From the NCBI GenBank assembly GCA_023512135.1, contig JAIMAG010000014.1, forward strand, positions 1 through 64,000: a DNA stretch of 64,000 nucleotides, written 5' to 3'. The notes beneath the pieces are model-generated. The model made no database searches. It was not told where the DNA came from and saw only the letters and a list, made by a program, of their open reading frames with translations. A program made the position numbers and the translations under genes. Origin of the DNA: Terriglobia bacterium. Lineage in GTDB: Bacteria; Acidobacteriota; Terriglobia; Acidiferrales; UBA7541. Position 1 is the first letter of the stretch; each line of letters opens with the position of its first letter. Of the stretch, positions 1 to 64,000 are shown piece after piece.

Positions 1-400
1 GGCCGCGTCCGTGACGATGCGCGCGCTGCCGAGATGGTCGGCGAAATAGTAGAACACCACCCCGCTCGCCTCCCGCCACGCAATCCGCTTGCCCCCGAAG
101 AACATATGCTCGGCTGAAGTGCTACTGTGTTGAAACCACCTGGAAATCACGTTTTTCGTTGTTGGCCGCCTGATAGTTGAAGCTGCAGATCAACCTGCGG
201 GTGTCCTGCCCCTGCGACGGGTTGTTGGTGCCCATCTGCGTGGGCTGCGAGCGCGCATTGTACGTCCGCTTCCCCACCAAGCCGTTGCCGGAGCGCATCT
301 GGCCCACGGCTCCGGGAAGATTCTACTGCACGTTCGAAGTCAGCGACGCGTTGATGGAGGACCCCTTGCTGCCTTGTCCGTAGCTCAGCCGCCTCGGAAG
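1..400 (-). pseudogene. Degenerate RHS-repeat element (cut by window edge)
   Basis: Read on the minus strand this stretch translates to RHS-family core fragments. Positions 105-1 give FFGGKRIAWR, then FYYFADHLGSARIVTDA, the hallmark end of RHS-associated core domains. Positions 307-122 give GNGLVGKRTYNARSQPTQM, a typical RHS repeat. The two pieces lie in different frames, a stop codon at 323-325 interrupts the upstream part, and another stop at 122-124 separates it from the conserved end, so the copy cannot be translated as one protein. RHS proteins are large secreted or surface polymorphic toxins that encapsulate a C-terminal toxin. Here only a scar is left; the downstream end lies outside the window, so a functional remainder there cannot be excluded. 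Confidence 0.75.
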
Positions 401-743
401 GCGGTTGCTCGCTTCGCACGAAAGGCTTAGGCTTCCCAACCACGAGCGCGAAAGAGGACCAAAAGAGCAGGTCAAAAACGGCGTAAGCCACAATGCCGAT
501 CGCCAGAACCCTCCTTTTCCTCCAAAGGCATGCTGCCAGCAGCAACCCGCATGCATCGAAGGCGAATGAAACAAAGAGCTTGTAGCCTGCTGGTATTGCG
601 GGCCAAAGGTGAGCCCACCCGACTACGGACTTGTTCAAGATCCAAACGACCAGGTACGCCAAGGTCATGGATGTCGCTGGAATCAGTAGAAACCCGATGC
701 AAAACTCGACTGCTTTGCGCGTGCGATCCATCGGCAAGAACAC
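147..743 (-). CDS. Orphan small membrane protein running into the RHS scar
   Basis: The first ~110 residues look like a real protein, with three hydrophobic helices at about residues 12-36, 48-73 and 78-103, short basic loops and no recognised family. The remaining ~90 residues are an out-of-frame reading of the RHS remnant, rich in Arg, Gln and Ala, and are probably not native. The gene therefore seems to have lost its own stop through the rearrangement that left the RHS fragment. ATG codons at 743 and 731 are both possible starts. A small membrane protein beside an RHS core could be an orphan immunity protein, but that is inference only. Confidence 0.4.
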   Translation of the reverse strand: MFLPMDRTRKAVEFCIGFLLIPATSMTLAYLVVWILNKSVVGWAHLWPAIPAGYKLFVSFAFDACGLLLAACLWRKRRVLAIGIVAYAVFDLLFWSSFALVVGKPKPFVRSEQPPSEAAELRTRQQGVLHQRVADFERAVESSRSRGPDALRQRLGGEADVQCALAAHADGHQQPVAGAGHPQVDLQLQLSGGQQRKT

Positions 744-1453
744 AGAGTTCGCTGATCTCCCGCTAAGTTCATCTTTGCCGATTTGCTTAACTTCTCTTTT
801 AGTACTTGAAGGGTCTGCTGGGTTCGCTCATCCATTGGCAGGTGCCCCATAGAGTTGCATGGGTCTTATAGGTACCTGGATTGTACTAACTCTCTGCCTG
901 ATGCGCCAGGAGGGTTGGACCTTCTCCGGGGCCGAGGTGCAATAGGCGCAGAACCGTCTAGAGGGCTTGGTCAACGGAGTAATTCGACAGCGAGCACAAA
1001 TAAGGATTTAAGGCACGCAGCATGATCCCGGCGCTCGTGGGCACGAACCCGGCGCATCCAAGGAGTGCGGGCTCGGATACGCCGTATATTCCTTGACGGC
1101 AATATGCCCGTCGCTCCAGTGTCGAGAGCCTGTTCGGTTCGATCCAGCAGCTCCTGGCCCACGCCTCGGGGTACGCTGTTCAGGCCTTCGCGCCGAGCGC
1201 GGTTGCTCGGCTTGGCCTTCGAACCTGACCGGTTGTGGCGTTGCGTTCTTCCCTGAGGGATGTCGACAGAGCCCATCGTTTTTAACACTTTGATGGGGTG
1301 TTCCGGCTTTTTCAGTCGCCATAACTCTCTGTTTCGTAAATCCCTTGACAAGGGGAGCGGGAAAGATTAGAAGACTAACATACCCTTTCTGGGACCGAGT
1401 GGTTCCTCTCAGGGTGCAAAAGTTACATTTGTCCGGATGGGGGGTGAGTCAAT
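744..1453. other. Intergenic region without a supported gene
   Basis: About 700 bases between the RHS debris and rpsU. Short ORFs exist on both strands, but they are Arg/Ser-rich, have no recognisable motif and compete with each other. A tRNA-like TTCGATC string near 1138-1146 has no cloverleaf around it. I see no repeat array or clear terminator. The last ~80 bases presumably hold the rpsU promoter and leader. Confidence 0.5.
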
Positions 1454-1651
1454 TTGGTGGAAGTGATTGTGCAAGAGGGAGAATCTCTGGAAAGCGCCCT
1501 CCGTCGCTTCAAGCGGAAAGTGCAGCAAGCGGACATCATCAAAGAGATCAAGAAGCACAGTTTTTATATGAAGCCCGGCGAACGTCGTCGGGCCAAAGAG
1601 GCCCTATCGCGCAAACGGCTGCGCAAGAAGATGCGGCGCGAGCAGAGCTGA
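1454..1651 (+). CDS. rpsU: 30S ribosomal protein S21
   Basis: Small-subunit ribosomal protein bound near the 3' end of 16S rRNA and needed for initiation on structured messages. The 65-residue product has the S21 hallmarks: N-terminal EVIVQEGESLESALRRFKRK, then KKHSFYMKPGERRR and a very basic C-terminus (KRLRKKMRRE), at normal family length. No ATG is available. TTG at 1454 and the adjacent GTG at 1457 are both usable; the G-run at 1439-1447 is the ribosome-binding site. Most S21 proteins begin one residue before EVIVQ, which slightly favours GTG 1457. It stands as a single gene ahead of a zinc-ribbon protein. Confidence 0.95.
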   Translation: MVEVIVQEGESLESALRRFKRKVQQADIIKEIKKHSFYMKPGERRRAKEALSRKRLRKKMRREQS

Positions 1652-1846
1652 ACTCGGCCAAGCTTTTGCATCGCTCAAAGCAGCTTCGGACCCTTCCTCC
1701 GCAGGGCGTTTCTGCGTCGGCACAGAACGGTGGGGTGACGAATTTCACCGGCTGGCGGCTGCGCCCGCGAGTTCGAGTCTACGATTCTCTCCTGTCCGTT
1801 GCCTTTGGCTTGCCCTGGCCAATTGCCGAGAGACCTGGAGCAAGTG

Positions 1847-2149
1847 ATGGAGTATCGCGATAAGGTCTTGAAGTGTGTGGAGTGCGGGGCCGAGTTCGTC
1901 TTCACCGCCGGCGAACAGATGTTTTTTGCGGACAAGGGATTCCGCAACGAGCCCAAGCGCTGCAAAGCGTGCAAGGCAAAACGAGCGCAGAGCGCCAGCC
2001 CGGGTTCAAGCCGGCGCGTCGAGACACGAACCACCTGTTCGCAGTGCGGAAAGGAGACGACGGTTCCCTTCAAACCCACGCAGGGCCGCCCTGTTTTCTG
2101 CCGCGAATGCTACCAGCAGCGGCGCTCGCTGGGTCTGCCCGCTCAGTGA
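1847..2149 (+). CDS. Double zinc-ribbon protein (zf-trcl type)
   Basis: Roughly 100-residue cytoplasmic protein with two four-cysteine clusters. The first has CVEC near residue 9 and CKAC near residue 42, separated by a loop with FVFTAGEQMFFADKG, typical of the probable zinc-ribbon family. The second has CSQC near residue 65 and CREC near 85. The region between is Ser/Arg-rich and probably flexible. The start ATG 1847 follows GGAG at 1836-1839; the longer in-frame upstream extension is not conserved-looking. The family is common in Acidobacteriota, Chloroflexi and cyanobacteria and has no established function. Binding of nucleic acid or a ribosomal role next to rpsU is inference. Confidence 0.8.
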   Translation: MEYRDKVLKCVECGAEFVFTAGEQMFFADKGFRNEPKRCKACKAKRAQSASPGSSRRVETRTTCSQCGKETTVPFKPTQGRPVFCRECYQQRRSLGLPAQ

Positions 2150-2479
2150 GAATTCTCCAGCGCAAGCCGGATACGACACAGCTCAGCTTCTTCCTGTGCT
2201 TCCCGAAGTGCGGCCTTCCCGAACCGCCGAATCTTCCTTTCTGCTGGCTGCATCCGCTCCGAAAGCATGCGGAGCGACGGCTGCCCATCTGGAGTTCGTC
2301 AGCACCGCGGAACAGGCGTATAATATTTTTGTTTGCGTGGTGTTTCCGAAGCAGGCTTGGGTGCAGTCGAAGCTCGTCGCAGCAAGGCAGTGTGTACAGG
2401 AACGTGAGCGGGATTCGCACGGGCGCGTTTTCTGTGCCGACGGGTGGGATGTGAATTCGCTGGGGGAGTCCGAACCGGT
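2150..2479 (+). promoter_or_regulatory. Upstream region of aceE with candidate sigma70 promoter
   Basis: No supported gene lies in these 330 bases. A perfect TATAAT occurs at 2319-2324 with a weak -35 (TTCGTC, 2295-2300) 18 bases upstream, followed by an AT-rich run. This would start a leader of about 150 bases before the aceE ATG at 2480. The hexamer match is seen; promoter activity is inferred. Confidence 0.45.
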
Positions 2480-5167
2480 ATGAGCCAGATTGTTGACCCC
2501 GAACGGCGGGAGCAGGAAAACCTAGACGCCATCGAAACCCAGGAGTGGATCGAATCGCTCGACTATGTGATCAAGCGCCGCGGGCCGCGGCGTGCGGTCA
2601 CGCTGCTCGAGCAGCTTCGCGTCCATGCCCAGCAGCACGGCATCAAGCTCCCGTTCAGCGCCAATACCCCTTATATCAACACCATCCCTGCCGATCAGCA
2701 GGCTCCTTTCCCGGGCAGTCAGGAAATCGAACGGCGCATCAAGTCGCTGGTGCGCTGGAACGCGCTGGCGATGGTGGTGCGGGCCAACCGGCTGGAAAGC
2801 GGCATCGGCGGACATATCTCCACCTATGCCTCGGCCGCGACTCTGTTCGAGGTGGGCTTCAACCATTTCTTTCGTGCGCGCACGGAAGATTTTGAAGGCG
2901 ACATCGTCTATTTCCAGGGCCACGCGGCGCCGGGCGTCTATGCGCGCGCCTATCTGGAAGGGCGGCTGACGGAAGCCCAGCTCGAAAATTTCCGTCGCGA
3001 ACTGAATCCCGGCGGCGGACTTTCCTCCTATCCGCATCCGTGGCTGATGCCGGACTTCTGGCAGTTTCCCACCGTCTCGATGGGCCTGAGTCCAATCATG
3101 GCCATCTATCAGGCCCGCTTTAACCGCTATCTGGAAGACCGCGGGCTGAAACCGAAATCCGATGCCAAGGTGTGGGCCTTTATCGGAGACGGCGAAACCG
3201 ACGAGCCCGAAGCGCTGGGCGCCATCACCCTGGCCGCGCGGGAAAAACTCGACAATCTGATTTTTGTCGTCAACTGCAATCTGCAGCGGCTCGATGGCCC
3301 GGTGCGCGGCAACGGCAACATCATCCAGGAGCTGGAAGCTGTTTTCCGGGGCGCCGGATGGAATGTCATCAAGGTGATTTGGGGTTCGGACTGGGACCCG
3401 TTGCTGGCTCAGGACCACGATGGCTGGCTGGTGCGGCGCATGGGGGAAGTCCTCGACGGAGAATATCAGAAATACGCCGTCGAGTCGGGCGCCTACATCC
3501 GCGAGCATTTCTACGGCAAGTATCCGCAACTGCTCGATCTGGTCAGCCATCTCTCCGACGAGCAGTTGAAGAAGCTGCGCCTGGGCGGGCACGATCCGCG
3601 CAAGGTGTATGCCGCCTACCATGCCGCGTTCCATCACCAGGGGCAGCCCACGGTGATTCTGGCGCGCACGATCAAGGGCTACGGACTCGGCGAAGCCGGC
3701 GAAGGCAAGAACATCACCCACCAGCAGAAGAAACTGAACGAAGAAGAACTGCGCGAGTTCCGCAGCCGCTTTGGCATCCCCATCAGCGACGATCGCATTG
3801 CCGAAGCGCCTTTCTACCGGCCCCCGGACGACAGCCCGGAGATGCAGTACCTGCGCGAGCGGCGTGCTGCGCTCGGCGGCTACGTGCCGCGGCGGGTGGT
3901 GATCTCCAATCCGCTGGAATCGTGCGCCGAGGACCCGTTTGCTGAATTCCACCAGGGCACCGACGGGCGCGAAGTCTCGACCACGATGGCCTTCGTGCGC
4001 CTGCTCTCCAAGCTGCTCCGCGACAAAAACATCGGCAAGCTGATTGTGCCGATTGTGCCGGACGAAGCGCGCACCTTCGGCATGGAGGCCCTGTTCCGCC
4101 AGGTGGGCATCTACAGCCACGTGGGCCAGCTCTACGAGCCCGTGGACATGGATACGCTGCTCTACTACAAGGAGGCCACCGACGGGCAGATTCTCGAAGA
4201 AGGGATTACGGAAGCCGGTTCGATGTCCTCGTTCATCGCCGCCGGCACTGCCTATGCCACGCACGGCATCAACACGATCCCCTTTTTCATCTTCTATTCC
4301 ATGTTCGGCTTCCAGCGCATCGGCGACCTGATCTGGGCTGCGGCTGACAGTCGCACGCGAGGATTTCTGATCGGTGGCACCTCGGGTCGCACCACGCTGG
4401 CGGGCGAAGGCCTGCAGCACCAGGATGGCCATAGCCACGTGCTGGCGCTCGCCGTCCCGAACCTGCGCTGCTACGACCCGGCCTTTGCCTATGAAATCGC
4501 CGTGATCATCGAAGACGGCATCCAGCGCATGTACCGCAACCAGGAGAACCTCTTCTACTACCTGACCGTGATGAACGAACCCTATCCGCAGCCGCCGATG
4601 CCGAAAGACGTGCGCGAAGGCATCCTGAAAGGGATGTACCTGTTCCGCCCGGCCGCGGATCGGCGCGCGAAGCTGCGCGCCCAGTTGCTCGGCAGTGGCG
4701 CGATTCTCCCCGAAGCCCTCAAGGCGCAGGAAATTCTTGCAGAAAAATACGGCGTTGCGGCAGACGTCTGGAGCGTGACCAGCTACAAAGAACTCTACCG
4801 CGACGGCCAGGCGGCTGAACGCTGGAACATGCTGCACCCGGACAAAAAACCCCGGGTCCCGTATGTGACCGAAATCACGCGGAACGCGCAGGGCGTTTTC
4901 GTTGCCGCGACCGATTACCTGAAGGTATTGCCGAATCTGATTCAGCGCTGGCTCCCGCGCCCGCTGTTTGCCCTGGGCACCGACGGGTTCGGCCGCAGCG
5001 ATACGCGGGCGGCCTTGCGCAATTTCTTCGAGGTGGACGCGCGGTTCATCACGCTGGCAACGCTCACTGCGCTGGTCCGCAAAGGACAGCTCGATCTGAA
5101 GGTGGCGGTTCAGGCGATCCGGGATCTGGACATCGATCCGGAAAAAGCCGATCCGGCCATTTCCTGA
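2480..5167 (+). CDS. aceE: Pyruvate dehydrogenase E1 component, homodimeric type
   Basis: Thiamine-diphosphate-dependent decarboxylase of the pyruvate dehydrogenase complex: it decarboxylates pyruvate and reductively acetylates the lipoyl group of E2 in the cytoplasm. At 895 residues it matches the single-chain alpha2-type AceE (about 890) and not the split alpha/beta form. The N-terminus RREQENLDAIETQEWIESLDYV is characteristic. The ThDP motif begins with GDG at residues 236-238 and ends with NCN about 30 residues later; HEHFYGKYPQL-like and NITHQQKKLNE segments are also AceE features. ATG 2480 follows GGGGGAG. It is followed by aceF (140-base gap) and lpd, so all three subunits of the complex are encoded together. 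Confidence 0.97.
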   Translation: MSQIVDPERREQENLDAIETQEWIESLDYVIKRRGPRRAVTLLEQLRVHAQQHGIKLPFSANTPYINTIPADQQAPFPGSQEIERRIKSLVRWNALAMVVRANRLESGIGGHISTYASAATLFEVGFNHFFRARTEDFEGDIVYFQGHAAPGVYARAYLEGRLTEAQLENFRRELNPGGGLSSYPHPWLMPDFWQFPTVSMGLSPIMAIYQARFNRYLEDRGLKPKSDAKVWAFIGDGETDEPEALGAITLAAREKLDNLIFVVNCNLQRLDGPVRGNGNIIQELEAVFRGAGWNVIKVIWGSDWDPLLAQDHDGWLVRRMGEVLDGEYQKYAVESGAYIREHFYGKYPQLLDLVSHLSDEQLKKLRLGGHDPRKVYAAYHAAFHHQGQPTVILARTIKGYGLGEAGEGKNITHQQKKLNEEELREFRSRFGIPISDDRIAEAPFYRPPDDSPEMQYLRERRAALGGYVPRRVVISNPLESCAEDPFAEFHQGTDGREVSTTMAFVRLLSKLLRDKNIGKLIVPIVPDEARTFGMEALFRQVGIYSHVGQLYEPVDMDTLLYYKEATDGQILEEGITEAGSMSSFIAAGTAYATHGINTIPFFIFYSMFGFQRIGDLIWAAADSRTRGFLIGGTSGRTTLAGEGLQHQDGHSHVLALAVPNLRCYDPAFAYEIAVIIEDGIQRMYRNQENLFYYLTVMNEPYPQPPMPKDVREGILKGMYLFRPAADRRAKLRAQLLGSGAILPEALKAQEILAEKYGVAADVWSVTSYKELYRDGQAAERWNMLHPDKKPRVPYVTEITRNAQGVFVAATDYLKVLPNLIQRWLPRPLFALGTDGFGRSDTRAALRNFFEVDARFITLATLTALVRKGQLDLKVAVQAIRDLDIDPEKADPAIS

Positions 5168-5307
5168 GCCGGAGCGAGGGGCGCGGCGGTCGTCCGCCGA
5201 ACAACGCGTAGCAGGCGCCGGAACCTCTCTCCGCCTGCGGAGCACGGCCGGCGCTGCCGGGCTGCGCTGCAGCCACCCGCACGAAACGTCTGGGAAAGGG
5301 CATTGCC

Positions 5308-6720
5308 GTGGCCATTGAATTTCGTCTCCCGGAACTGGGCGAAAACATTGACTCCGGTGATCTGATCCGCATCCTGGTCGCCGAAGGGGACCGGATCGAA
5401 AAAGATCAACCCGTGCTGGAACTGGAAACGGACAAAGCCACGATCGAAGTGCCCTCGCCGGTCAGCGGTACAGTCAGGCAGATTCACGTCCAGGAAGGCA
5501 CGAAGATCAAGGTCGGCCAGTTGATCTTCACCCTCGAGGATGGTGTGGGCGCCCAGCCCGAGCAAACACCCGCACCGGCCGCTTCCAGACCGGAATCCGA
5601 GGGACGCAAGGCCGCTCCGGAACTGCCGGTGGCGGCCGCTGAGGTTCCCGCACCCGAACCGCTTGCGCCCAGTACTGTGCCGGCGGCCCGTGCCGAAGAA
5701 AGCGAAGAAGCCGTGGCTACCGCGGTGGCCGAATTGCCGGCAGTGCCGCGGGAAGAGACCGGGCGTGTGGGCGCGGTAATCCGCATGCCCTTCCGGCCAA
5801 CCGAGGCCAGGCGCGCACTGGTACCGGCGGCGCCTTCGGTGCGTCGGCTGGCCCGTGAGATCGGTGTGGATATCGCGGAAGTTTCCGGATCCGGCCCGGG
5901 CGGCCGGATCACCATGGAGGATGTGAAGGCGCACGCCAAGGCGCTGCTCAGCGAACGCAGTCGCACGGCGGCACCGGCGGCACCCGCGCCAGCCGCCGAA
6001 CCACTGCCGGATTTTGCGCGCTGGGGACCGATCGAACGGCAGCCGATGTCGAATGTTCGGCGGAAAACGGCCGAGCATTTGTCGTATGCCTGGACGACCA
6101 TCCCGCACGTCACCCAGCACGACCGCGCCGATATCACCGATACCGAGGAGTTGCGGAAGCAGTTGAACACCCACGCGCAGGCTCGCGCCGGCAAAATTAC
6201 ACTCACGGCGATGGCATTGAAAATTGTCGCGGCGGCACTGAAACAATTCCCGCAGTTCGCCGCCAGCGTGGATATGGCTCGGCAGGAGATCATCTACAAG
6301 AAATACGTTCACCTCGGCGTTGCCGTGGATACGCCGCGCGGGCTGCTCGTGCCGGTCGTGCGCGACGTGGACAGCAAGAACGTATTTGCAGTCGCTGCGG
6401 AACTGGCCGAGCTGGCGGAAAAAGCCCGCCAGCGCAAACTTTCGCTCGAGGAAATGTCGGGCGGGGTCTTCAGCATCACGAATCTGGGCGGCATCGGTGG
6501 CACGCTGTTCACCCCGATTGTGAATGCTCCGGAAGTGGCCATTCTGGGCATGTCGCGGGCCAGTTGGGAGCCTGTCTACATTGCCGGCCAGTTCGTTCCG
6601 CGACTGCTGCTGCCCCTGTCCTTGTCCTACGATCACCGCGTCATCGACGGTGCCGATGCCGCTCGGTTCCTGCGCTGGGTGGCTCAGGCCTTCGAAAAAC
6701 CGGCACCGTATCTGGAGTGA
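5308..6720 (+). CDS. aceF: Dihydrolipoamide acetyltransferase (PDH E2)
   Basis: Core acyltransferase of the pyruvate dehydrogenase complex, passing the acetyl group from lipoyl-lysine to CoA. Domains in order: one lipoyl domain (residues 1-77, lipoylated Lys43 in ETDKATIEVPSP), a long Ala/Pro-rich hinge (80-165), a peripheral-subunit-binding domain (about 172-210, with VRRLAREIGVDI and GPGGRI) and the CAT catalytic domain (about 235-470) ending in the active-site motif DHRVIDG. A single lipoyl domain is fewer than the three of E. coli. The start is GTG 5308, with GGGAAAGGG upstream. There is a second hinge of Ala/Pro between the binding and catalytic domains. Its position between aceE and lpd supports PDH over a branched-chain or 2-oxoglutarate complex. 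Confidence 0.96.
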   Translation: MAIEFRLPELGENIDSGDLIRILVAEGDRIEKDQPVLELETDKATIEVPSPVSGTVRQIHVQEGTKIKVGQLIFTLEDGVGAQPEQTPAPAASRPESEGRKAAPELPVAAAEVPAPEPLAPSTVPAARAEESEEAVATAVAELPAVPREETGRVGAVIRMPFRPTEARRALVPAAPSVRRLAREIGVDIAEVSGSGPGGRITMEDVKAHAKALLSERSRTAAPAAPAPAAEPLPDFARWGPIERQPMSNVRRKTAEHLSYAWTTIPHVTQHDRADITDTEELRKQLNTHAQARAGKITLTAMALKIVAAALKQFPQFAASVDMARQEIIYKKYVHLGVAVDTPRGLLVPVVRDVDSKNVFAVAAELAELAEKARQRKLSLEEMSGGVFSITNLGGIGGTLFTPIVNAPEVAILGMSRASWEPVYIAGQFVPRLLLPLSLSYDHRVIDGADAARFLRWVAQAFEKPAPYLE

Positions 6721-6784
6721 GACGGGGTACAATGCCGCGCCGGTGCGTGTCGCACGCGCGCAGATCACGCTGAGGAGTGTGCGG

Positions 6785-8200
6785 ATGGCTGAAGCGAACA
6801 AAACTGGACTGGCAGTGGTCGGGGGCGGGCCGGGCGGCTACGCCGCAGCGTTTCTCGCCGCGGATTTGGGGATCGAAGTGACCCTGATCGACGAACAGCC
6901 GAATCCGGGCGGCGTCTGCCTCTATCGGGGCTGCATTCCCTCGAAGGCGCTTCTCCACGCTGCCAAAGTCATCACCGACGCCCGCGAAGCGGCCAACTTC
7001 GGCGTTCAGTTTGGCGAACCGAAAATTGACCTCGACCGGCTGCGCAGTTGGAAGGATTCCGTGGTTGCCAAGATGACGGGCGGCCTGGGGCAGCTCTCCA
7101 AGGCGCGCAAGGTGCGCTATGTGCAGGGCCGGGCCGCGCTGCTCGATGCGCACACGTTGGAAGTTCGCAACGGACGGGGCGCGCAGAAAATCAACTTTAC
7201 GCATGCCATTCTGGCCACCGGCTCGCGCCCGGCCTCGCTGCCGAATTTCGACTTGAAAAGTCAGCGCATCTGGGATTCCACGGCTGCCTTGGAGCTGCCC
7301 CTGGTGCCCAAGTCCCTGCTGGTGGTGGGCGGGGGCTACATTGGTCTGGAGCTCGGCCAGGTATACGCTGCACTCGGCTCCAAGGTCACCGTGGTGGAGA
7401 TGATGTCTTCGCTGCTGCCCGGTGTGGACGCCGACCTGGTGCAACACCTGCACAAACGGCTGGAAAAACAGTTCGCCGCCATCCGGCTGAATACCAAAGT
7501 CGCCACCGCCAAGGAAACGAAAAATGGCATCCAGGTGCGGTTCGAAGGGGCAGAGGCAGGCAAAGAAGAAACGTTTGAGGCGGTACTGATTGCCGTCGGG
7601 CGCAAGCCGAACAGTGAGATTCCCGGTTTGGAGAACACCCGGGTCAAAACGACGTCCCGGGGATACATCGAAGTGGACGCACAGCGTCGCACCGCGGAGC
7701 CGTCCCTCTTTGCCATCGGCGACGTGGCCGGCGAGCCGATGCTGGCGCACAAGGCGTCGCACGAGGGCCGACTGGCGGTGGAGGTCATCCACGGCAGCAA
7801 AGCGCAGTTTGAGCCGCTGGCCATCCCGGCCGTCGTCTTCACCGACCCGGAAATCGCCTGGTGCGGACTGACCGAAACCCAGGCAAAAGAACAGAAACGG
7901 GAAGTGAAAATTGCGCGGTTCCCCTGGGCAGCCTCGGGACGGGCCACCACGCTCGACCGCTCCGATGGCGTCACCAAACTTGTTCTCGATGCGGAAACCG
8001 AGCAGATTCTCGGCGTGGGCATTGCTGGCCCGGGTGCCGGGGAGCTCATCGCCGAAGGTGTGCTGGCCGTCGAGATGGGCGCACTGGCAAAAGACCTGGC
8101 CCTGTGCATTCATCCGCACCCGACGCTGTCTGAGACGCTGATGGAAGCGGCCGAAACGCTCTACGGCACCAGCACACACATCTATCGTCCGAAAAAGTAG
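6785..8200 (+). CDS. lpd: Dihydrolipoyl dehydrogenase (E3)
   Basis: FAD-dependent disulfide oxidoreductase that reoxidises dihydrolipoyl groups of E2 with NAD+. The 471-residue protein shows the FAD-binding GGGPGGY (13-19), the redox-active pair Cys45/Cys50 in GGVCLYRGCIPSK, the NAD-binding GGGYIGLE in the middle, the second FAD motif AIGDVAGEPMLAHKA and the C-terminal catalytic HPHPTLSE. The chosen ATG 6785 directly precedes the conserved N-terminus; the much longer open frame upstream is a shadow of aceF. A TACAAT hexamer at 6728-6733 could give it a promoter of its own. Third gene of the PDH operon. Confidence 0.96.
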   Translation: MAEANKTGLAVVGGGPGGYAAAFLAADLGIEVTLIDEQPNPGGVCLYRGCIPSKALLHAAKVITDAREAANFGVQFGEPKIDLDRLRSWKDSVVAKMTGGLGQLSKARKVRYVQGRAALLDAHTLEVRNGRGAQKINFTHAILATGSRPASLPNFDLKSQRIWDSTAALELPLVPKSLLVVGGGYIGLELGQVYAALGSKVTVVEMMSSLLPGVDADLVQHLHKRLEKQFAAIRLNTKVATAKETKNGIQVRFEGAEAGKEETFEAVLIAVGRKPNSEIPGLENTRVKTTSRGYIEVDAQRRTAEPSLFAIGDVAGEPMLAHKASHEGRLAVEVIHGSKAQFEPLAIPAVVFTDPEIAWCGLTETQAKEQKREVKIARFPWAASGRATTLDRSDGVTKLVLDAETEQILGVGIAGPGAGELIAEGVLAVEMGALAKDLALCIHPHPTLSETLMEAAETLYGTSTHIYRPKK

Positions 8201-8229
8201 CCGGTTCCGGCAGAGGCGGTGCCGTTTCC

Positions 8230-8433
8230 GTGAAGGCGTGTTGTGTAGACGAAGCCCGGCGCCACCTGAAACGTCACGGACAGGTGGCCCGGTGCGATGT
8301 CTGCGGCGCGCTGATTCTGGCGTATGACCGCGAAACCCACTTCCGCGCAACCCTGGCGGAGCTGGAAAAGCGCGGGGTCCGGTTTGAGACGGCACAGCTC
8401 GGCAAACTGTTTCTCATTGCCAAGCCTTCCTGA
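8230..8433 (+). CDS. Small CxxC protein after lpd
   Basis: A 67-residue ORF starting with GTG 8230, 29 bases after lpd, with AGAGGCGG upstream. It has a CC near residues 4-5 and one CDVC motif at about 22-25, and ends with a hydrophobic KLFLIAKP. Composition looks protein-like (mixed alpha/beta, YDRETHFRATLAELEKRG), but I recognise no family. A single CxxC would be too little for a full zinc ribbon, so dimeric metal binding or a redox role is possible. Its place behind lpd suggests cotranscription; a link to the PDH complex is only inference. Confidence 0.5.
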   Translation: MKACCVDEARRHLKRHGQVARCDVCGALILAYDRETHFRATLAELEKRGVRFETAQLGKLFLIAKPS

Positions 8434-8494
8434 ACTCAACCCCACCGAAGGCGAAATGGTTGCGACCCCGTACCGGCCACCGGCGGTTTCAGGG

Positions 8495-9475
8495 TCAAGC
8501 CGGGGCAGTGCGCGCGTGCCAGGCGTCAATTTCCGCAAGGTCGGTCTCGGTCAATCGCAGGTTTGCTGCGGGTGCGGATTCTTCGATCTGTTCGGGCCGC
8601 CGCGCGCCGACGATGGCGCCAGTCACGGCCGGGTGCCGCAGCGTCCAGGCAATCGCGACCTCCGACACCGAACAGCCGTGGCGGCGCGCAATGCCGCGCA
8701 GAATCTCCACCAGTTCGAGGTTGCGAGCCAGCCGCGGGGGCTGAAAGTCGGGATGGCGTCGGCGCCAGTCGTTTGCGGGCAGCGCCGCGATGCGCTCGCG
8801 CGTCATTTTGCCGGTCAGCAGGCCGGATTCCAGCGGAGAATAAACGATCACCCCGATGCCATGGCGCTGGCAGTAGGGCAGGATGTCGCCTTCGATCTCA
8901 CGCCGCAGCGCTGAATATGGTGGCTGCAGCGAACCGATCGGCGCAAACGGCCTGATGCGCTCCATCTGCGCCACACTGAAGTTCGATACGCCGATCTGCC
9001 GCACCTTGCCGGATTGCTTCAGCTCGACCAGCGCCTGCCAGGCTTCTTCGATATCCCGGTCGGAGCTGCCCGGGGGAAATGCCGGCCAGTGAATCTGGTA
9101 GAGATCGATCGCGTCCACCCGCAGCCGCTCGAGGCTGGCTTCGCATTCGCGCAGGATCGAGTCGCGTTTCAGGTTGTGCGCGGCGCGGCCCTGTGCGTCC
9201 CACACCAGGCCGCACTTGGTGAAGATGTAAGGCCGCGGCCCGCGCCAGGCCGTCAGGGCGCGGGCGACGAGCCGTTCCGCGTGGCCCAGTCCGTAGATGG
9301 CGGCGGTGTCAATCCAGTTCAGGCCCAGTTCCAGTGCCCGGAGGATGGTGGCCACGGCGGCTTCGTCGTCGCGCGGCCCCCAGCCGTACTCGTCGTCCCC
9401 GCCGCCGATGGACCAGGTTCCCAGCCCGATTCGCGTGATGCGCAGGTCCGTGTTGCCCAGCGTGCGGGTCTCCAT
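8495..9475 (-). CDS. Aldo/keto reductase
   Basis: Cytoplasmic NADPH-dependent oxidoreductase with a TIM barrel, reducing aldehydes or ketones; the natural substrate is not evident. The 326 residues contain the catalytic tetrad Asp56 and Tyr61 (in WIDTAAIYG), Lys87 (IFTKCG) and His129 (YQIHWP), plus the family GVSNF motif and the C-terminal cofactor motif GAIVGARRPEQI. The N-terminus RTLGNTDLRITRIGLGTWSIG is typical of the AKR11/general stress 69-like group. ATG 9475 is preceded by GGAGGAG. It runs in the same direction as the aminotransferase upstream, about 100 bases away. Confidence 0.93.
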   Translation of the reverse strand: METRTLGNTDLRITRIGLGTWSIGGGDDEYGWGPRDDEAAVATILRALELGLNWIDTAAIYGLGHAERLVARALTAWRGPRPYIFTKCGLVWDAQGRAAHNLKRDSILRECEASLERLRVDAIDLYQIHWPAFPPGSSDRDIEEAWQALVELKQSGKVRQIGVSNFSVAQMERIRPFAPIGSLQPPYSALRREIEGDILPYCQRHGIGVIVYSPLESGLLTGKMTRERIAALPANDWRRRHPDFQPPRLARNLELVEILRGIARRHGCSVSEVAIAWTLRHPAVTGAIVGARRPEQIEESAPAANLRLTETDLAEIDAWHARTAPA

Positions 9476-9573
9476 GGACGCACTCCTCCAATTCGGCGTG
9501 CCCGGTTCTCATTCCAGTCGGATGCGGCTGCAGGTACGGGTCTAGCGCGGCGTGCGGAACCGTCTCCCCATGA

Positions 9574-10707
9574 TCAGGCTGCGGCCGCGCGGGCCGGCAC
9601 AATCTCGCGCAGTGCGGCCAGGAACGCCTCCATTTCCTTCCGCGTGCCGATCGAAACGCGCAACCAGTCTGGCAGCGAGGGGAATTTCCGCCCGACCAGA
9701 ATGTGGCGCTGGCGAAAGGCTGCAATGACCGGCGTGACGTCCTGCCCGACGTGCACCATGACGAAATTGGTTTCGGAAGGAATGTACCTTCGGCCATCCC
9801 GTTCGAGCTCGGCACAGAGCCAGCGGCGCGTGTCGTTGTTGAGTTTGCGGTGGCGTTCGACGTGTCCGGTGTCCTCCAGGCTGGCCAGCGCCGCCTGGAG
9901 CACGGCTGCGTTGGTGTTGTTGAACAGGCGGTGGCGGCGCAGCGCGGCGATGTGCTCGCGCGAGGCCACTGCATAGCCCAAGCGCATGCCCGCCATGCCG
10001 TAAATCTTGGAAAAGGTGCGCACAATCACCAGATTCGGGATCCGGCCCCACCAGGCGAATGCGCTGGCGTAGCGCGGGTCTTCCACGAAATGATGATAGG
10101 CTTCGTCCACCAGCAGGATGGCTGTGCGGGGCACGCGGGCAAAGAAAGTTTCCATCTCCTCCCGCGTGACGATGGTGCCGGTCGGATTGTTCGGATTGCA
10201 AAGATAGACCAGCCCCGTGTTCTCGTTGCACGCAGCGGCCATGCGAACCAGGTCGTGCCGATGATCCGCGGTCAGCGGGATTTTCACCGGCCTGGCCCGG
10301 GTGACTTCGGCGTAGCTGAGCACCGCCTCGAAAGTGGGCTCGGCCACAACGAGATTTTTTTCCGGAGCCAGAAAGGCCAGATCCGCCATGCGCAGGATTT
10401 CGCCGGAGCCGCAGCCCAGAATCACGTTTTCCGGCTGCACCCCGTGCAGCTTCGCAATCGCCTCGACGACGATGTCTTCCAGCGCATCCGGGTAGCGCGC
10501 GGCGACCTGCTGAGCTTCCGTCATCGCTTCCAGCGCGCGCGGGGACGGGCCGTAGGGATTTTCGTTGGAATTCAGCTGAATGACGTTTTCCGGCACGCCG
10601 CGCGGCCGTCGCGCGGCCTCTGCGAGCCTCGGCCCCAGCACGAACGCGCCGAAGGCGGCACCGACCGAGCGGCCGAATTCCCGGCGCGAAAGCTTGCGAT
10701 GCAACAT
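9574..10707 (-). CDS. Tat-exported histidinol-phosphate-type aminotransferase
   Basis: Class I/II PLP aminotransferase of the HisC type, 377 residues. The PLP lysine is Lys234 in RTFSKIYGMAG; other fold-type I hallmarks are NPNNPTG (171-177), Asp201 and Tyr204 (DEAYHHF) and SNENPYGPSP near residue 47. Unlike biosynthetic HisC it begins with a twin-arginine signal, SRREFGRS (7-14) followed by a hydrophobic stretch VGAAFGAFVLG, so it is probably exported folded with its cofactor. ATG 10707 is chosen because GAGGAGGTGG lies just upstream; the open frame extends further but not convincingly. No his genes are nearby, which argues against a role in histidine synthesis. The physiological substrate is unknown. 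Confidence 0.88.
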   Translation of the reverse strand: MLHRKLSRREFGRSVGAAFGAFVLGPRLAEAARRPRGVPENVIQLNSNENPYGPSPRALEAMTEAQQVAARYPDALEDIVVEAIAKLHGVQPENVILGCGSGEILRMADLAFLAPEKNLVVAEPTFEAVLSYAEVTRARPVKIPLTADHRHDLVRMAAACNENTGLVYLCNPNNPTGTIVTREEMETFFARVPRTAILLVDEAYHHFVEDPRYASAFAWWGRIPNLVIVRTFSKIYGMAGMRLGYAVASREHIAALRRHRLFNNTNAAVLQAALASLEDTGHVERHRKLNNDTRRWLCAELERDGRRYIPSETNFVMVHVGQDVTPVIAAFRQRHILVGRKFPSLPDWLRVSIGTRKEMEAFLAALREIVPARAAAA

Positions 10708-10836
10708 GGCCACCTCCTCGGGCTTCGCCCGGCGCATTATCCGCGGCCGGCAGCCACAAGGCAAGTGCGCGGCGTTGACAACAGCAGGTCGCAAACCTAA
10801 GATGGCCGCCCGCATGGCAAAGCGGACGAGGTCTCG

Positions 10837-13536
10837 ATGCGCAGAACATTCTGCCTGGCTCTTGCGATTTCGTTGAGCATTCCGCTGTCGGCGCAGCGGC
10901 CGCAACGGCAGCGTCCTCAGCCGCAACCGGCGGCGGCCGCGCTGGCCCCGGAAGCGCGCATGCTGCCGGATGTAGAAGCGGCGCACCTGCGCGGCCTGAA
11001 AGCGCGCAGCATCGGTCCGGCCGTCATGTCCGGGCGCGTCTCCGACATTGCGTTAGACCCCGCCAACCCGGCTGTGTTTTATGTGGCGCTGGGCACTGGC
11101 GGCGTCATGAAAACATCGGATGGCGGCACGAGCTGGGAAGCGATTTTCGAAAAGCAACCCGTTGCGGCGATCGGCGACATCGCGGTGGCGCCCTCGGATT
11201 CCCGCATCGTCTGGGTAGGCACCGGCGAGGCCAATGACCGGAACAGCTCGTCGTGGGGCAACGGTGTCTATCGCTCCACCGACGGAGGCGAAACCTGGCA
11301 GCACGTCGGCCTGAAGAACAGCAAGACAATCGCCCGCATCCTGGTTCATCCCGCCGATCCGAACACCGTCTGGGTGGCCGCCATGGGCGATCTCTGGAAC
11401 TGGAATGAAGAACGCGGCTGCTACAAAACCACCGACGGTGGGAAAACCTGGCGGAAAGTGCTCGCCGCTGCGCCACCTTACGACACCCGTGTAGGCTGCG
11501 GCGACCTGGCCCTGGATCCTTCCAACCCGAACATTCTCTATGCGGCACTCTATGCGCGCCGGCGCACTCCGTGGTCGTTTCTCTACGGCCCGCTGGCTAC
11601 CGACGGCAAAGACCTAGGGGGAATCTTCAAAAGCACCGACGGCGGCGAGACGTGGCAGAAGCTTGCAGGAGGCCTGCCCGCGGAAACCGGCCGCATCGGA
11701 CTGGCGGTCTATGCAGGCAATCCGCAGATTGTTTACGCCATCGTGCAGAGCGACGCCGGCGGCATGAGCGGTATCGATGAGGTTTACAGTCGCGCCGGAG
11801 GTGTGTTTCGCAGCGAAGATGGCGGCGCCAGCTGGCAACGGATGAGTGCGTTGAACCCGCGGCCGTTTTATTTCAGCCAGATTCGCGTGGATCCGAAGAA
11901 TGATCAGCGCGTCTATGTTCTGGGGTTTGCCCTGCACGTTTCGGACGACGGCGGGCGAACCTGGCGCGAAGATCTGTTCGAAAAGGTGCATCCGGATTGC
12001 CACGCCCTCGAAATCGATCCTCGTTTTCCGCAGCGGCTGCTGCTCGGCACCGATGGCGGGCCTTATGAAAGCTGGAACGGCGGCAAAAGCTGGCGCCACC
12101 TGAACAACTTCGCGGCCGGCGAGTTCTACCGCATCAATGTGGACCTGAGCACGCCGTACCGCATCTGCGGGGGATTGCAGGACAACCTGAACTGGGTGGG
12201 CCCGTCGCGCACCTGGTCGCGGGAAGGCATCCTGAACTCCGACTGGATCAACATCGGCGGTGGCGATGGCTTCTACTGCGTGTTCGATTCCGAGCAACCG
12301 CATCTGGTCTACACGGAGTCTCAGCAGGGCTTCCTGCATCGGTTCGATCTGTCGAACGGGCAGATGAAACCTCTGCGCCCGGAGCCGACCGAAGGGCAGC
12401 CCGCTTTCCGCTTCCACTGGAATGCGCCGCTGATCGGCAGCCGGCACACGCCCGGGGTGCTCTACCTGGCCGGGAATGTCGTCTTTCGCCTCACCACGCG
12501 CGGCGAGCGCTGGCGCATCATCAGCCCCGACCTGTCCACACAGGAGCTGACGAAGATGATCGCCGTGGGCAGTGGCGCAGAAAACTACGGCGTGGTGTAC
12601 ACGCTGGCCGAATCGCCGCTCAGGCCGGGCCTGCTCTGGGCGGGCACGGATGATGGCAAAGTCTGGTTGACCGAGAACGAGGGCCAGTCGTGGACCGATC
12701 TGACTGCGCATCTGCCCGCCGAGGCCCGGGGTCAGTGGATCAGCCGCATCGAGGCGAGCGGGCATGACCCGCAGGTCGCCTATCTGGCCGTGGACGCGCA
12801 CCGCAGCGGCAATTACGCCCCGCTGGTCTACCGCACCGCCGACGGTGGCCGGAGCTGGCACAGCATCGCCGGCGACCTGCCCCCGGACGGTCCCGTGAAG
12901 GTCATCCGCGAAGACCCGCGCAATCCGGACCTGCTCTACGTCGGCACGGAATTCAAGCTGTTTGTCAGCCTGGATCGTGGCAAGCACTGGATCGAGTTTG
13001 GCGGGCTTCCGACGGTCGCCGTGGATGACCTGATCATCCATCCCCGGGACAACGATTTGATCATTGCCACGCACGGACGCAGCCTGTTCATCGTAGATGA
13101 CCTCCGTGGCTTGCAGGAGCTGACCCCGGAAGTCCGCCAGCGCGAACTCACGCTGTTCGCGCCCCGGCCGGCTTTCGGCCGCCATCTGCTGCCTGGCTTC
13201 GCTGACTGGAATGGCAAGGCGATCTTCCGTGGAGAAAATCCACCCGAAGGGGCCCTGATTACTTTTTATATCGGCAAATTTACCGGCCAGAACGTGGAAA
13301 TCCGCATCACGAATGCCCAGGGACAGCCGGTGGCGAAATTCGAGCGGCCCGGAGTGCCCGGAATCAACCGGCTGAGCTGGGATCTGCGGCCGACCGCGAA
13401 TGTGCTGACCGAATACGGGGGCGAGGGCAGGAAGTTTGTGCCTGCGGGCGAATACACCGTTCAGGTTTCCTACGGCGAGACGAAAGTCGAGCAGAAGTTG
13501 CGCGTTGAAATCGCACCGGGCGTTGAAACCCGCTGA
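10837..13536 (+). CDS. Secreted BNR/VPS10-type beta-propeller protein
   Basis: Large exported protein (899 residues) with a signal peptide (about residues 1-20, ending LSAQ). It carries about ten Asp-box (BNR) motifs of the S-x-D-G-G-x-T-W kind spread over residues 85-720 (for example STDGGETW, TTDGGKTW, SEDGGASW), which build one or two beta-propellers as in sortilin/VPS10 and sialidase-like folds. The C-terminal ~120 residues form a beta-sandwich-like tail with repeated ITNAQGQPV and LSWDLRP segments. Such proteins are abundant in Acidobacteriota and are often labelled glycosyl hydrolase, though no catalytic residues for sugar cleavage are evident here. The next gene, in the same direction, is a secreted peptidase. 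Confidence 0.88.
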   Translation: MRRTFCLALAISLSIPLSAQRPQRQRPQPQPAAAALAPEARMLPDVEAAHLRGLKARSIGPAVMSGRVSDIALDPANPAVFYVALGTGGVMKTSDGGTSWEAIFEKQPVAAIGDIAVAPSDSRIVWVGTGEANDRNSSSWGNGVYRSTDGGETWQHVGLKNSKTIARILVHPADPNTVWVAAMGDLWNWNEERGCYKTTDGGKTWRKVLAAAPPYDTRVGCGDLALDPSNPNILYAALYARRRTPWSFLYGPLATDGKDLGGIFKSTDGGETWQKLAGGLPAETGRIGLAVYAGNPQIVYAIVQSDAGGMSGIDEVYSRAGGVFRSEDGGASWQRMSALNPRPFYFSQIRVDPKNDQRVYVLGFALHVSDDGGRTWREDLFEKVHPDCHALEIDPRFPQRLLLGTDGGPYESWNGGKSWRHLNNFAAGEFYRINVDLSTPYRICGGLQDNLNWVGPSRTWSREGILNSDWINIGGGDGFYCVFDSEQPHLVYTESQQGFLHRFDLSNGQMKPLRPEPTEGQPAFRFHWNAPLIGSRHTPGVLYLAGNVVFRLTTRGERWRIISPDLSTQELTKMIAVGSGAENYGVVYTLAESPLRPGLLWAGTDDGKVWLTENEGQSWTDLTAHLPAEARGQWISRIEASGHDPQVAYLAVDAHRSGNYAPLVYRTADGGRSWHSIAGDLPPDGPVKVIREDPRNPDLLYVGTEFKLFVSLDRGKHWIEFGGLPTVAVDDLIIHPRDNDLIIATHGRSLFIVDDLRGLQELTPEVRQRELTLFAPRPAFGRHLLPGFADWNGKAIFRGENPPEGALITFYIGKFTGQNVEIRITNAQGQPVAKFERPGVPGINRLSWDLRPTANVLTEYGGEGRKFVPAGEYTVQVSYGETKVEQKLRVEIAPGVETR

Positions 13537-13620
13537 GTCGTTGCGGCAGCTTTGCGAAGCAAGCACCGACAGGCAGTTTCGCGTTGGGATGCAATCGAGA
13601 ATCGTATCCGGGAGGTGCCG

Positions 13621-15696
13621 ATGCGGCACAAACAGGTAGGGAGACAGAACGTTGCGCTTTTTCTTGCGACCGTTGGCTGGTTTCTTCTGGCGACGTCACT
13701 CGCTTGGACACAGGAAAAGCAAGCCACCGGGCCGGCAAAGCCACAGGCTTCTGCGCCGACCAGCTCAACGGGCAAGAAACTCCTGACGGCGTTGGATGTT
13801 CTCCGGCTGGAAAATGTCGGCACCGCTGAACTTTCTCCGGACGGGACGCGGATTGCCTACACGGTGGGTGTGACCGAAATGCCCGGACCGGACAAGGAGT
13901 GGCGCACTGTTACGCACGTCTGGGTTGTCTCGGCAACCGGCGGCGATGCTCGTCAGTTCACCCGCGGCAACCAGAGCGCGACCAATCCCACCTGGTCGCC
14001 GGACGGGAAAAAACTGGCGTTCCTGACCAACCGCGGCGGCGGGGAAGACAGCCGCCAGGTCTGGATGCTGTACGCTGATGGCGGCGAAGCCTGGCAGGTC
14101 ACCGAGCACAAGGGTGGTGTCACCGCCTTCGAGTTTGCTCCGGACGGAAAGCGTATTGCCTTCCTGGCAGCGGACCAGCCTTCCCGGGAGGAAGAGCAGC
14201 GCAGAAAAGTTCGCGACGACGCTATCGTGGTGGACAAAGACATCCAGAGAACACACCTGTGGCTTTTCGATCTGGAAACGAAAGAGGAGAAGCGGCTCAC
14301 CGAAGGCCCGTTTACGGTCAGCGATCCGCAGTGGTCGCCCGATGGTCGGCAAATCGCTTTTGTTACCCGGCCCACGCCCCGCGCCGACGATGGTGCCCGC
14401 AGCGATATCTGGATTCTGGATGTCGCCAGCGGTGAGAGGCGAGCCCTGGCCGCCGGCCCGGGTCCGGAAGATTCTCCCCGGTGGTCGCCGGACGGGAAAT
14501 GGATTGCCTACACCGGTGCGCCGGAATTCACGGTGGGGCGTTCCGAGCTGTATCTGGTAGCTGCTTCTGGTGGCGCGCCTCGCTCGCTCACCGAGAATTT
14601 CGACCTCACGGCAGGCACACCTCTGTGGTCGCCGGATGGCAAGACGATCTACTTCAGCACCTCGATTCGGCAGGCCGTCGAAGTGTTTGCTGCCGACGTT
14701 GCAACTGGTTCGGTGCGGCAGCTCACCCAGTTCGGTGGCGTCACCAGCGTGAGCGAAATCAGTCCGGATGGCCGCACTCTGTTCGGCAGCATCACGGCGG
14801 CGAATGCACCTGAACAGTTGTTCCGCGCCGATGCAGGCTTTGCGAAGTTGGAACGACTGACCCGCCACAACGCCTGGATCCAGGAATACGCCCTCGGCGA
14901 AGTCGAGGTGGTGAAATGGACGAGCCGGGATGGGCTGGAAATCGAGGGCGTTCTCACCAAGCCGGTGGACTTCGTCCCCGGCAAACGCTATCCGCTGCTG
15001 CTGAATCCGCATGGTGGTCCGACAGCAGCCTCGTTTGCTGCGTTCAACCCGACCGCGCAGCTTCTGGCCGCAAACGGGTATCTGGTACTGCAGCCGAATT
15101 TCCGCGGCTCGGTGGGTCGCGGTGTGACCTTTGCCCAGGCGAATCGGCAGGACTGGGGCAAAGGAGACTACCAGGATTGCATCACCGGTGTGGAAGCGAT
15201 GGTGGCGCGAGGAATTGCCGACCGGGACCGGCTGGGTGCCTTCGGCTGGTCGTACGGCGGCTATTTGACGTTCTGGATCCTGACGCAAACCGATATGTTC
15301 AAAGCCGTCTCGCCCGGCGCCGGCCTGACGAACCTATATTCGATGTATTCGCAAAACGATATCCCTCGCTATCTCGGCTGGTTTTTTGGCGGCAGCGCGC
15401 CCTGGGATGCGCCCGACGCGTACTGGGAGCACTCCGCGATGAAGTACATCCAGAACGTGAAAACCCCCACGCTGATCCTCCACGGCGAACGCGACCAGCG
15501 CGTGCCGATTGCGCAGGCGCAGGAGTTCTACCGCGCCCTGGTCGAACGCGGTGTGCCCGTCGAATTTGTGATCTATCCTCGCGAAGGCCACGGAATCACC
15601 GAGCCGCGACACCAGTTGGACCGCTTGCGCCGCTGGCTCTATTTTTTCGGCAAGCACCTGAACAACCCGCCGGTGACCGAACCGGCGCAGCCGTAG
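13621..15696 (+). CDS. Secreted S9 family prolyl oligopeptidase
   Basis: Exported serine peptidase of the acylaminoacyl-peptidase/DPP group, 691 residues. N-terminal signal sequence (FLATVGWFLLATSLAWT) followed by a WD40-like propeller with repeated SPDGxxIAF/WSPDGK motifs (about 60-420), then an alpha/beta-hydrolase domain. Catalytic triad by position and motif: Ser544 in GWSYGG, Asp625 in GERDQRVP and His657 in EGHGITEP. ATG 13621 follows GGGAGGTG, so the 23 extra upstream codons in the frame are excluded. It lies 84 bases behind the BNR protein, probably cotranscribed, suggesting joint extracellular peptide use. Confidence 0.95.
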   Translation: MRHKQVGRQNVALFLATVGWFLLATSLAWTQEKQATGPAKPQASAPTSSTGKKLLTALDVLRLENVGTAELSPDGTRIAYTVGVTEMPGPDKEWRTVTHVWVVSATGGDARQFTRGNQSATNPTWSPDGKKLAFLTNRGGGEDSRQVWMLYADGGEAWQVTEHKGGVTAFEFAPDGKRIAFLAADQPSREEEQRRKVRDDAIVVDKDIQRTHLWLFDLETKEEKRLTEGPFTVSDPQWSPDGRQIAFVTRPTPRADDGARSDIWILDVASGERRALAAGPGPEDSPRWSPDGKWIAYTGAPEFTVGRSELYLVAASGGAPRSLTENFDLTAGTPLWSPDGKTIYFSTSIRQAVEVFAADVATGSVRQLTQFGGVTSVSEISPDGRTLFGSITAANAPEQLFRADAGFAKLERLTRHNAWIQEYALGEVEVVKWTSRDGLEIEGVLTKPVDFVPGKRYPLLLNPHGGPTAASFAAFNPTAQLLAANGYLVLQPNFRGSVGRGVTFAQANRQDWGKGDYQDCITGVEAMVARGIADRDRLGAFGWSYGGYLTFWILTQTDMFKAVSPGAGLTNLYSMYSQNDIPRYLGWFFGGSAPWDAPDAYWEHSAMKYIQNVKTPTLILHGERDQRVPIAQAQEFYRALVERGVPVEFVIYPREGHGITEPRHQLDRLRRWLYFFGKHLNNPPVTEPAQP

Positions 15697-16455
15697 CCGG
15701 ATTGCTGCCAGGTCTGCGACTGTCCACTGCCTGACCGGTGTGGACACCAGGGCCGGGTGTGTGCGTGTCCTTTCGCCCGGCCATAGAGAAGGGTGTGTTT
15801 CGCTAGGTCGGAACAGGCGCTCGTGCCCCCTCGTCCCTGCTCGTCGGTCAGTCCCACTCGAGTTGAGTTGCTTCGCCTGCCTCTCTCCTCGCTCCTGCCA
15901 GGCCCTCGCTGCTCGTGTCTTCGTTGCTGCGTGAATTCCACATATACGGACTGGACAAGCAGTGCTTCTTGAAGCTCCAATAGCCGCGGAGAATCTAGCC
16001 GGTTTCCCGGGACGCATCGGGCTAGTGGGGGTCGGATGGCTGAGAAAGTAATTTTCACGGAACTCCCCCGTCGGCTATGGTTCAATGGAGCAGTGCCGGA
16101 GTGAAGGTTTCCGTCACCTGTGTCCCCGAGATCCCCCGGGAACACAGTGGCAAGATCAGAGCCGTTGTCAGCCTGGTTCGACGGAATGGAGGGTGAAGAG
16201 GTTGAGGGATCAAGATGGCTGAGTTCTGCGGGATTTCGTCTTGCGTGGACGGTGGTTGTTTTGAATGTCTGCGCACGGCTTGCCCGCGGGGACAGGCGAT
16301 GGACCTGTCCGTTTTTTGAACTCGCCACCAGTCGAATCGTGCCCGTTGCCCTTGTTACCTTGGCGTTCGTGAACTCTTTCGGGCTGGGACGCCAGCCGCA
16401 CAGCCCGGAGCCGGAACCAAGGTCATCTAGAGTCCTTCTGGGAAGGGAACGAATC
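15697..16455 (+). other. Long leader/intergenic region before the TIG lipoprotein
   Basis: No supported gene in about 760 bases, although one frame stays open into the lipoprotein. It contains several inverted repeats: TGTCCAC (15721-15727) with GTGGACA (15740-15746), and GGCCGGG (15751-15757) with CCCGGCC (15776-15782), then a CT-rich stretch around 15820-15930. A terminator-like hairpin is listed separately. The amount of structure suggests a read-through end of the S9 gene plus a long 5' leader for the next gene. Confidence 0.5.
16290..16317 (+). terminator. Rho-independent terminator in the leader
   Basis: A perfect 7-base stem GGACAGG (16290-16296) / CCTGTCC (16304-16310) with a 7-base loop is followed by G and six T (16312-16317). 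It sits about 140 bases before the lipoprotein ATG on the same strand, so it either ends an upstream transcript or acts as an attenuator. Confidence 0.7.
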
Positions 16456-18909
16456 ATGAACAAGGCACTGAGGGCGGGCACAGTGGCGACTCCGCTGGGA
16501 GTGCTCATGAGTATCTTCGTTTCCATATTGCTTCTTGGGTGTATGGCGTTTACAGAAAACGTGCCCCCTGCCGACTCCGACACACCCGGTGATTCTGGAG
16601 GCAACCCGGCGCCGGCCATCAGCAGCATCGCTCCGACCGAGGGGACCACTGAGGGAGGCACGGTCGTCACCATCAACGGCGCCAATTTTCAGTCCGGAGC
16701 GCGAGTCAATTTTGGTTCATCGGCAGCGGCTAGTGTCAGTTTTGTCAGCGCCACCCAGCTCCGGGCCACCACGCGGCCGAGCACGGCGGGAACCGTCACC
16801 GTCGAGGTCATCAATCCGGATGGCAAGAAGGCCATCCATAACGGGTTCACTTTCAAATCGCCTCGCCCGCCGGCACCTTCGATCACCAGCATCTCCCCGA
16901 CTTCGGGAAGCACGGCCGGAGGCACAGTGGTCACCATCAATGGTGCAAATTTCCAGTCCGGAGCCAGAGTCTCCTTTGGGAATGTCGCAGCGACTTCGGT
17001 GAGTTTTGTCAGCTCTTCGCAACTGCGCGCTACGTCTCCGCCACATCCGGCCGGCAGTGTGCCGATTCAGGTCACCAACCCGGACGGCCAGTCGCAGTCC
17101 TACAACAGCTTTGCATATGTTTCTCCAACGACTTCCGATATAACAAGTGAATGCTCAGCCCGTCGTCCCGAATGGATTTTCTGTGATGACTTCGAAACTG
17201 ACCGACTTTTGCAGTACTTCGAGTACGTCAGTGATGGAGGAAGTTTTGTTCGTGTATCTGGAATTGGAGTGAATGGTAGCACAGGCATGCGCGCTCGGTT
17301 CGCAGTTGGCCAGGTGAGTGCTGGTAACTTGAAGCTTGCGTTTGGCCGCACCCCCGCTGCTTATTTTCGAGCCGTTGATTCGGGAACTGCAAATCATCGC
17401 GAGGTGTTTTGGCGTTTTTACTTGAGGACACAACCCGACTGGACCGGTGGCGGTGGCGACAAGCTCTCCCGGGCAATGATCCTTGCGACAGCAAATTGGG
17501 CGCAGGCAGCCATCGGCCACCTCTGGAGTGGTACCAGTCCGGGTCCAGATCAGGCATTTCTCTTTCTTGATCCCGCGTCCGGCACAGACGCGGCCGGGAA
17601 TCTGCGGACAACGACCTATAATGATTTTCCCAACCTGCGCTGGCTGGGCGCAGTGCAGGGAATTACTCCGATTTTCGATCCAAACCACACCGGGCAATGG
17701 CACTGCATTGAGGTTCGGATGCGGCTGAACGATCCGGGGCAGTCCAATGGCATCTTTGAATTCTGGATTAATGATAAGTTGGAGGCGCAGCGGGCGAACT
17801 TAAACTGGGTGGGTTCCTACCAGGAGTATGGGATCAATGCCATCTTCCTTGAAAACTACTGGAATGCTGGCTCACCGGTTTCTCAAGAACGTTACTTGGA
17901 TAACTTCGTGGTGAGCACTCAACGCATTGGATGTGGCTCATCCAACTCAGCTCCCGGAGATCCAACAGTTTCCGGAATTTCTCCCGCAAGTGGGTCGGTC
18001 AATGGGGGCACCTCGGTTACAATCAATGGTACAAACTTCCAGTCCGGGGCTGCGGTGTTGTTCGGCAACACCGCTGCAAGTAGCGTCACGTTCGTTAGCT
18101 CGACACAGCTCCGAGCCATCACACCGGCGCACACCGCCGGAACGGTGGATGTGCGCGTTACCAACCCTGATGGGAAATTCGCCATTCTGGAGGACGGTTT
18201 CAGTTTTTTGGTCGCCGAATCCGGTCAAGGCGTGCTGTTTCAGGATGACTTTGAGACTGGAGATTTCAGCAGGTACTTTGACAAGGCTTCCAATCAGATT
18301 TACACCAGCCCGGTTCACGGCGGTCAGTTTGCCTCGCGGGTGAATGCGCAGTTTTCCGGCTTTGGCAAGCTGATGGCTAACTTATCGCAGCCAGCCGATG
18401 ACCTCTGGTTCCGCGCCTTTGTCTATTTCCCTGTAGGTTTCACCGCACCTTGCTGCCCGTGGCAGTCGGGCACAAGCGCTGGCGTGCACCTGTGGCGTTA
18501 TTATAACGCATCGTCTGGTGCCCAACTTCACTTTGACTTTAATATTCCCACTGGTGCTTCAGGGATTCAATTGGCCTTCTTTTCTGCATTTGCACCGGAT
18601 ATAGCCCCGAGCGGCAATTGGGCACCCGCAGCCCCCGAAAATCAGGGTCGCTGGCAGTGCTGGGAGACTCGCGTCAAGCTGAACACGCCAGGGCAGAGCG
18701 ACGGCATCATCGAGTTCTGGGTAGATGGAGTGCGTCGTGCCAACTACACGGGCCTGAATCTGCGCGGCACAAGCTCGGAAGTCTTTCGCGTGATTGATGT
18801 GCAATCCAACATCGGCGGTGGCCCGCATCCTTCGACCTGGATACCCGAGTACTGGTGGGGTATTGACGATGTGAAGGTCTCTACGCAGCAGATCGGCTGT
18901 TTGCAATAA
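16456..18909 (+). CDS. TIG-domain lipoprotein with two lectin-like domains
   Basis: Exported lipoprotein of 817 residues. The N-terminus has a signal sequence with lipobox LLLGC (Cys about residue 32). Domain order: TIG/IPT 1 (about 52-132), TIG 2 (140-220), a concanavalin-like beta-sandwich (about 235-493, starting with CDDFETD), TIG 3 (502-585) and a second similar domain (about 594-817, starting QDDFETGDF). Both lectin-like domains end in a WGIDDVKVSTQ/ LDNFVVSTQ-type strand plus a final IGC. TIG repeats share GGTVVTINGANFQSGA. ATG 16456 with GGGAAGGGAA is preferred to the long upstream extension because the lipobox then lies at the right distance. It may bind or depolymerise a polysaccharide; no catalytic residues are evident. 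Confidence 0.85.
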   Translation: MNKALRAGTVATPLGVLMSIFVSILLLGCMAFTENVPPADSDTPGDSGGNPAPAISSIAPTEGTTEGGTVVTINGANFQSGARVNFGSSAAASVSFVSATQLRATTRPSTAGTVTVEVINPDGKKAIHNGFTFKSPRPPAPSITSISPTSGSTAGGTVVTINGANFQSGARVSFGNVAATSVSFVSSSQLRATSPPHPAGSVPIQVTNPDGQSQSYNSFAYVSPTTSDITSECSARRPEWIFCDDFETDRLLQYFEYVSDGGSFVRVSGIGVNGSTGMRARFAVGQVSAGNLKLAFGRTPAAYFRAVDSGTANHREVFWRFYLRTQPDWTGGGGDKLSRAMILATANWAQAAIGHLWSGTSPGPDQAFLFLDPASGTDAAGNLRTTTYNDFPNLRWLGAVQGITPIFDPNHTGQWHCIEVRMRLNDPGQSNGIFEFWINDKLEAQRANLNWVGSYQEYGINAIFLENYWNAGSPVSQERYLDNFVVSTQRIGCGSSNSAPGDPTVSGISPASGSVNGGTSVTINGTNFQSGAAVLFGNTAASSVTFVSSTQLRAITPAHTAGTVDVRVTNPDGKFAILEDGFSFLVAESGQGVLFQDDFETGDFSRYFDKASNQIYTSPVHGGQFASRVNAQFSGFGKLMANLSQPADDLWFRAFVYFPVGFTAPCCPWQSGTSAGVHLWRYYNASSGAQLHFDFNIPTGASGIQLAFFSAFAPDIAPSGNWAPAAPENQGRWQCWETRVKLNTPGQSDGIIEFWVDGVRRANYTGLNLRGTSSEVFRVIDVQSNIGGGPHPSTWIPEYWWGIDDVKVSTQQIGCLQ

Positions 18910-18957
18910 TGGACCAAGGCGTAGAGTAAGTGCTTCGCGCTGCGCACCGGGAGCCCG

Positions 18958-18978
18958 AAAAGTCCCTTCTTGACTTTT
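18958..18978. terminator. Weak AT-stem hairpin between convergent genes
   Basis: AAAAGTC (18958-18964) and GACTTTT (18972-18978) pair around a 7-base loop, between the ends of the lipoprotein and the convergent glycosyltransferase. The T-run belongs to the stem, so a bidirectional terminator is plausible but not strong. Confidence 0.35.
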
Positions 18979-19023
18979 CCTGTTCGCCAAGAGGGGCCTG
19001 TCTCGGTCTCGTGGCGGTGGTCG

Positions 19024-20100
19024 CTATATGGAAGTACGCAAGTTGGGGCGCACGAGCTCGACACAAACTTTGAGCAAGTCAAGAAGAAGTCGGCGCTCAT
19101 TCCCACAAGCCTGAGCGTAGTGCTGACCCGCTTTTGCAAATTGTTGGCGAAAGGCTTCTTCTTCCCAAGCCCTGCGGATGGCCTTAGCCATGGCTGTTGG
19201 GTCCCCAGGAGGGATGATCACCGCTTGGTTCGAAAGAATCCCTCGGGTTGCTGGACATTCCGTGATGATCACACATTTGCCTAGGGCCATCGCTTCTAAG
19301 TAGGTCCCGATACCTGCTGCCGAGATGGCAGTTGGCTTAACTGGGATCACCACAATCTTTGCTCCGGCTAGAAAACTCAACCAGCTTTCCCATTGTCCAT
19401 CGTCACGTACAAGCCTTAGATTGCTGGGCAGGGCAAAGTTCGGAATTTCCGAACCATGCTCGCTCAGTGAGTTGGGGTCTTGCACTAGGAGTATTCCGGG
19501 ATAGGGAACCTGGTGCATCGCTTCCACGAAAGTTTTCAAGTCGCGGTGGGAACGGCCTGCGGCAAGTACGTAGCTGCCAGTGTTGGGTGCCTCTTTGATG
19601 GGTGTGGCCAGATCATAGAGATTTACCTTAAAGGGCACGTACCGAGAGCGGGTAGGTGTGATGCCATAGAATTTTGCATAACCATGCAGGTCTTTGAAGT
19701 AAAAAATAAACAAATCCACGCGTCGAAGCAGAAGTTTCTTTACATGACATGCAAGACGACTCCACGTGCTTTCTGGCGGGGGCAGCACCAGATCCACGGA
19801 GACTATTGGGCACTGAAAAAAAGGAAACAGCCAACGGAGGAAACAACAGAGGAACAAACTTCGGTTTGCTTGGTTAAGGAGGATCACGTCGTGTGTCCAA
19901 CCAAGAAAAAATAGATGTAAGCCGCTCGTGAAAACATTCATTTCCCTGAACAGGGTGTATCGAAAAGAGCTGTCTTTTGCCTGAAGCTGTGACAGGCGGA
20001 CGAAGTTTGAAGCAATGCGAAGTTCTTCGTGGCCAGGGCAGCTTGTTGGTGTGTGTGTAGAGATATTTTGCCGAGTTGGGGAGAATCGAAACGGCGTCAT
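19024..20100 (-). CDS. Glycosyltransferase, GT4-like
   Basis: Retaining glycosyltransferase of the GT-B fold, 358 residues, probably cytoplasmic side of the membrane. The C-terminal half carries the recognisable donor-binding part: a YVLAAGRSHRDLKTFVEA strand and a GIGTYLEAMALGKCVIITE segment with the E-x7-E-like acidic residue, followed by VIIPPGDPTAMAKAI. The N-terminal half is more hydrophobic (FFLGWTHDVILLN, LRWLFPFFQCPIVSVD). ATG 20100 overlaps the upstream glycosyltransferase stop as ATGA, so the two are translationally coupled; the longer open frame upstream is a shadow. Acceptor and sugar cannot be deduced. Confidence 0.85.
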   Translation of the reverse strand: MTPFRFSPTRQNISTHTPTSCPGHEELRIASNFVRLSQLQAKDSSFRYTLFREMNVFTSGLHLFFLGWTHDVILLNQANRSLFLCCFLRWLFPFFQCPIVSVDLVLPPPESTWSRLACHVKKLLLRRVDLFIFYFKDLHGYAKFYGITPTRSRYVPFKVNLYDLATPIKEAPNTGSYVLAAGRSHRDLKTFVEAMHQVPYPGILLVQDPNSLSEHGSEIPNFALPSNLRLVRDDGQWESWLSFLAGAKIVVIPVKPTAISAAGIGTYLEAMALGKCVIITECPATRGILSNQAVIIPPGDPTAMAKAIRRAWEEEAFRQQFAKAGQHYAQACGNERRLLLDLLKVCVELVRPNLRTSI

Positions 20101-21056
20101 TTGCCAGACCGCAGAAAGTATTTGACTATGGCCAAGGCTCGGGCAAGATAGTAAATGTAGTATAGGAAAAAGCTTCGGAGTGGCCACCGGACCCGTCTCA
20201 CAGACCAAAACCTGTAAGCCACCGCTACCGCTGGTATGGGGAGCGTGAACAAGGGAGCGAGGATGAGCCGATTGGCCAGCGAGCCGACTGGAATGAACGG
20301 CAGCAGCAACGCTGACACAAGCATCATGAGTTGCCCTAGGGAAAGCATCAGAGTCCAACTGAATTGAGCCCCCTTTGATCTCCCAAGCATTCCAAGACCA
20401 TGCCAAAGCTGCCGACGGAAGAATTGTCTGACTGACTTTGGATTGCGCAGGTGAACAACACAAAGCTCTGGATCAAAAAAAATTCTGTGTCCTGTCGCGA
20501 TCAACCGTGCGGCCAATTCCGTATCTTCTCCACTGACAAGGTTGGGATTGAAACCGCCAAGGGCATGGAAAACGTCAGTTCGGATGATAAGATTTCCCCC
20601 ATAGAAAGATTTTGCTGCTCCCGCTTGATTTTGGAAGTGAAGCACATGCCAGACCTGTTCGATCCAGTGGGCTGATTTAGGGGGAACGTAGGCACAGGTC
20701 AGCGCACCCACCTTTACTTTAGTTAGGATCTGATTCGCACGAACAAGAAAATCCTCTTCAATCAAGCAGTCTCCATCGATAAAACAGAGGAACTCACCCC
20801 TGGCCAGACTGGCCCCGAAGTTGCGTACAGCAGCCACCGTCTTGCCTCGAAATGGGTAGACCCGGACACTATCCCGCTGTTGCTGCAACAGGAACTCTGA
20901 GGTCCCGTCGGTGGACTCATGGTCAACCACAATGATCTCGGCATCCCCCCACCGATGAGCAGCAGCAATGGCTGCTCGAAGTACTTCCTCGATGACATCG
21001 CGGCAGTTGTGCACGGGTAAAATCAAGGAAAACGAAGTTATTCTTCCGATCTCCAT
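20097..21056 (-). CDS. Glycosyltransferase family 2
   Basis: GT-A inverting transferase of 319 residues. The N-terminus has the GT2 signature SLILPVHNCRDVIEE, then EIIVVDHESTDGTSEFL and the metal-binding region CFIDGDCLIEEDFL. GEDTELAARL corresponds to the catalytic (D/E)ED region. The C-terminus has two or three membrane helices (about 225-315), as in membrane-anchored exopolysaccharide transferases. ATG 21056 is preferred; an in-frame TTG at 21149 would add 31 residues and overlap the preceding gene. The stop overlaps the next transferase start. Confidence 0.9.
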   Translation of the reverse strand: MEIGRITSFSLILPVHNCRDVIEEVLRAAIAAAHRWGDAEIIVVDHESTDGTSEFLLQQQRDSVRVYPFRGKTVAAVRNFGASLARGEFLCFIDGDCLIEEDFLVRANQILTKVKVGALTCAYVPPKSAHWIEQVWHVLHFQNQAGAAKSFYGGNLIIRTDVFHALGGFNPNLVSGEDTELAARLIATGHRIFFDPELCVVHLRNPKSVRQFFRRQLWHGLGMLGRSKGAQFSWTLMLSLGQLMMLVSALLLPFIPVGSLANRLILAPLFTLPIPAVAVAYRFWSVRRVRWPLRSFFLYYIYYLARALAIVKYFLRSGK

Positions 21057-21126
21057 AGTGCCCCGAAGCGGGAATTTGCCACGCGGTGAACCGTTCTCGT
21101 TTTCCAAGCCCCTATCGAGTGAGAGC

Positions 21127-23076
21127 CTAGGGAACAACTTGCCGTTCAAACTGCAATCGAAAATGTAGAACCACGGTGTAGCGCTCCACTACCAAAGCAT
21201 ACTTCTCGGGTTGTTGGGAGACAAGATATACGGCGAATGCTTCGTTGGCGTACACGGGGGCCACCGGGTAGGGCACGTCCGCATACTGGACAACATACGG
21301 AAGATGGTGCTCGCGGGCGAGTTCGCTCAATTGTTCCCAGGAGAGTTTGCGGTAGGCAGCCGTGATGGCTTCGACATCCACATGACCGGGGAGATACGGC
21401 AGCCCGAGAGCGGCAATGCGACGGCGCCATTCCGGAGCGTAGGACGGGTAGACCCAGAAAATGTCGCCGTCCCGCCAGCTCACCCAGCAACTGCGTTGCG
21501 AGAAGACGCGAAAGCCGCCTGGAAACGGGGGCACGAGGAACACAGCATCCTTCGGTGTGTTCTCCCGGGCCCAGTTCTGCACCTCACGCCATGCAGCTTC
21601 CGCTGCGGCCGGCGGACGAACAGGACGCCGAACCATCGCCGGGTCCACCAACAGCATCGCAGAGCCAATCAGAACCACCCACGCGCCCAGCGTAGCGAGG
21701 GTTCGCGTCTGTATGGCCGCGGCACGCAAACGAGACGCGTACACTGCCGGTGCAGATGCCGCTGCGAAGAGGATCGTCAATTTACCCGGGTCCAGGCTGC
21801 CACGCCACCCGAGCACACCTGCTACTATGAAGGCAAAGAAAAACAATGCAATCCCCACCACGATGCGATTCCCGACCAGCCAGCGACAGACGCGGTCGAA
21901 CCGATGCCGGGAGTCCGCGGCCACCACTGCGGCAACGGTCAGGAAGGTGGGCAGGGCGCGACCCTCGGTCAACGGATAGAGCAACGCCGGCACGCTGACC
22001 AGCAAGGCTGCGGCCGGTGCCAGGTTCCACAGCGCTACAAGCAGGCGGAACCCGTAAATCGGCACGAGCACGAGGCCGAACAGGGTCAGAAAGGTGTCTG
22101 CACGCAGCAACTGGAGCAGAAGCAGCTTGGGCATGCGCAACCATTCACCCACCACCGTCCCGAGCAGGATGGGAACCAGCATGCTGGTGACTAAAAGTTC
22201 TAGACGGTGATCGCGAACAATTCCTCGCCGGACCGCCAGCACAACCACAGCCGTCATCCCCGCCAGAAAGAAGAGCCCGAGCAGCAGTTCATAGGCAGGT
22301 CGAGTACTCAGCACCAGGTGATAGGGATAGTGCGCCAGCAGCGCTTCGACGTACCCTTCGGGATACTCCGCCTGCAGAGCACGGCGTGCCAGAGCGAGCC
22401 AGCCCACTCCAAAGAGGAGCAAGAGGCTGACAGCGCCGATGATTTGGCGTCGGTGATGGCGCCAGTCGAACCACGCAAACGCAAGAAACGCGAAGCCCAA
22501 ATAGACGGCCAGCAACACATGGATGTGCAGCATGAGTCCCAGCAGAAGTGCTCCCCAAACCCAGCGACCCTCCAAAAGACAAATCGCTGCCCAGATGGCC
22601 AGCCCGCCGGCCAACGTGGTTTGGGTCATCAATCCGCCGAAAATGCCTCCTCCACCGCCAAACGGTGCAGCCATGGTGAGAAAAGGAGAAAGCGCGAGCC
22701 CCAGCAGAACAATCGCCAGAAAACGCGTATCGGGCAGATCTCGTGCGATCATCCTGGCCAGTCCCCAGAAAGCCAGGAAATGAGAAACAAAAAGCCCGAT
22801 CAGGAGGATCGTTTCGAGTTCGAACCAGGTGCACAGCCAGGCCACCGTGCGCCAGAACAACGAAGGGAAGCCTGCGAATGCTTCCCGCATCGGGTCCCCG
22901 GGAAACAAGGAAGGATCGCGCAGCCAGGCGACCATGGGAAGCTGGAATTCATGCTGCCCACTCCCATAATAGAAGGGATAAGCAGCTCGATGCAGATACG
23001 TGGCAAGCAGTCCCAGCAAGAGTTCGTGGCGGAGTTGAATGGTGTGTCTCGTCGAAGAAAGAGCGTCGGTCTGCAA
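21127..23076 (-). CDS. Large polytopic membrane protein of the polysaccharide locus
   Basis: A 649-residue protein with about a dozen hydrophobic helices and a soluble C-terminal part of roughly 150 residues. The architecture ([19 protein letters not shown] near the N-terminus, many Leu/Ala-rich helices, then a C-terminal domain with [15 protein letters not shown]) resembles uncharacterised membrane glycosyltransferase-like proteins of the DUF2029/DUF6798 kind. No catalytic motif is certain. The frame starts with TTG 23076; no ATG is available before the conserved N-terminal segment. It precedes two glycosyltransferases on the same strand and diverges from the acyltransferase. A role in polymer assembly is inferred from context. 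Confidence 0.75.
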
Positions 23077-23366
23077 CTTCGCTGGCTTCCTGGTCGCTCA
23101 CAGCTATGTCCGAGTTCCGAGAGACAGTGGACTCACTGGCAGCGTACGGCTTACTGGCTTCCCTGCGCAAGGCGTGGCCTGGGTGCGTGAGCCGTATGTT
23201 ATACTGCCCGCCGGTTGAGAGTACCAGTCGCGTCCCACCGGCCCGTTGGGCAGAAATGCATTCCACGCTGTCAGCGGGCGGCTCGGGCAGTTCGAGGCTT
23301 ACAAGCGACCGGGTAGAGGCCACCGAGGACACCTGCATTGCCGTCGTCGAAGGAGTTTTGCACACC

Positions 23367-24110
23367 ATGGCGGCCTCGATGATCCGTGTGCCCTGGCGAG
23401 TCCGATTGCTGTGGATGCGTTTTTGGATGTTCTTCTCCGGACGTAGATCGCTGGGGCGGCTGGCTGCTTCTCTCGCTGCATGGGCTTGCCCGCCGTACTA
23501 TGGTCGGATGACCCTTGCAGGGATGACGCCGCGCGGATTCATCTCGCCGAGCGCCACGATTTACCACGAAAAACTCAAACTGGGCCGCCATGTGGTGCTC
23601 GATGACGGCGTGTTGATCTACCAAGATACGGACGGCGGCGAAGTCGAGCTCGGCGATGGCGTCCATCTGTGGCGCCACACGGTCATTCAGACCGGTCAGG
23701 GAGGGCGAGTGAAGATTGGCAGCCGCACCAGTTTCCAAAGACACTGCCAGCTTTCCGCCTACCTGGCTGCCATCGAATTTGGCGAGCGCTGCCAGATTGC
23801 ACCCTTCTGTTGTTTCTTTCCGTATGACCACGGGGTGCAGCCGGGCAGACCCATCTTCGGTCAGCCACTGGAATCAAAAGGACCCATCGTCATCGGGAAT
23901 GACGTTTGGTTGGGCACCGGAGTCATTGTTCTCTCGAATGTGAAGATTGGCGACGGTGCGGTCATCGCTGCCGGTTCAGTGGTGACCATGGATATTCCCG
24001 CCGGCGCTATCGCCGCGGGGGTTCCGGCTCGCGTGATTCGCATGCGCAGCGAGCTGGATCGAAACGCCGCCGACCTGTCCTCGAACAAGCCCCCCCTCGA
24101 AGCCCAGTAA
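23367..24110 (+). CDS. Hexapeptide-repeat acyltransferase
   Basis: Left-handed beta-helix acyltransferase (WbbJ/LacA-like), 247 residues, transferring acetyl or a related acyl group to a sugar. Imperfect hexapeptide repeats run from about residue 60 to 225 ([57 protein letters not shown]), and the typical ending [15 protein letters not shown] is present. The catalytic His is probably in FPYDHGV. An N-terminal 50-residue stretch is basic and hydrophobic. ATG 23367 has AAGGAG 11 bases upstream; ATG 23379 is an alternative. It is the only plus-strand gene inside this polysaccharide block. Confidence 0.9.
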
Positions 24111-24148
24111 AGGAAACAGCGCCATTCTGCCGTGGGCTTTCTGCTGGA

Positions 24149-25519
24149 TTACTTTTCGAGAGCTTGAGGATGGCCGTGGGGAATCGCCTGCGGTCGGGCC
24201 GGGAAGAAGCGCGCGTCTTGTTCGGCCCGCAGCCGGTCGCAGAGCCGCCCGGGTGGAATTTCCACGTCGTCGTAGCTCAGCGCTTGATCTTTTGGGATAT
24301 CTCGTTTCAGCCGGCAGCCTTCGGCCAGGCCCATGGGCAGCAGCCGTTGTTGCTGCACCACGTCAGAATTTTCTGCGACCCCGTAAGTCATGTAGAAGCC
24401 GATGCCGTCCAGCACTTCACCGGCGCGCAAGTCTTTTTTGGCCACTGCGATGACGTCTACGCACGGTCCGCCCAGCGGGGCAATCGTGGCATCTCCGAAC
24501 AACACCGCGCGCGCCACCGTGAACGGCACTTCGAAATGGCACAGGTGGTAGGGCGTGTAGAAGCAGTACAGCGGCCCCGGTCCGAGCTTGTAGAGATTCA
24601 AGTAGTGTTTCTGCACCGGGTTGTCGTGGGTGCCGAGAACGAACACGCCCGGGCTGGGCTCGGCTCCGACAACGTAGTCCACGATGCCCGGCCCGTTCAG
24701 CAACGCGTCCTGCGGATACAACTCCACCACTTCGCGGATGTGGGTGCCCGAAGGCACCGTGGGGCCGAACATCCCGCGGCGGGCAACGCGCATGCCCGTG
24801 GCATTGGCCACAATCGCCTGCTCGAAAGAGATTTTCGTGCCGTCGGCGAACGAGGTGACCATGTGGGGTTTTTGTCCCCATTTTTTGGCAAATTCCTGCT
24901 GGGTTGTCGGGTTGCGGTACGGGTCGTGCAGACCCTTGATGTTGCCGCAGAGCACCGGCCGCACGCCGATGCCCTTCACGAAACGGTAGAGATTCAGGAT
25001 GACGCCGGGCTGGTCGCCATCGGCGTTCGTCAGTACCACGCCGGCCCGGTCAGCATACACTTTCAGGATTGGCCCGAGGGTGCCGTCGAGCTCTGCGTTC
25101 ATCAGCACCACGTGCTTGCCGAATTCGATTGCCCGCAGCACGACACCGGCAGCAAACTCGATGGAGCCGGTCACTTCGATGACGGCGTCGATGCCACCGG
25201 CTTCGGCTAGCAACAGGGCGTTGTCCGTGATGGCACAACGGCCGCGGGCGATGGCCTGCTCCAGTTGCGGCACACTGTCCACCGCAACCACGTCTTCGAT
25301 TCCCGCTTCGCTGTAGGCACGGCGCGCCTCTTCGATGCGCCGGTTCGAGATGGCTACTAGGCGCATCCCGCGCACCACGTTCGCCATCTGCAGGGCAATC
25401 CCGCGCGCCATAAAGCCCGCGCCCACCATTGCGACGCGGACCGGGTTTCCCTGCTGCTCACGTTTTTCGAGGGCTCGATCCACCAGGATCACGGAACCAT
25501 CCTCGGTCAGTTTTCTCAC
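24149..25519 (-). CDS. Homoserine dehydrogenase-like protein with SAF domain
   Basis: NAD(P)-binding protein of the COG4091 type, 456 residues. An N-terminal Rossmann domain has VAMVGAGFMARGIA (about 29-42) and ITDNALLLAEAGGIDAVIEVTGS; the middle has KGLHDPYRNPTTQQEFA and a GTKISFEQAIVANATG segment as in homoserine-dehydrogenase-like enzymes. The C-terminal ~90 residues form a SAF domain (DVIAVAKKDLRAGEVLDGIG, RDIPKDQALSYDDVEIP), shared with sialic acid synthase and antifreeze proteins. The start is GTG 25519, overlapping the stop of the upstream glycosyltransferase as GTGA. The 43 codons in frame above it overlap that gene. The reaction is unknown; within a nucleotide-sugar locus it could act on a modified sugar acid. 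Confidence 0.85.
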   Translation of the reverse strand: MRKLTEDGSVILVDRALEKREQQGNPVRVAMVGAGFMARGIALQMANVVRGMRLVAISNRRIEEARRAYSEAGIEDVVAVDSVPQLEQAIARGRCAITDNALLLAEAGGIDAVIEVTGSIEFAAGVVLRAIEFGKHVVLMNAELDGTLGPILKVYADRAGVVLTNADGDQPGVILNLYRFVKGIGVRPVLCGNIKGLHDPYRNPTTQQEFAKKWGQKPHMVTSFADGTKISFEQAIVANATGMRVARRGMFGPTVPSGTHIREVVELYPQDALLNGPGIVDYVVGAEPSPGVFVLGTHDNPVQKHYLNLYKLGPGPLYCFYTPYHLCHFEVPFTVARAVLFGDATIAPLGGPCVDVIAVAKKDLRAGEVLDGIGFYMTYGVAENSDVVQQQRLLPMGLAEGCRLKRDIPKDQALSYDDVEIPPGRLCDRLRAEQDARFFPARPQAIPHGHPQALEK

Positions 25520-26388
25520 ACTGGCGGTTTGCTGCGGAACTTGAGCATACCGATGGTATAGCCCATCTGCCAGCCGAAAGACCAGAACCAGTGGCAACGT
25601 CCGGTTCGAGTGCGCCAGTCCGGTATGCGAAGCAACAGTTGCAACCACCGCTCGACATACACGCGCCAGCGCCAGCGGTCCCGGTACCCTTTCGGACGGT
25701 AGCGTTTGTAGAGCCGAACGTTGTACTTCGCGTAGTTTCTTCCCTGCCGATACAAGCCCAGGGCGGTATCCCGGTAGCGGTAGTGCACCACGGCATCCGG
25801 GACCGACACCAGGGTGGCGCCGGCCAGTTGTGCACGGATGCAGAAATCTGCGTCCTCCAAGTAGGCGATGCTTTCGTCGAATCCCCCGATGCGTTCGTGC
25901 AGGGCGCGGCGCACCCCGAGGGTTGCACCTGCTGCGTGAGGTAGATGAGGAGGATACCAGAGTGGTACCTGTGCCCCGTCGGGCTGCGGGTTGGCGTGCA
26001 CGAGCCGCAGCCAGGGAGGGTTCAGCTTGTCAATATCCATCCGGCACGCGACCAGTTCGTGCGTTTCGAGTGCGCGGGTCATCGCCGGCAGCCAGTTGTC
26101 ACCGACTTCGTCGTCCGCGTCGCAGTGCAGCAACACGTCACCACGGGCGGCGGCGACACCCACATTTCTGGCAAAGCCCGGCGAGCGACGCTGGTACGCT
26201 TCCACAAGGCGAAGGTTGGGCAGGCGATTGCGGAATTGCTCGACGATGTCCCGCGAACGATCGGTGCTGCCATTGTCCGCGACGATGACTTCCCATTCCT
26301 CGTCGCAGCGCTGGCGCGCCAGCGCGGCGAGCTGCTGGCCAATGGTGCGCTCGGCGTTCCGGCAGGGGATGATCACACTGATGCGCAT
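25516..26388 (-). CDS. Glycosyltransferase family 2
   Basis: GT-A inverting glycosyltransferase of 290 residues: N-terminal RISVIIPCRNAERTIGQQL, EVIVADNGSTDRSRDIV and the metal site HCDADDEVGDNWL, with FDESIAYLEDADFCIRAQ as the catalytic acidic region. The C-terminus is basic and aromatic (GRCHWFWSFGWQMGYTIG), perhaps a membrane-associated tail. It lies 148 bases behind the epimerase-type gene rfbC and overlaps the SAF-domain gene by four bases, tying transferase and dehydrogenase synthesis together. Confidence 0.92.
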   Translation of the reverse strand: MRISVIIPCRNAERTIGQQLAALARQRCDEEWEVIVADNGSTDRSRDIVEQFRNRLPNLRLVEAYQRRSPGFARNVGVAAARGDVLLHCDADDEVGDNWLPAMTRALETHELVACRMDIDKLNPPWLRLVHANPQPDGAQVPLWYPPHLPHAAGATLGVRRALHERIGGFDESIAYLEDADFCIRAQLAGATLVSVPDAVVHYRYRDTALGLYRQGRNYAKYNVRLYKRYRPKGYRDRWRWRVYVERWLQLLLRIPDWRTRTGRCHWFWSFGWQMGYTIGMLKFRSKPPV

Positions 26389-26536
26389 GTTCGTCTGGCT
26401 TCACATCGTCATCGCGGCGAGCGGCAGGCACTGCGGGCGAGCGAATACGCGTTCCGGTTTCGGGCCACCGGGTCGCTCGAATCTCGAATCAGGGCAACGG
26501 AACTTTTCTGCCCTTGGGTTCGCTGGGCCGCGCTAT

Positions 26537-27079
26537 TCATGGCTTCTCCGGGGCATAGTCAGGCCAGCTCTGGTCTTTCGTTGAAATGATCCGCTTTTCG
26601 ACGGCGGGCCAGGCGATCCCGAACCGCGGGTCGTTCCAGCGCACGCCGCGCTCGGCCTGCGGGTGATAAAACTCCGAAACGTGGTAGAAGACTTCCGTAT
26701 CGTCCTCCAGGGTCTGGAACCCGTGGGCAAACCCCCTAGGCACATAGAGCATCTGCCGGTTCGCCGCGGTCAGTTCTACCCCGACCCACTGCAGGTAGGT
26801 CGGGGAGTCTGGACGGAGATCGATGATAACGTCGAAGATGCTGCCGCGAATACAGCGCACCAGCTTGACTTCTTCGTGCGGAGGCGCTTGATAGTGCATT
26901 CCGCGCAGGGTGCCTTTGTACCGATTGTAGGAAAGATTGCTCTGCACGATGCGGGTTTCCAGGCCGTGCTCGGCAAATTCCTTCTGGCACCAGGCGCGCG
27001 CGAAAAAGCCGCGTTCGTCTTCGCGCGGCTCGAGGTCGATTCGGTAGGCGCCTGCAAGTTTTAGTTGGTGGAAGATCAA
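26537..27079 (-). CDS. rfbC: dTDP-4-dehydrorhamnose 3,5-epimerase-like protein
   Basis: RmlC-family cupin epimerase acting on a 4-keto-6-deoxy nucleotide sugar, 180 residues. The catalytic His62 is in GTLRGMHYQ, with Lys72 and Asp87 following and the YHVSEFYHPQAERGVRWNDP region matching the C-terminal active-site strand. The start TTG 27079 has AGCAGGAGC at good distance and gives the usual N-terminus IFHQLKLAGAY; a TTG at 27136 has poor spacing. Neighbours are an SDR epimerase and a glucose-1-phosphate cytidylyltransferase, so the substrate is more likely CDP- than dTDP-linked. Confidence 0.88.
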   Translation of the reverse strand: MIFHQLKLAGAYRIDLEPREDERGFFARAWCQKEFAEHGLETRIVQSNLSYNRYKGTLRGMHYQAPPHEEVKLVRCIRGSIFDVIIDLRPDSPTYLQWVGVELTAANRQMLYVPRGFAHGFQTLEDDTEVFYHVSEFYHPQAERGVRWNDPRFGIAWPAVEKRIISTKDQSWPDYAPEKP

Positions 27080-27166
27080 GGAATCGCTCCTGCTGCTGAA
27101 GCCACTCGTTCCCAGTGCGACTGGATGGAGAATCAACTCCCCGGACGCTTCAAGAAAATCGATCCA

Positions 27167-28273
27167 CTAGCTGCGCACCGGAACCGGCGCGTTGACGGAC
27201 GTTGCTGCTTCCCTACGGTGTGCTCGGGCACGGTTGGTCCACTCCAGTTGTTCGTTCAGCAGGCCCTGTCGGCGCAGCTCTTCCAGAACTTTCAACCGCA
27301 TGAAAGCAGAGTTGCGGAAATCCGGGTCCCGGAAGCGCATAGCTTCCAGACCCTGTCGCAGCTCTTGCACCGTCGTTTCCAGGTCCATTTGAGGCTGATG
27401 GTCGGGGGCAAGTCGCCGGAAAAGGCTGAAGTCTACGCGATAGGAACGCTTGTCCGGCTGCGCATCGGGATGCATCGAAATTTGGACGCCGGGAATCACG
27501 CGGGCGACCGCCTCCGCCAGTTCCCGAATTTGATAGTTCCATTCATCCGAGCCGGCATTGACCACCAGGTAGTCTTCGCCGGTGGTCCGGTCGAGCGCCC
27601 AGTCGAGTGCCCGGGCCATATCCTTCACATTGATCAGAGGGCGCCAAGGTGTGCCATCGCTGAGGATGGTGATGCGGTTCGTGGCCACGGCGCTGGCCAC
27701 AAAGTCATTCAGCACCAGGTCCAGACGCAGCCGCTCGCTCATCCCGCAAGCCGTGGCGAACCGAAGACAGGTGACGCGGAACCTGCTATCGGCCAGCGGC
27801 GCTAGGTCGCGCTCGGCAGCAACTTTCGATTGGGCATACGCCGTCAACGGATTCAGCGACGACGACTCCGTGCGCGCACCCTCCTCCGCGAATCCGTACA
27901 CGCTGCAACTGGAAGCAAACACAAACGACCGCACACCCGCCTGCTTGGCCAGTGTCGCCAGGCGTACGGTTGCGCGATGGTTCACCTCCTGGGTCAATTC
28001 CTCAAACGCCTTGCCCATCGGGTCGTTGGAGATGGCCGCCAGATGGATGATCCCGTCCACACCCTCGAGAATTTTTTCCGGAACACTGCGCACATCGGCA
28101 AAGTACTGGAGGTCGGTGCGACACTCCGGGAGGATGGCGGCTCGAGTCAGGCAGTGGCTGAAGTAGCCCATGTCATAGCCGATCAGCGTAGCCTGGGGCC
28201 GCGACTCGCGCAGGTGCCGCAGGACCCAGGGCCCCACGTATCCCATGTTGCCGGTGATCAGAATAGTTTTCAT
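27167..28273 (-). CDS. NAD-dependent epimerase/dehydratase (extended SDR)
   Basis: Nucleotide-sugar-modifying short-chain dehydrogenase, 368 residues. The N-terminal TILITGNMGYVG gives the GxxGxxG Rossmann motif; HLAAIS, the SSCSVYG active-site Ser, and YAQSK (Tyr and Lys of the catalytic triad) follow; then RFATACGMSERLRLDLVLNDFV and WRPLINVKDMARA are typical of UDP-glucose-epimerase-like enzymes. The C-terminal ~60 residues beyond the domain are charged and not recognised. ATG 28273 starts the conserved strand; upstream codons are not conserved-looking. Adjacent to rfbF (29-base gap), it may act directly on a CDP-sugar. Confidence 0.9.
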   Translation of the reverse strand: MKTILITGNMGYVGPWVLRHLRESRPQATLIGYDMGYFSHCLTRAAILPECRTDLQYFADVRSVPEKILEGVDGIIHLAAISNDPMGKAFEELTQEVNHRATVRLATLAKQAGVRSFVFASSCSVYGFAEEGARTESSSLNPLTAYAQSKVAAERDLAPLADSRFRVTCLRFATACGMSERLRLDLVLNDFVASAVATNRITILSDGTPWRPLINVKDMARALDWALDRTTGEDYLVVNAGSDEWNYQIRELAEAVARVIPGVQISMHPDAQPDKRSYRVDFSLFRRLAPDHQPQMDLETTVQELRQGLEAMRFRDPDFRNSAFMRLKVLEELRRQGLLNEQLEWTNRARAHRREAATSVNAPVPVRS

Positions 28274-28302
28274 GTCACTCACCAACCTGCGCGCTCTCGC
28301 CG

Positions 28303-29076
28303 CTACCAGATTTTCCAGGGTGCGTTGCCGGATTCCCAAAGCTTCTCGAGTACCATTTTGTCCCGCAGTGTGTCCATCGGCTGCCAGAACCCGCGGTGGC
28401 GATAGGCGGCAAGCTGTCCCTGTTTCGCCAGGGTTTCCAAGGGCTCGCGCTCCCAGACTGTGGAATCGTCAGCGATGTAATCCATCACCTGCGGCTCGAG
28501 CACAAAAAATCCACCGTTGATCCAGCCGCCTTCCCCATCTGGTTTCTCGTGGAACGTGCTGACCTTGTTTTCTTCCCGGCCTAGGCTGATGGCCCCGAAG
28601 CGTCCCGGGGGTTGTACGGCGGTCATGGTGGCCAGTGTTTTCTGGGCGCGGTGAAACGCAATCAACTCGGTCAAATTGATGTCGGCGACACCGTCGCCGT
28701 AGGTCATACAGAACGTTTCGTTGCCCAGGTAGCGCGCCACGCGCTTCAGTCGACCGCCAGTCATGGTGTTGTCGCCGGTATCCACCAGAGTGACCCGCCA
28801 GGGCTCCACGCCGTTCATATGGACTTCCTGACGGTGCTGGCGGAGATCGAACGTCACATCGGACATGCGCAGCGCATAGTTGGCAAAGAATTCTTTGATC
28901 AGGTGGCCCTTGTATCCGAGACAGATCACGAAATCATTGATCCCATGCGCCGAATAGATCTTCATGATGTGCCAGAGAATCGGACGGCCACCGATCTCCA
29001 CCATCGGCTTTGGACGCACCGCACTTTCCTCGCTGATGCGCGTTCCGTATCCGCCCGCCAGAATGACCGCCTTCAT
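28303..29076 (-). CDS. rfbF: Glucose-1-phosphate cytidylyltransferase
   Basis: Makes CDP-glucose from CTP and glucose 1-phosphate, the first step to CDP-linked 3,6-dideoxyhexoses and branched sugars. The 257 residues match RfbF throughout: [13 protein letters not shown] with [22 protein letters not shown] at the N-terminus, [12 protein letters not shown], the [16 protein letters not shown] motif and the end [14 protein letters not shown] 29076 is preceded by GAGGAG. Normally rfbG (CDP-glucose 4,6-dehydratase) follows; here an epimerase-like SDR takes its place. Confidence 0.95.
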
Positions 29077-29133
29077 GGCTGCTGCTCCTCGAATTTCGTT
29101 TACCGGGGCAGCTTCATCCCCTCATGGGCGATG

Positions 29134-30471
29134 TCACTGCACCCGCTGACCGGCCGGGGCTTCTGCTTCCTGAGGTTCCCCCAGATATTCTACCTGCCAG
29201 TCGAGCATGGGGCGCAGCACACCGGGCATGTTCCCGCCGTAGTCGCCACGCGCAGAACTTCCATCGGGAGCATCCACGATTTGAAAGGCGACTAGATATT
29301 TCTCATGACAGTGGCAGATGTACGGAGATTCTGTAATCAGTGCGCCACCGCAGAGAATCGTGCCCTCGGCAAAGAAATTTCCAGGGATGTGAACGCGGCT
29401 GTAGTACCGTCCCGCCGGGCGTGGTTTCCGGCGCCAGCGCGGGTCGCGCTCAATTGTTACAAAGAGCGTAACCCCCTCTTCATTTTCGAAGCCGAGCAAC
29501 GGATAGACAACGGTCCCGGACTGCAGAACATCGAATTCCACCTCGAGGTAAAACGGTCGCCGAATGTCCAGGGCACTGGCCAGTTCGCCGTGCTCGTCTT
29601 TGACCCGCACGGCGCGCAAGCGAACTTTTTCGTTCCCGGGTGCTTGGTTTATGTCTGGCCACTCCCGCAGGCAGGTCAGGCCCAATCCGGAGTGGAGATA
29701 ATTGCTGACCACCTGGCGCGCGGGACCGTCTTCGTACACCTTCCCTTCGTGAAGCAGGATGGCACGATCACACAACCGCGTGACCGCCTGCATGTTGTGT
29801 GAGACAAAGATAACTGTGCGGCCTTCCTGACCGACTTCCTGCATGCGGTTCATGCATTTGCGCTGGAAGCCTGCATCTCCCACTGCCAGGACTTCATCCA
29901 CCAGCAGAATTTCTGGCTCCAGGTGTGCCGCCACGGAAAACGCCAGCCGCAGGTACATCCCGCTGGAGTAATGTTTCACCGGCGTGTCAATGAACTTTTC
30001 GACTTCGGCAAATTCGACGATCTGGTCGAATTTTCTGCGGATCTCGCTTTTTTGCATCCCGAGGATCGCTCCATTCAAGAAAATATTTTCGCGACCCGTC
30101 AACTCGGGGTGAAACCCTGTGCCCACCTCCAGCAGCGAGCCCACGCGGCCATAGACGCACCCGATGCCGGTTGTGGGCTCGGTGATGCGCGAGAGAATCT
30201 TCAGCAGTGTGCTTTTTCCGGCTCCGTTGCGTCCGATCAGGCCGACGACTTCACCGTGCTTGATCTCCAGCGAAACATCCTTCAGCGCCCAGAACCGCGC
30301 TCGCAGATCTGCGGCTCCGGCCGCCGTCCCGCGGAACATCTGGCGCATCCGGCGCGCCGGAGCGGTGCACGCCTCGATGATCGTTTCCCGCAGCGTGCGG
30401 TAGGGCGCTTTCACATGCCCGATGTGGTACATCTTGCCCAGATTTTCCAGTTGGATCGCCAGATTGCCCAT
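29134..30471 (-). CDS. wzt: Polysaccharide ABC exporter ATPase with carbohydrate-binding domain
   Basis: Nucleotide-binding subunit of an O-antigen/capsule exporter, 445 residues, at the inner face of the membrane. Walker A is GRNGAGKST (80-88), the signature is the Wzt form YSSGMYLRL and Walker B is EILLVDE. The C-terminal ~170 residues after about residue 275 match the Wzt C-terminal lectin-like domain ([19 protein letters not shown]), which in ABC-type O-antigen systems reads a modified chain end. ATG 30471 lies 7 bases after the wzm stop. The presence of this domain suggests that chain-end modification couples to export. Confidence 0.95.
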
Positions 30472-30478
30472 GGTTCAC

Positions 30479-31402
30479 CTAGACTAGGTCCGCAAAAACT
30501 TTCTCCACGCGCCGGAAATAGTACATACCGCCCACCAGCAGCAGGAATGCTGCCAGCATAGAAACAGCCAGAACAGCCAGTTCGGGACGCGGTGTACCCA
30601 AAACCGCCCAGCGAAAACCCTCCACAACTCCCACCATCGGATTCAAACCATAGAGCGCACGCAACTGCTCCGGCACCATCGTCGAGGGATACACGATGGG
30701 AGAGCCGAACATCCAGAGCTGGGTGATGAACGGAATCGTGTACCGCACGTCGCGAAACATCACGTTCATCGCAGACATCCAGTACGTCACGCCGAGACAC
30801 GTCACCAGAGCCAGAAGGATAAACACCGGGGCCCAGATCAGGTTCACCGAAGGGACTTGCTGCTGCCAGAACATCATCCCGATCAGCAGCAGAAACGCCA
30901 GCAGAAAGTCCACCAATCCGGAAAGGACGGTCGCCGTGGGCAGCACCAGGCGCGGGAAGTACACCTTCTTGACCAGCTCCGGGTTGGTGATCAGGCTGTT
31001 GGCCCCCTGCGACAGGCCATTGGCAAAAAACATCCACAGCACCAGGCCAGCATAACTGAACAGGGAGTAGGGCACGCCGCCGGACGGGATCTTGGCCAGC
31101 CGTCCAAAAAAAATGGTGAAGATCACCATGGCCAGCAACGGCTGCAGGATGGCCCATGCGGCACCCAGCACGGTTTGCTTGTACCGCACCAGGATGTCCC
31201 GCCAGGTAAGGAAATAGAGCAATTCGCGGTATTCCCATACTTCTGCTAGCTTCAGGGCAGACCAACCCTTTGAAGGCCGCAACAAGGTCATGCGGCGAAG
31301 GGAAGTTCTTTCAGGCTGGAGGCTTTCTGCTGCAGCGGCAGAAGAAAGCTCCCGGCCCATCGCTGTTTGGGCCATTTGCCCCGGTCTCCGGGAAAGTTCC
31401 AT
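30479..31402 (-). CDS. wzm: Polysaccharide ABC exporter permease
   Basis: Membrane subunit of the Wzm/Wzt exporter, 307 residues with six hydrophobic helices in the ABC-2 arrangement. Family features include WRDILVRYKQTVLGAAWAILQPL, then NPELVKKVYFPRLVLP, and a C-terminal GLNPMVGVVEGFRWAVLG. The ~50-residue N-terminus is Ala/Ser-rich and soluble. ATG 31402 has GAGGGAAC upstream. It is the promoter-proximal gene of the minus-strand run wzm-wzt-rfbF-SDR-rfbC-GT2-SAF, indicating one operon for making and exporting a polymer. Confidence 0.95.
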   Translation of the reverse strand: MELSRRPGQMAQTAMGRELSSAAAAESLQPERTSLRRMTLLRPSKGWSALKLAEVWEYRELLYFLTWRDILVRYKQTVLGAAWAILQPLLAMVIFTIFFGRLAKIPSGGVPYSLFSYAGLVLWMFFANGLSQGANSLITNPELVKKVYFPRLVLPTATVLSGLVDFLLAFLLLIGMMFWQQQVPSVNLIWAPVFILLALVTCLGVTYWMSAMNVMFRDVRYTIPFITQLWMFGSPIVYPSTMVPEQLRALYGLNPMVGVVEGFRWAVLGTPRPELAVLAVSMLAAFLLLVGGMYYFRRVEKVFADLV

Positions 31403-31901
31403 GTTCCCTCAGTCGTCAGGAAAGCATCTTTCGGCAACTACCAAAGCTCCGCAAGTTGGCTGCCAGAAAAGAAAACTGGCCCCTGTTCCATCTCATTGAA
31501 AAATAATGACTTGCTTTTCATGGTCACTTCGAAGATTTCATTTCGAATGGTTTTTCTTTCAGAGATGGTGGAAATTTATTTCCCTTTCGAAGAATCCAAT
31601 TTCCACTGTATTGGGGTGCGTGGTGGCACGAAAAGGCAAACAGAATTGTAACTCTACTGCGGGCAGTCGCCTAAAACGGTGATTATAGGACACATACATG
31701 GAGTTGTTCCTCTTTGCGAGGGCATTCATTTTTCCTCTGCGCCTCTAATTGTGGTGCAGGTTTGGCTTTAGGTGGCAAGTAAGTTGCACACTGTAGTGAG
31801 GACAGGGTCTTTTGCGCGCATCTATGTGTGGTGTGCGGTTTGTTTTCGTAGATGAGTGAAGGACATTGTGGTTTTAAGTTGAGCTTACGGCGAGGGAAGC
31901 A
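31403..31901. other. AT-rich divergent intergenic region
   Basis: About 500 bases separate the divergent wzm operon and the plus-strand glycosyltransferase group. The middle (roughly 31480-31700) is visibly richer in A and T than its surroundings, with poly-T and poly-A runs, so it probably holds promoters in both directions. I see no convincing -35/-10 pair, ORF, terminator or repeat in it. Confidence 0.5.
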
Positions 31902-32957
31902 ATGAACCAGGCAGCAGGTCCGCTGGTCAGCGTGGTGACGCCGTTTTACAACGCCGAACGGTTCCTGGCCGAGTGTATCGAGAGCGTTCTGGAGCAGAAC
32001 TACAGCAATTTTGAGTACATCCTGGTGAACAATTGCAGCACAGATCGTTCTGCCGCAATTGCCCGTCGCTACACGGAACGGGATCGCAGGCTCCGATTGA
32101 TAGAAAACACAGAGTTCCTTCCGGCGATCGCGAACTGGAATCATGCGCTGCGACAAATCTCTCCACACAGCAAGTACGTGAAGATCATCTTCGCGGATGA
32201 TTGTCTGTTCCCGGATTGTCTGCAGCAGATGGTAGAAGTCGCCGAAGCTCATCCGGAAGTCGGATTGGTGGGTGCGTATCGGTTGGCCGGAACGGTTGTG
32301 AACAATGACGGGTTGCCCTTCCCGAGCCACTTCCTTCCCGGACGAAAAATTGTCCGCGAGACTCTGCTGGGCGGGCCGTATGTGTTCGGTTCCCCTTCGT
32401 CTGTGCTCATGCGTGCTGATCTGGTGCGCAGCCGGGATCCTTTCTTCCAAAACCTGCCGGGCCTGACCGACATGGAGTCATTCTACTACCTGCTGCGGCA
32501 CAGCGATTTCGCGTTTGTGCATCAGGTACTGACGCGCGAGCGTCCGCGTCCGGATTCGCTGACCTCTTCACTTGCGTTTCGCGGCACAAACTTTCCCGAA
32601 ATGCTGCAGATTCTGCGAGCACACGGACCCTTCTTTCTGACGCCCGTCGAGCTGGCCGAATGTGAAAGGAACTGGACCCGTGCCTATTACTCCTATCTCG
32701 GGCAGAACCTGTTTTATTTTCGGGATCGTTCCTTCTGGAACTACCATCGGTCGCAGCTCAACGCATTGGGCCAGAGATTGAGCTACTCTCAGCTAGGGTG
32801 GGCCGCGCTGCGGGAGCTGGCGCGCGTGTTACTTCTTCCATTGGTTCGTCCACTAGTGACCTTTGTCAAGGCAGTACGCTTTACTTTCCGTTTGCGACGA
32901 AAGCCCGCTGCAGGGAGTCGGCCAGTGCCGCTGCCGAGCGAAAGTCCGCGAGGATAA
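31902..32957 (+). CDS. Glycosyltransferase family 2
   Basis: GT-A glycosyltransferase of 351 residues. The N-terminal PLVSVVTPFYNAERFLAEC and EYILVNNCSTDRSAAIA are GT2 signatures, and FADDCLFPDC gives the DxD-type site (here DD). The C-terminal ~100 residues hold two hydrophobic segments and a basic tail. ATG 31902 has GAGGGAAG at optimal spacing. First gene of the plus-strand group that continues with the FemAB-like protein, 18 bases downstream. Confidence 0.9.
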   Translation: MNQAAGPLVSVVTPFYNAERFLAECIESVLEQNYSNFEYILVNNCSTDRSAAIARRYTERDRRLRLIENTEFLPAIANWNHALRQISPHSKYVKIIFADDCLFPDCLQQMVEVAEAHPEVGLVGAYRLAGTVVNNDGLPFPSHFLPGRKIVRETLLGGPYVFGSPSSVLMRADLVRSRDPFFQNLPGLTDMESFYYLLRHSDFAFVHQVLTRERPRPDSLTSSLAFRGTNFPEMLQILRAHGPFFLTPVELAECERNWTRAYYSYLGQNLFYFRDRSFWNYHRSQLNALGQRLSYSQLGWAALRELARVLLLPLVRPLVTFVKAVRFTFRLRRKPAAGSRPVPLPSESPRG

Positions 32958-32975
32958 CAGCCTTCTTTAATTTTT

Positions 32976-34052
32976 ATGCAGGCAACGAGTGCAGAGCCGA
33001 GGATGGCAACTTCAGCGCAGCTCGAAATTATCCGCGTGGAACAACCCGGCGTCGCACACGCCTGGGAGGAATTTGTTCAGCGCGAAGCGTCCGCCACCAG
33101 CTACCATCGCTGGGGTTGGAAACAGGTGATGGAGCGAGCCTTCGGTTGGCCGACCTTTTATCTGCTGGCACGCCAGGGAGATCAGGTGACCGGAGTTCTT
33201 CCGCTCGTCTGGCAAAAGAGCCTGCTCTTCGGAAGTTTCCTGACCTCACTCCCGTTTCTGAACGGAGGCGGGATTGTTGCGCGCGACCCTGCTGTGGCAC
33301 GCTCGCTGCTGCAGGCAGCCATCCGCCTGGCGGACGAGCTCGGCGTTCAGCATCTCGAACTGCGCCAGCGTACCCAGCCGGACTGGGACCTGCCCACGCG
33401 AACCCACAAGGTGGCTTTGCTCTGTGAGCTGGAACCCGACGCAGACCGGCGGTTCGCCTCGCTGCCCCACAAGGTGCGGACCGACATTCGCAAATCCATG
33501 TCCTATGGACTCACGGCTGAATTCGGCGGCCGGGAGCTGCTGGAAGCGTTCTATGGCGTGTTCAGCCGGAACATGCGCGACCTGGGCACACCGGTTTACA
33601 GCCGCAGCTTCTTCGAACAGATTCTGGCAGCCTTTCCGCAAGAAAGCTTCATCTGCGTGGTCCGGCACAATGGCGCGCCCATCGCCGGCTCCTTTCTCAC
33701 GGCCTTCCGGGACACCGTGGAGGCCGGCTGGAGCGCTTCCCTCTACGCCTACTTGCACATGAAGCCGAACATGTTCCTGTACTGGAGCATTCTGGCGGAG
33801 ATGGGCCGTCGCGGCTATCGCTGGTTCGATTTCGGCCGCTCGACGGTCGGCTCTGGTACCTATCGGTTCAAAAAGCAGTGGGGAACGATGGAACAGCCGC
33901 TTTATTGGTCGTACTGGACACGCGCGGGAGAACCGCTGCCCGCACTCAGCCCGGAAAATCCCCGTTACCGGCTGGCAATTCGCCTGTGGCAGAAATTGCC
34001 GCTGGCGGTCACGAACTGCCTCGGGCCCCGCATCGTTCGCTGCTTGCCTTGA
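32976..34052 (+). CDS. FemAB-like (PEP-CTERM/exopolysaccharide associated) protein
   Basis: GNAT-fold FemAB-type protein, 358 residues, resembling the group often encoded with exosortase/PEP-CTERM exopolysaccharide loci (TIGR03019-like). Recognisable parts are SYHRWGWKQVMERAFG near the N-terminus, the LPFLNGGGIVA segment, PHKVRTDIRKSMSYGL, and the end RWFDFGRSTVGSGTYRFKKQWG. The family relates to enzymes that transfer amino acids from aminoacyl-tRNA to peptidoglycan, but substrate here is unknown. ATG 32976 has no clear ribosome-binding site; ATG 33003 is an alternative. No exosortase or PEP-CTERM protein is in this window. Confidence 0.85.
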   Translation: MQATSAEPRMATSAQLEIIRVEQPGVAHAWEEFVQREASATSYHRWGWKQVMERAFGWPTFYLLARQGDQVTGVLPLVWQKSLLFGSFLTSLPFLNGGGIVARDPAVARSLLQAAIRLADELGVQHLELRQRTQPDWDLPTRTHKVALLCELEPDADRRFASLPHKVRTDIRKSMSYGLTAEFGGRELLEAFYGVFSRNMRDLGTPVYSRSFFEQILAAFPQESFICVVRHNGAPIAGSFLTAFRDTVEAGWSASLYAYLHMKPNMFLYWSILAEMGRRGYRWFDFGRSTVGSGTYRFKKQWGTMEQPLYWSYWTRAGEPLPALSPENPRYRLAIRLWQKLPLAVTNCLGPRIVRCLP

Positions 34053-34175
34053 GCAAACGGACGGGGCTGGTCCATCGCAGCCTGCTCTGTAGGTTTCCGG
34101 TGGCTAGCGCAGGGATGGCAACAACGTGTTCGGCAGGCTTGCCCGCTGGAGGCGATTTCAGTATCTTGGCATGGG

Positions 34176-34844
34176 GTGAGTGCCAAGTCCAAATCGCGTC
34201 GCTTTTCTGTCTGCGCCATCTATTCCCATCCGCTGCTCTGGGAAGAAATTCAGCAGTTGCTGGCGCAAGACGGCGTCCAGGTGCGTGGCGTGCGCCTGCA
34301 AGCCTTGCAGGGCGAGCTGCGCCGGCTTTCGTTACCGCGCGCGAAAGTGTATGTTCTCGAAGGCAGCGGGCCGCACCAGCTCACCTCCACGCTGCTGGGT
34401 GAGATCCTGGGGAAAAATCCGAAAGCCCGCGTGGTGGTGCTGGCCGAAAAGCTGAGCGATGCGAACACGTTTCCGTTCCTGCGTCAGGGCGCGAAAGGAT
34501 TGCTCACCTATCGCGACTTGCGTGAGCAGCTCAGTCGGGCCCTGCGAGCCGTCGCGGACGGCGGCTACTGGGTTCCGCGGAGCCTGCTCTCCCGTTTCGT
34601 CGAGGGCATACTGAACAGCGCCAGTGGCCGCGGCCGAACCCTGGCCCCGGGCAACCTCAGCCAGCGGGAGCAGCAGGTGCTCGATTGCCTGCTGGAAAAT
34701 CTGGCCAACAAGGAAATTGCTGCCAAACTGTTCATCTCCGAGCGAACGGTGAAGTTTCACGTATCCAATCTGTTGGCCAAATTCGGCGTGCGGCGTCGTG
34801 CGGATTTGATCCTCCTCTGCTATCAGCAGCGTTCGCTGCCATAG
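34176..34844 (+). CDS. LuxR-family response-regulator-like transcription factor
   Basis: DNA-binding regulator of 222 residues. The N-terminal ~125 residues resemble a receiver domain (VCAIYSHPLLWEEIQQLL, KARVVVLAEKLSDANTF, GAKGLLTYRDLREQL), but the usual phospho-acceptor Asp is not obvious. The C-terminal LuxR/GerE helix-turn-helix is clear: LSQREQQVLDCLLENLANKEIA, then ISERTVKFHVSNLLAKFGVRRR. The start is GTG 34176 after ATGGG. It lies between the FemAB-like gene and the VanZ fusion, so it probably controls exopolysaccharide genes. Confidence 0.9.
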   Translation: MSAKSKSRRFSVCAIYSHPLLWEEIQQLLAQDGVQVRGVRLQALQGELRRLSLPRAKVYVLEGSGPHQLTSTLLGEILGKNPKARVVVLAEKLSDANTFPFLRQGAKGLLTYRDLREQLSRALRAVADGGYWVPRSLLSRFVEGILNSASGRGRTLAPGNLSQREQQVLDCLLENLANKEIAAKLFISERTVKFHVSNLLAKFGVRRRADLILLCYQQRSLP

Positions 34845-34902
34845 TTTTTCCTGGGTCGGTGAGTGCGCTGAGTTTCTCCTGACGGTGGACAGTACGGGTA
34901 AC

Positions 34903-36486
34903 ATGAACGCGCCTCGCCAGCCTCTTCGACTTCCCCTGAAGCGAACTCTGGTTTGCTTCGCCGTTCTGGCCGTCCTGCTCGCTACGTTGTCGCCATTTTC
35001 CTTTCAGCCCTACGATCCTTTGCTTGCGGCCCGACAATTCGAGACCCGCTTTACGATGGGGGGCTGGGATTGGTTGGGTCTGCCCGTCAATGTGCTGCTG
35101 TTTCTGCCTTTTGGCTTCGGCGCCTGGGCAGGGCTGCGGGACAGATTTCGCCTCCCGGTTCGCCTGGTCGCGGTGGGCGTTCTGGGTGGTGGCCTCTCCG
35201 CAATGTGCGAACTGCTGCAGCTTTTCCTCCCCGGGCGGTTGACGTCTTTTATGGACCTGACAGCGAACACAACTGGCGCCATACTCGGAGCGCTTTGCGC
35301 CTGGTGGTGGCAGCAGCCTGTGCTCGGCTGGCTCGAGGCGCGCGCACGGTGTCTGGTTCGCGTCCTGGTGCCCGCAAGGCTTTTGCAGCTCTGCCTTGCC
35401 TATCTGCTCGTGGTAAATGCGGCTTTGATATTGTTGTATCCGTGGAGCGGCCGCAGCACCTGGACCTGGGACACAAGCTATCCGCTCATACTCGGCAATG
35501 AAGCCGACGGCAGCCGCGCCTGGAACGGACGCATCTGGCGCGTCGAATTCGCTGACCGCGCGATCGCCCCGGAACATGTCGAGCAGGTCGTTCGCCAGGG
35601 CTTGGCAGCGGCCGCCGGCCCCGCCTTTGTCGGCTCCTATGTTTTCTCCCCGGAAATGTCCCTGGGGCAGAACGCCGGGGTGTTGCCTCCACTGCACTGG
35701 CGAGGCCCGGCCTCACCGAAGGCATCCGAGGGCGCTGTCCTCTTATCTCGAGAAGGTTGGTTGCAAACGGCGGGGCCGGCGACCGCTCTCACTGAACGAA
35801 TTCGGCGGTCGAATCAATTCACACTGGCAGTGCTCTGCGAGCCGGCCCGGCTCGACCAGTTCGGCCCTGCCCGCATCGTCAGCTTGTCGCTCGACCCCCG
35901 GAAACGGAACTTCACTCTGGGCCAGTTCGGCAGCCACGTTGCAGTTCGCGTACGCGCACCCCGCACCGGTCAGGACGCCACCGATCCCGAACTGCACCTT
36001 CACGAGGTATTCGCAACATCCCAGCCAGTGCATCTGCTGGTAACATTTGATGGCGCCCGCGTACGCGCCTGGATCAATGGTATTCCCTCCGATGCCGAGA
36101 TAGATCTGCGGACACGCCCCGGTCCTGCATTGCTCAGTCGTATCTTCTTTTTTTCTCCCTATCGAATCCGGGAATGGGAGGCTTGGGCTGCAGTGCTTTT
36201 GTTTGTACCGACGGGTCTGCTGCTGGGCATGGCGAGTGCAAGTTGGAGCGGGGGCCGGCGCGTGGTGGCCATCGGCATGGGTGTGCTGGTGCCGGCGCTC
36301 ACGGTGGAAGCCCTGACCACATGGCTGCTCGAACATCCGCTGCTGGCGGTTCGCGTATTGCTCGGTGCTGTGTTGACTGTTGCTGGTGCGGTCGCTGGCC
36401 TTGTGCTCGCGGGGGACCTGGTGCGGCTGCGGAGCAGTGAACCGGAACTGGCACGCGTCCCTCATGATGCCCGGCAGGTTTGCTGA
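34903..36486 (+). CDS. VanZ-like membrane protein with lectin-like ectodomain
   Basis: A 527-residue membrane protein. Residues 1-160 form a VanZ-like domain with four helices and the conserved LPVNVLLFLPFGFG and CELLQLFLPGRLTSFMDLTANTTGA. Residues ~170-405 look like an extracytoplasmic beta-sandwich (LamG/concanavalin type: NQFTLAVLCEPARLDQ, RIVSLSLDPRKRNFTLGQ, VHLLVTFDGARVRAWINGI). The last ~120 residues contain three more helices. ATG 34903 is used; GTG 34885 in frame would add six residues. VanZ was found in glycopeptide resistance, but this class has no fixed function. It overlaps the next gene's possible TTG start. Confidence 0.8.
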   Translation: MNAPRQPLRLPLKRTLVCFAVLAVLLATLSPFSFQPYDPLLAARQFETRFTMGGWDWLGLPVNVLLFLPFGFGAWAGLRDRFRLPVRLVAVGVLGGGLSAMCELLQLFLPGRLTSFMDLTANTTGAILGALCAWWWQQPVLGWLEARARCLVRVLVPARLLQLCLAYLLVVNAALILLYPWSGRSTWTWDTSYPLILGNEADGSRAWNGRIWRVEFADRAIAPEHVEQVVRQGLAAAAGPAFVGSYVFSPEMSLGQNAGVLPPLHWRGPASPKASEGAVLLSREGWLQTAGPATALTERIRRSNQFTLAVLCEPARLDQFGPARIVSLSLDPRKRNFTLGQFGSHVAVRVRAPRTGQDATDPELHLHEVFATSQPVHLLVTFDGARVRAWINGIPSDAEIDLRTRPGPALLSRIFFFSPYRIREWEAWAAVLLFVPTGLLLGMASASWSGGRRVVAIGMGVLVPALTVEALTTWLLEHPLLAVRVLLGAVLTVAGAVAGLVLAGDLVRLRSSEPELARVPHDARQVC

Positions 36487-36494
36487 GTCGAACG

Positions 36495-37178
36495 ATGCCT
36501 GTGGAACATTCGAATCATGCCTGCACAAAGCCGAGTGGTGCGCCCGGCACCACCGTCCGACGCTGGCTGCGAAGGCTGCTCCCGCAATGGTTGCAGCGCG
36601 TTTTCCGTATCAGTCGTGATCTGGGATTTCGCGCGGGAGCCATACATCTTCGCCAGCAACTGGCACGGGCCTGTGGCCGTTACCGTCGCCGTGGGGCACA
36701 TGCCGTTCAACCAGTGCGCAGTCTGATTTTCATCTGTCACGGCAACATCATTCGCAGTCCGTTTGCTGCCGCCCTGTTAAGAAAACTTCTTTCTGGCGGC
36801 GACGTGGAGATTCGTGTTTCCTCCGCAGGGTTGCGGGCCAACCCGACACAAGGCGCTGACCCACGTGTCCGCGCGCTGGCGCCACGCTTGGGCATCAGCC
36901 TGGAAGAGCACCGAGCCACACCCCTGACGGCAGCCATGGTGGAAGAAAACGATCTGCTGCTGGTCATGGACTACCGCAACGAAGCCGAGTTGCTGACCCG
37001 TTTCCCGCGGGCGCGAGGAAAGGTGTGGCTGTTGCGAGAATACCTCTGGCGCCGCGGAAAGGAACTGGAGATTCCCGACCCCTATCTGGGCGACGAGGCC
37101 GAGGTACGGCGCGTCTGCGAAGAACTGCATCGCTGCGTTGTGGAGTTGACCCGGCGACTCTACCCGGATGGTGTGTGA
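36495..37178 (+). CDS. Low-molecular-weight protein tyrosine phosphatase-like protein
   Basis: LMW-PTP homologue of 227 residues, about 75 longer at the N-terminus than the usual ~150. The P-loop is CHGNIIRS with Cys81 and Arg87 (CX5R), followed by SPFAAALLRKLL and SSAGLRANPTQGADPRV; the general acid Asp is in IPDPYLGD near residue 195. The second P-loop cysteine common in this family (CxGNICRS) is Ile86. Such phosphatases often act on tyrosine-phosphorylated exopolysaccharide kinases. ATG 36495 is chosen over TTG 36480, which overlaps the VanZ stop. The N-terminal extension is very basic (VRRWLRRLLPQWLQRVFR), maybe membrane-binding. Confidence 0.85.
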   Translation: MPVEHSNHACTKPSGAPGTTVRRWLRRLLPQWLQRVFRISRDLGFRAGAIHLRQQLARACGRYRRRGAHAVQPVRSLIFICHGNIIRSPFAAALLRKLLSGGDVEIRVSSAGLRANPTQGADPRVRALAPRLGISLEEHRATPLTAAMVEENDLLLVMDYRNEAELLTRFPRARGKVWLLREYLWRRGKELEIPDPYLGDEAEVRRVCEELHRCVVELTRRLYPDGV

Positions 37179-38032
37179 GTTTCGTGATGTTTCCGTCTTT
37201 CCATTCGCCTTCTCCAGAACTGCGGTGCAATCTGGCGAAGCTCGAAGTGCAGTTCGTCCGGCGTGGCGTACCAGTTGTTCAGAGGCAGCCGCTGCAGCCG
37301 GTAGGGATCATCGCCGAGCTGGACAAATCCTCCATGACAGGAACAGCAGCAGCGATAACCGGCTTTGCGGACCAGCGCGCGGTTTTCTTCCGTGATGTTC
37401 CCGGGCTGGCCGAATGGATAGGCAAACAGCGAAACTTGCGCACCCAGTTTGTCCTCGAGCTCTGCTTTGGAAGCGGTCAGCTCTACCCAGGCTTCCGCAG
37501 CAGAAACCCGGCCGAGGTCAGCATGATGGACCGTGTGTGAACCGATTTCAAAGCCCTGCCGGTGCAGTTCGCGCACGTGGCCCCACTCCATCCACGAGAC
37601 GCGTCCGCGTAGATGTTCGTCCCAGAACATCACCCGCCCGGTACCCATCAGACCGGTCGCGACAAAGAACGTTGCCGGCATTCCATACTCGGCCAGGATG
37701 GGCGCGGCAAATTCGAAGTTGTCGCGGTAGCCGTCGTCGAACGTGATCGTCACGGCGCGCCGCGGCCAGAGCTGGTGCTTCTGAAGGCAATCGAGCAGCT
37801 CAGTCAACGAAAGCACGGAATAGTGCTCGTGCAGCAGGCGAAGCATCCAGCGGAATCGTGCGGTGCTGACGGTCAGCGCGTCTTCAGGAATCTGGTCGGT
37901 GACGCGATGGAAGGTCAGAATCGCTGCGGGCAGGCGGTTCTGCGCCGCCCGCACACAGTCGCGCAACCACTCCGCACCCGAATAGCAGACGCCGCGAAGA
38001 ATCGCCGCCTTGGCCAGCCGCTTGAAGTCCAT
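37160..38032 (-). CDS. Polysaccharide deacetylase (NodB type)
   Basis: Carbohydrate esterase family 4 enzyme, 290 residues, removing N- or O-acetyl groups from a polymer. The NodB motifs are present: TFDDGYRDN (metal-binding Asp-Asp), the SHTVHHADL motif with two metal-binding His, and FAYPFGQPG. ILTFHRVTDQIPEDALTV precedes them, as in polymer-modifying deacetylases of EPS loci. No signal peptide is evident. ATG 38032 is the first in the conserved N-terminus. It runs from the CelD-like gene and overlaps the convergent phosphatase gene by 19 bases. Confidence 0.92.
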   Translation of the reverse strand: MDFKRLAKAAILRGVCYSGAEWLRDCVRAAQNRLPAAILTFHRVTDQIPEDALTVSTARFRWMLRLLHEHYSVLSLTELLDCLQKHQLWPRRAVTITFDDGYRDNFEFAAPILAEYGMPATFFVATGLMGTGRVMFWDEHLRGRVSWMEWGHVRELHRQGFEIGSHTVHHADLGRVSAAEAWVELTASKAELEDKLGAQVSLFAYPFGQPGNITEENRALVRKAGYRCCCSCHGGFVQLGDDPYRLQRLPLNNWYATPDELHFELRQIAPQFWRRRMERRKHHETHTPSG

Positions 38033-38064
38033 CTTGTGTGTGCCTCGTGCGCCGCCGCCGCCGC

Positions 38065-39255
38065 TCAGCCGTCGCTCCATTCTTTGCGGTACGGACGGAA
38101 GCGCCGATAGGTGCGCCGGAAAAATTCCCAGGCCGAATTCGGAATGTGCGCCCGCAGCCATTCCTTTCCGCGTGCAGTGGAGTCCGCCAGATTCAGGTAC
38201 ACCGCACCACGCGAGCGGCTTCGTGCCGCCCGCAGATGGACATACTTCTGCTCGCGTGCTCCCCAGCGCAGCTTGTATTCGTCCCCGCCGCCTAAGAAAT
38301 CGTAGAAGCGCATGCGACGCTCGATGGAATCTCGGATGACATAAGCCCTCAGGAAATTGCCGGGAGAAAGTGCCGCGCACTCTGGGTCGTAGCCGATCAT
38401 TAAATTCACCTGCGTGTCGGCGTAGCGGAAATCGAGCTCTGCGGCGATGGTGCGGTCATCCGCGTCCAGCAGCCAGAAATCCAGCCATCCCCGCTCCAGC
38501 ATGCGCGGAGCAAACCGGTAGTAGAAATCACGCCGCTGGGGGACCGAGAAGCTTCCGGACTGCCCGCGCGCCTGCCAGAGCTGGGAATTTAATCGGAACA
38601 ACTGGTTGAGTGCCTCGGGCAGTTGCTCCGCACGATCGCAACGCCAGATGCGAACTTTGTGAGCGGACTCCAGTCTGCGGCGTTGCTTTTTCAGGCTCAT
38701 TCGCATGTTGCTCGAAAGCGAGGCCCAGTACGCCTCCCAACTTTCAGGCAGTAGAATCCTTCTGTGGGGCGCGTAGCTCATCTGACAAATCCAACCCCGC
38801 CGGGAAAATTCTTGTTGCAGAGCAGGGATCATGACCGATTCTTCTACCAACGCATTCAGCTCCACCAGATCCCAGCACGAGCGGTGCTCTTCCAACCCAT
38901 CCAGGAACGCTGCGGCTGCCTCCTCCACATGGTTCGGGTCTGCGATGAGATTCAGGCTGTCGGAGTCGAATGAACCGTCTCCGACGAGGCGCAAAACGTT
39001 CAGGGTGAAGCCGGGCAGCACCCTACGCTGGACGATCTGCAGCGGCGCAATCAGGAACGGTTCTCCATCATTTCTCCGGGCCACGAGGATCAGCAGGTTC
39101 GAGCCGTCTGTGTAGGCTTCGCTCCAGGACACGAGCCATTCCCGAGTAAGAAAAACAGAGGGATCAGTGCATTGGGCGACAAACTGATCCCACCGTTCCC
39201 CGAGCTTGCCCAACTCGTCCCAGGACCGGAATGTTTCTAGGCCTCTTGTGCGCAT
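38065..39255 (-). CDS. CelD/BcsL-like GNAT acetyltransferase
   Basis: Predicted acetyltransferase of the GNAT/BioF2 group associated with cellulose or exopolysaccharide loci, 396 residues. Recognisable parts are DPSVFLTREWLVSWSEAY, FLIAPLQIVQRRVLPGF, the middle SLKKQRRRLE, and the C-terminal GNFLRAYVIRDSIERRM then DFLGGGDEYKLRWG. The latter is the substrate/CoA-site end of the family. The start ATG 39255 has no strong ribosome-binding site. It lies 32 bases upstream of the deacetylase on the same strand; the pair probably modifies the same polymer. Confidence 0.88.
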   Translation of the reverse strand: MRTRGLETFRSWDELGKLGERWDQFVAQCTDPSVFLTREWLVSWSEAYTDGSNLLILVARRNDGEPFLIAPLQIVQRRVLPGFTLNVLRLVGDGSFDSDSLNLIADPNHVEEAAAAFLDGLEEHRSCWDLVELNALVEESVMIPALQQEFSRRGWICQMSYAPHRRILLPESWEAYWASLSSNMRMSLKKQRRRLESAHKVRIWRCDRAEQLPEALNQLFRLNSQLWQARGQSGSFSVPQRRDFYYRFAPRMLERGWLDFWLLDADDRTIAAELDFRYADTQVNLMIGYDPECAALSPGNFLRAYVIRDSIERRMRFYDFLGGGDEYKLRWGAREQKYVHLRAARSRSRGAVYLNLADSTARGKEWLRAHIPNSAWEFFRRTYRRFRPYRKEWSDG

Positions 39256-39758
39256 GACACTAGCTTGCTCAGCAACTGCCCCCGGCTAATGGTCATCGTG
39301 CGTCGGACTTGTTTTACATTTGCAGCAATTGTTTCGCCAGAAGTATCTCGAACCGCCTCGGCTTCGCAAGTGTTTGTTCGATGAAGCTTTAGCTGGTTTT
39401 CGGCGATGCCGACCGAACCCTCTTTTGCAGTAGTCATCCCCCGTCGTACCCTTGGACGAAACCGCACGGCTTATCCCAACTGCACGCCCCTTTTCTGTTC
39501 TGCTAGTTTCACCGCAATCCCTTAGCAGCCAGCCAATTTAGCCCTACTGACCCAGACCTGCGGTTCGCGCCCGAAGGGCATGACCGGAGAAATGTTTGGG
39601 AAAATAGTGGAAATCTGTTTCTCTTCCTTCTGCGACCTGTTCGGGTGCCTTTGCTAATTTATTGGATTTGTTGATTTTGTATTTTCTCCAATTCGTTTGC
39701 CAGAGCCTTTCATTTGGAGTGAGAGTTGCATTCAACGCAGCGGCAACCGGAAACACAC
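39256..39758. other. Divergent intergenic region upstream of glmS
   Basis: About 500 bases between the minus-strand CelD-like gene and glmS. Its 39590-39720 part is AT-rich. A 76-codon minus-strand frame (39237-39467) overlaps the CelD start, but its codon use is unlike the neighbours and no motif is seen. No glmS ribozyme core or terminator was recognised. Confidence 0.5.
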
Positions 39759-41612
39759 ATGTGCGGCATTGTAGGATACGTTGGACCGCGGCCCCTGGTG
39801 CCGGTGCTGCTCGAAGGGCTCAAGCGGCTGGAGTACCGAGGCTATGACTCGGCCGGTGTGGCAGTGGGTGGCAACGGCAATGGGCTGAGTCTGCGTCGGG
39901 TTACGGGCAAATTAGCTAATCTCGAACGTGCCCTGTGCGCTTCGCCGCTGCACGGTACCTACGGTTTGGGCCACACGCGCTGGGCTACTCATGGTCCGCC
40001 CAGTGAACGGAATGCCCACCCGCATACAGATTGTTCCGGACGAGTGGCGCTGGTGCACAACGGAATCATCGAAAATTACGCCGAGTTGAAGGAGCGCCTG
40101 CTCGCCGCCGGGCACCGCCTGCAGAGCGAAACCGACAGCGAAGTCGTCGCGCACCTGATTGAATCGCATCTGGGCGACGACCTGGCCACTGCGGTGCGGA
40201 CGGTCGTGGGACAGTTGCGCGGCTCCTTCGCGCTGGCGGTAATTTCCCGCAGTGACCCCGAAACTATCGTCGCTGCCCGGTGGGGTGCGCCGGTGGTGCT
40301 CGGCCTCGGTGAGCAGGAGTATTTTGTCGCCTCGGATGTGCTGCCCATTCTGCCCTACACACGCAAGGTCATCTATCTGGCCGATGGCGAAGTGGCGGTG
40401 CTTCGTCCGACGGGGATTTCCATCACCGATTTCAGCGGCACGCCACGCCAGCCGCAGCCGCAGACGGTCACCTGGGATGCCGCGCACGCAGAAAAGAACG
40501 GTTTCCGGCATTTCATGCTCAAGGAAATCTACGAGCAGCCGATCGCCATTCGCGAAACGCTCCGCGGCCGCGTGGACTGGCAGCAACAACGGGTCGCCCT
40601 CGCCGAACTGGACGTGCTGCTCGACCGGATGAATCGCCTGCAGCGGATTCACCTGGTGGCGTGTGGCACTTCCCTTCACGCCGCGATGGTGGGCAAGTGG
40701 ATGATGGAAGCGCTCGCGCGGATTCCGGTGGAAGTGGACTACGGTTCGGAATACCGTTATCGAAATCCGGTGCTGGACGCGCAAACCCTCACCGTGCTGA
40801 TCAGCCAGTCCGGGGAAACGGCCGATACACTGGCCGCCGCTCGCGAAGCGCGCGGCCAGGGTGCGGCAACGCTGGCGATCACCAATGTGCCCGGCAGCAC
40901 GCTGGCGCGCGAAAGCGATGCGGCGCTGCTCACGCGGGCGGGCCCGGAGATCGGCGTTGCCGCGACAAAAACGTTTTCGGCGCAGCTCGTCGCTTTGCTC
41001 CTGCTCGCGCTGGAGCTGGCACAGCGCCGCACCTGCTTGTCGGAAGCGCAGGCCCGTGCGCTCTTTTCTTCCCTGGCGTCGCTTCCCGCGCAAATCGAAC
41101 GGGTCCTGGAACGCGACGCAGCTGTCGAAGCGCTCGCCCGGCGCTTCTACCGCGTTCAGGATTGCCTCTATCTGGGCCGCGGCATTCATTTCCCGATCGC
41201 TCTCGAGGGCGCACTGAAGCTGAAGGAAATTTCCTATATCCATGCCGAAGGCTACCCGGCCGGCGAAATGAAGCACGGACCGAATGCCCTGATTGACGAT
41301 CAGCTCCCGGTCGTCTTCCTGGCCACCCGGGAGCCCGGCAATGCGGCCAGCGAACTGCTCTATCAGAAAACCTTGAGCAATATGGAAGAAGTCCGCGCGC
41401 GCCAGGGGCGTGTGATTGCGGTGGTGAACGAAGGCGACCGGGAGGCCCGCAGTCGCGCCGAGGCGGTTCTGGAAATTCCCCGGGCCAGCGAGTTCGTGCT
41501 CCCGTTGCTGGAAGTGGTGCCGCTGCAACTGCTCGCCTACCACATCGCTGTGCTGCGTGGTTGTGATGTGGATCAGCCGCGAAATTTGGCGAAATCGGTC
41601 ACGGTCGAGTAG
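39759..41612 (+). CDS. glmS: Glutamine-fructose-6-phosphate aminotransferase (isomerizing)
   Basis: Makes glucosamine 6-phosphate from fructose 6-phosphate and glutamine, the entry to UDP-GlcNAc. 617 residues. The N-terminal Ntn glutaminase domain starts at Cys2 (MCGIVGYVG), with HTRWATHG and HNGIIENY. The two SIS isomerase domains follow (LISQSGETADTLAA, SYIHAEGYPAGEMKHGP) and the protein ends with the conserved RNLAKSVTVE. The chosen ATG 39759 gives the catalytic Cys at position 2, which fixes the start. The gene heads the glmS/UDP-sugar dehydrogenase/GT39 group. Confidence 0.98.
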   Translation: MCGIVGYVGPRPLVPVLLEGLKRLEYRGYDSAGVAVGGNGNGLSLRRVTGKLANLERALCASPLHGTYGLGHTRWATHGPPSERNAHPHTDCSGRVALVHNGIIENYAELKERLLAAGHRLQSETDSEVVAHLIESHLGDDLATAVRTVVGQLRGSFALAVISRSDPETIVAARWGAPVVLGLGEQEYFVASDVLPILPYTRKVIYLADGEVAVLRPTGISITDFSGTPRQPQPQTVTWDAAHAEKNGFRHFMLKEIYEQPIAIRETLRGRVDWQQQRVALAELDVLLDRMNRLQRIHLVACGTSLHAAMVGKWMMEALARIPVEVDYGSEYRYRNPVLDAQTLTVLISQSGETADTLAAAREARGQGAATLAITNVPGSTLARESDAALLTRAGPEIGVAATKTFSAQLVALLLLALELAQRRTCLSEAQARALFSSLASLPAQIERVLERDAAVEALARRFYRVQDCLYLGRGIHFPIALEGALKLKEISYIHAEGYPAGEMKHGPNALIDDQLPVVFLATREPGNAASELLYQKTLSNMEEVRARQGRVIAVVNEGDREARSRAEAVLEIPRASEFVLPLLEVVPLQLLAYHIAVLRGCDVDQPRNLAKSVTVE

Positions 41613-41738
41613 GCCGGTCGCTCAGGAGGGTTTTCCCGAAGAAGGCAGATTTGCGCGACCGCACTCGGAAACACAGCCGAAGAAGTGAGCTCCGCGTGCA
41701 CGTCGCTTCGGCAGGCTCCGCAGAGATTGCGAGGTCCG

Positions 41739-41954
41739 ATGGTTGTTCCGGCTCGGGTTTCGGTTCCAGAGTCCGGCCGCGAGGGGGACCGGTGGTTCCG
41801 CGGATTGATGCAATGCGCGCGGTGTGCAGCACGTCGCTGGGAGGCGTTCCGCTGGGGCGATGTGCTGCTGCTCCGTCGCGATGGCACCGTAGAGCTGCAT
41901 TGTTTCGGCTGCGGCGAGCGCCGGCCGCACCGGTTCGTGCGCATGGGCCGCTGA
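41739..41954 (+). CDS. Small hypothetical zinc-ribbon-like protein
   Basis: About 71 residues between glmS and the UDP-sugar dehydrogenase. Two cysteine pairs (CARC near residue 26 and CFGC near 56) separated by about 26 residues (WGDVLLLRRDGTVELH) look like a small zinc ribbon. The N-terminal half is less convincing; ATG 41739 and ATG 41808 are both possible, and a frame reaching 41685 is open. No known family. The cysteine spacing is the only evidence that it is real. Confidence 0.45.
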   Translation: MVVPARVSVPESGREGDRWFRGLMQCARCAARRWEAFRWGDVLLLRRDGTVELHCFGCGERRPHRFVRMGR

Positions 41955-42116
41955 GCGCTCACGGGGTGCGGGCCGGAGTTTCGTACCCCTGTTCACAGGG
42001 GCCAGCCGGAGCTGACTTTCTAGACAGCACAGGCCACCGCAGAATTGTTGCAGGGTGTGCGGCGGCCGCATAAGATGAGCAGGCTGCATTCGCGCCTGCA
42101 ACTTGACACGACACCC

Positions 42117-43487
42117 ATGAAGCCACCACCAACCACCACCGAAAAGCTCCCCCGCCGGCCGGACGCGTTTGCCGAGCGCAATCTCCGCGTCGGCATTATC
42201 GGTTGCGGATATGTTGGCCTGCCGCTGGCGCTGCGCTTTGCCGAAGCCGGTCATCGCGTGACGGGCTTCGACACCGATCCGCGAAAAGTCGCCAAGCTGA
42301 ACGCCGGGCAGAGTTATCTGCGCCACATCCCGGCCGAAAAAATTCAGCAGCAGCTCTCCTGCGAGCACTTTCAGGCGAGCGGAGAGTTCGCTCAGCTCCG
42401 CGAAATGGACGCCATCCTGATCTGTGTGCCCACTCCGCTCGATGAGCGCCGCGAGCCGGACCTGTGCTATGTGGAGCAGACCGCTCACGTGATCGCCCAG
42501 AATCTCCAGCGCGGGCAACTGGTCGTGCTGGAATCGACGACCTATCCGGGAACCACGGAAGAGCTTGTGCTGCCGATTCTGGAGCGCAGCGGATTGCGCT
42601 GCCCTGTTTCCTCCGCGGAGGATGTGACGACCGATTTTTATCTGGCCTTTTCTCCGGAACGGGAAGACCCCGGAAACCAGCAGTACTCGCTGGCGCAGAT
42701 CCCCAAAGTCGTCGCCGGGGTGAACCCGCCCAGCCGGCTGGCGGTGGAACATCTCTACAGACAGATCGTCACCCGCGTCGTTCCCGTCAGCTCGACCCGC
42801 ACGGCAGAGATGACCAAGCTGCTGGAGAACATCTTCCGCTCGGTGAATATCGCTCTGGTCAACGAACTGAAGTTGCTCTGCCAGCGCATGGGCATCAACA
42901 TCTGGGAAGTCATCGAAAGCGCGGCGACCAAGCCGTTCGGCTACATGCCGTTCTATCCCGGCCCCGGCTTGGGTGGCCACTGCATTCCGGTGGACCCCTT
43001 CTACCTGTCCTGGAAAGCGCGAGAGTACGATTTCACCACGCGGTTCATCGAGCTGGCCGGCGAGATCAATGTTTCCATGCCCTACCACGTGGTCGAAACG
43101 ACCGCGCAGGCGCTGAACGCGCGGCACAAAGCGATGAACGGGTCTAGGCTCCTGATCCTCGGCGTCGCGTACAAGAAAGATGTGGACGACATGCGCGAAT
43201 CTCCTGCGCTGAAAATCCTGCAACTGCTCCAACAGCGCGGTGCGCAGGTCGACTACAACGACCCGTACGTGCCCGAACTCTACGCCATGCGGCACTATGA
43301 CTTCTCCGGTCTGAAATCGGTTGAACTGACCGCAGAGCGGCTGGCCGGCTACGATGGCGTGCTGATTGTCACCGATCACTCCTGCTACGACTTTGCCTTC
43401 ATCGTGCGACACGCCCGCCTCGTCGTGGATACACGCAACGCGACACGCAACGTCGCCGAACATCGGGAAAAAATCGTTCTGGCCTGA
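42117..43487 (+). CDS. UDP-N-acetyl-hexosamine/UDP-glucose dehydrogenase (nucleotide-sugar dehydrogenase)
   Basis: NAD-dependent oxidation of C6 of a UDP-sugar to the uronate, 456 residues, resembling WbpA/WecC/TviB. N-terminal GIIGCGYVGLPLALRF binds NAD; the middle has STTYPGTTEELV and ETxKLLENIFRSVNIALVNE-like region; the catalytic Cys is residue 289 in GGHCIPVDPFYL, and the C-terminal domain has ILGVAYKKDVDDMRESPAL. UDP-GlcNAc/ManNAc is more likely than UDP-glucose because of this sequence type, but this is a family-level call. ATG 42117 is used; ATG 42075 is an alternative. With glmS it supplies uronate precursors. Confidence 0.92.
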   Translation: MKPPPTTTEKLPRRPDAFAERNLRVGIIGCGYVGLPLALRFAEAGHRVTGFDTDPRKVAKLNAGQSYLRHIPAEKIQQQLSCEHFQASGEFAQLREMDAILICVPTPLDERREPDLCYVEQTAHVIAQNLQRGQLVVLESTTYPGTTEELVLPILERSGLRCPVSSAEDVTTDFYLAFSPEREDPGNQQYSLAQIPKVVAGVNPPSRLAVEHLYRQIVTRVVPVSSTRTAEMTKLLENIFRSVNIALVNELKLLCQRMGINIWEVIESAATKPFGYMPFYPGPGLGGHCIPVDPFYLSWKAREYDFTTRFIELAGEINVSMPYHVVETTAQALNARHKAMNGSRLLILGVAYKKDVDDMRESPALKILQLLQQRGAQVDYNDPYVPELYAMRHYDFSGLKSVELTAERLAGYDGVLIVTDHSCYDFAFIVRHARLVVDTRNATRNVAEHREKIVLA

Positions 43488-43603
43488 GGCCGGCCGTCGC
43501 CCTGGCTCCGGTGCGTTCGCAGAGTCGAGCAGCGCCGCCCTGCTGATATCTCTTTAGTTTCTTTATGATTTCATTACAATACTGCCCGCTGAGGACCCTG
43601 CAG

Positions 43604-45283
43604 ATGTCCCCGGATGCCGTCACAGCGGCCCGACACCGGCTCGCGTCGTTGGCCATTTGGGTGGGGCTTCCGGCGCTGGCCGTTGCCTTTCGCCTGCTGC
43701 TGGCGGCCGTGCTGCCCCGCGTGCTTCATTCCGACGAGCCGATCTATCTGTTGTTGGGCGTCAACGTGCTTTCGGGGCGCGGGTATACGACCTGGCTGAT
43801 ACCGGATCTTCATTTTCCTCCATTCTTTCCGCTCGTGGCGGGTCTTTTCTATCGTTTGACTGGCAGCTTGGAGTGGGCCGGCAATCTAGCCTACGCGTTG
43901 TTCGGCGGACTGCTCGTCGTGCCCCTGTTCTTGCTCGCCCGGCGCGTCTACGGCACCACAACGGCCTGGATAACGGCGGTGTTTGTGATCCTGTTCCCGG
44001 CGTTGAACATCAGTGTCCTCTACTGGGGCAGCATGACCGAGCCGCTCTTTTTGTTTCTGCTCTATGCCGCCGCCGCGGTGCTTCTGGCGGGGTTGGAGGA
44101 GCAGCGAGGCCGCTGGCTGGCAGTTGCCGGAGGCCTGCTCGGCCTGGCGTATCTGACGCGGCCGGAAGGTCTCGGCTATTTTGTGGTGGGCTGCCTGCTC
44201 GTGCTGCTCTGGCCAGCGAAGGGATGGGCATTCGGCTTGCGCCTGCGCCGGCTGGCGGGTTTCGCCGCCATCTTCCTGCTCCTTGCGGCGCCCTATCTGT
44301 TCTACCTGAAAGGGCAGACCGGGAGATGGATTTTCAGCGGGAAGGGATCGCTTTCCTGGGAGCTGGGCGGGGAACTCGGGCAAACCGGCAAAGGTTACGA
44401 CTGGCTGATCGCTCGCCTGGATTCCGCACAGCAGGAAGTCTATTGGTTCTCGCAGGAGCGCTTTCTGCACGCCGGCGGGATCACTCAGGCGTTGCTGAAC
44501 GACCCGAAGCAGGTTCTGAAACGGCTGCTGCGCAACGTCAGCGACCTGCCGTTCATGCTGTTCGAATGGCATGTCTTCTGGTTTGGTCTGTTGCCGTTGG
44601 TCGGTCTGGGACTGTTCGGGGAAGCCTGGGACCGCGCCCGGCTGCGGCGCGAGTGTTTTCTGTTTGCCTGGCTGCTTCCGCTGGCCGGACTGCTGCTGTT
44701 TCGTCTGGTGCTGCGCTTCTATGCTCCGGTGTTTCCTTTGTTGTTGCTCTGGGCTGCACACGGCGCAGTGGTGCTCGGCACCCGCTGGCAGCAGACCGCG
44801 GTCCTTTGCGGCGCGAACGTCGCTCGGCGAGCTTGGCCCGCCAACCTGCTGCGTTACCTACCGGCAGCATCGGTGGTTTTCTATTTTCTGCTCATCTCGC
44901 TGAGCCTGGTGGCGAACCATCGCCATGAGCTTTTCCTGGGCTACAAAAAAGCGGCGGCGTGGCTGGAACAGCATTCGCCGCCGACGGCGCGCGTCATGAC
45001 CCGTGAGACGGCGGTTGGTCTCTATGCAGCACGCGTGCGGGTCCCTTTTCCCAACGCCACTTGGGAGCAGGTGCGCGACTACGCCCGCCGACACCAGGCC
45101 GACTACCTGGTCGCCACCGAATTCGAGCTCACCCAGCTCCGACCCCAACTGCAACGGCTGGCGCGCCAAGAAACGCGGCCGCCGGAGCTCCAACTGCTCT
45201 ACCAGTTTCCAGAGCCCAGCGGGCAGGTTTTCATCTTCCGCTTCGATTGGAGTCGGTCGGAGCGCAGCCCGGAGACTCCCTGA
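43604..45283 (+). CDS. GT39-type membrane glycosyltransferase (ArnT/PMT-like)
   Basis: Polytopic transferase of 559 residues using a lipid-linked sugar donor on the outer face of the membrane. The first periplasmic loop holds HSDEPIYL, with the catalytic Asp44 and Glu45 of the GT-C fold. About ten hydrophobic helices follow, with YLTRPEGLGYF in a loop, and a soluble ~110-residue C-terminus. ATG 43604 has GAGGAC upstream; ATG 43565, 13 codons earlier, has no site. Nearest relatives include ArnT and archaeal/bacterial PMT-like proteins. It follows the UDP-sugar dehydrogenase by ~115 bases. Confidence 0.82.
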   Translation: MSPDAVTAARHRLASLAIWVGLPALAVAFRLLLAAVLPRVLHSDEPIYLLLGVNVLSGRGYTTWLIPDLHFPPFFPLVAGLFYRLTGSLEWAGNLAYALFGGLLVVPLFLLARRVYGTTTAWITAVFVILFPALNISVLYWGSMTEPLFLFLLYAAAAVLLAGLEEQRGRWLAVAGGLLGLAYLTRPEGLGYFVVGCLLVLLWPAKGWAFGLRLRRLAGFAAIFLLLAAPYLFYLKGQTGRWIFSGKGSLSWELGGELGQTGKGYDWLIARLDSAQQEVYWFSQERFLHAGGITQALLNDPKQVLKRLLRNVSDLPFMLFEWHVFWFGLLPLVGLGLFGEAWDRARLRRECFLFAWLLPLAGLLLFRLVLRFYAPVFPLLLLWAAHGAVVLGTRWQQTAVLCGANVARRAWPANLLRYLPAASVVFYFLLISLSLVANHRHELFLGYKKAAAWLEQHSPPTARVMTRETAVGLYAARVRVPFPNATWEQVRDYARRHQADYLVATEFELTQLRPQLQRLARQETRPPELQLLYQFPEPSGQVFIFRFDWSRSERSPETP

Positions 45284-45358
45284 CCGCAGTGCGGCGGGTG
45301 GTTCCCGCCTTTCGCTTCCCTGTGATATAAGCGTGCGAGTTCACAATGAGGTGTCGGA

Positions 45359-46360
45359 ATGCGTCGAAGCAATGTTTTTCTGCGGTGGTTGTGCCTGCTC
45401 ACCGGGGCGGCGCTGCTGGCCCCGGGACTTTCTACCGGACAGCGTCCGGTGAAGCGGTACGAGCCGCCTGCTGGGTCGGGCGTGCCCACCTTTGCTGTCC
45501 GCGAGCCGGTGCTGCGCCTGCAGCCGGGCGACGTGGTGGAAACCCGAACGCTCTCCGGTGGCTACTATGAAGTTCCCGGTGGCGAATGGCCCGGTGAAGT
45601 CGGTCCGTTCTACATCGAAGGCGCCACGCCGAACGACACGCTGGTCGTGAAAATCCTCCGCCTGCGTCCGAACCGCGATACGGCGGTCTCGACCCACACG
45701 CCGGGCTTCATCAGTGCTGTTGCGGGCGACCGGTACACCCGCGTGCTGAACGACCCGATTCCTGCCCGGCGCTACGTCTGGCGTTTGGATCGGCAGCGAA
45801 ATCTGGGGATTCTCGATCTACCCGCCAGTGCGCGTCGCCTCGAAGTGCCGCTGCGGCCGATGCTCGGCCGCGTAGCGGTGGCGCCCGAAGGCGCCGAAGC
45901 CTTTGGCGGACTGTGGCCCGGCAACTTCGGCGGCAACATGGATGCAGCGGACGTCACCGAAGGCGTGACCGTCTATCTGCCGATTTTTCACGACGGCGCA
46001 CTGTTCTATTTTGGAGATTTCCACGCACTGCAGGGCGACGCCGAAATCTGTGGTTCGGGCCTGGAAAGCACCGCCGAGGTCACCTTCCAGTTCGACCTCA
46101 TCAAGGGCAAGCGCATTGCCTGGCCCCGACTGGAAAATGAGACGCACATCATGGTCGTGGGCAGTGCCCGGCCGCTGGATAACGCGCTGCGCATCGCCGC
46201 CGTGGAGATGATTGAATGGCTGGTGGCCGACTACGGCTTCGATAAGTGGGATGCCTACCAGACCGTGTCGCAGCTCACCGAAATGCGCATCGCGAACATG
46301 GTGGACCCGCTCTACAGCGTGGTGGTGCGCATGCCGAAGCAGCATCTGCAAAAGCCGTAA
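45359..46360 (+). CDS. Exported acetamidase/formamidase-family protein
   Basis: FmdA/AmdA-family beta-sandwich amidohydrolase, 333 residues, which normally hydrolyses formamide or acetamide. Family parts include VPTFAVREPVLRLQPGDVVE, GPFYIEGATPNDTLVV, GGNMDAADVTEGVTVYLPIFHDGALFYFGDFHALQGDAEI. The last of these matches the metal-binding core with Asp and His. Unlike cytosolic relatives the protein begins with a signal sequence (FLRWLCLLTGAALLAPGL), so it probably acts outside. ATG 45359 has GAGGTG upstream. Stands alone between GT39 and the small membrane gene. Confidence 0.88.
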   Translation: MRRSNVFLRWLCLLTGAALLAPGLSTGQRPVKRYEPPAGSGVPTFAVREPVLRLQPGDVVETRTLSGGYYEVPGGEWPGEVGPFYIEGATPNDTLVVKILRLRPNRDTAVSTHTPGFISAVAGDRYTRVLNDPIPARRYVWRLDRQRNLGILDLPASARRLEVPLRPMLGRVAVAPEGAEAFGGLWPGNFGGNMDAADVTEGVTVYLPIFHDGALFYFGDFHALQGDAEICGSGLESTAEVTFQFDLIKGKRIAWPRLENETHIMVVGSARPLDNALRIAAVEMIEWLVADYGFDKWDAYQTVSQLTEMRIANMVDPLYSVVVRMPKQHLQKP

Positions 46361-46513
46361 CAGTCCAGTCAGAGCCCGCGTTGTGGTTCTGCAAATGGGG
46401 GAGCGCGGTGTGCTCGGGCATGCACTCCCGCGGCAGGACGGCGGCTCCGAACTCGTCGGGCGCGGCTGTGGTTCGGCTGCACGGAGCGCCCCGCGACGCG
46501 GGACCGTCCGTCA

Positions 46514-46678
46514 TCAACCTGCGCCCGTGGCCGCCTGAAACCCCAGCAGTGCGGCCAGGAAAAGAAACAGGCCCGTCAGGGCGTTGAACCCTGACGAAGA
46601 ATACTCGTACCCGGCCAGCACCAATGCCAGCAGCGCCAGCCCGGCGCGCAGCACGCGGTTGACATTGCGTCGGGTCAC
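46514..46678 (-). CDS. Micro-protein with two membrane helices (DUF2892-like)
   Basis: A 54-codon frame on the minus strand starting with GTG 46678, giving two hydrophobic helices (about residues 10-23 and 31-48) behind a basic N-terminus (TRRNVNRVLRAG) and a short GYEYSSSG turn. The pattern RxxRxxLAxxLLxLG...GLFLFLAALLGF is like DUF2892/YgaP-type small membrane proteins. It starts 28 bases after the M24 peptidase stop on the same strand and shares its direction, and a GGAGGG site lies 15 bases upstream, rather far. It is too short to be caught by most gene finders. Confidence 0.5.
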   Translation of the reverse strand: MTRRNVNRVLRAGLALLALVLAGYEYSSSGFNALTGLFLFLAALLGFQAATGAG

Positions 46679-46705
46679 AGCTTCGATTCTAACCCTCCGG
46701 GGAAT

Positions 46706-48106
46706 TCAGCGCACCAGGTGATATTTCGTCTGCCGCTGGAGCACCCATTCGATTTTTTCTCCCACCAGCGCAGCGTCTTCTTCCTGGCCGACCCAGAGCT
46801 CCTGTCCGCCCCATTCCGGTACGGGAGTGCGTGCCGCGAGTTCGATGGAGAACCACGTATCGGGCAGGACCAGCACGTCGCCTTTTCCGGGAATCGGCAT
46901 CTGGCGGTCCCACAGGCCGATCAGCGGCCCGGCGCCGTGCCCGTGGTCGCCGATCGGATGCGTGTACACGGAACCGTTGATGCCTGCCGCCCGCATCGCC
47001 GCTAGCGTATCGAGCAGGATTTCGTTGCCCGAGCGGCCCGGCCGAATGCGCGCCATCAACAGGTCCTGCAGGCGGTTGGCATTGGTCAGCGCCTGGCGAA
47101 TGCCGGCGGGCGGTTCGCTTTCCCCCGGCCGGAGCACGTAGCCCATGTGCTGCGTGTCGGTCGCCAGGCCCATGAACACCAGTCCGTAGTCCACATGCAA
47201 CACATCGCCACGTTCGATGACCACGTCCGCGGTTTGCGCGATGGGAGAATCCGGCGCCATCCCCTGCCGCTGCACGCGCACGGTCGGATGAAACCAGGTG
47301 CCGAAGCCCAGATCGTGCGTCTGCTGGCGCAGCCACCAGACCACATCCGTGTTCGTTGTTCGGCCCGGGGTGATCACCTCGCTGGAAAAGGCCCGCTGGA
47401 GCAGGCTGTGCACGACGGCCATCATCTGCCGGTAGATCGGCAACATCTCCGGCACGCGGATGGAGATGTAGTCGAGTGGCAATCCTTCTGCCCGCACCAG
47501 CCGGGCGGTCCACTTCGGCCCGAGCACATCTTCCAGTTGCTCGCGTTCCCCGGCCGAAAGGCCATCGCTGAAGGCGTGCGTGTGCGAGATGTTGACGGCG
47601 ATTGTCTTCGGATTGCGTTCTTCGATCAACTTGCGCAGCAGCGCCCACTGCCCCTGGCCCCAGAGTTCGCGACCTTCGACCTCGGGATCGCGATAGACCT
47701 GATAGAGCCCGCCCTGCGAGCTGCCGCCCAGCGCCAGCCGTTCCACGCCCTGCTCGGGGCCGCGGTCGTAGAAGACGTAGATCGTGCGCCGCCGCGCAGC
47801 GAAGGTCGTCGGCGATACCAGCGAGAAGAACACCGGGTCCTCGTTGTACTCCCGGCAGATGACCAGCCACATCTCCACGCCGTACCGCCGCATCAGTTTG
47901 GGCAGCACCTGTTCGAGCCGTGTCCGCAGCCAGTTCTGCTGGATCTGAGCCTGCTCGCGGAGTTTGGGCAGGCGGGCGACCAGCGCTTCGGTCAGCTCGG
48001 CTGCCGCACGTTCTCCGGGGGCGCTCGCCCCCTGCGCAAAAAGCACTGCGACCGCGACGAGCCCGGCCAAGCACATCGAATTTCTGCTTCTCCTGCTGCG
48101 CAACAT
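46706..48106 (-). CDS. Exported M24 metallopeptidase (Xaa-Pro aminopeptidase-like)
   Basis: M24 pita-bread metallopeptidase, 466 residues, with a signal peptide (CLAGLVAVAVLFAQGASA). The N-terminal domain (about 35-230) includes WLVICREYNEDPVFFSLV. Metal ligands fit VDYG and DTQ (two Asp), GDHGHGAGP (His), SIEL and QEED (two Glu), although their surroundings are less standard than in PepP. Function is probably extracellular hydrolysis of X-Pro peptides or related bonds. ATG 48106 follows GGGGAGG, excluding the 32 codons in frame above. It diverges from mtaB, the promoters lying between. Confidence 0.85.
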   Translation of the reverse strand: MLRSRRSRNSMCLAGLVAVAVLFAQGASAPGERAAAELTEALVARLPKLREQAQIQQNWLRTRLEQVLPKLMRRYGVEMWLVICREYNEDPVFFSLVSPTTFAARRRTIYVFYDRGPEQGVERLALGGSSQGGLYQVYRDPEVEGRELWGQGQWALLRKLIEERNPKTIAVNISHTHAFSDGLSAGEREQLEDVLGPKWTARLVRAEGLPLDYISIRVPEMLPIYRQMMAVVHSLLQRAFSSEVITPGRTTNTDVVWWLRQQTHDLGFGTWFHPTVRVQRQGMAPDSPIAQTADVVIERGDVLHVDYGLVFMGLATDTQHMGYVLRPGESEPPAGIRQALTNANRLQDLLMARIRPGRSGNEILLDTLAAMRAAGINGSVYTHPIGDHGHGAGPLIGLWDRQMPIPGKGDVLVLPDTWFSIELAARTPVPEWGGQELWVGQEEDAALVGEKIEWVLQRQTKYHLVR

Positions 48107-48248
48107 TTCACTGCCTCCCCTTGAGTTCGGTTCGCGCCGGCACCGGTGTTGGGCGCCTGTTTCGGGCGGGTTATCTCTGCCGTGTTTTTCGGCTCGGGTC
48201 AACAGGTTTCTCTGCCGAGTCGCGCGCTGCAGGTCAGCACCGCCGGGT

Positions 48249-48257
48249 TGCTATAAT
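48249..48257 (+). promoter_or_regulatory. Extended -10 promoter of mtaB
   Basis: TG-C-TATAAT at 48249-48257 is a perfect extended -10. It lies 20 bases before ATG 48277 and overlaps an in-frame ATG at 48256, which therefore cannot be the start if this promoter is used. No good -35 is visible, as is common for extended -10 promoters. Confidence 0.6.
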
Positions 48258-48276
48258 GGTCTGCGTTCGAGCGGAC

Positions 48277-49707
48277 ATGGCCGGGCGTTTCTATATCGAA
48301 AATTTTGGCTGTCGCGCCACACAGGCCGATACCGCGGCCGTCGAGCGCCAGTTGCGCGCGCAGGGACTGGAGGCGGTTCCCGCACCGGAGCTGGCCGATG
48401 TGGTCGTCGTCAACACGTGTACCGTGACTGCAGCGGCCGACGCGCAGGCGCGGCAGGCCATTCGGAGAATTCACCGGGGAAATCCTCGGGCACAGATTCT
48501 CGTCACCGGTTGCTATGCGCAGCGCGCCCCGGAGGAGCTAGCTGCCCTGGAAGGCGTCGGCTGGGTGGTGGGCAATTCACATCTGGCTGAGATTGGCGCG
48601 CTGCTGGCCAGCCCCCCTCCCGGGCCCGACCCGTCGGATTTTTTCCCCGTAGCACGCCTGAGCACTGGCGTACTGCCCGGGGCCGCCGCTTCCGCCCGGA
48701 TTCTGACCGGCGACATCTTCGCCCAGACGACGGTGTCGGTGGCTCCGGCATATGACGGGGAAGGCGATCGCACCCGCCCGGTGCTGAAAATTCAGGATGG
48801 ATGCAACAACCGCTGCGCCTTCTGCGTGATTCCCTTCGTGCGCGGACGCAGCCGCAGCCTGCCGCCCGAGCAGGTGCTCGCCGAAATTCGCCGGCTGGTC
48901 GCCGCCGGCTACAAAGAAGTGGTTCTGAGTGGCATCCATCTGGGCAGCTATGGCCGCGACCTGTCTCCGCGCATTGAGCTGACGGAACTGATTCGTCGCA
49001 TCCTGGAGGAAACCGGGCTGCCCCAACTGCGCCTGAGCTCGATCGAGCCGATGGATGTCACGCAGGATTTCGTCGAGCTGGTGGCTACGAGCGGCCGCAT
49101 TGCCCGGCACTTCCACATCCCGTTGCAGTCCGGCTCCGATCGCATCCTGGCTGCGATGCATCGCTGGTACCGGGCCGCGCACTATGCGCGCCGCATCGAG
49201 CTGATCCGGAAACGCGTGCCTGAAGCCGGCATCGGCGCCGATCTGATTGCGGGCTTTCCCGGAGAAACCGAAGCCGACCACGCCGCAACGCTGCGACTGG
49301 TCGAGCAGCTTCCCTTTACCTATTTGCACGTTTTTCCGTTTTCCGAGCGGCCGGGAACGGCTGCCGCCGCGATGCCGGATCGGGTTCCACCGGCCACCGT
49401 CAGGCGGCGCAGCCGCGAACTCCGTCAGCTCGCAGACGAAAAAGCTGCACGCTTCCGTGCCGCGCAGATCGGCCGCTGCCTGCGCGTGCTGACACTGCAG
49501 CACACGGGTCTGACCGATGGAACGAGCTGGACCGAAGCGCTCACCGATAACTACCTCCGCGTTCGATTGACGGGCAGCTATCCGGCCAACGAATTTGTTC
49601 ACGTGTGGGTCACTGGTGCGGACGAGGCGATGCTGCTGGCACGGCGGGCTGACCTGCAACCCGTCGCCCCTGCCGGGGCGTCCTGCGCCGCCCCGCCGTG
49701 CAGCTGA
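48277..49707 (+). CDS. mtaB: tRNA t6A37 methylthiotransferase (MtaB type)
   Basis: Radical-SAM enzyme that adds a methylthio group at C2 of t6A37 in tRNA, a cytoplasmic enzyme with two 4Fe-4S clusters. The N-terminal cluster ligands are Cys12, Cys48 and Cys79 (FYIENFGC, VVNTCTV, VTGCYAQ), the radical-SAM cysteines Cys176, Cys180, Cys183 (CNNRCAFC), and a C-terminal TRAM-like region follows. 476 residues. The MtaB subgroup is suggested by the FGCRATQAD N-terminus. ATG 48277 is preferred to ATG 48256 because the latter overlaps a TATAAT. It begins a plus-strand run followed by convergent acpS. Confidence 0.92.
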   Translation: MAGRFYIENFGCRATQADTAAVERQLRAQGLEAVPAPELADVVVVNTCTVTAAADAQARQAIRRIHRGNPRAQILVTGCYAQRAPEELAALEGVGWVVGNSHLAEIGALLASPPPGPDPSDFFPVARLSTGVLPGAAASARILTGDIFAQTTVSVAPAYDGEGDRTRPVLKIQDGCNNRCAFCVIPFVRGRSRSLPPEQVLAEIRRLVAAGYKEVVLSGIHLGSYGRDLSPRIELTELIRRILEETGLPQLRLSSIEPMDVTQDFVELVATSGRIARHFHIPLQSGSDRILAAMHRWYRAAHYARRIELIRKRVPEAGIGADLIAGFPGETEADHAATLRLVEQLPFTYLHVFPFSERPGTAAAAMPDRVPPATVRRRSRELRQLADEKAARFRAAQIGRCLRVLTLQHTGLTDGTSWTEALTDNYLRVRLTGSYPANEFVHVWVTGADEAMLLARRADLQPVAPAGASCAAPPCS

Positions 49708-49722
49708 AGCCCACGCTTCGGT

Positions 49723-50100
49723 TCATCCTTCGAAGATGACCTGAGCCAGAGCGGTATCGTGGTTGTGAGTGATGGAAACAGTGATGTGTCGCACGCCCAT
49801 CTGTTCGGCAATCTGCCGTGCGACGCCGGAAAGTTGCAGCACCGGCCGGCCGCTGCTCTCGCGTACGACCTCGATGTCCACGAACCGCACGCCGCGTCGC
49901 CAACCTGTGCCCAGTGCCTTCATCGCCGCTTCCTTGGCGGCGAACCGGCCGGCGTAGCGTTCGAACCTGGCACGATGGCTTTCGCAGTAGGCGATTTCGC
50001 GCGGAGTGAAAATTCGCCTCAGGAAAGGCGTCCCGTGGCGCTCGATGGCGCCGGCGATGCGGCGCACCTCCACGATGTCCACACCCAGCCCGACAATCAC
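49723..50100 (-). CDS. acpS: Holo-[acyl-carrier-protein] synthase
   Basis: Transfers 4'-phosphopantetheine from CoA to apo-acyl carrier protein. 125 residues, full AcpS length. The metal-binding Asp8 (GVDIVEV) and Glu57 (FAAKEAAMKALG) are in place, with WRDIEV-like and the terminal HDTALAQVIFE motif. ATG 50100 is the natural start. It is convergent with mtaB, 15 bases between the stops, and divergent from the YfiH-type gene downstream. Confidence 0.96.
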   Translation of the reverse strand: MIVGLGVDIVEVRRIAGAIERHGTPFLRRIFTPREIAYCESHRARFERYAGRFAAKEAAMKALGTGWRRGVRFVDIEVVRESSGRPVLQLSGVARQIAEQMGVRHITVSITHNHDTALAQVIFEG

Positions 50101-50277
50101 ACACCCGCCTTTGCGTTGCTGCCCCTCGGCCGCTCCAGCGTGGCTTCCCAGCCGGCGCAGCGCACGGAAAGCAGGGAAACCCCGCGGCTCGATTATATAC
50201 CTTCCGGTAGAATGGAGAGCCGACTCGGCTCAGTCAGGCATGCAGCATCACCGCGCAACCGCGCCGGCAGGATTCCC

Positions 50278-51183
50278 ATGAGGCAGCCCCTGGCTCCGTC
50301 CGGACTCGATCCCGCCTGGCGACTGCAGCAGCGTCGCGGGGTCTACGTGCTGCAGGCCGACCCGCTGACCCGTTTCGACTGGCTGGTGCACGGATTCAGC
50401 ACTACGCCGGGAGGAGTGAGTTTGCTGGCCGGTCGTCAGGTGCTGAACCTGGGCTACACGGAATGGGACAGCCCGCATCGCGTGGCCCAGAATCGCAGGC
50501 GTTTTCTCGCGGCACTGGGTGCTGACGATTGGCCGCTCGTCACCCTGCGGCAGATTCATTCCGACTTGGTGCACACCGTGACCGCAACGCCGCGCACGCC
50601 GGCCCGCGGAGACGCACAGATCAGCCGCACGCCGGGCCTGTTGCTGGCGGTGGGCACGGCCGACTGCGTTCCGATCCTGCTCGTTGATCCCGAGCGCCGC
50701 GCCGTCGCGGCCGTGCATGCCGGCTGGCGCGGAACCTTGCGGCGCGTGGTGGCGAAAACCGTGGGCCGGATGCAGATGGAATTCGGCTCGCAGCCCGCAA
50801 ATCTGTTGGCGGCGCTCGGCCCGGCCATCGGAGCTTGCTGCTATGAAGTCGGGCCCGAGGTCGCTGCAGCGTTTGCGGCACAGTTCTCCTGCGCCGAAGC
50901 CTGGTTTGCCGGACCGTTCGGCGAACTCGCCGCCGGGGAAGACCCCACACCGCTGCCCTGGCTGACGATGGCTCCACCGGGTCACACCCCGCCGCCGAAG
51001 CGCGTGCGGCTCGACTTGATTGCGGCGAATCGCTGGCAGCTCGAGGAAACCGGTGTGCGCCCGGAGAATATTTACTCGAGCGGATTGTGCACGGCGTGCT
51101 GTTCCGAGTGGCTGTTCAGCTATCGTCGGGAGCGGTCCCGTACGGGGCGTCTGCTGGGTGTGGTCGGCATTCAGGCCGGATGA
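50278..51183 (+). CDS. Peptidoglycan editing factor PgeF/YfiH-family (multicopper/laccase-like domain)
   Basis: YfiH/DUF152-family cytoplasmic protein of 301 residues; family members have been described as purine nucleoside phosphorylase/adenosine deaminase-like or peptidoglycan-editing enzymes. The metal-binding Cys and His motifs are present: TADCVPILL, AVHAGWRGT, HSDLVH near residue 95, and LGPAIGACCYEVG. LRQIHSDLV precedes them. ATG 50278 has AGGA upstream. Candidate TAGAAT at about 50209 is the only promoter-like hexamer. The family is real, but which activity applies here is not clear from sequence. Confidence 0.88.
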   Translation: MRQPLAPSGLDPAWRLQQRRGVYVLQADPLTRFDWLVHGFSTTPGGVSLLAGRQVLNLGYTEWDSPHRVAQNRRRFLAALGADDWPLVTLRQIHSDLVHTVTATPRTPARGDAQISRTPGLLLAVGTADCVPILLVDPERRAVAAVHAGWRGTLRRVVAKTVGRMQMEFGSQPANLLAALGPAIGACCYEVGPEVAAAFAAQFSCAEAWFAGPFGELAAGEDPTPLPWLTMAPPGHTPPPKRVRLDLIAANRWQLEETGVRPENIYSSGLCTACCSEWLFSYRRERSRTGRLLGVVGIQAG

Positions 51184-51247
51184 TTTCCCGGACGTGCTGC
51201 CCCGGGACCGGAATCTCGCCACGGGTTTAGCTGCACAAGGAGCGCGT

Positions 51248-52312
51248 TCAGCCGGCCGGAGCGGACACGGCAGGTGAACTCACCTCGAGGGAGGCCAGCT
51301 GACCGCAGGCGGCCATCACATCCTGTCCGCGCGAGTGGCGCACGGTGGCGAACACACCTTTTTCCACCAGAATGCGCTGAAACTGTTCGACGCGTTCCGG
51401 CGCGGGCCGCGCGAACGGCAGTGCACCCGGATTCCAGGGAATCAGGTTCACCTTGCACTTCAACTGGCTGACCAGCTTGGCCAGCCGGCGCGCGTCGGCG
51501 TCCGAATCGTTGTAGCCGCCGAGCAACACGTATTCGAAGGTGAGTCGTTCCCAGGGTCGCAGCGGATAGCGACGGCAGGCGTCGAGCAGCATCTCGATCG
51601 GGTATTTGCGATTGATGGGCATAATGCGGTTGCGCTGTGCGTCGGTGGTGGCGTTCAGCGAAACCGCGAGCTTGGGCCGCACGGGCTCCTGCCCGAGCCG
51701 TTCGATGCCCGGCACGATGCCGCTGGTCGAAAGGGTCACGTGCCGGGGCGAAAGGCCCACGCCGTGCCGGTCGAGCAAGATGCGCAGGGCAGTCAGAACC
51801 GCCTCGTAGTTCAGCAGGGGTTCTCCCTGTCCCATCAGCACGACGTTGGTCTGCGGCTTCAGCTCGGCCCGGTGGAGCTCGAGCACGCGCAGCACCTGCC
51901 CGAGGATTTCTCCGGCCGTCAGGTTGCGCACCAGACCGAGTGTGGCCGTCAGGCAGAACCGGCAGTTCACCGCACAGCCGGCCTGTGTCGAAATGCAGAG
52001 GGTCTGCCGGGAAGCTTCCGGCATGAACACGGTTTCGATGCGCACGGCTGCTGCGTCACGACGCTCGAGCCGGAACAGGTAACGCACGGTGCCATCGGCG
52101 GAGAGGTAGCGGCCCTCCGGTTCCGGCAGCGTGATGCTGGCTTCGCGGGACAACCGCTCGCGCAGTGCCGCGGGCAAATTCGTCATCGCTGCAAAATCAA
52201 ATCGCCGCTCCGCGTACAGCGCGTGATAAAGCTGCTGGCCGCGATAGGCCGGCTCGCCCAGCGCAACCGCCAGCGTACGCAACTGTTCGAGGGTCTGGCC
52301 GAGCAGTTCCAT
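51248..52312 (-). CDS. rlmN: 23S rRNA/tRNA (adenine-C2)-methyltransferase
   Basis: Radical-SAM enzyme methylating A2503 of 23S rRNA and A37 in tRNA. 354 residues. Cys113, Cys117, Cys120 (CAVNCRFC) bind the 4Fe-4S cluster; the catalytic Cys of the methyl transfer is in the C-terminal MAACGQL. Other conserved parts are GMGQGEPLLNY-type (VLMGQGEPLLNY), STSGIVPGIERL, LAVSLNATTDAQRN and FEYVLLGGYND. ATG 52312 has GAGGAGCG upstream. It diverges from the M16 peptidase gene. Confidence 0.96.
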   Translation of the reverse strand: MELLGQTLEQLRTLAVALGEPAYRGQQLYHALYAERRFDFAAMTNLPAALRERLSREASITLPEPEGRYLSADGTVRYLFRLERRDAAAVRIETVFMPEASRQTLCISTQAGCAVNCRFCLTATLGLVRNLTAGEILGQVLRVLELHRAELKPQTNVVLMGQGEPLLNYEAVLTALRILLDRHGVGLSPRHVTLSTSGIVPGIERLGQEPVRPKLAVSLNATTDAQRNRIMPINRKYPIEMLLDACRRYPLRPWERLTFEYVLLGGYNDSDADARRLAKLVSQLKCKVNLIPWNPGALPFARPAPERVEQFQRILVEKGVFATVRHSRGQDVMAACGQLASLEVSSPAVSAPAG

Positions 52313-52558
52313 CGTTGCTGCGCGACGCTCCTCTTCTCATGGTAGCATGCTGCGGCGGCAGGCTTCGACGCGCAAACAGGTTCTCCAGTCGTGGAGGATG
52401 GTTCCACGCCTTCGCCTGTCGTTGGCCCGTTGCGTCCAAACAGATACGAGGCCGGCTGGCCAGCCGGCGCGCGGTGTGCTACAAAAGAGAAAGGCCCTGC
52501 ACAATCCTGTACGCCGCGGAGGCCGGGCCGTGCGCGCGCGGGATTCGAAACCAGACGC

Positions 52559-53833
52559 ATGATGGACGATCGCAATATCCAGCGGGAAGTGCTGCCGAAC
52601 GGGCTGGTCGTGGTGACCGAGCCGATGCCGCAGGTGCGTTCGGTCGCCGTGGGCATCTGGGTGCGCACCGGGTCGCGCCGCGAACCGGCCGAGTACAACG
52701 GCATCTCGCACTTCATCGAGCACATGGTGTTCAAAGGCACCGAGCGGCGCTCGGCCGAGCAGATCGCGCGCGAGGTGGATTCCATCGGCGGCATGCTCGA
52801 TGCGTTCACCTCGAAAGAAATGATCTGCTTCAACGTAAAAGTGCTCGACGAGCACCTGGCCGCAGCCTTCGATGTGCTCAGCGATCTGGTGCTCGCCCCG
52901 CGCTTCGATGAAGCGGAGATCGCTCGGGAAAAGTCGGTCGTGCTGGAAGAAATCAAAATGGAGCAGGACAACCCCGATTACCTGATCCATGAAATCTTCA
53001 CGCAGAACTTCTGGTACGGCCACCCGCTCGGCAAACCGATTCTGGGCACGCGCGAGACGGTCCGGCGATTCGATCGCGCAGTCCTGTTCGATTTCTACCG
53101 CCGCTGGTTTGCCCCGAACAACATGGTCATCACCGCCGCCGGCAATCTGCGTCACGAACAGTTGCTCGAGCTGGTCACCGCTGCCTTCGGCCGGTGCGCA
53201 CCGGCCGAGGATGGTTTCGCGGACACGACGCCGCGGCCCCACGCCCGGATCATCACCCGCGCCAAGCGCGAGCTCGAGCAGGTGCACATCTGCCTGGGCG
53301 TGCCCAGCTACCCGATGGGACATGAGAAGCGCTACGGGGTGGCCCTGCTGAACACGATCCTGGGTGGCGGCATGTCGTCCCGGCTGTTCCAGAACATCCG
53401 CGAGCGGCAGGGACTGGCCTATGCCGTCTTCAGCGAAGTGAATCCGTACCGCGACACGGGGCTGCTGTCCGTCTATGCGGGGACTTCGCTGGAAAGCGCG
53501 GACCGGTTGGTCCGTTCGGTCGCCGAAGAATTTCGCAATCTGAAGGAGAAGGGAGTCACCGAAGAAGAGCTCCGCCGTGCCAAAGAGTATCTGAAGGGCT
53601 CGCTGATGCTCTCGCTGGAATCCACCACGGCCCGCATGACCAATCTGGCGCGACAGGAAATCTACTTCGGGCGGTTTTTCAGTCTCGATGAAATCATCGC
53701 GGCCATCGAAGCCGTGACGGCCGAAGAGATTCGCGAGCTGGCGCGCGAGCTCTTCCATTCCGAAAAGATTGCCGCGACGCTGCTCGGCAACCTGGACGGC
53801 TTCCGGCTGACGCGCGATCAACTGGCCTGCTGA
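52559..53833 (+). CDS. M16 family zinc peptidase
   Basis: Inverzincin-type peptidase (pitrilysin/processing-peptidase-like), 424 residues. The zinc motif HxxEH is His51, Glu54, His55 in ISHFIEHMVFKGTE, with the distal Glu in EKSVVLEEIKMEQDNP. The second, inactive half begins about residue 225 (GGGMSSRLFQNIRERQGLAYA). No signal peptide, so a cytoplasmic location is likely. ATG 52559 or the adjacent ATG 52562 are possible starts; the open frame upstream is not conserved-looking. Function in peptide turnover is by family. Confidence 0.94.
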   Translation: MMDDRNIQREVLPNGLVVVTEPMPQVRSVAVGIWVRTGSRREPAEYNGISHFIEHMVFKGTERRSAEQIAREVDSIGGMLDAFTSKEMICFNVKVLDEHLAAAFDVLSDLVLAPRFDEAEIAREKSVVLEEIKMEQDNPDYLIHEIFTQNFWYGHPLGKPILGTRETVRRFDRAVLFDFYRRWFAPNNMVITAAGNLRHEQLLELVTAAFGRCAPAEDGFADTTPRPHARIITRAKRELEQVHICLGVPSYPMGHEKRYGVALLNTILGGGMSSRLFQNIRERQGLAYAVFSEVNPYRDTGLLSVYAGTSLESADRLVRSVAEEFRNLKEKGVTEEELRRAKEYLKGSLMLSLESTTARMTNLARQEIYFGRFFSLDEIIAAIEAVTAEEIRELARELFHSEKIAATLLGNLDGFRLTRDQLAC

Positions 53834-54187
53834 CGCTGCCCCGCCGCACCGATCCGCGTCCCCAGTCATTTTTGTCGTAAACGTAATTAACGCGTACGAA
53901 CGCAGCGGCCAACCTGCACCTCACCGTTTCTCCCCGTTCATGCTAGAACGGCACTGCCGGCGAATCGGCCGCCGGTGTCTGTTTCAGATCAGCCTTCCCC
54001 AAAGTGGCGCGGCTCCTGACCCAGACGGCGGGAGCCGCGCAGCTGTTTCCGCCCGACGGGGTGGACGGGTTTGCCGGTACCAGCGTCGCGCGGTTCCCCA
54101 CAGCCGGGCATTGACGCCCGGCATGCACTTTGCCATCATGCGGGCCAAGCCGTCGCCCTGTATGCGACGACCGCGCGGCTGGGGGAG
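53834..54187. other. Intergenic region before the MBL hydrolase
   Basis: About 350 bases with no supported gene. A short AT-rich patch at 53868-53895 (with TAATTA and CGTAC) may carry the promoter of the next genes. Open frames here are short and lack motifs. Confidence 0.45.
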
Positions 54188-55009
54188 GTGCCCATCCCGT
54201 TCCGGGTGACGATACTGGCTTCAGGAAGCTCGGGCAATCTCACCTTGCTCGAAACTGCGCGCACGCGACTCCTGGTGGATGTGGGCCTGAGCCGGCGCGA
54301 GACGTTGCGTCGGCTGGCGGCAGTCGGTGTTGCCCCGGAACAGCTCGATGGCATCCTGATTTCTCACGAGCACACGGACCATGCCGGCGGCCTGCCGGCG
54401 CTGACCCGGCACTGGCCGGAAAAAACCGTCTATCTGACCGAAGGGACTTTCGAGGGCATCCGTCGCACCCTGCCCGTCGAGCAGGTGGAACGCATCCAGC
54501 GCGTCGAGTACATTCAGGCGGGCCGACCCTTCTCGATCGGCGATATCGAAGTGAATCCCTTTCGCGTTCCCCATGACGCCGCCGATCCGCTGGCGTTCAG
54601 TTTCCGCGCCAACGGCACCAAACTCGCGCTGGTGACGGATCTGGGCTATCTGCCGGAACTGGTGAAGCTCCATCTGCGCGATTCCGATTGTCTGATCCTG
54701 GAATCCAATCACGACGTCGAAATGTTGAAAGTGGGGCCCTATCCCTGGCATGTGAAACAGCGCGTGCTCAGCCGCACCGGCCACCTCTCCAATCATGCCG
54801 TCAGCGAATTCCTGGCGGATGCCGAAGGGTTCGACGGCCGCGCCCGCTACCTGGTCCTGGCGCATCTTTCCGAACAGAACAACCATCCCGAGGTCGCGAG
54901 GCTGTCGGCGGAGGAAGCCCTGTCGCGACGCCCGGCAGGTGGCCCGCGCTTCCAGGGCCAGATTCTCGTGGCTTCGCAATGGGAGCCGCTGGGCCCGATT
55001 GAGCTTTAG
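54188..55009 (+). CDS. MBL-fold metal-dependent hydrolase (YycJ/WalJ-like)
   Basis: Metallo-beta-lactamase-fold hydrolase, 273 residues; WalJ-type members are exonuclease-like. Metal ligands: HEHTDH (His60, His62, Asp64, His65), a further His in ESNHDVEML and a final one near SEQNNHPE. The N-terminal RVTILASGSSGNLTLLE is the family hallmark. GTG 54188 is the chosen start with GGGGGAG directly at it; GTG 54206 is equally possible, and longer upstream frames are unlikely. It overlaps the next gene by one base (TAGTG), so they are translated together. Confidence 0.88.
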   Translation: MPIPFRVTILASGSSGNLTLLETARTRLLVDVGLSRRETLRRLAAVGVAPEQLDGILISHEHTDHAGGLPALTRHWPEKTVYLTEGTFEGIRRTLPVEQVERIQRVEYIQAGRPFSIGDIEVNPFRVPHDAADPLAFSFRANGTKLALVTDLGYLPELVKLHLRDSDCLILESNHDVEMLKVGPYPWHVKQRVLSRTGHLSNHAVSEFLADAEGFDGRARYLVLAHLSEQNNHPEVARLSAEEALSRRPAGGPRFQGQILVASQWEPLGPIEL

Positions 55010-56421
55010 TGGGTTTTTCGCTCATGCCGGCCTCCCCAGAGGATCGAAATCGGTTGCGTCGCTTTCCCGGCATCGTTCCGAAGCTGACCGCGGCAATGCT
55101 TCTGGTCGCCGGCGTTGCGGCCTCCGCCCGTTTCGACATTCTGGCGTGCAGCCTCGGCCAGCGGATTCGAGATTCGGCGGAGATCTCGGCCCGGTTGCTC
55201 TATCACCCCGCGCGCGCGATCGAATTTCAGGACGCCGTGCTGTTCCATGCGGAGCACTTCACCTACCGATGGGATCGGCAGTCGCAGCAGTGGCAGGTGC
55301 AGGCGGAAGACAACAGCGATCTGCTTCCGGCCGACTCGGCAATCGAAGAGTACGATTCGGAGCGGCTGGACGCGCTGTTTCAGTTTTTCGGCGAGACCGA
55401 CGAAGAACGGGCGGTGCTGGAAATCCACCGCAGCCTCGCGCAGGGCGGTTTCGAGGTGCTGGCTCGGCTGACCCTGTGGGACCGCAGCCGGCTGGCCGCA
55501 GCCTGGCTCGACTATTTCCGGCAAGATGCACCGGATCTCAGCCTGGCCCAGCTCGCCGAAGACCTCGTCGTTGCCCGGCCCGAAGTGGCCGCTGTTTTGG
55601 AGGATGGTTCGAATCTCTGGCTCGGGATTCGCTACGACACCAGCCAGGGCGCACTGGGTTTGGGCACGGTGGTGCGAGTGGACACCGCGGCCGGCAAGGC
55701 AGAGGTCTTCCAGCCGGAGGCCCTGCTGACTTCTTCCGTCACCCACCTGGCGCGTTTTGACGGCCGGCTCTGGCTGGGAGCGCGTCGCTTCGGCGAGGAC
55801 GAGCTGGAGCCGACTGTGGGTCTGGCCGAGCTGGACCCGCAGAGTGGCCGACTTCGTTCCCACCGCACGGGCAGTGGCTCGGGTTTTCTGGGCCACGTAG
55901 TTACCGCGATGGCCGGGGAAGACGGAGCGCTCTGGGTGGGCACCGATGAAGGCATCTGCGTGCTGAGCCGAGGCCGAGCGTGGTCGTGCTGGCGTATAGT
56001 TCCTGTGGTAATCCTGGAGTCCTCTGTCGCGGCGAGCAATTTCCCGCGGGGGCCGGCAGTGCGCTCGCTTGCTCCGGGCCCGTACGAAGTTCGCTGGGCC
56101 ACGGAGGATTTCCTGGAGATCGTCACGCCGGACGCCGTGGAAGGCTGGGCACGCGCCGATGAGGTCGCTGAATTCGAGCGGCGGAATTTCTACGGATCGG
56201 CTTTTGAGCTGGCCAACACGAGTGCGGGTGGCGCCGGCATCCTGCACCTGCTGCCGACGCTGGCGGCCAGCCCGTTGGAATCCACACAGGTTGTGCGTAT
56301 TCCTGTCGAGCGCGTCGGGCCACCGGAATCCGATGGCTGGCAGCGCTGCCGCGCGCGGGCCGGCTGGATTCCCTCAGCGGGGCTCTCTGTGGTGCCGCAT
56401 CTTTCTCCGGTTCAGCCGTAG
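55009..56421 (+). CDS. Hypothetical protein with propeller-like repeats
   Basis: A 470-residue protein of unknown function. A basic N-terminus with one hydrophobic segment (KLTAAMLLVAGVAAS, about residues 25-39) suggests a membrane anchor or signal sequence. The central part has repeats like GSNLWLGIRYD, DGRLWLGARRF and DGALWVGTDEGI (about 200-325), as in two-component-regulator propellers. The C-terminal ~110 residues are beta-rich (RSLAPGPYEVRWATEDFLEIV, EGWARADEVAEFERR), compatible with an SH3-like fold. The start is GTG 55009, overlapping the MBL stop, or ATG 55024. A shared pathway with the MBL protein is inference. Confidence 0.7.
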   Translation: MGFSLMPASPEDRNRLRRFPGIVPKLTAAMLLVAGVAASARFDILACSLGQRIRDSAEISARLLYHPARAIEFQDAVLFHAEHFTYRWDRQSQQWQVQAEDNSDLLPADSAIEEYDSERLDALFQFFGETDEERAVLEIHRSLAQGGFEVLARLTLWDRSRLAAAWLDYFRQDAPDLSLAQLAEDLVVARPEVAAVLEDGSNLWLGIRYDTSQGALGLGTVVRVDTAAGKAEVFQPEALLTSSVTHLARFDGRLWLGARRFGEDELEPTVGLAELDPQSGRLRSHRTGSGSGFLGHVVTAMAGEDGALWVGTDEGICVLSRGRAWSCWRIVPVVILESSVAASNFPRGPAVRSLAPGPYEVRWATEDFLEIVTPDAVEGWARADEVAEFERRNFYGSAFELANTSAGGAGILHLLPTLAASPLESTQVVRIPVERVGPPESDGWQRCRARAGWIPSAGLSVVPHLSPVQP

Positions 56422-57106
56422 GGGCGTGCCGGACGCCGGTACGCTTGCCGGTGCGCTCGCCTGACCCCAGCATTCGACTGGATTCCCGGCTTTCTGACTC
56501 TGTTGTCAACGCGCCACTTTCCGCTGAGCCGACGTGGGCGGAGTCGTGGTGCTTCTCTCCCACAGGTTACTGGCCGGACCGCTGCACGCCCGGCAGAGTG
56601 ACCAACCGGTCCGGGGGAACTGGAGATGGGCGTGCGGGTTGTGCAACTTCGATTCCTGCGGAATCTGGTATGATACGCGGCTGCGAATCTCCAGAGTTTC
56701 GATTTGCTGCTGGGGATCCGTTGATGCAGCGGAATCCAGAGGCGAAGCAGTTACGCGCGCCTGCGGCAGCCGGGATATGCGCCTCATAGGCAAACAGGAA
56801 AGATCGTTATCGTGGAGGCCCGGTTGGAGCCGGGTGCGCCGGACCCAGCGTTCGGAAAAAGCAACAGATACGGCGAGCGCGGGGCGAGGCCTGGCGTGTT
56901 GTATCTTGCTCTTTTCGGTGAGCACTGCGGCGGGATGCTGCGCTGTTCCGTGATCCGGGGCGGTCCGGAAAATGGAAGGCCGATATTCTGATTCGTAAAT
57001 ACTAAAAGCAACGGAATGTTTCTCGGGGAAGACGGATGCGAGCAGGCTCCAGCGCAGACAGTGGGGTGAGGAGCGCTGCTGTTCCGGGCAGGTCGCGGGG
57101 GCGTGC
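56422..57106 (+). other. Long region upstream of purB
   Basis: About 680 bases without a supported gene. It has an extended -10 promoter near 56666-56674 (separate entry), a hairpin CCCGG/CCGGG around 56818-56840, and an AT-rich stretch at 56975-57010. The leader from the promoter to purB would be about 420 bases, long enough for a structured RNA, but no known riboswitch core was recognised. Confidence 0.5.
56666..56674 (+). promoter_or_regulatory. Extended -10 promoter upstream of purB
   Basis: TG-G-TATGAT at 56666-56674, one mismatch from consensus in the hexamer. No convincing -35. It would give a long purB leader. Confidence 0.4.
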
Positions 57107-58405
57107 TTGATTCCACGGTACACGCGAGCGGAGATGGGCCAGGTCTGGAGCGATGCGAATCGGTTCCAGAAATGGCTCGAGGTGGAGCTGGCCGTTGCCG
57201 ACGTGCTGGCGGAAGCCGGTCTGGTGCCGGCCGAGGCTGCGCGAATCCTGCGCGAGCGGGCACGGATCGATGTCGCGCGCATCGCGGAACTGGAAGCCCG
57301 GGTCAAACATGATGTGATCGCATTCACCCTGGCGGTCGGCGAATCCATTGGCGACCCGCAGGCGGCGCGCTGGCTGCATTTCGGGCTGACGTCGAACGAT
57401 GTCGTGGACACTGCCCAGGCACTGCTGGTGCGGCAGGCGTCGCAGTTGATCGAGCAGGGCCTGCTGAATTTTGCCGAAGTGCTGAAGCGGCGCGCGTTCG
57501 AATTCAAAGATACGCCGCAGATCGGCCGCACCCATGGCGTTCACGCCGAGCCCATCACCTTCGGGCTCAAGCTGGCCAACTGGTATGCGGAAAACCAGCG
57601 GAATCTCGAACGGTTTCGCGCCGCCGCCGCGCAGATGGCCGTCGGCAAGATTTCCGGTGCAGTGGGCAACTGTGCGCACCTCGGACCGGAGATCGAGGAG
57701 AAGATTTGCCGGCGCCTGGGTCTGGCGGTGGCGCCGATCTCAACGCAGGTGATTCAGCGGGATCGCCACGCACACTACCTGTCCACACTGGCGCTGATTG
57801 CGGCGTCGCTGGAAACGGTGGCGCTGGAGATCCGCCACCTGCAGCGCACCGAAGTGCGCGAAGCGGAGGAACCATTCGGCAGTGAGCAGCGTGGCAGTTC
57901 CGCGATGCCGCACAAGCGCAACCCGGTTTCCTGCGAACAGGTTTGTGGTTTGGCGCGGCTGGTGCGCACGAATGCGCTGGCCGCGCTGGAAAACATCGCG
58001 CTGTGGCATGAACGCGATATTTCGCACAGCTCGGTCGAACGCGTCATCCTGCCCGACTCGACGATTCTGGTGGACTACCTGCTGGCGCGGATGACCGACA
58101 TTGTGGCCCAGCTGCGCGTCTATCCCGAACGGATGCGGCAGAATCTGGAGCTGACCGGCGGGCTGATTTTCTCGGGGCAGTTGCTGCTCGATCTGGTCGA
58201 AGCGGGCGCCCCGCGGGACGAAGCCTATCGCTGGATCCAGGAGCACGCGCTGGCGGCCTGGGATGCTGCGCCGAGCTTCCGCGAACGTGTCGCTGCCGAC
58301 GCGCGCATTCAGCGTTATCTCGATGCCCAAGGCATCGCGCGCGCCTTCGATCTCCACCGGCAGTTGCGTTATGTGGACGCGATCTTCCACCGCGTCTTTG
58401 GCTGA
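57107..58405 (+). CDS. purB: Adenylosuccinate lyase
   Basis: Fumarase-superfamily enzyme for two steps of purine synthesis: cleavage of SAICAR and of adenylosuccinate. 432 residues. The signature loop GSSAMPHKRNP is at 263-273, with LHFGLTSNDVVDTA and TQVIQRDRHA earlier. The start is TTG 57107, which gives the canonical N-terminus (M)IPRYTRAEMGQVW; no ATG fits. The preceding run of G is the ribosome-binding site. Single gene. Confidence 0.97.
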   Translation: MIPRYTRAEMGQVWSDANRFQKWLEVELAVADVLAEAGLVPAEAARILRERARIDVARIAELEARVKHDVIAFTLAVGESIGDPQAARWLHFGLTSNDVVDTAQALLVRQASQLIEQGLLNFAEVLKRRAFEFKDTPQIGRTHGVHAEPITFGLKLANWYAENQRNLERFRAAAAQMAVGKISGAVGNCAHLGPEIEEKICRRLGLAVAPISTQVIQRDRHAHYLSTLALIAASLETVALEIRHLQRTEVREAEEPFGSEQRGSSAMPHKRNPVSCEQVCGLARLVRTNALAALENIALWHERDISHSSVERVILPDSTILVDYLLARMTDIVAQLRVYPERMRQNLELTGGLIFSGQLLLDLVEAGAPRDEAYRWIQEHALAAWDAAPSFRERVAADARIQRYLDAQGIARAFDLHRQLRYVDAIFHRVFG

Positions 58406-58637
58406 GCCGTTCCCCGCGGCTTGCTTGCCCCTGTGTTTTCCGGTGGATCGTCCCCAGGAAACATCGCCGGCTGCCTCTTGTGTCACTTCCTTCTTCTCGG
58501 TTCCGGGATGCTGACGCCGCCTCTTTCCCGCAAGGCTGCGCAGGGAAGAAGCCGCAGCGCCGCTGGATGGTCGTACCCCTGCCGGTCCACCGGGCCATTC
58601 TGCCGCAGCGGGTCTGCCCGGTGCCCGGCAGATGCCG

Positions 58638-59198
58638 TCATGTGGCGCGCTGGATGTAGCGGCCCTCGGAGGTGTCCACTTTCACTTTGTCGCCGATGTT
58701 GATGAACGGGGGCACCTGAATCACCAGGCCGGTTTCCAGTTTGGCGGGTTTCATCACGGCGCTGGCGGTGGCTTTCTGCAGGCCGGGTTCGGTTTCGACC
58801 ACGGTCAGATCGACCGTGTCGGGCAGGGAGACGCCGATGGGTCGGCCTTCGTAGAACTCCACTTTGATCACGGTGTTGGGCACCAGATAGTCGGTGCTGT
58901 CGCCCAGCACGTCTTTGCTCAGCGCAATCTGCTCGAAGGTCTGGGTGTTCATGAAGTGGTAGCCTTCGGCGTCGCTGTAGAGGTATTCCATCTCGACTTC
59001 GTCCAGGATGGCCCGCTCGACGAAATCCTCGGCGCGGAACCGATAATCAATGATGGCCCCGGTGCGCAGGTTGCGCAGTTTGGTCTGCATGGAGCCACGT
59101 TTGTTGCCCGGCGTGCGGTGTTCGACGCTGAACACCACGTAGAGGTCCCCTTCGTGCTGGATGACCATTCCAGGACGCAGTTGCGTTGCCTTCACCAT
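58638..59198 (-). CDS. efp: Elongation factor P
   Basis: Ribosome-binding factor that relieves stalling at polyproline. 186 residues, three beta-barrel domains: KOW-like domain 1 (about 1-64), OB domains 2 and 3 ending with [24 protein letters not shown]-like sequence. The tip loop of domain 1, modified in E. coli at Lys34, here reads [10 protein letters not shown] with Lys33 and Arg34. ATG 59198 is seven bases after the upstream peptidase stop, so it could be cotranscribed, and it also has its own promoter. Confidence 0.97.
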
Positions 59199-59204
59199 CG
59201 CCGT

Positions 59205-60704
59205 TCACTCCTGGGTGCGAATCGAAAGCGGCCGGCCTGAAGAATGCCCGCCAGGCAGGAACGAGCCGCAAACGGCATGCGCGGCGTAGAAATTTATTAT
59301 AGAGACGGCAGCGGGCAGGCGCAAACGTGCGGCGGCGGCTTCTCGCGCAGAGCAGGCGGGATCGGCATCCGGACGTGCCATTTCCTGCTCGATGGCCTCC
59401 ACGGTGCGCGGCAGCCGCGCGGTGAGCAGCCTGTAGCCGTCTTCAGTGATCAGAACGATATCTTCGATTCGCACTCCCAGATTTTCTTCCGGGATGTAGA
59501 TGCCCGGCTCGATCGTCACCACCATGCCGGGCTCGAGCGGGCGGCCCGGGTCGCCGGCGTCGTGCACGTGTAACCCGATGTGGTGGCCTAGGCCGTGGAT
59601 GAAGTAGCGTCCCAGCGAGCGGCCCTGCCGGTCGGTGCCGTGGGAATCGATGTAATCGTAGGCGATCTGAAAGAGGCTGTTCGGGCCCGTGCGGGAAAGG
59701 CGCATGCCTGGCTTCAACGCGGCGAACACAGCATTCTGGGCGCCCAGAACGATCTCGTAAATCTCGCGCTGTCGCGGCGAAAATTTTCCGTTCGCGGGGA
59801 GCGTGCGGGTGATGTCGGCGACGTACCCCTCACACTGGGCGCCGACGTCGAGCACGACGATGTCGCCTTCTTCAATGCGCCGCTCCAGCTTGTTGTAGTG
59901 CAGCACCGTGGAGTTGAACCCGGCGCCGACAATCGGTGCGTACCCTTCCCGCTCGCAACCCGCAGATTTGTGAACATACTCCATCCGTGCCGCCACTTGA
60001 TACTCATACAGCCCGGGGCGCAGCATGCGCATGGCGGCCAGATGGGCGTCCATGGAAACTTCGATGGCCTTTTCGAGCAGGCGCAGCTCGGTGGGTGCCT
60101 TCACTTGGCGCATGGCGCCCAGCGTCGCACGCAGGTCCGCCAGCGGAACACTTCCCAACCGCGCCTTCAGCCAGTCCTGCCAGATGCGGGTGTGGGGATA
60201 GCCTTCCTCGTTCTCTCGCGGCAGCAGCGTGTGGAACCGCGGAAAGATTTCCGCCAGCCGTTTCAGTTCTCCCTCCAGTTCCGCGAAAGCCCGCACGGCG
60301 GCGAAGCCGGTGCGGGCAGCGGCGTCAGGGTCTTCGGCGGCCAGCCGCGGGCCATCCCAGCGTTCGGCGGTGGCGTTGCGCGGTGGCAGGAAAAGAACCT
60401 CGCGTGGCCCGTCCCAGCGCCGGCCCGCCGGCGGTTCGGGAACGAGCAGCAGGGCAGCGCCTTCTTCATTGTGGCCGGTCAGGTAGTAGAAATTCTCCTC
60501 CTGGTTGAACACGTAGGAGGGCGAAGCATCTTCCCGGCCGGTGTAGCCGAACAGAACCACTGGGCCGTCTATCCTGGCGCGCAGGGCCTGGCGGCGTGCG
60601 GCGTAGGCTGAGTTCGGCTCGCGCTCGCGCGCCTGACCCAGCCAGAGCGGCAGCAGCGCCGCAGCCAGCAGACCCAGCATCGAAAGCCGCAAACGGTTTT
60701 TCAT
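59205..60704 (-). CDS. Exported Xaa-Pro aminopeptidase (M24B)
   Basis: PepP-like proline aminopeptidase, 499 residues, with a signal peptide (LSMLGLLAAALLPLWLGQA). The N-terminal domain has ASPSYVFNQEENFYYLTGHNEEGA. All M24 ligands are present: VLDVGAQ and ADITRT (two Asp), GLGHHIGLHVHD (His), TIEPGIY and RIEDIVL (two Glu). The family normally ends near RTVEAIEQEMA (about residue 440); here ~55 more residues follow, Ala/Pro/Ser-rich, in a region that also holds the efp promoter, so this tail may not be functional. ATG 60704 has AGGTGA upstream. Confidence 0.92.
   Translation of the reverse strand: MKNRLRLSMLGLLAAALLPLWLGQAREREPNSAYAARRQALRARIDGPVVLFGYTGREDASPSYVFNQEENFYYLTGHNEEGAALLLVPEPPAGRRWDGPREVLFLPPRNATAERWDGPRLAAEDPDAAARTGFAAVRAFAELEGELKRLAEIFPRFHTLLPRENEEGYPHTRIWQDWLKARLGSVPLADLRATLGAMRQVKAPTELRLLEKAIEVSMDAHLAAMRMLRPGLYEYQVAARMEYVHKSAGCEREGYAPIVGAGFNSTVLHYNKLERRIEEGDIVVLDVGAQCEGYVADITRTLPANGKFSPRQREIYEIVLGAQNAVFAALKPGMRLSRTGPNSLFQIAYDYIDSHGTDRQGRSLGRYFIHGLGHHIGLHVHDAGDPGRPLEPGMVVTIEPGIYIPEENLGVRIEDIVLITEDGYRLLTARLPRTVEAIEQEMARPDADPACSAREAAAARLRLPAAVSIINFYAAHAVCGSFLPGGHSSGRPLSIRTQE
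59296..59324 (-). promoter_or_regulatory. Promoter of efp inside the peptidase 3' end
   Basis: On the minus strand, TTGCGC (59324-59319) and a perfect TATAAT (59301-59296) are 17 bases apart. Transcription would start near 59289, giving a leader of about 90 bases before the efp ATG at 59198. The -35 matches TTGACA in its first three bases. Confidence 0.6.
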
Positions 60705-60826
60705 GAGTTTTTCACCTGTGGAGTTTTCTGTTTTCTGCATCGGGTGTGCTTGCGGTTGTCCGGTGCGTGCAGCGCGCGTCGCACCGGGGCTCGCTCCCTG
60801 CCGCCGATTGCAGCGAGGCTTGAAGC

Positions 60827-61429
60827 TCATGGTGCCGAGGGTGGAGCGGAAGCCTGCGCACGCAGCGCCAGCAGAAACTCACGCACCGGCGCAGCATCCC
60901 ATTCAGCCACTCCGATGTGCTTGAAAACCACGCGCCCGGCTCCATCCAGGATAAACGTGGCCGGAATGCCGGAGGTTTCCAGCTCCGCAGGCAACCGGGT
61001 TTCGGAGATGTACACCGGCAGGCTCAGCTTTTCCTGCTGCACGAATTTCCGCACGGTTTCCCGATTTTCTTCCGAGACCGCCAGGAAGGCCACGCCGGAT
61101 TCCTGCAGACTGGCGTAGAGACGGGCGATAGTCGGCATTTCTTCAACGCAGGGTCCACACCACGTAGCCCAGATGTTCACGAACACCGGCCGGCCGCGCA
61201 GGTCTCCGAGTCGGAGGACGCTCCCGTCGAGTCCGTGCACGGTCCAATCCGGGTCAGGTGCGCCGTAGGAGGGCAGGTCAGCCGGGTCGGGCAGGGAAGG
61301 TTCAGGAGAAAAGCGGAATCCTTCTTTGCGCAGCACCAGGTAGCCCATCAGCAGCAGGCCCAGAAGGGCTGCGGTCAGCGCAAGAGGCGCCGCCATGCCG
61401 ACGGTAAATTCTCGCCGAAAAACGGCCAT
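60827..61429 (-). CDS. TlpA/ResA-like thioredoxin-fold protein
   Basis: Membrane-anchored thiol-disulfide oxidoreductase, 200 residues, active on the periplasmic side. A single N-terminal helix (about 12-34) anchors it. The AhpC/TSA-like thioredoxin domain (about 60-190) has the active site Cys91-Gly-Pro-Cys94 (WATWCGPC) and the cis-Pro loop TSGIPATF. Likely role is reduction of cytochrome c or similar extracytoplasmic thiols. It lies upstream of the M24 peptidase on the same strand, 120 bases away. Confidence 0.92.
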   Translation of the reverse strand: MAVFRREFTVGMAAPLALTAALLGLLLMGYLVLRKEGFRFSPEPSLPDPADLPSYGAPDPDWTVHGLDGSVLRLGDLRGRPVFVNIWATWCGPCVEEMPTIARLYASLQESGVAFLAVSEENRETVRKFVQQEKLSLPVYISETRLPAELETSGIPATFILDGAGRVVFKHIGVAEWDAAPVREFLLALRAQASAPPSAP

Positions 61430-61537
61430 ATCCCCTGCCTGTCTGCGCGCGAGGAACGCTGCACTGCCTGAGGAACGCGCTGGCTGCCATGCTAGCGCAC
61501 CACGACGGTCGAGACAAGCGCCTGCAGAATGTCGCGC

Positions 61538-61939
61538 TCATCGGACCGTTTCCGGGACGTACGCTTCGGCTTCGATTTCCACCAGCATCTCCGGCAGCAC
61601 GAGCCGGCTGACTTCGACCATCGATGTTGCCGGGCGGATCGTGCCGAAATACTCACGGTGAGCACGGCCGATTTGCTCCCAGTTCCCGATGTCGGTGACG
61701 TAAATGCGCGTCCGCACAACATGCTTGAGCCGCGCGCCGCAGCCGCGCAGCGCGGCCTCGATATTGCGGAGGGTCTGGACCGTCTGCCCGTAGGGATCGC
61801 CGATGGCGGTGACTTTGCCGGTGGAATCCGTGGCCGTAGTGCCCGAAATGTGTACGTGCGGTCCTACGCGCACAGCGCGGGAATAGCCCACGATCGGTTC
61901 CCACGGTGTGCCGGTCGAGACTTTCTTCAGAATGGACAT
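61538..61939 (-). CDS. RidA-family (YjgF) protein
   Basis: Small trimeric protein that hydrolyses reactive enamine/imine intermediates, 133 residues. Family features include [25 protein letters not shown] near the N-terminus, [13 protein letters not shown], and the end [16 protein letters not shown]; the catalytic Arg is in [12 protein letters not shown] 61939 is chosen; the longer frame is not conserved-looking. The sequence resembles the YjgF-like Rid1-7 subfamilies more than archetypal RidA. It diverges from the propeller gene. Confidence 0.93.
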
Positions 61940-62091
61940 GGAGCGTTTTCCCTTATCCAAAATTTCCCCCTGGCGCTGGCATATAGCATAGAATCGTGGG
62001 GGTAGAAACGAAGTTTCGCAACCCGTGCGGCAAACGCTGCGTCCAACGGGACGGAACGCTCGGAACCTTTCGCTGCCGAGGAGTAATCCCA

Positions 62092-63084
62092 ATGCGCACA
62101 AAACCGCTGCTCGTGCTCGCTGCGCTGCTGGTGCCGACGCTGGCTGCTGCGGGCACGCTAGTCGTGTTGAACAAATCGGATCACGAGGCGGCACTGGTGG
62201 ATGGGCAGACTCTGGAAGTCATCGCTCGGTTGCCGACCGGTCAGGGTCCGCATGAGGCGGCTGCTTCGCCGGATGGCCGCTACGTGTATGTAGCCAACTA
62301 CGGCGCATTTGCTGTCTTCCGGGAAGGCGAACGGCCGCGCATGCAGCCCGGCCACACCATCACCGTGCTCGACCTGCAGACCCGGTCGGTCAAAGCCACC
62401 TGGGACCTGGGCGAGTACCGCCAACCCCACGGCATCTGGGTCAGCCGGGATGGCACCCGGGTCTGGGTGACCTGCGAGGGCAATCAGGCGGTGCTCGAAC
62501 TCGATGCGGCCACGGGCAAAATCCTGAAGGCCTGGACAACCGGCCAGCAGACCAGCCACATGGTGGTGCCCACACCCGATGAGCGCAAGCTCTACGTGGC
62601 GAATATCGGTTCAGGCAGCGTGACCGTGATCGACCGCACCAGCGACACCGTCAAGTCCATTCCCACCGGTGCCGGTGCCGAAGGCATCGACGTGCTGCCC
62701 GATGGTCGCGAAGTCTGGGTCACCAACCGGGCCGCCAACACCATTTCGATCCTCCGTGTGGCCGACGACACCGTCGTGGCCACCTTGCCGAGCGGCGGCG
62801 AAGTTCCGATTCGACTGAAATTCACTCCTGATGGCCGGCAGGCCTGGGTGTCCAACGCGCGCAGCAACACGATTACGGTGTTCGACGTGGCCACGCGGAA
62901 GCTGCTGGATACGATTGCGGTGGGTGCGGTCCCCGTCGGGCTGCTGATGTCGCCGGACGGTCAGCGGGTGTTTGTGGCGAACACGAACGCGAACCAGATC
63001 ACCGTGGTGGATATCGCCGAGCGCCGCGTGCTGCGCAGTTTCACGACCGGCAACGAGCCGGACGGGATGGCCTGGGCCGACTGA
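62092..63084 (+). CDS. Exported YVTN beta-propeller protein
   Basis: Seven-bladed propeller of 330 residues, exported by an N-terminal signal ([16 protein letters not shown]). The blades are YVTN repeats: [83 protein letters not shown]. Each is about 45 residues, so the whole protein is a propeller with no extra domain. ATG 62092 has GAGGAG. Such proteins bind small molecules, proteins or act in surface attachment; which applies cannot be read from sequence. Confidence 0.92.
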
Positions 63085-63118
63085 GGCTGCGCGCGGTGGC
63101 GAAGGTTCCCGAGGGGCC

Positions 63119-64000
63119 ATGCGCCTGGAAGCCTGGCAGGCCGCGGGCCGCTGGTTCCGCTATCGCGGCCACGCTGTTTTCTATCGCGACGAAGGTCGCG
63201 GCGAGGCGCTGCTGTGTCTGCATGGCTTCCCCACCGCTTCCTGGGATTGGCACCGGATCTGGCCGGAGCTGACGCGGCGGTTCCGCGTGATCGCCCCGGA
63301 TTTTCTGGGTTTCGGCTTCAGTGACAAGCCGCGCCATCATCCGTACTCCATTTTCGATCAGGCCACCCTGGTGGAATCACTGTTGTGCGCGCTGCGCGTG
63401 CGGAGCTGTCATCTGCTGGCCCACGATTACGGTGCTACGGTGGCGCAGGAGCTGCTGGCGCGTTTTCTTCAACGCCGGCAGCAGGGGCTCGACTGCATTG
63501 CGATGGACTCCGTCTGCCTGCTGAACGGAGGACTGTTTCCGGAAGCACACCGCCCGCTGCCCATTCAGCGGTTGCTGCGCAGCCCGCTGGGTGGTCTGGC
63601 GTCCCGGCTGATGTCCCGTGCCGGATTTCGCCGCAGTTTTTCGCGCATCTTCGCGCCAGCGAATCGGCCTTCCCCGGCGGAGCTGGAGCAGTTCTGGACA
63701 CTGGTGCGCCACGGCGGTGGTGCGCGGATAGCTCATCGCGTGATTCGATATCTGGATGAACGCCGCCGTCACCGCGAGCGCTGGGTCAGCGCCCTGCAGC
63801 ACGCGATGGTGCCTGTACGGTTGATCTGGGGTCTGGACGACCCGGTCTCCGGAGCCGGCGTGGCGGCACGGTACCGCCAGCTCATCGCTGCGCCCGACCT
63901 GATCGAGCTGGCCGGTGTCGGCCACTACCCTCAGCTCGAAGCCCCTGCGGCTGTTCTGGCGGGTCTGCAGGGGCTGCTGGAGCGGTGCCGCCGCACCACC
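63119..64000 (+). CDS. Alpha/beta hydrolase, 3' end outside window
   Basis: Partial gene: 294 codons open to the last base, so the stop lies beyond. The N-terminal region has FYRDEGRGEALLCLHGFPTASWDW and APDFLGFGFSDKP, and the nucleophile elbow reads LLAHDYGATVA, with Asp in place of Ser as in haloalkane dehalogenase and epoxide hydrolase relatives. Later conserved pieces are WGLDDPVS (acid region) and GVGHYPQLEAP with the catalytic His. ATG 63119 is 34 bases after the propeller stop, with GAGGGG upstream. Reaction unknown. Confidence 0.85.
   Translation, partial: MRLEAWQAAGRWFRYRGHAVFYRDEGRGEALLCLHGFPTASWDWHRIWPELTRRFRVIAPDFLGFGFSDKPRHHPYSIFDQATLVESLLCALRVRSCHLLAHDYGATVAQELLARFLQRRQQGLDCIAMDSVCLLNGGLFPEAHRPLPIQRLLRSPLGGLASRLMSRAGFRRSFSRIFAPANRPSPAELEQFWTLVRHGGGARIAHRVIRYLDERRRHRERWVSALQHAMVPVRLIWGLDDPVSGAGVAARYRQLIAAPDLIELAGVGHYPQLEAPAAVLAGLQGLLERCRRTT

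Follow-up and report, generated by a model that had tools for sequence, protein, structure and literature searches.

A DLO1-type relative of DXR-II as the probable last, reductive enzyme of a CDP-4-ketosugar cassette

What does an NAD(P)-binding protein with a SAF domain do at the end of a polysaccharide operon? The question is raised by a gene in a 64,000-nucleotide stretch of a Terriglobia bacterium genome (contig JAIMAG010000014.1, positions 1 to 64,000; this whole stretch is called the window below). The gene is the last of a leftward run on the minus strand that encodes a Wzm-like polysaccharide export permease (30479..31402), a Wzt-like export ATPase (29134..30471; both assigned by Pfam/NCBIfam profiles), the glucose-1-phosphate cytidylyltransferase RfbF (28303..29076), an SDR (27167..28273), an RmlC-type nucleotide-4-ketosugar 3,5-epimerase (26537..27079), a family 2 glycosyltransferase (GT2; 25516..26388), and finally the DLO1-type DRL/DXR-II-like oxidoreductase studied here (24149..25492). 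A hexapeptide acyltransferase gene on the opposite strand converges on it and ends at 24110. Elsewhere in the window, a large plus-strand protein (16120-18909) combines repeated TIG domains with two copies of polysaccharide-lyase-like domains, a multi-spanning DUF6798 membrane protein (21127-23076) has a close relative beside DLO1 only in a genome of the same genus, and a FemAB family XrtA/PEP-CTERM-associated protein (32976-34052; TIGR03019, 375 bits) suggests an exosortase-linked polysaccharide locus. The first-pass annotation had described the oxidoreductase as homoserine-dehydrogenase-like, and had proposed from its apparent translational coupling to the GT2 gene that it makes or alters the transferred sugar.

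On the minus strand, the open reading frame begins with a GTG at 25519 and ends at 24149 (456 residues), and the reported four-base overlap with the GT2 gene (GTGA, 25516..25519) is geometrically correct, as this GTG occupies 25519-25517 and the GT2 stop codon TGA 25518-25516. However, the overlapping GTG is probably not the start codon. Residue 10 is encoded by another GTG (25492) with a GAGG eight bases upstream, and its alignment column contains methionine in 102 of 112 other sequences; no Shine-Dalgarno-like sequence was seen before the GTG at 25519. In the same-genus genome G001, whose protein is 93% identical, the spacing is 28 instead of 27 bases, which puts the overlapping GTG in a different reading frame, the GGAGG-GTG arrangement being retained. 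Based on the methionine column, the upstream GAGG, and the out-of-frame GTG in G001, the gene most likely starts at 25492, leaving 23 bases between the GT2 stop and this start codon. Close relatives of the window GT2 occur near DLO1 at only two other loci, and the GT2 is thus not a conserved partner. With this start and this distribution, translational coupling has become doubtful.

Pfam detects three domains on the minus strand, namely the NAD(P)-binding Rossmann domain PF03447 (residues 33-143; 25091..25423), the DRL catalytic domain PF21135 (DRL_cat; residues 168-331; 24527..25018; E 4.8e-56, 189.7 bits at a cut-off of 27), and the SAF domain PF08666 (residues 357-420; 24260..24451). DRL_cat lies between the Rossmann and SAF domains; a NeuB barrel, as in SAF proteins of the sialic-acid synthase/antifreeze kind, was not found by Pfam. 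The only close solved relative is the Brucella abortus DRL (PDB 3UPL/3UPY), which was matched with an E-value of 1e-70 (profile E 1e-133), as compared with 1e-4 for the nearest solved homoserine dehydrogenase. An AlphaFold2 model, built from 50 relatives with plasmid-derived rows left out (pLDDT 94.3, pTM 0.92), superimposes on 3UPY over 420 residues with a Z-score of 50.3, an rmsd of 1.6 Å, and 35% identity, and the other structural matches, some of them homoserine dehydrogenases and others DXR-I, remain at Z 17-19. The designation as homoserine-dehydrogenase-like therefore holds for the NAD domain but not for the rest of the protein; the best NCBIfam match, PRK06349, reaches 31 bits at a cut-off of 205. 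DRL is itself DXR-II, which forms methylerythritol phosphate by a rearrangement followed by a reduction. That the protein belongs to this superfamily, with a reductoisomerase as its characterized member, had been missed by the first-pass annotation.

The DRL/DXR-II superfamily has been divided into DXR-II and two clades without assigned function, DLO1 and DLO2 (Carretero-Paulet et al., 2013, PMC3847144). Position 229 is Thr in DXR-II and Leu, Ile, or Val in DLO1, and DLO1 was present in about 36 of 1489 strains, with Nostoc, Deinococcus, Rhodothermus, Coxiella, and Streptomyces griseus among those listed (PMC3847144). As the window protein has Ile230 at this position, and all 108 relatives have Ile, Leu, or Val, it belongs to DLO1 by position 229. 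In a tree of 70 proteins, whose bootstrap was not fully settled and in which some rows are long, all 58 DLO1 rows fall into a single clade (100/100). The DXR-II-like rows make up a group of their own (99/92), which joins the DLO1 clade apart from the remaining relatives (99/97). Membership of the window protein in the DLO1 clade is near certain. It also agrees with the published DLO1 family in that no DXR-II role was found for that family (PMC3847144). The literature that we searched, with partial coverage, contained no assignment of a reaction to any enzyme of the clade, and the 2013 study gave DLO1 neither a function nor a gene context, to which we now attach the CDP-sugar cassette described below. 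Phage relatives were limited to Listeria-type matches at 33% identity. Among more distant superfamily members, three proteins of the same class as the window genome (L027, L028, and L029; 33-36% identity) have Thr instead of Lys at DRL position 191, and one genome (G056) contains two distant copies, one of them with a TGA inside the matched stretch.

The active site was compared over 108 DLO1 sequences using the Brucella DRL numbering, in which Lys195, Leu197, Lys229, Ile230, and Glu233 of the window protein correspond to Lys191, Lys193, Lys228, Thr229, and Glu232, respectively. Asp143, Lys191, Asp225, Lys228, Glu232, Asn238, and His323 are identical in all 108 sequences. In contrast, Lys193 is replaced by Leu in 104 of 108, Thr229 by Ile, Leu, or Val in every sequence, and Arg320 mostly by Thr. 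The fosmidomycin-binding residues of DXR-II are Lys191, Lys193, and Thr229 (PMC3847144), and DLO1 thus keeps the core without two of these three phosphonate-holding side chains. DLO1 resembles DXR-II in its whole-length fold, its three domains, and the equivalents of Lys191, Asp143, Lys228, Glu232, and Asn238, and differs in the replaced Lys193, Thr229, and Arg320, in its separate clade, and in a nucleotide-sugar gene context in place of an isoprenoid need. Since the core is invariant and Lys193 and Thr229 are replaced, we infer that DLO1 has retained DXR-type chemistry but has exchanged a small sugar phosphate for another kind of substrate. The first-pass annotation had named a closest characterised relative with an amino-acid pathway function and the same key residues as evidence against its sugar proposal; that relative turns out to act in isoprenoid metabolism, and the phosphate-anchoring Lys193 and Thr229 are not shared with it (PMC3847144).

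The main evidence comes from the gene context of DLO1. A scan of 84,980 species genomes yielded at least 80 DLO1 loci, and the matches listed, which share 67-75% identity, come from Cyanobacteriota, Bacteroidota, Pseudomonadota, Chloroflexota, Planctomycetota, Nitrospirota, Verrucomicrobiota, Gemmatimonadota, Myxococcota, and Rhodothermota; plasmid records added loci of Deinococcota and alphaproteobacteria, and more distant loci were obtained from relatives of the window genome and from an even draw of 369 gammaproteobacteria, 22 of which were positive. An rmlC-type gene accompanies DLO1 in 105 of 108 loci, on the same strand in 103 of them and with a median gap of 72 bases; rfbF is present in 93 loci and the SDR gene in 89, some of the absences being due to contig ends. 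The gene rmlD occurs once, and rmlA and rmlB not at all. The commonest orders are rfbF-lhgO-SDR-rmlC-DLO1 (41 loci) and rfbF-SDR-rmlC-DLO1 (25 loci), and the rfbF-SDR-rmlC cassette accompanies DLO1 in at least 11 named phyla. It was not found near superfamily members of less than 38% identity, of which L027-L029 lack any cassette gene and L020 and L021 adjoin a sugar kinase and a TPP-dependent dehydrogenase. DLO1 is, with very high probability, a member of a CDP-4-ketosugar pathway, and we hold with good confidence that it catalyzes the terminal reductive step. The idea that the enzyme makes or alters a transferred sugar has thereby gained good support for an activated, probably CDP-linked sugar from the cassette, though not from the GT2 coupling by which it had been argued. 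As DLO1 is patchy, being present in only 9 of 396 genomes of the window's own phylum, and yet 70-75% identical between phyla, its distribution points to spread by horizontal transfer. Some gammaproteobacteria and some relatives of the window genome have a second cassette subtype, in which the cytidylyltransferase is divergent, often adjoins an LmbE-like deacetylase, and scores below the cut-off for RfbF, at about 222-226 bits in those scanned (L023 at 10434, L025 at 4955, L026 at 16065, L148 at 8306, and L149 at 10512).

The partner enzymes narrow down the substrate. RfbF of the window is unambiguous (TIGR02623, 463 bits, cut-off 300), and the nucleotide carrier is therefore expected to be CDP. 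The epimerase scores above the cut-off of TIGR01221 (inferred start TTG 27079). The SDR (inferred start ATG 28273) has an SSCSVYG sequence in place of the dehydratase TDE/TDK motif, and all cassette SDR subtypes share S-S-C-[S/I]-x-Y-G where 4,6-dehydratases have T-D-E or T-D-K. An assignment of the SDR as CDP-glucose 4,6-dehydratase was rejected, as every cassette SDR is of the SSC type and TDK/SDK types are found only in RfbG. The top PDB match of both the window SDR and a cyanobacterial SDR is 6VO6/6VO8, titled putative sugar-nucleotide epimerase/dehydratase. We take 6VO6 to be the C4-dehydrogenase Cj1427, which agrees with the structure paper on Cj1427 that PMC10680097 cites. This enzyme oxidizes C4 of a GDP-heptose by a ping-pong mechanism and discharges its tightly held NADH via 2-oxoglutarate, forming L-2-hydroxyglutarate (PMC10680097). 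A Cj1427-like enzyme would thus explain why L-2-hydroxyglutarate oxidase (LhgO) resides inside these cassettes, as L-2-hydroxyglutarate has to be recycled. LhgO is present in 43 of 89 cassettes with the SDR and absent from all 12 in which RfbG or a UXS-like SDR occurs (p 0.001 by Fisher's test, the rows not being independent). It scores above the NCBIfam cut-off in loci of Deinococcus, cyanobacteria, gammaproteobacteria, Rhodothermaceae, and Pontibacter, and examples from several phyla are L013 (5157-6392) and L057 (4928-6142), as well as L038, L050, L096, L150, and L152; two weaker members, in L032 and L037, remain below it. The window locus has no LhgO, and elsewhere in the genome there is one weak LhgO-like gene (250 bits, cut-off 299).

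Variants of the cassette indicate how much the substrate may differ. In nine loci, the SDR is replaced by the CDP-glucose 4,6-dehydratase RfbG, and these exchanges occur at separate supported places in the tree (L099 among Anabaena, L100 in Pontibacter, and L141/L143 beside L140), which suggests that DLO1 acts on 4-ketosugars whatever C6 carries. In three gammaproteobacteria (L144, L146, and L147), a UDP-glucose-dehydrogenase-like protein (Ugd) and a UDP-glucuronate-decarboxylase-like (UXS-like) SDR take the place of the SDR, and this combination of rfbF, UXS-like SDR, UDP-glucose-dehydrogenase-like, rmlC, and DLO1 genes could provide a CDP-4-ketopentose and an apiose-like route. What all variants have in common is a CDP-4-ketosugar that is offered to RmlC and DLO1.

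DXR cuts its ketose between C3 and C4, joins C4 to C2, and reduces the expelled C3 aldehyde. The same steps on a nucleotide-bound 4-ketohexose would lead to dihydrostreptose from a 6-deoxy substrate and to dihydrohydroxystreptose from one that has kept its 6-hydroxyl group. The best explanation that we can offer, and one that we consider moderately probable, is therefore that DLO1 acts as a DXR-type reductoisomerase at the end of the CDP-sugar cassette, contracting the ring to a branched furanose. Family, fold, residue conservation, cassette, and the absence of RmlD are read from the sequences, and from them we infer substrate, ring contraction, product, and cofactor as follows. RfbF would form CDP-glucose; the SDR would oxidize C4 with retention of the 6-hydroxyl group, passing NADH to 2-oxoglutarate to give L-2-hydroxyglutarate, which LhgO would recycle in many organisms; and RmlC would epimerize C3 and C5. 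DLO1 would then cut C2-C3 and join C2 to C4 in a ketol rearrangement, by which the six-membered ring would become five-membered and C3 would be expelled as a formyl branch, and would reduce this branch with NAD(P)H. This would yield a branched sugar of the CDP-3-C-hydroxymethyl-lyxose type (dihydrohydroxystreptose type), which glycosyltransferases of the locus may add to a polysaccharide that is exported by Wzm/Wzt. A precedent is UDP-apiose/UDP-xylose synthase, which uses a C2-C3 retro-aldol cleavage, a ring-contracting aldol step, and an aldehyde reduction, but is an SDR of unrelated fold with all steps in one active site, and streptose and dihydrostreptose have been proposed to arise in the same way (PMC5324594).

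A further argument for ring contraction comes from organisms that contain such sugars. The lipopolysaccharide of Coxiella contains dihydrohydroxystreptose. As of 2022, no enzyme had been assigned to the ring contraction that leads to this sugar or to streptose; for dihydrohydroxystreptose, a C4 oxidase and a distinct synthase were predicted, the synthase being left open with an RmlD paralogue expected, and StrM and CBU1838 were identified as RmlC-type double epimerases without detectable ring rearrangement (Cross et al., 2022, PMC9095892). The streptose/dihydrohydroxystreptose route (StrDEML; CBU1834, CBU1837, and CBU1838) thus resembles the DLO1 cassette in C4 oxidation and an RmlC-type 3,5-epimerase, followed by a missing ring-contracting reductase, and differs in its dTDP carrier, in the RmlD paralogue expected for the last step, and in a cleavage at C3-C4 where we propose C2-C3 (PMC9095892). 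DLO1, in turn, occurs with a C4-oxidizing enzyme and a 3,5-epimerase and without RmlD, as expected of a dihydro(hydroxy)streptose synthase. Despite the rarity of DLO1 among the strains surveyed, both organisms named for these sugars, Coxiella and the streptose producer S. griseus (PMC9095892), are on the list of DLO1-containing species, with NP_820815 and YP_001827426, respectively (PMC3847144). Fourteen Coxiella proteins are given by accession and by locus tag in PMC10740251, and as the ordered lists pair NP_820808 with CBU_1829, accession-number arithmetic places the Coxiella DLO1 at about CBU_1836, adjoining SDR CBU_1837 and RmlC CBU_1838; CBU_1834 is RmlA (PMC9095892, PMC3539893). No C4-ketoreductase candidate was found in the Coxiella proteome (PMC3539893). 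In S. griseus, dihydrostreptose is usually assigned to the RmlD-like StrL, and the CDP genes strP, strQ, and strX to N-methyl-L-glucosamine (PMC12498427); StrQ is named as CDP-glucose synthase in the title of a paper by Beyer et al. (1998), to which PMC5953339 refers. As StrL may make dihydrostreptose and strP, strQ, and strX have this other assignment, the S. griseus link is weaker than the Coxiella link, and DLO1 could serve N-methyl-L-glucosamine there. YP_001827426 would be SGR_5914, beside strV and thus strU, a numbering that we do not use as evidence. The gene strV is SGR_5915 (PMC6804068).

The main rival, a serious one that we hold to be less probable than ring contraction, is that DLO1 takes the place of RmlD as an NAD(P)H-dependent C4-ketoreductase without any rearrangement, giving a CDP-L-hexose of the L-mannose/L-talose kind (a 6-hydroxy rhamnose), or a CDP-6-deoxy-L-hexose where RfbG is present. 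The cassette fits this reaction equally and cannot separate it from ring contraction: it is an Rml pathway with CDP for dTDP and without RmlD, and the order of C4-dehydrogenase, C3/C5-epimerase, and C4-reductase is proven for Cj1427-Cj1430 of Campylobacter, a pathway that shares the 2-oxoglutarate-recycled C4-dehydrogenase and differs in using GDP-heptose and an ordinary C4-reductase as the last enzyme (PMC10680097). The pentose variant also favors simple reduction, as contraction of a 4-ketopentose would erase the C3 stereochemistry set by RmlC, and a CDP-L-mannose intermediate would be logical for the N-methyl-L-glucosamine assigned to StrP, StrQ, and StrX (PMC12498427). However, RmlD-type reductases are abundant and would suffice, yet a DRL-type enzyme is found in nearly every cassette, with the DXR-II active-site core retained, and the sugars reported for Coxiella are dihydrohydroxystreptose and virenose, with no L-mannose-type sugar (PMC5843353, PMC9095892). 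The retained DXR-II core, the avoidance of RmlD, and the Coxiella link thus lead us to favor ring contraction. A different redox or aldol reaction of the 4-ketosugar, such as formation of an alternative branch or C2-C3 cleavage to a shorter sugar, would also suit a cassette that fixes the pathway and not the reaction, and that tolerates three 4-ketosugar makers, but it has no precedent in the superfamily and the final step lacks only a reductase, which makes it improbable.

Functions outside sugar metabolism fare worse. A role of DLO1 as the homoserine dehydrogenase of the cell, or in some other step of amino-acid metabolism, would account for the resemblance of its NAD domain and for the lack of PF00742 in the window genome and in G001 despite a threonine-synthase-like gene. 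This is very improbable, as four other relatives that carry DLO1 possess a normal homoserine dehydrogenase as well, both enzymes are absent from many relatives, the catalytic domain is DRL_cat with no match to Homoserine_dh (PF00742), and the gene lies in a polysaccharide operon and encodes the SAF-DRL architecture of 3UPL. Synthesis of methylerythritol phosphate for isoprenoids would follow from DXR-II being the closest solved relative, but has the least probability of all: Lys193, Thr229, and Arg320 of DXR-II are replaced, DLO1 stays apart from the DXR-II-like rows in the tree, a DXR mutant was complemented by none of four DLO1/DLO2 representatives (PMC3847144), and the window genome has no need of DXR-II since it contains DXR-I.

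In conclusion, DLO1 is a concrete candidate for the ring-contracting step, with a structural template and an abundant four-gene cassette. We tentatively extend this to the possibility that DLO1 is a streptose/dihydrohydroxystreptose synthase, a relative of an isoprenoid enzyme that was recruited to nucleotide sugars and spread by transfer over at least 11 phyla, served by three interchangeable makers of 4-ketosugars (hexose, 6-deoxyhexose, and pentose) and producing a family of branched furanoses largely overlooked by surface chemistry. If ring contraction is correct, ketol rearrangement coupled to reduction would serve isoprenoids and surface sugars in sister enzymes, and new names could be due for some proteins that are now annotated as SAF domain-containing protein, Gfo/Idh/MocA, or homoserine dehydrogenase. 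Even if DLO1 is a plain C4-ketoreductase, the clade gains a pathway. With ring contraction, branched furanoses would be expected among the polysaccharide sugars of Pontibacter, Deinococcus, many cyanobacteria, and others.
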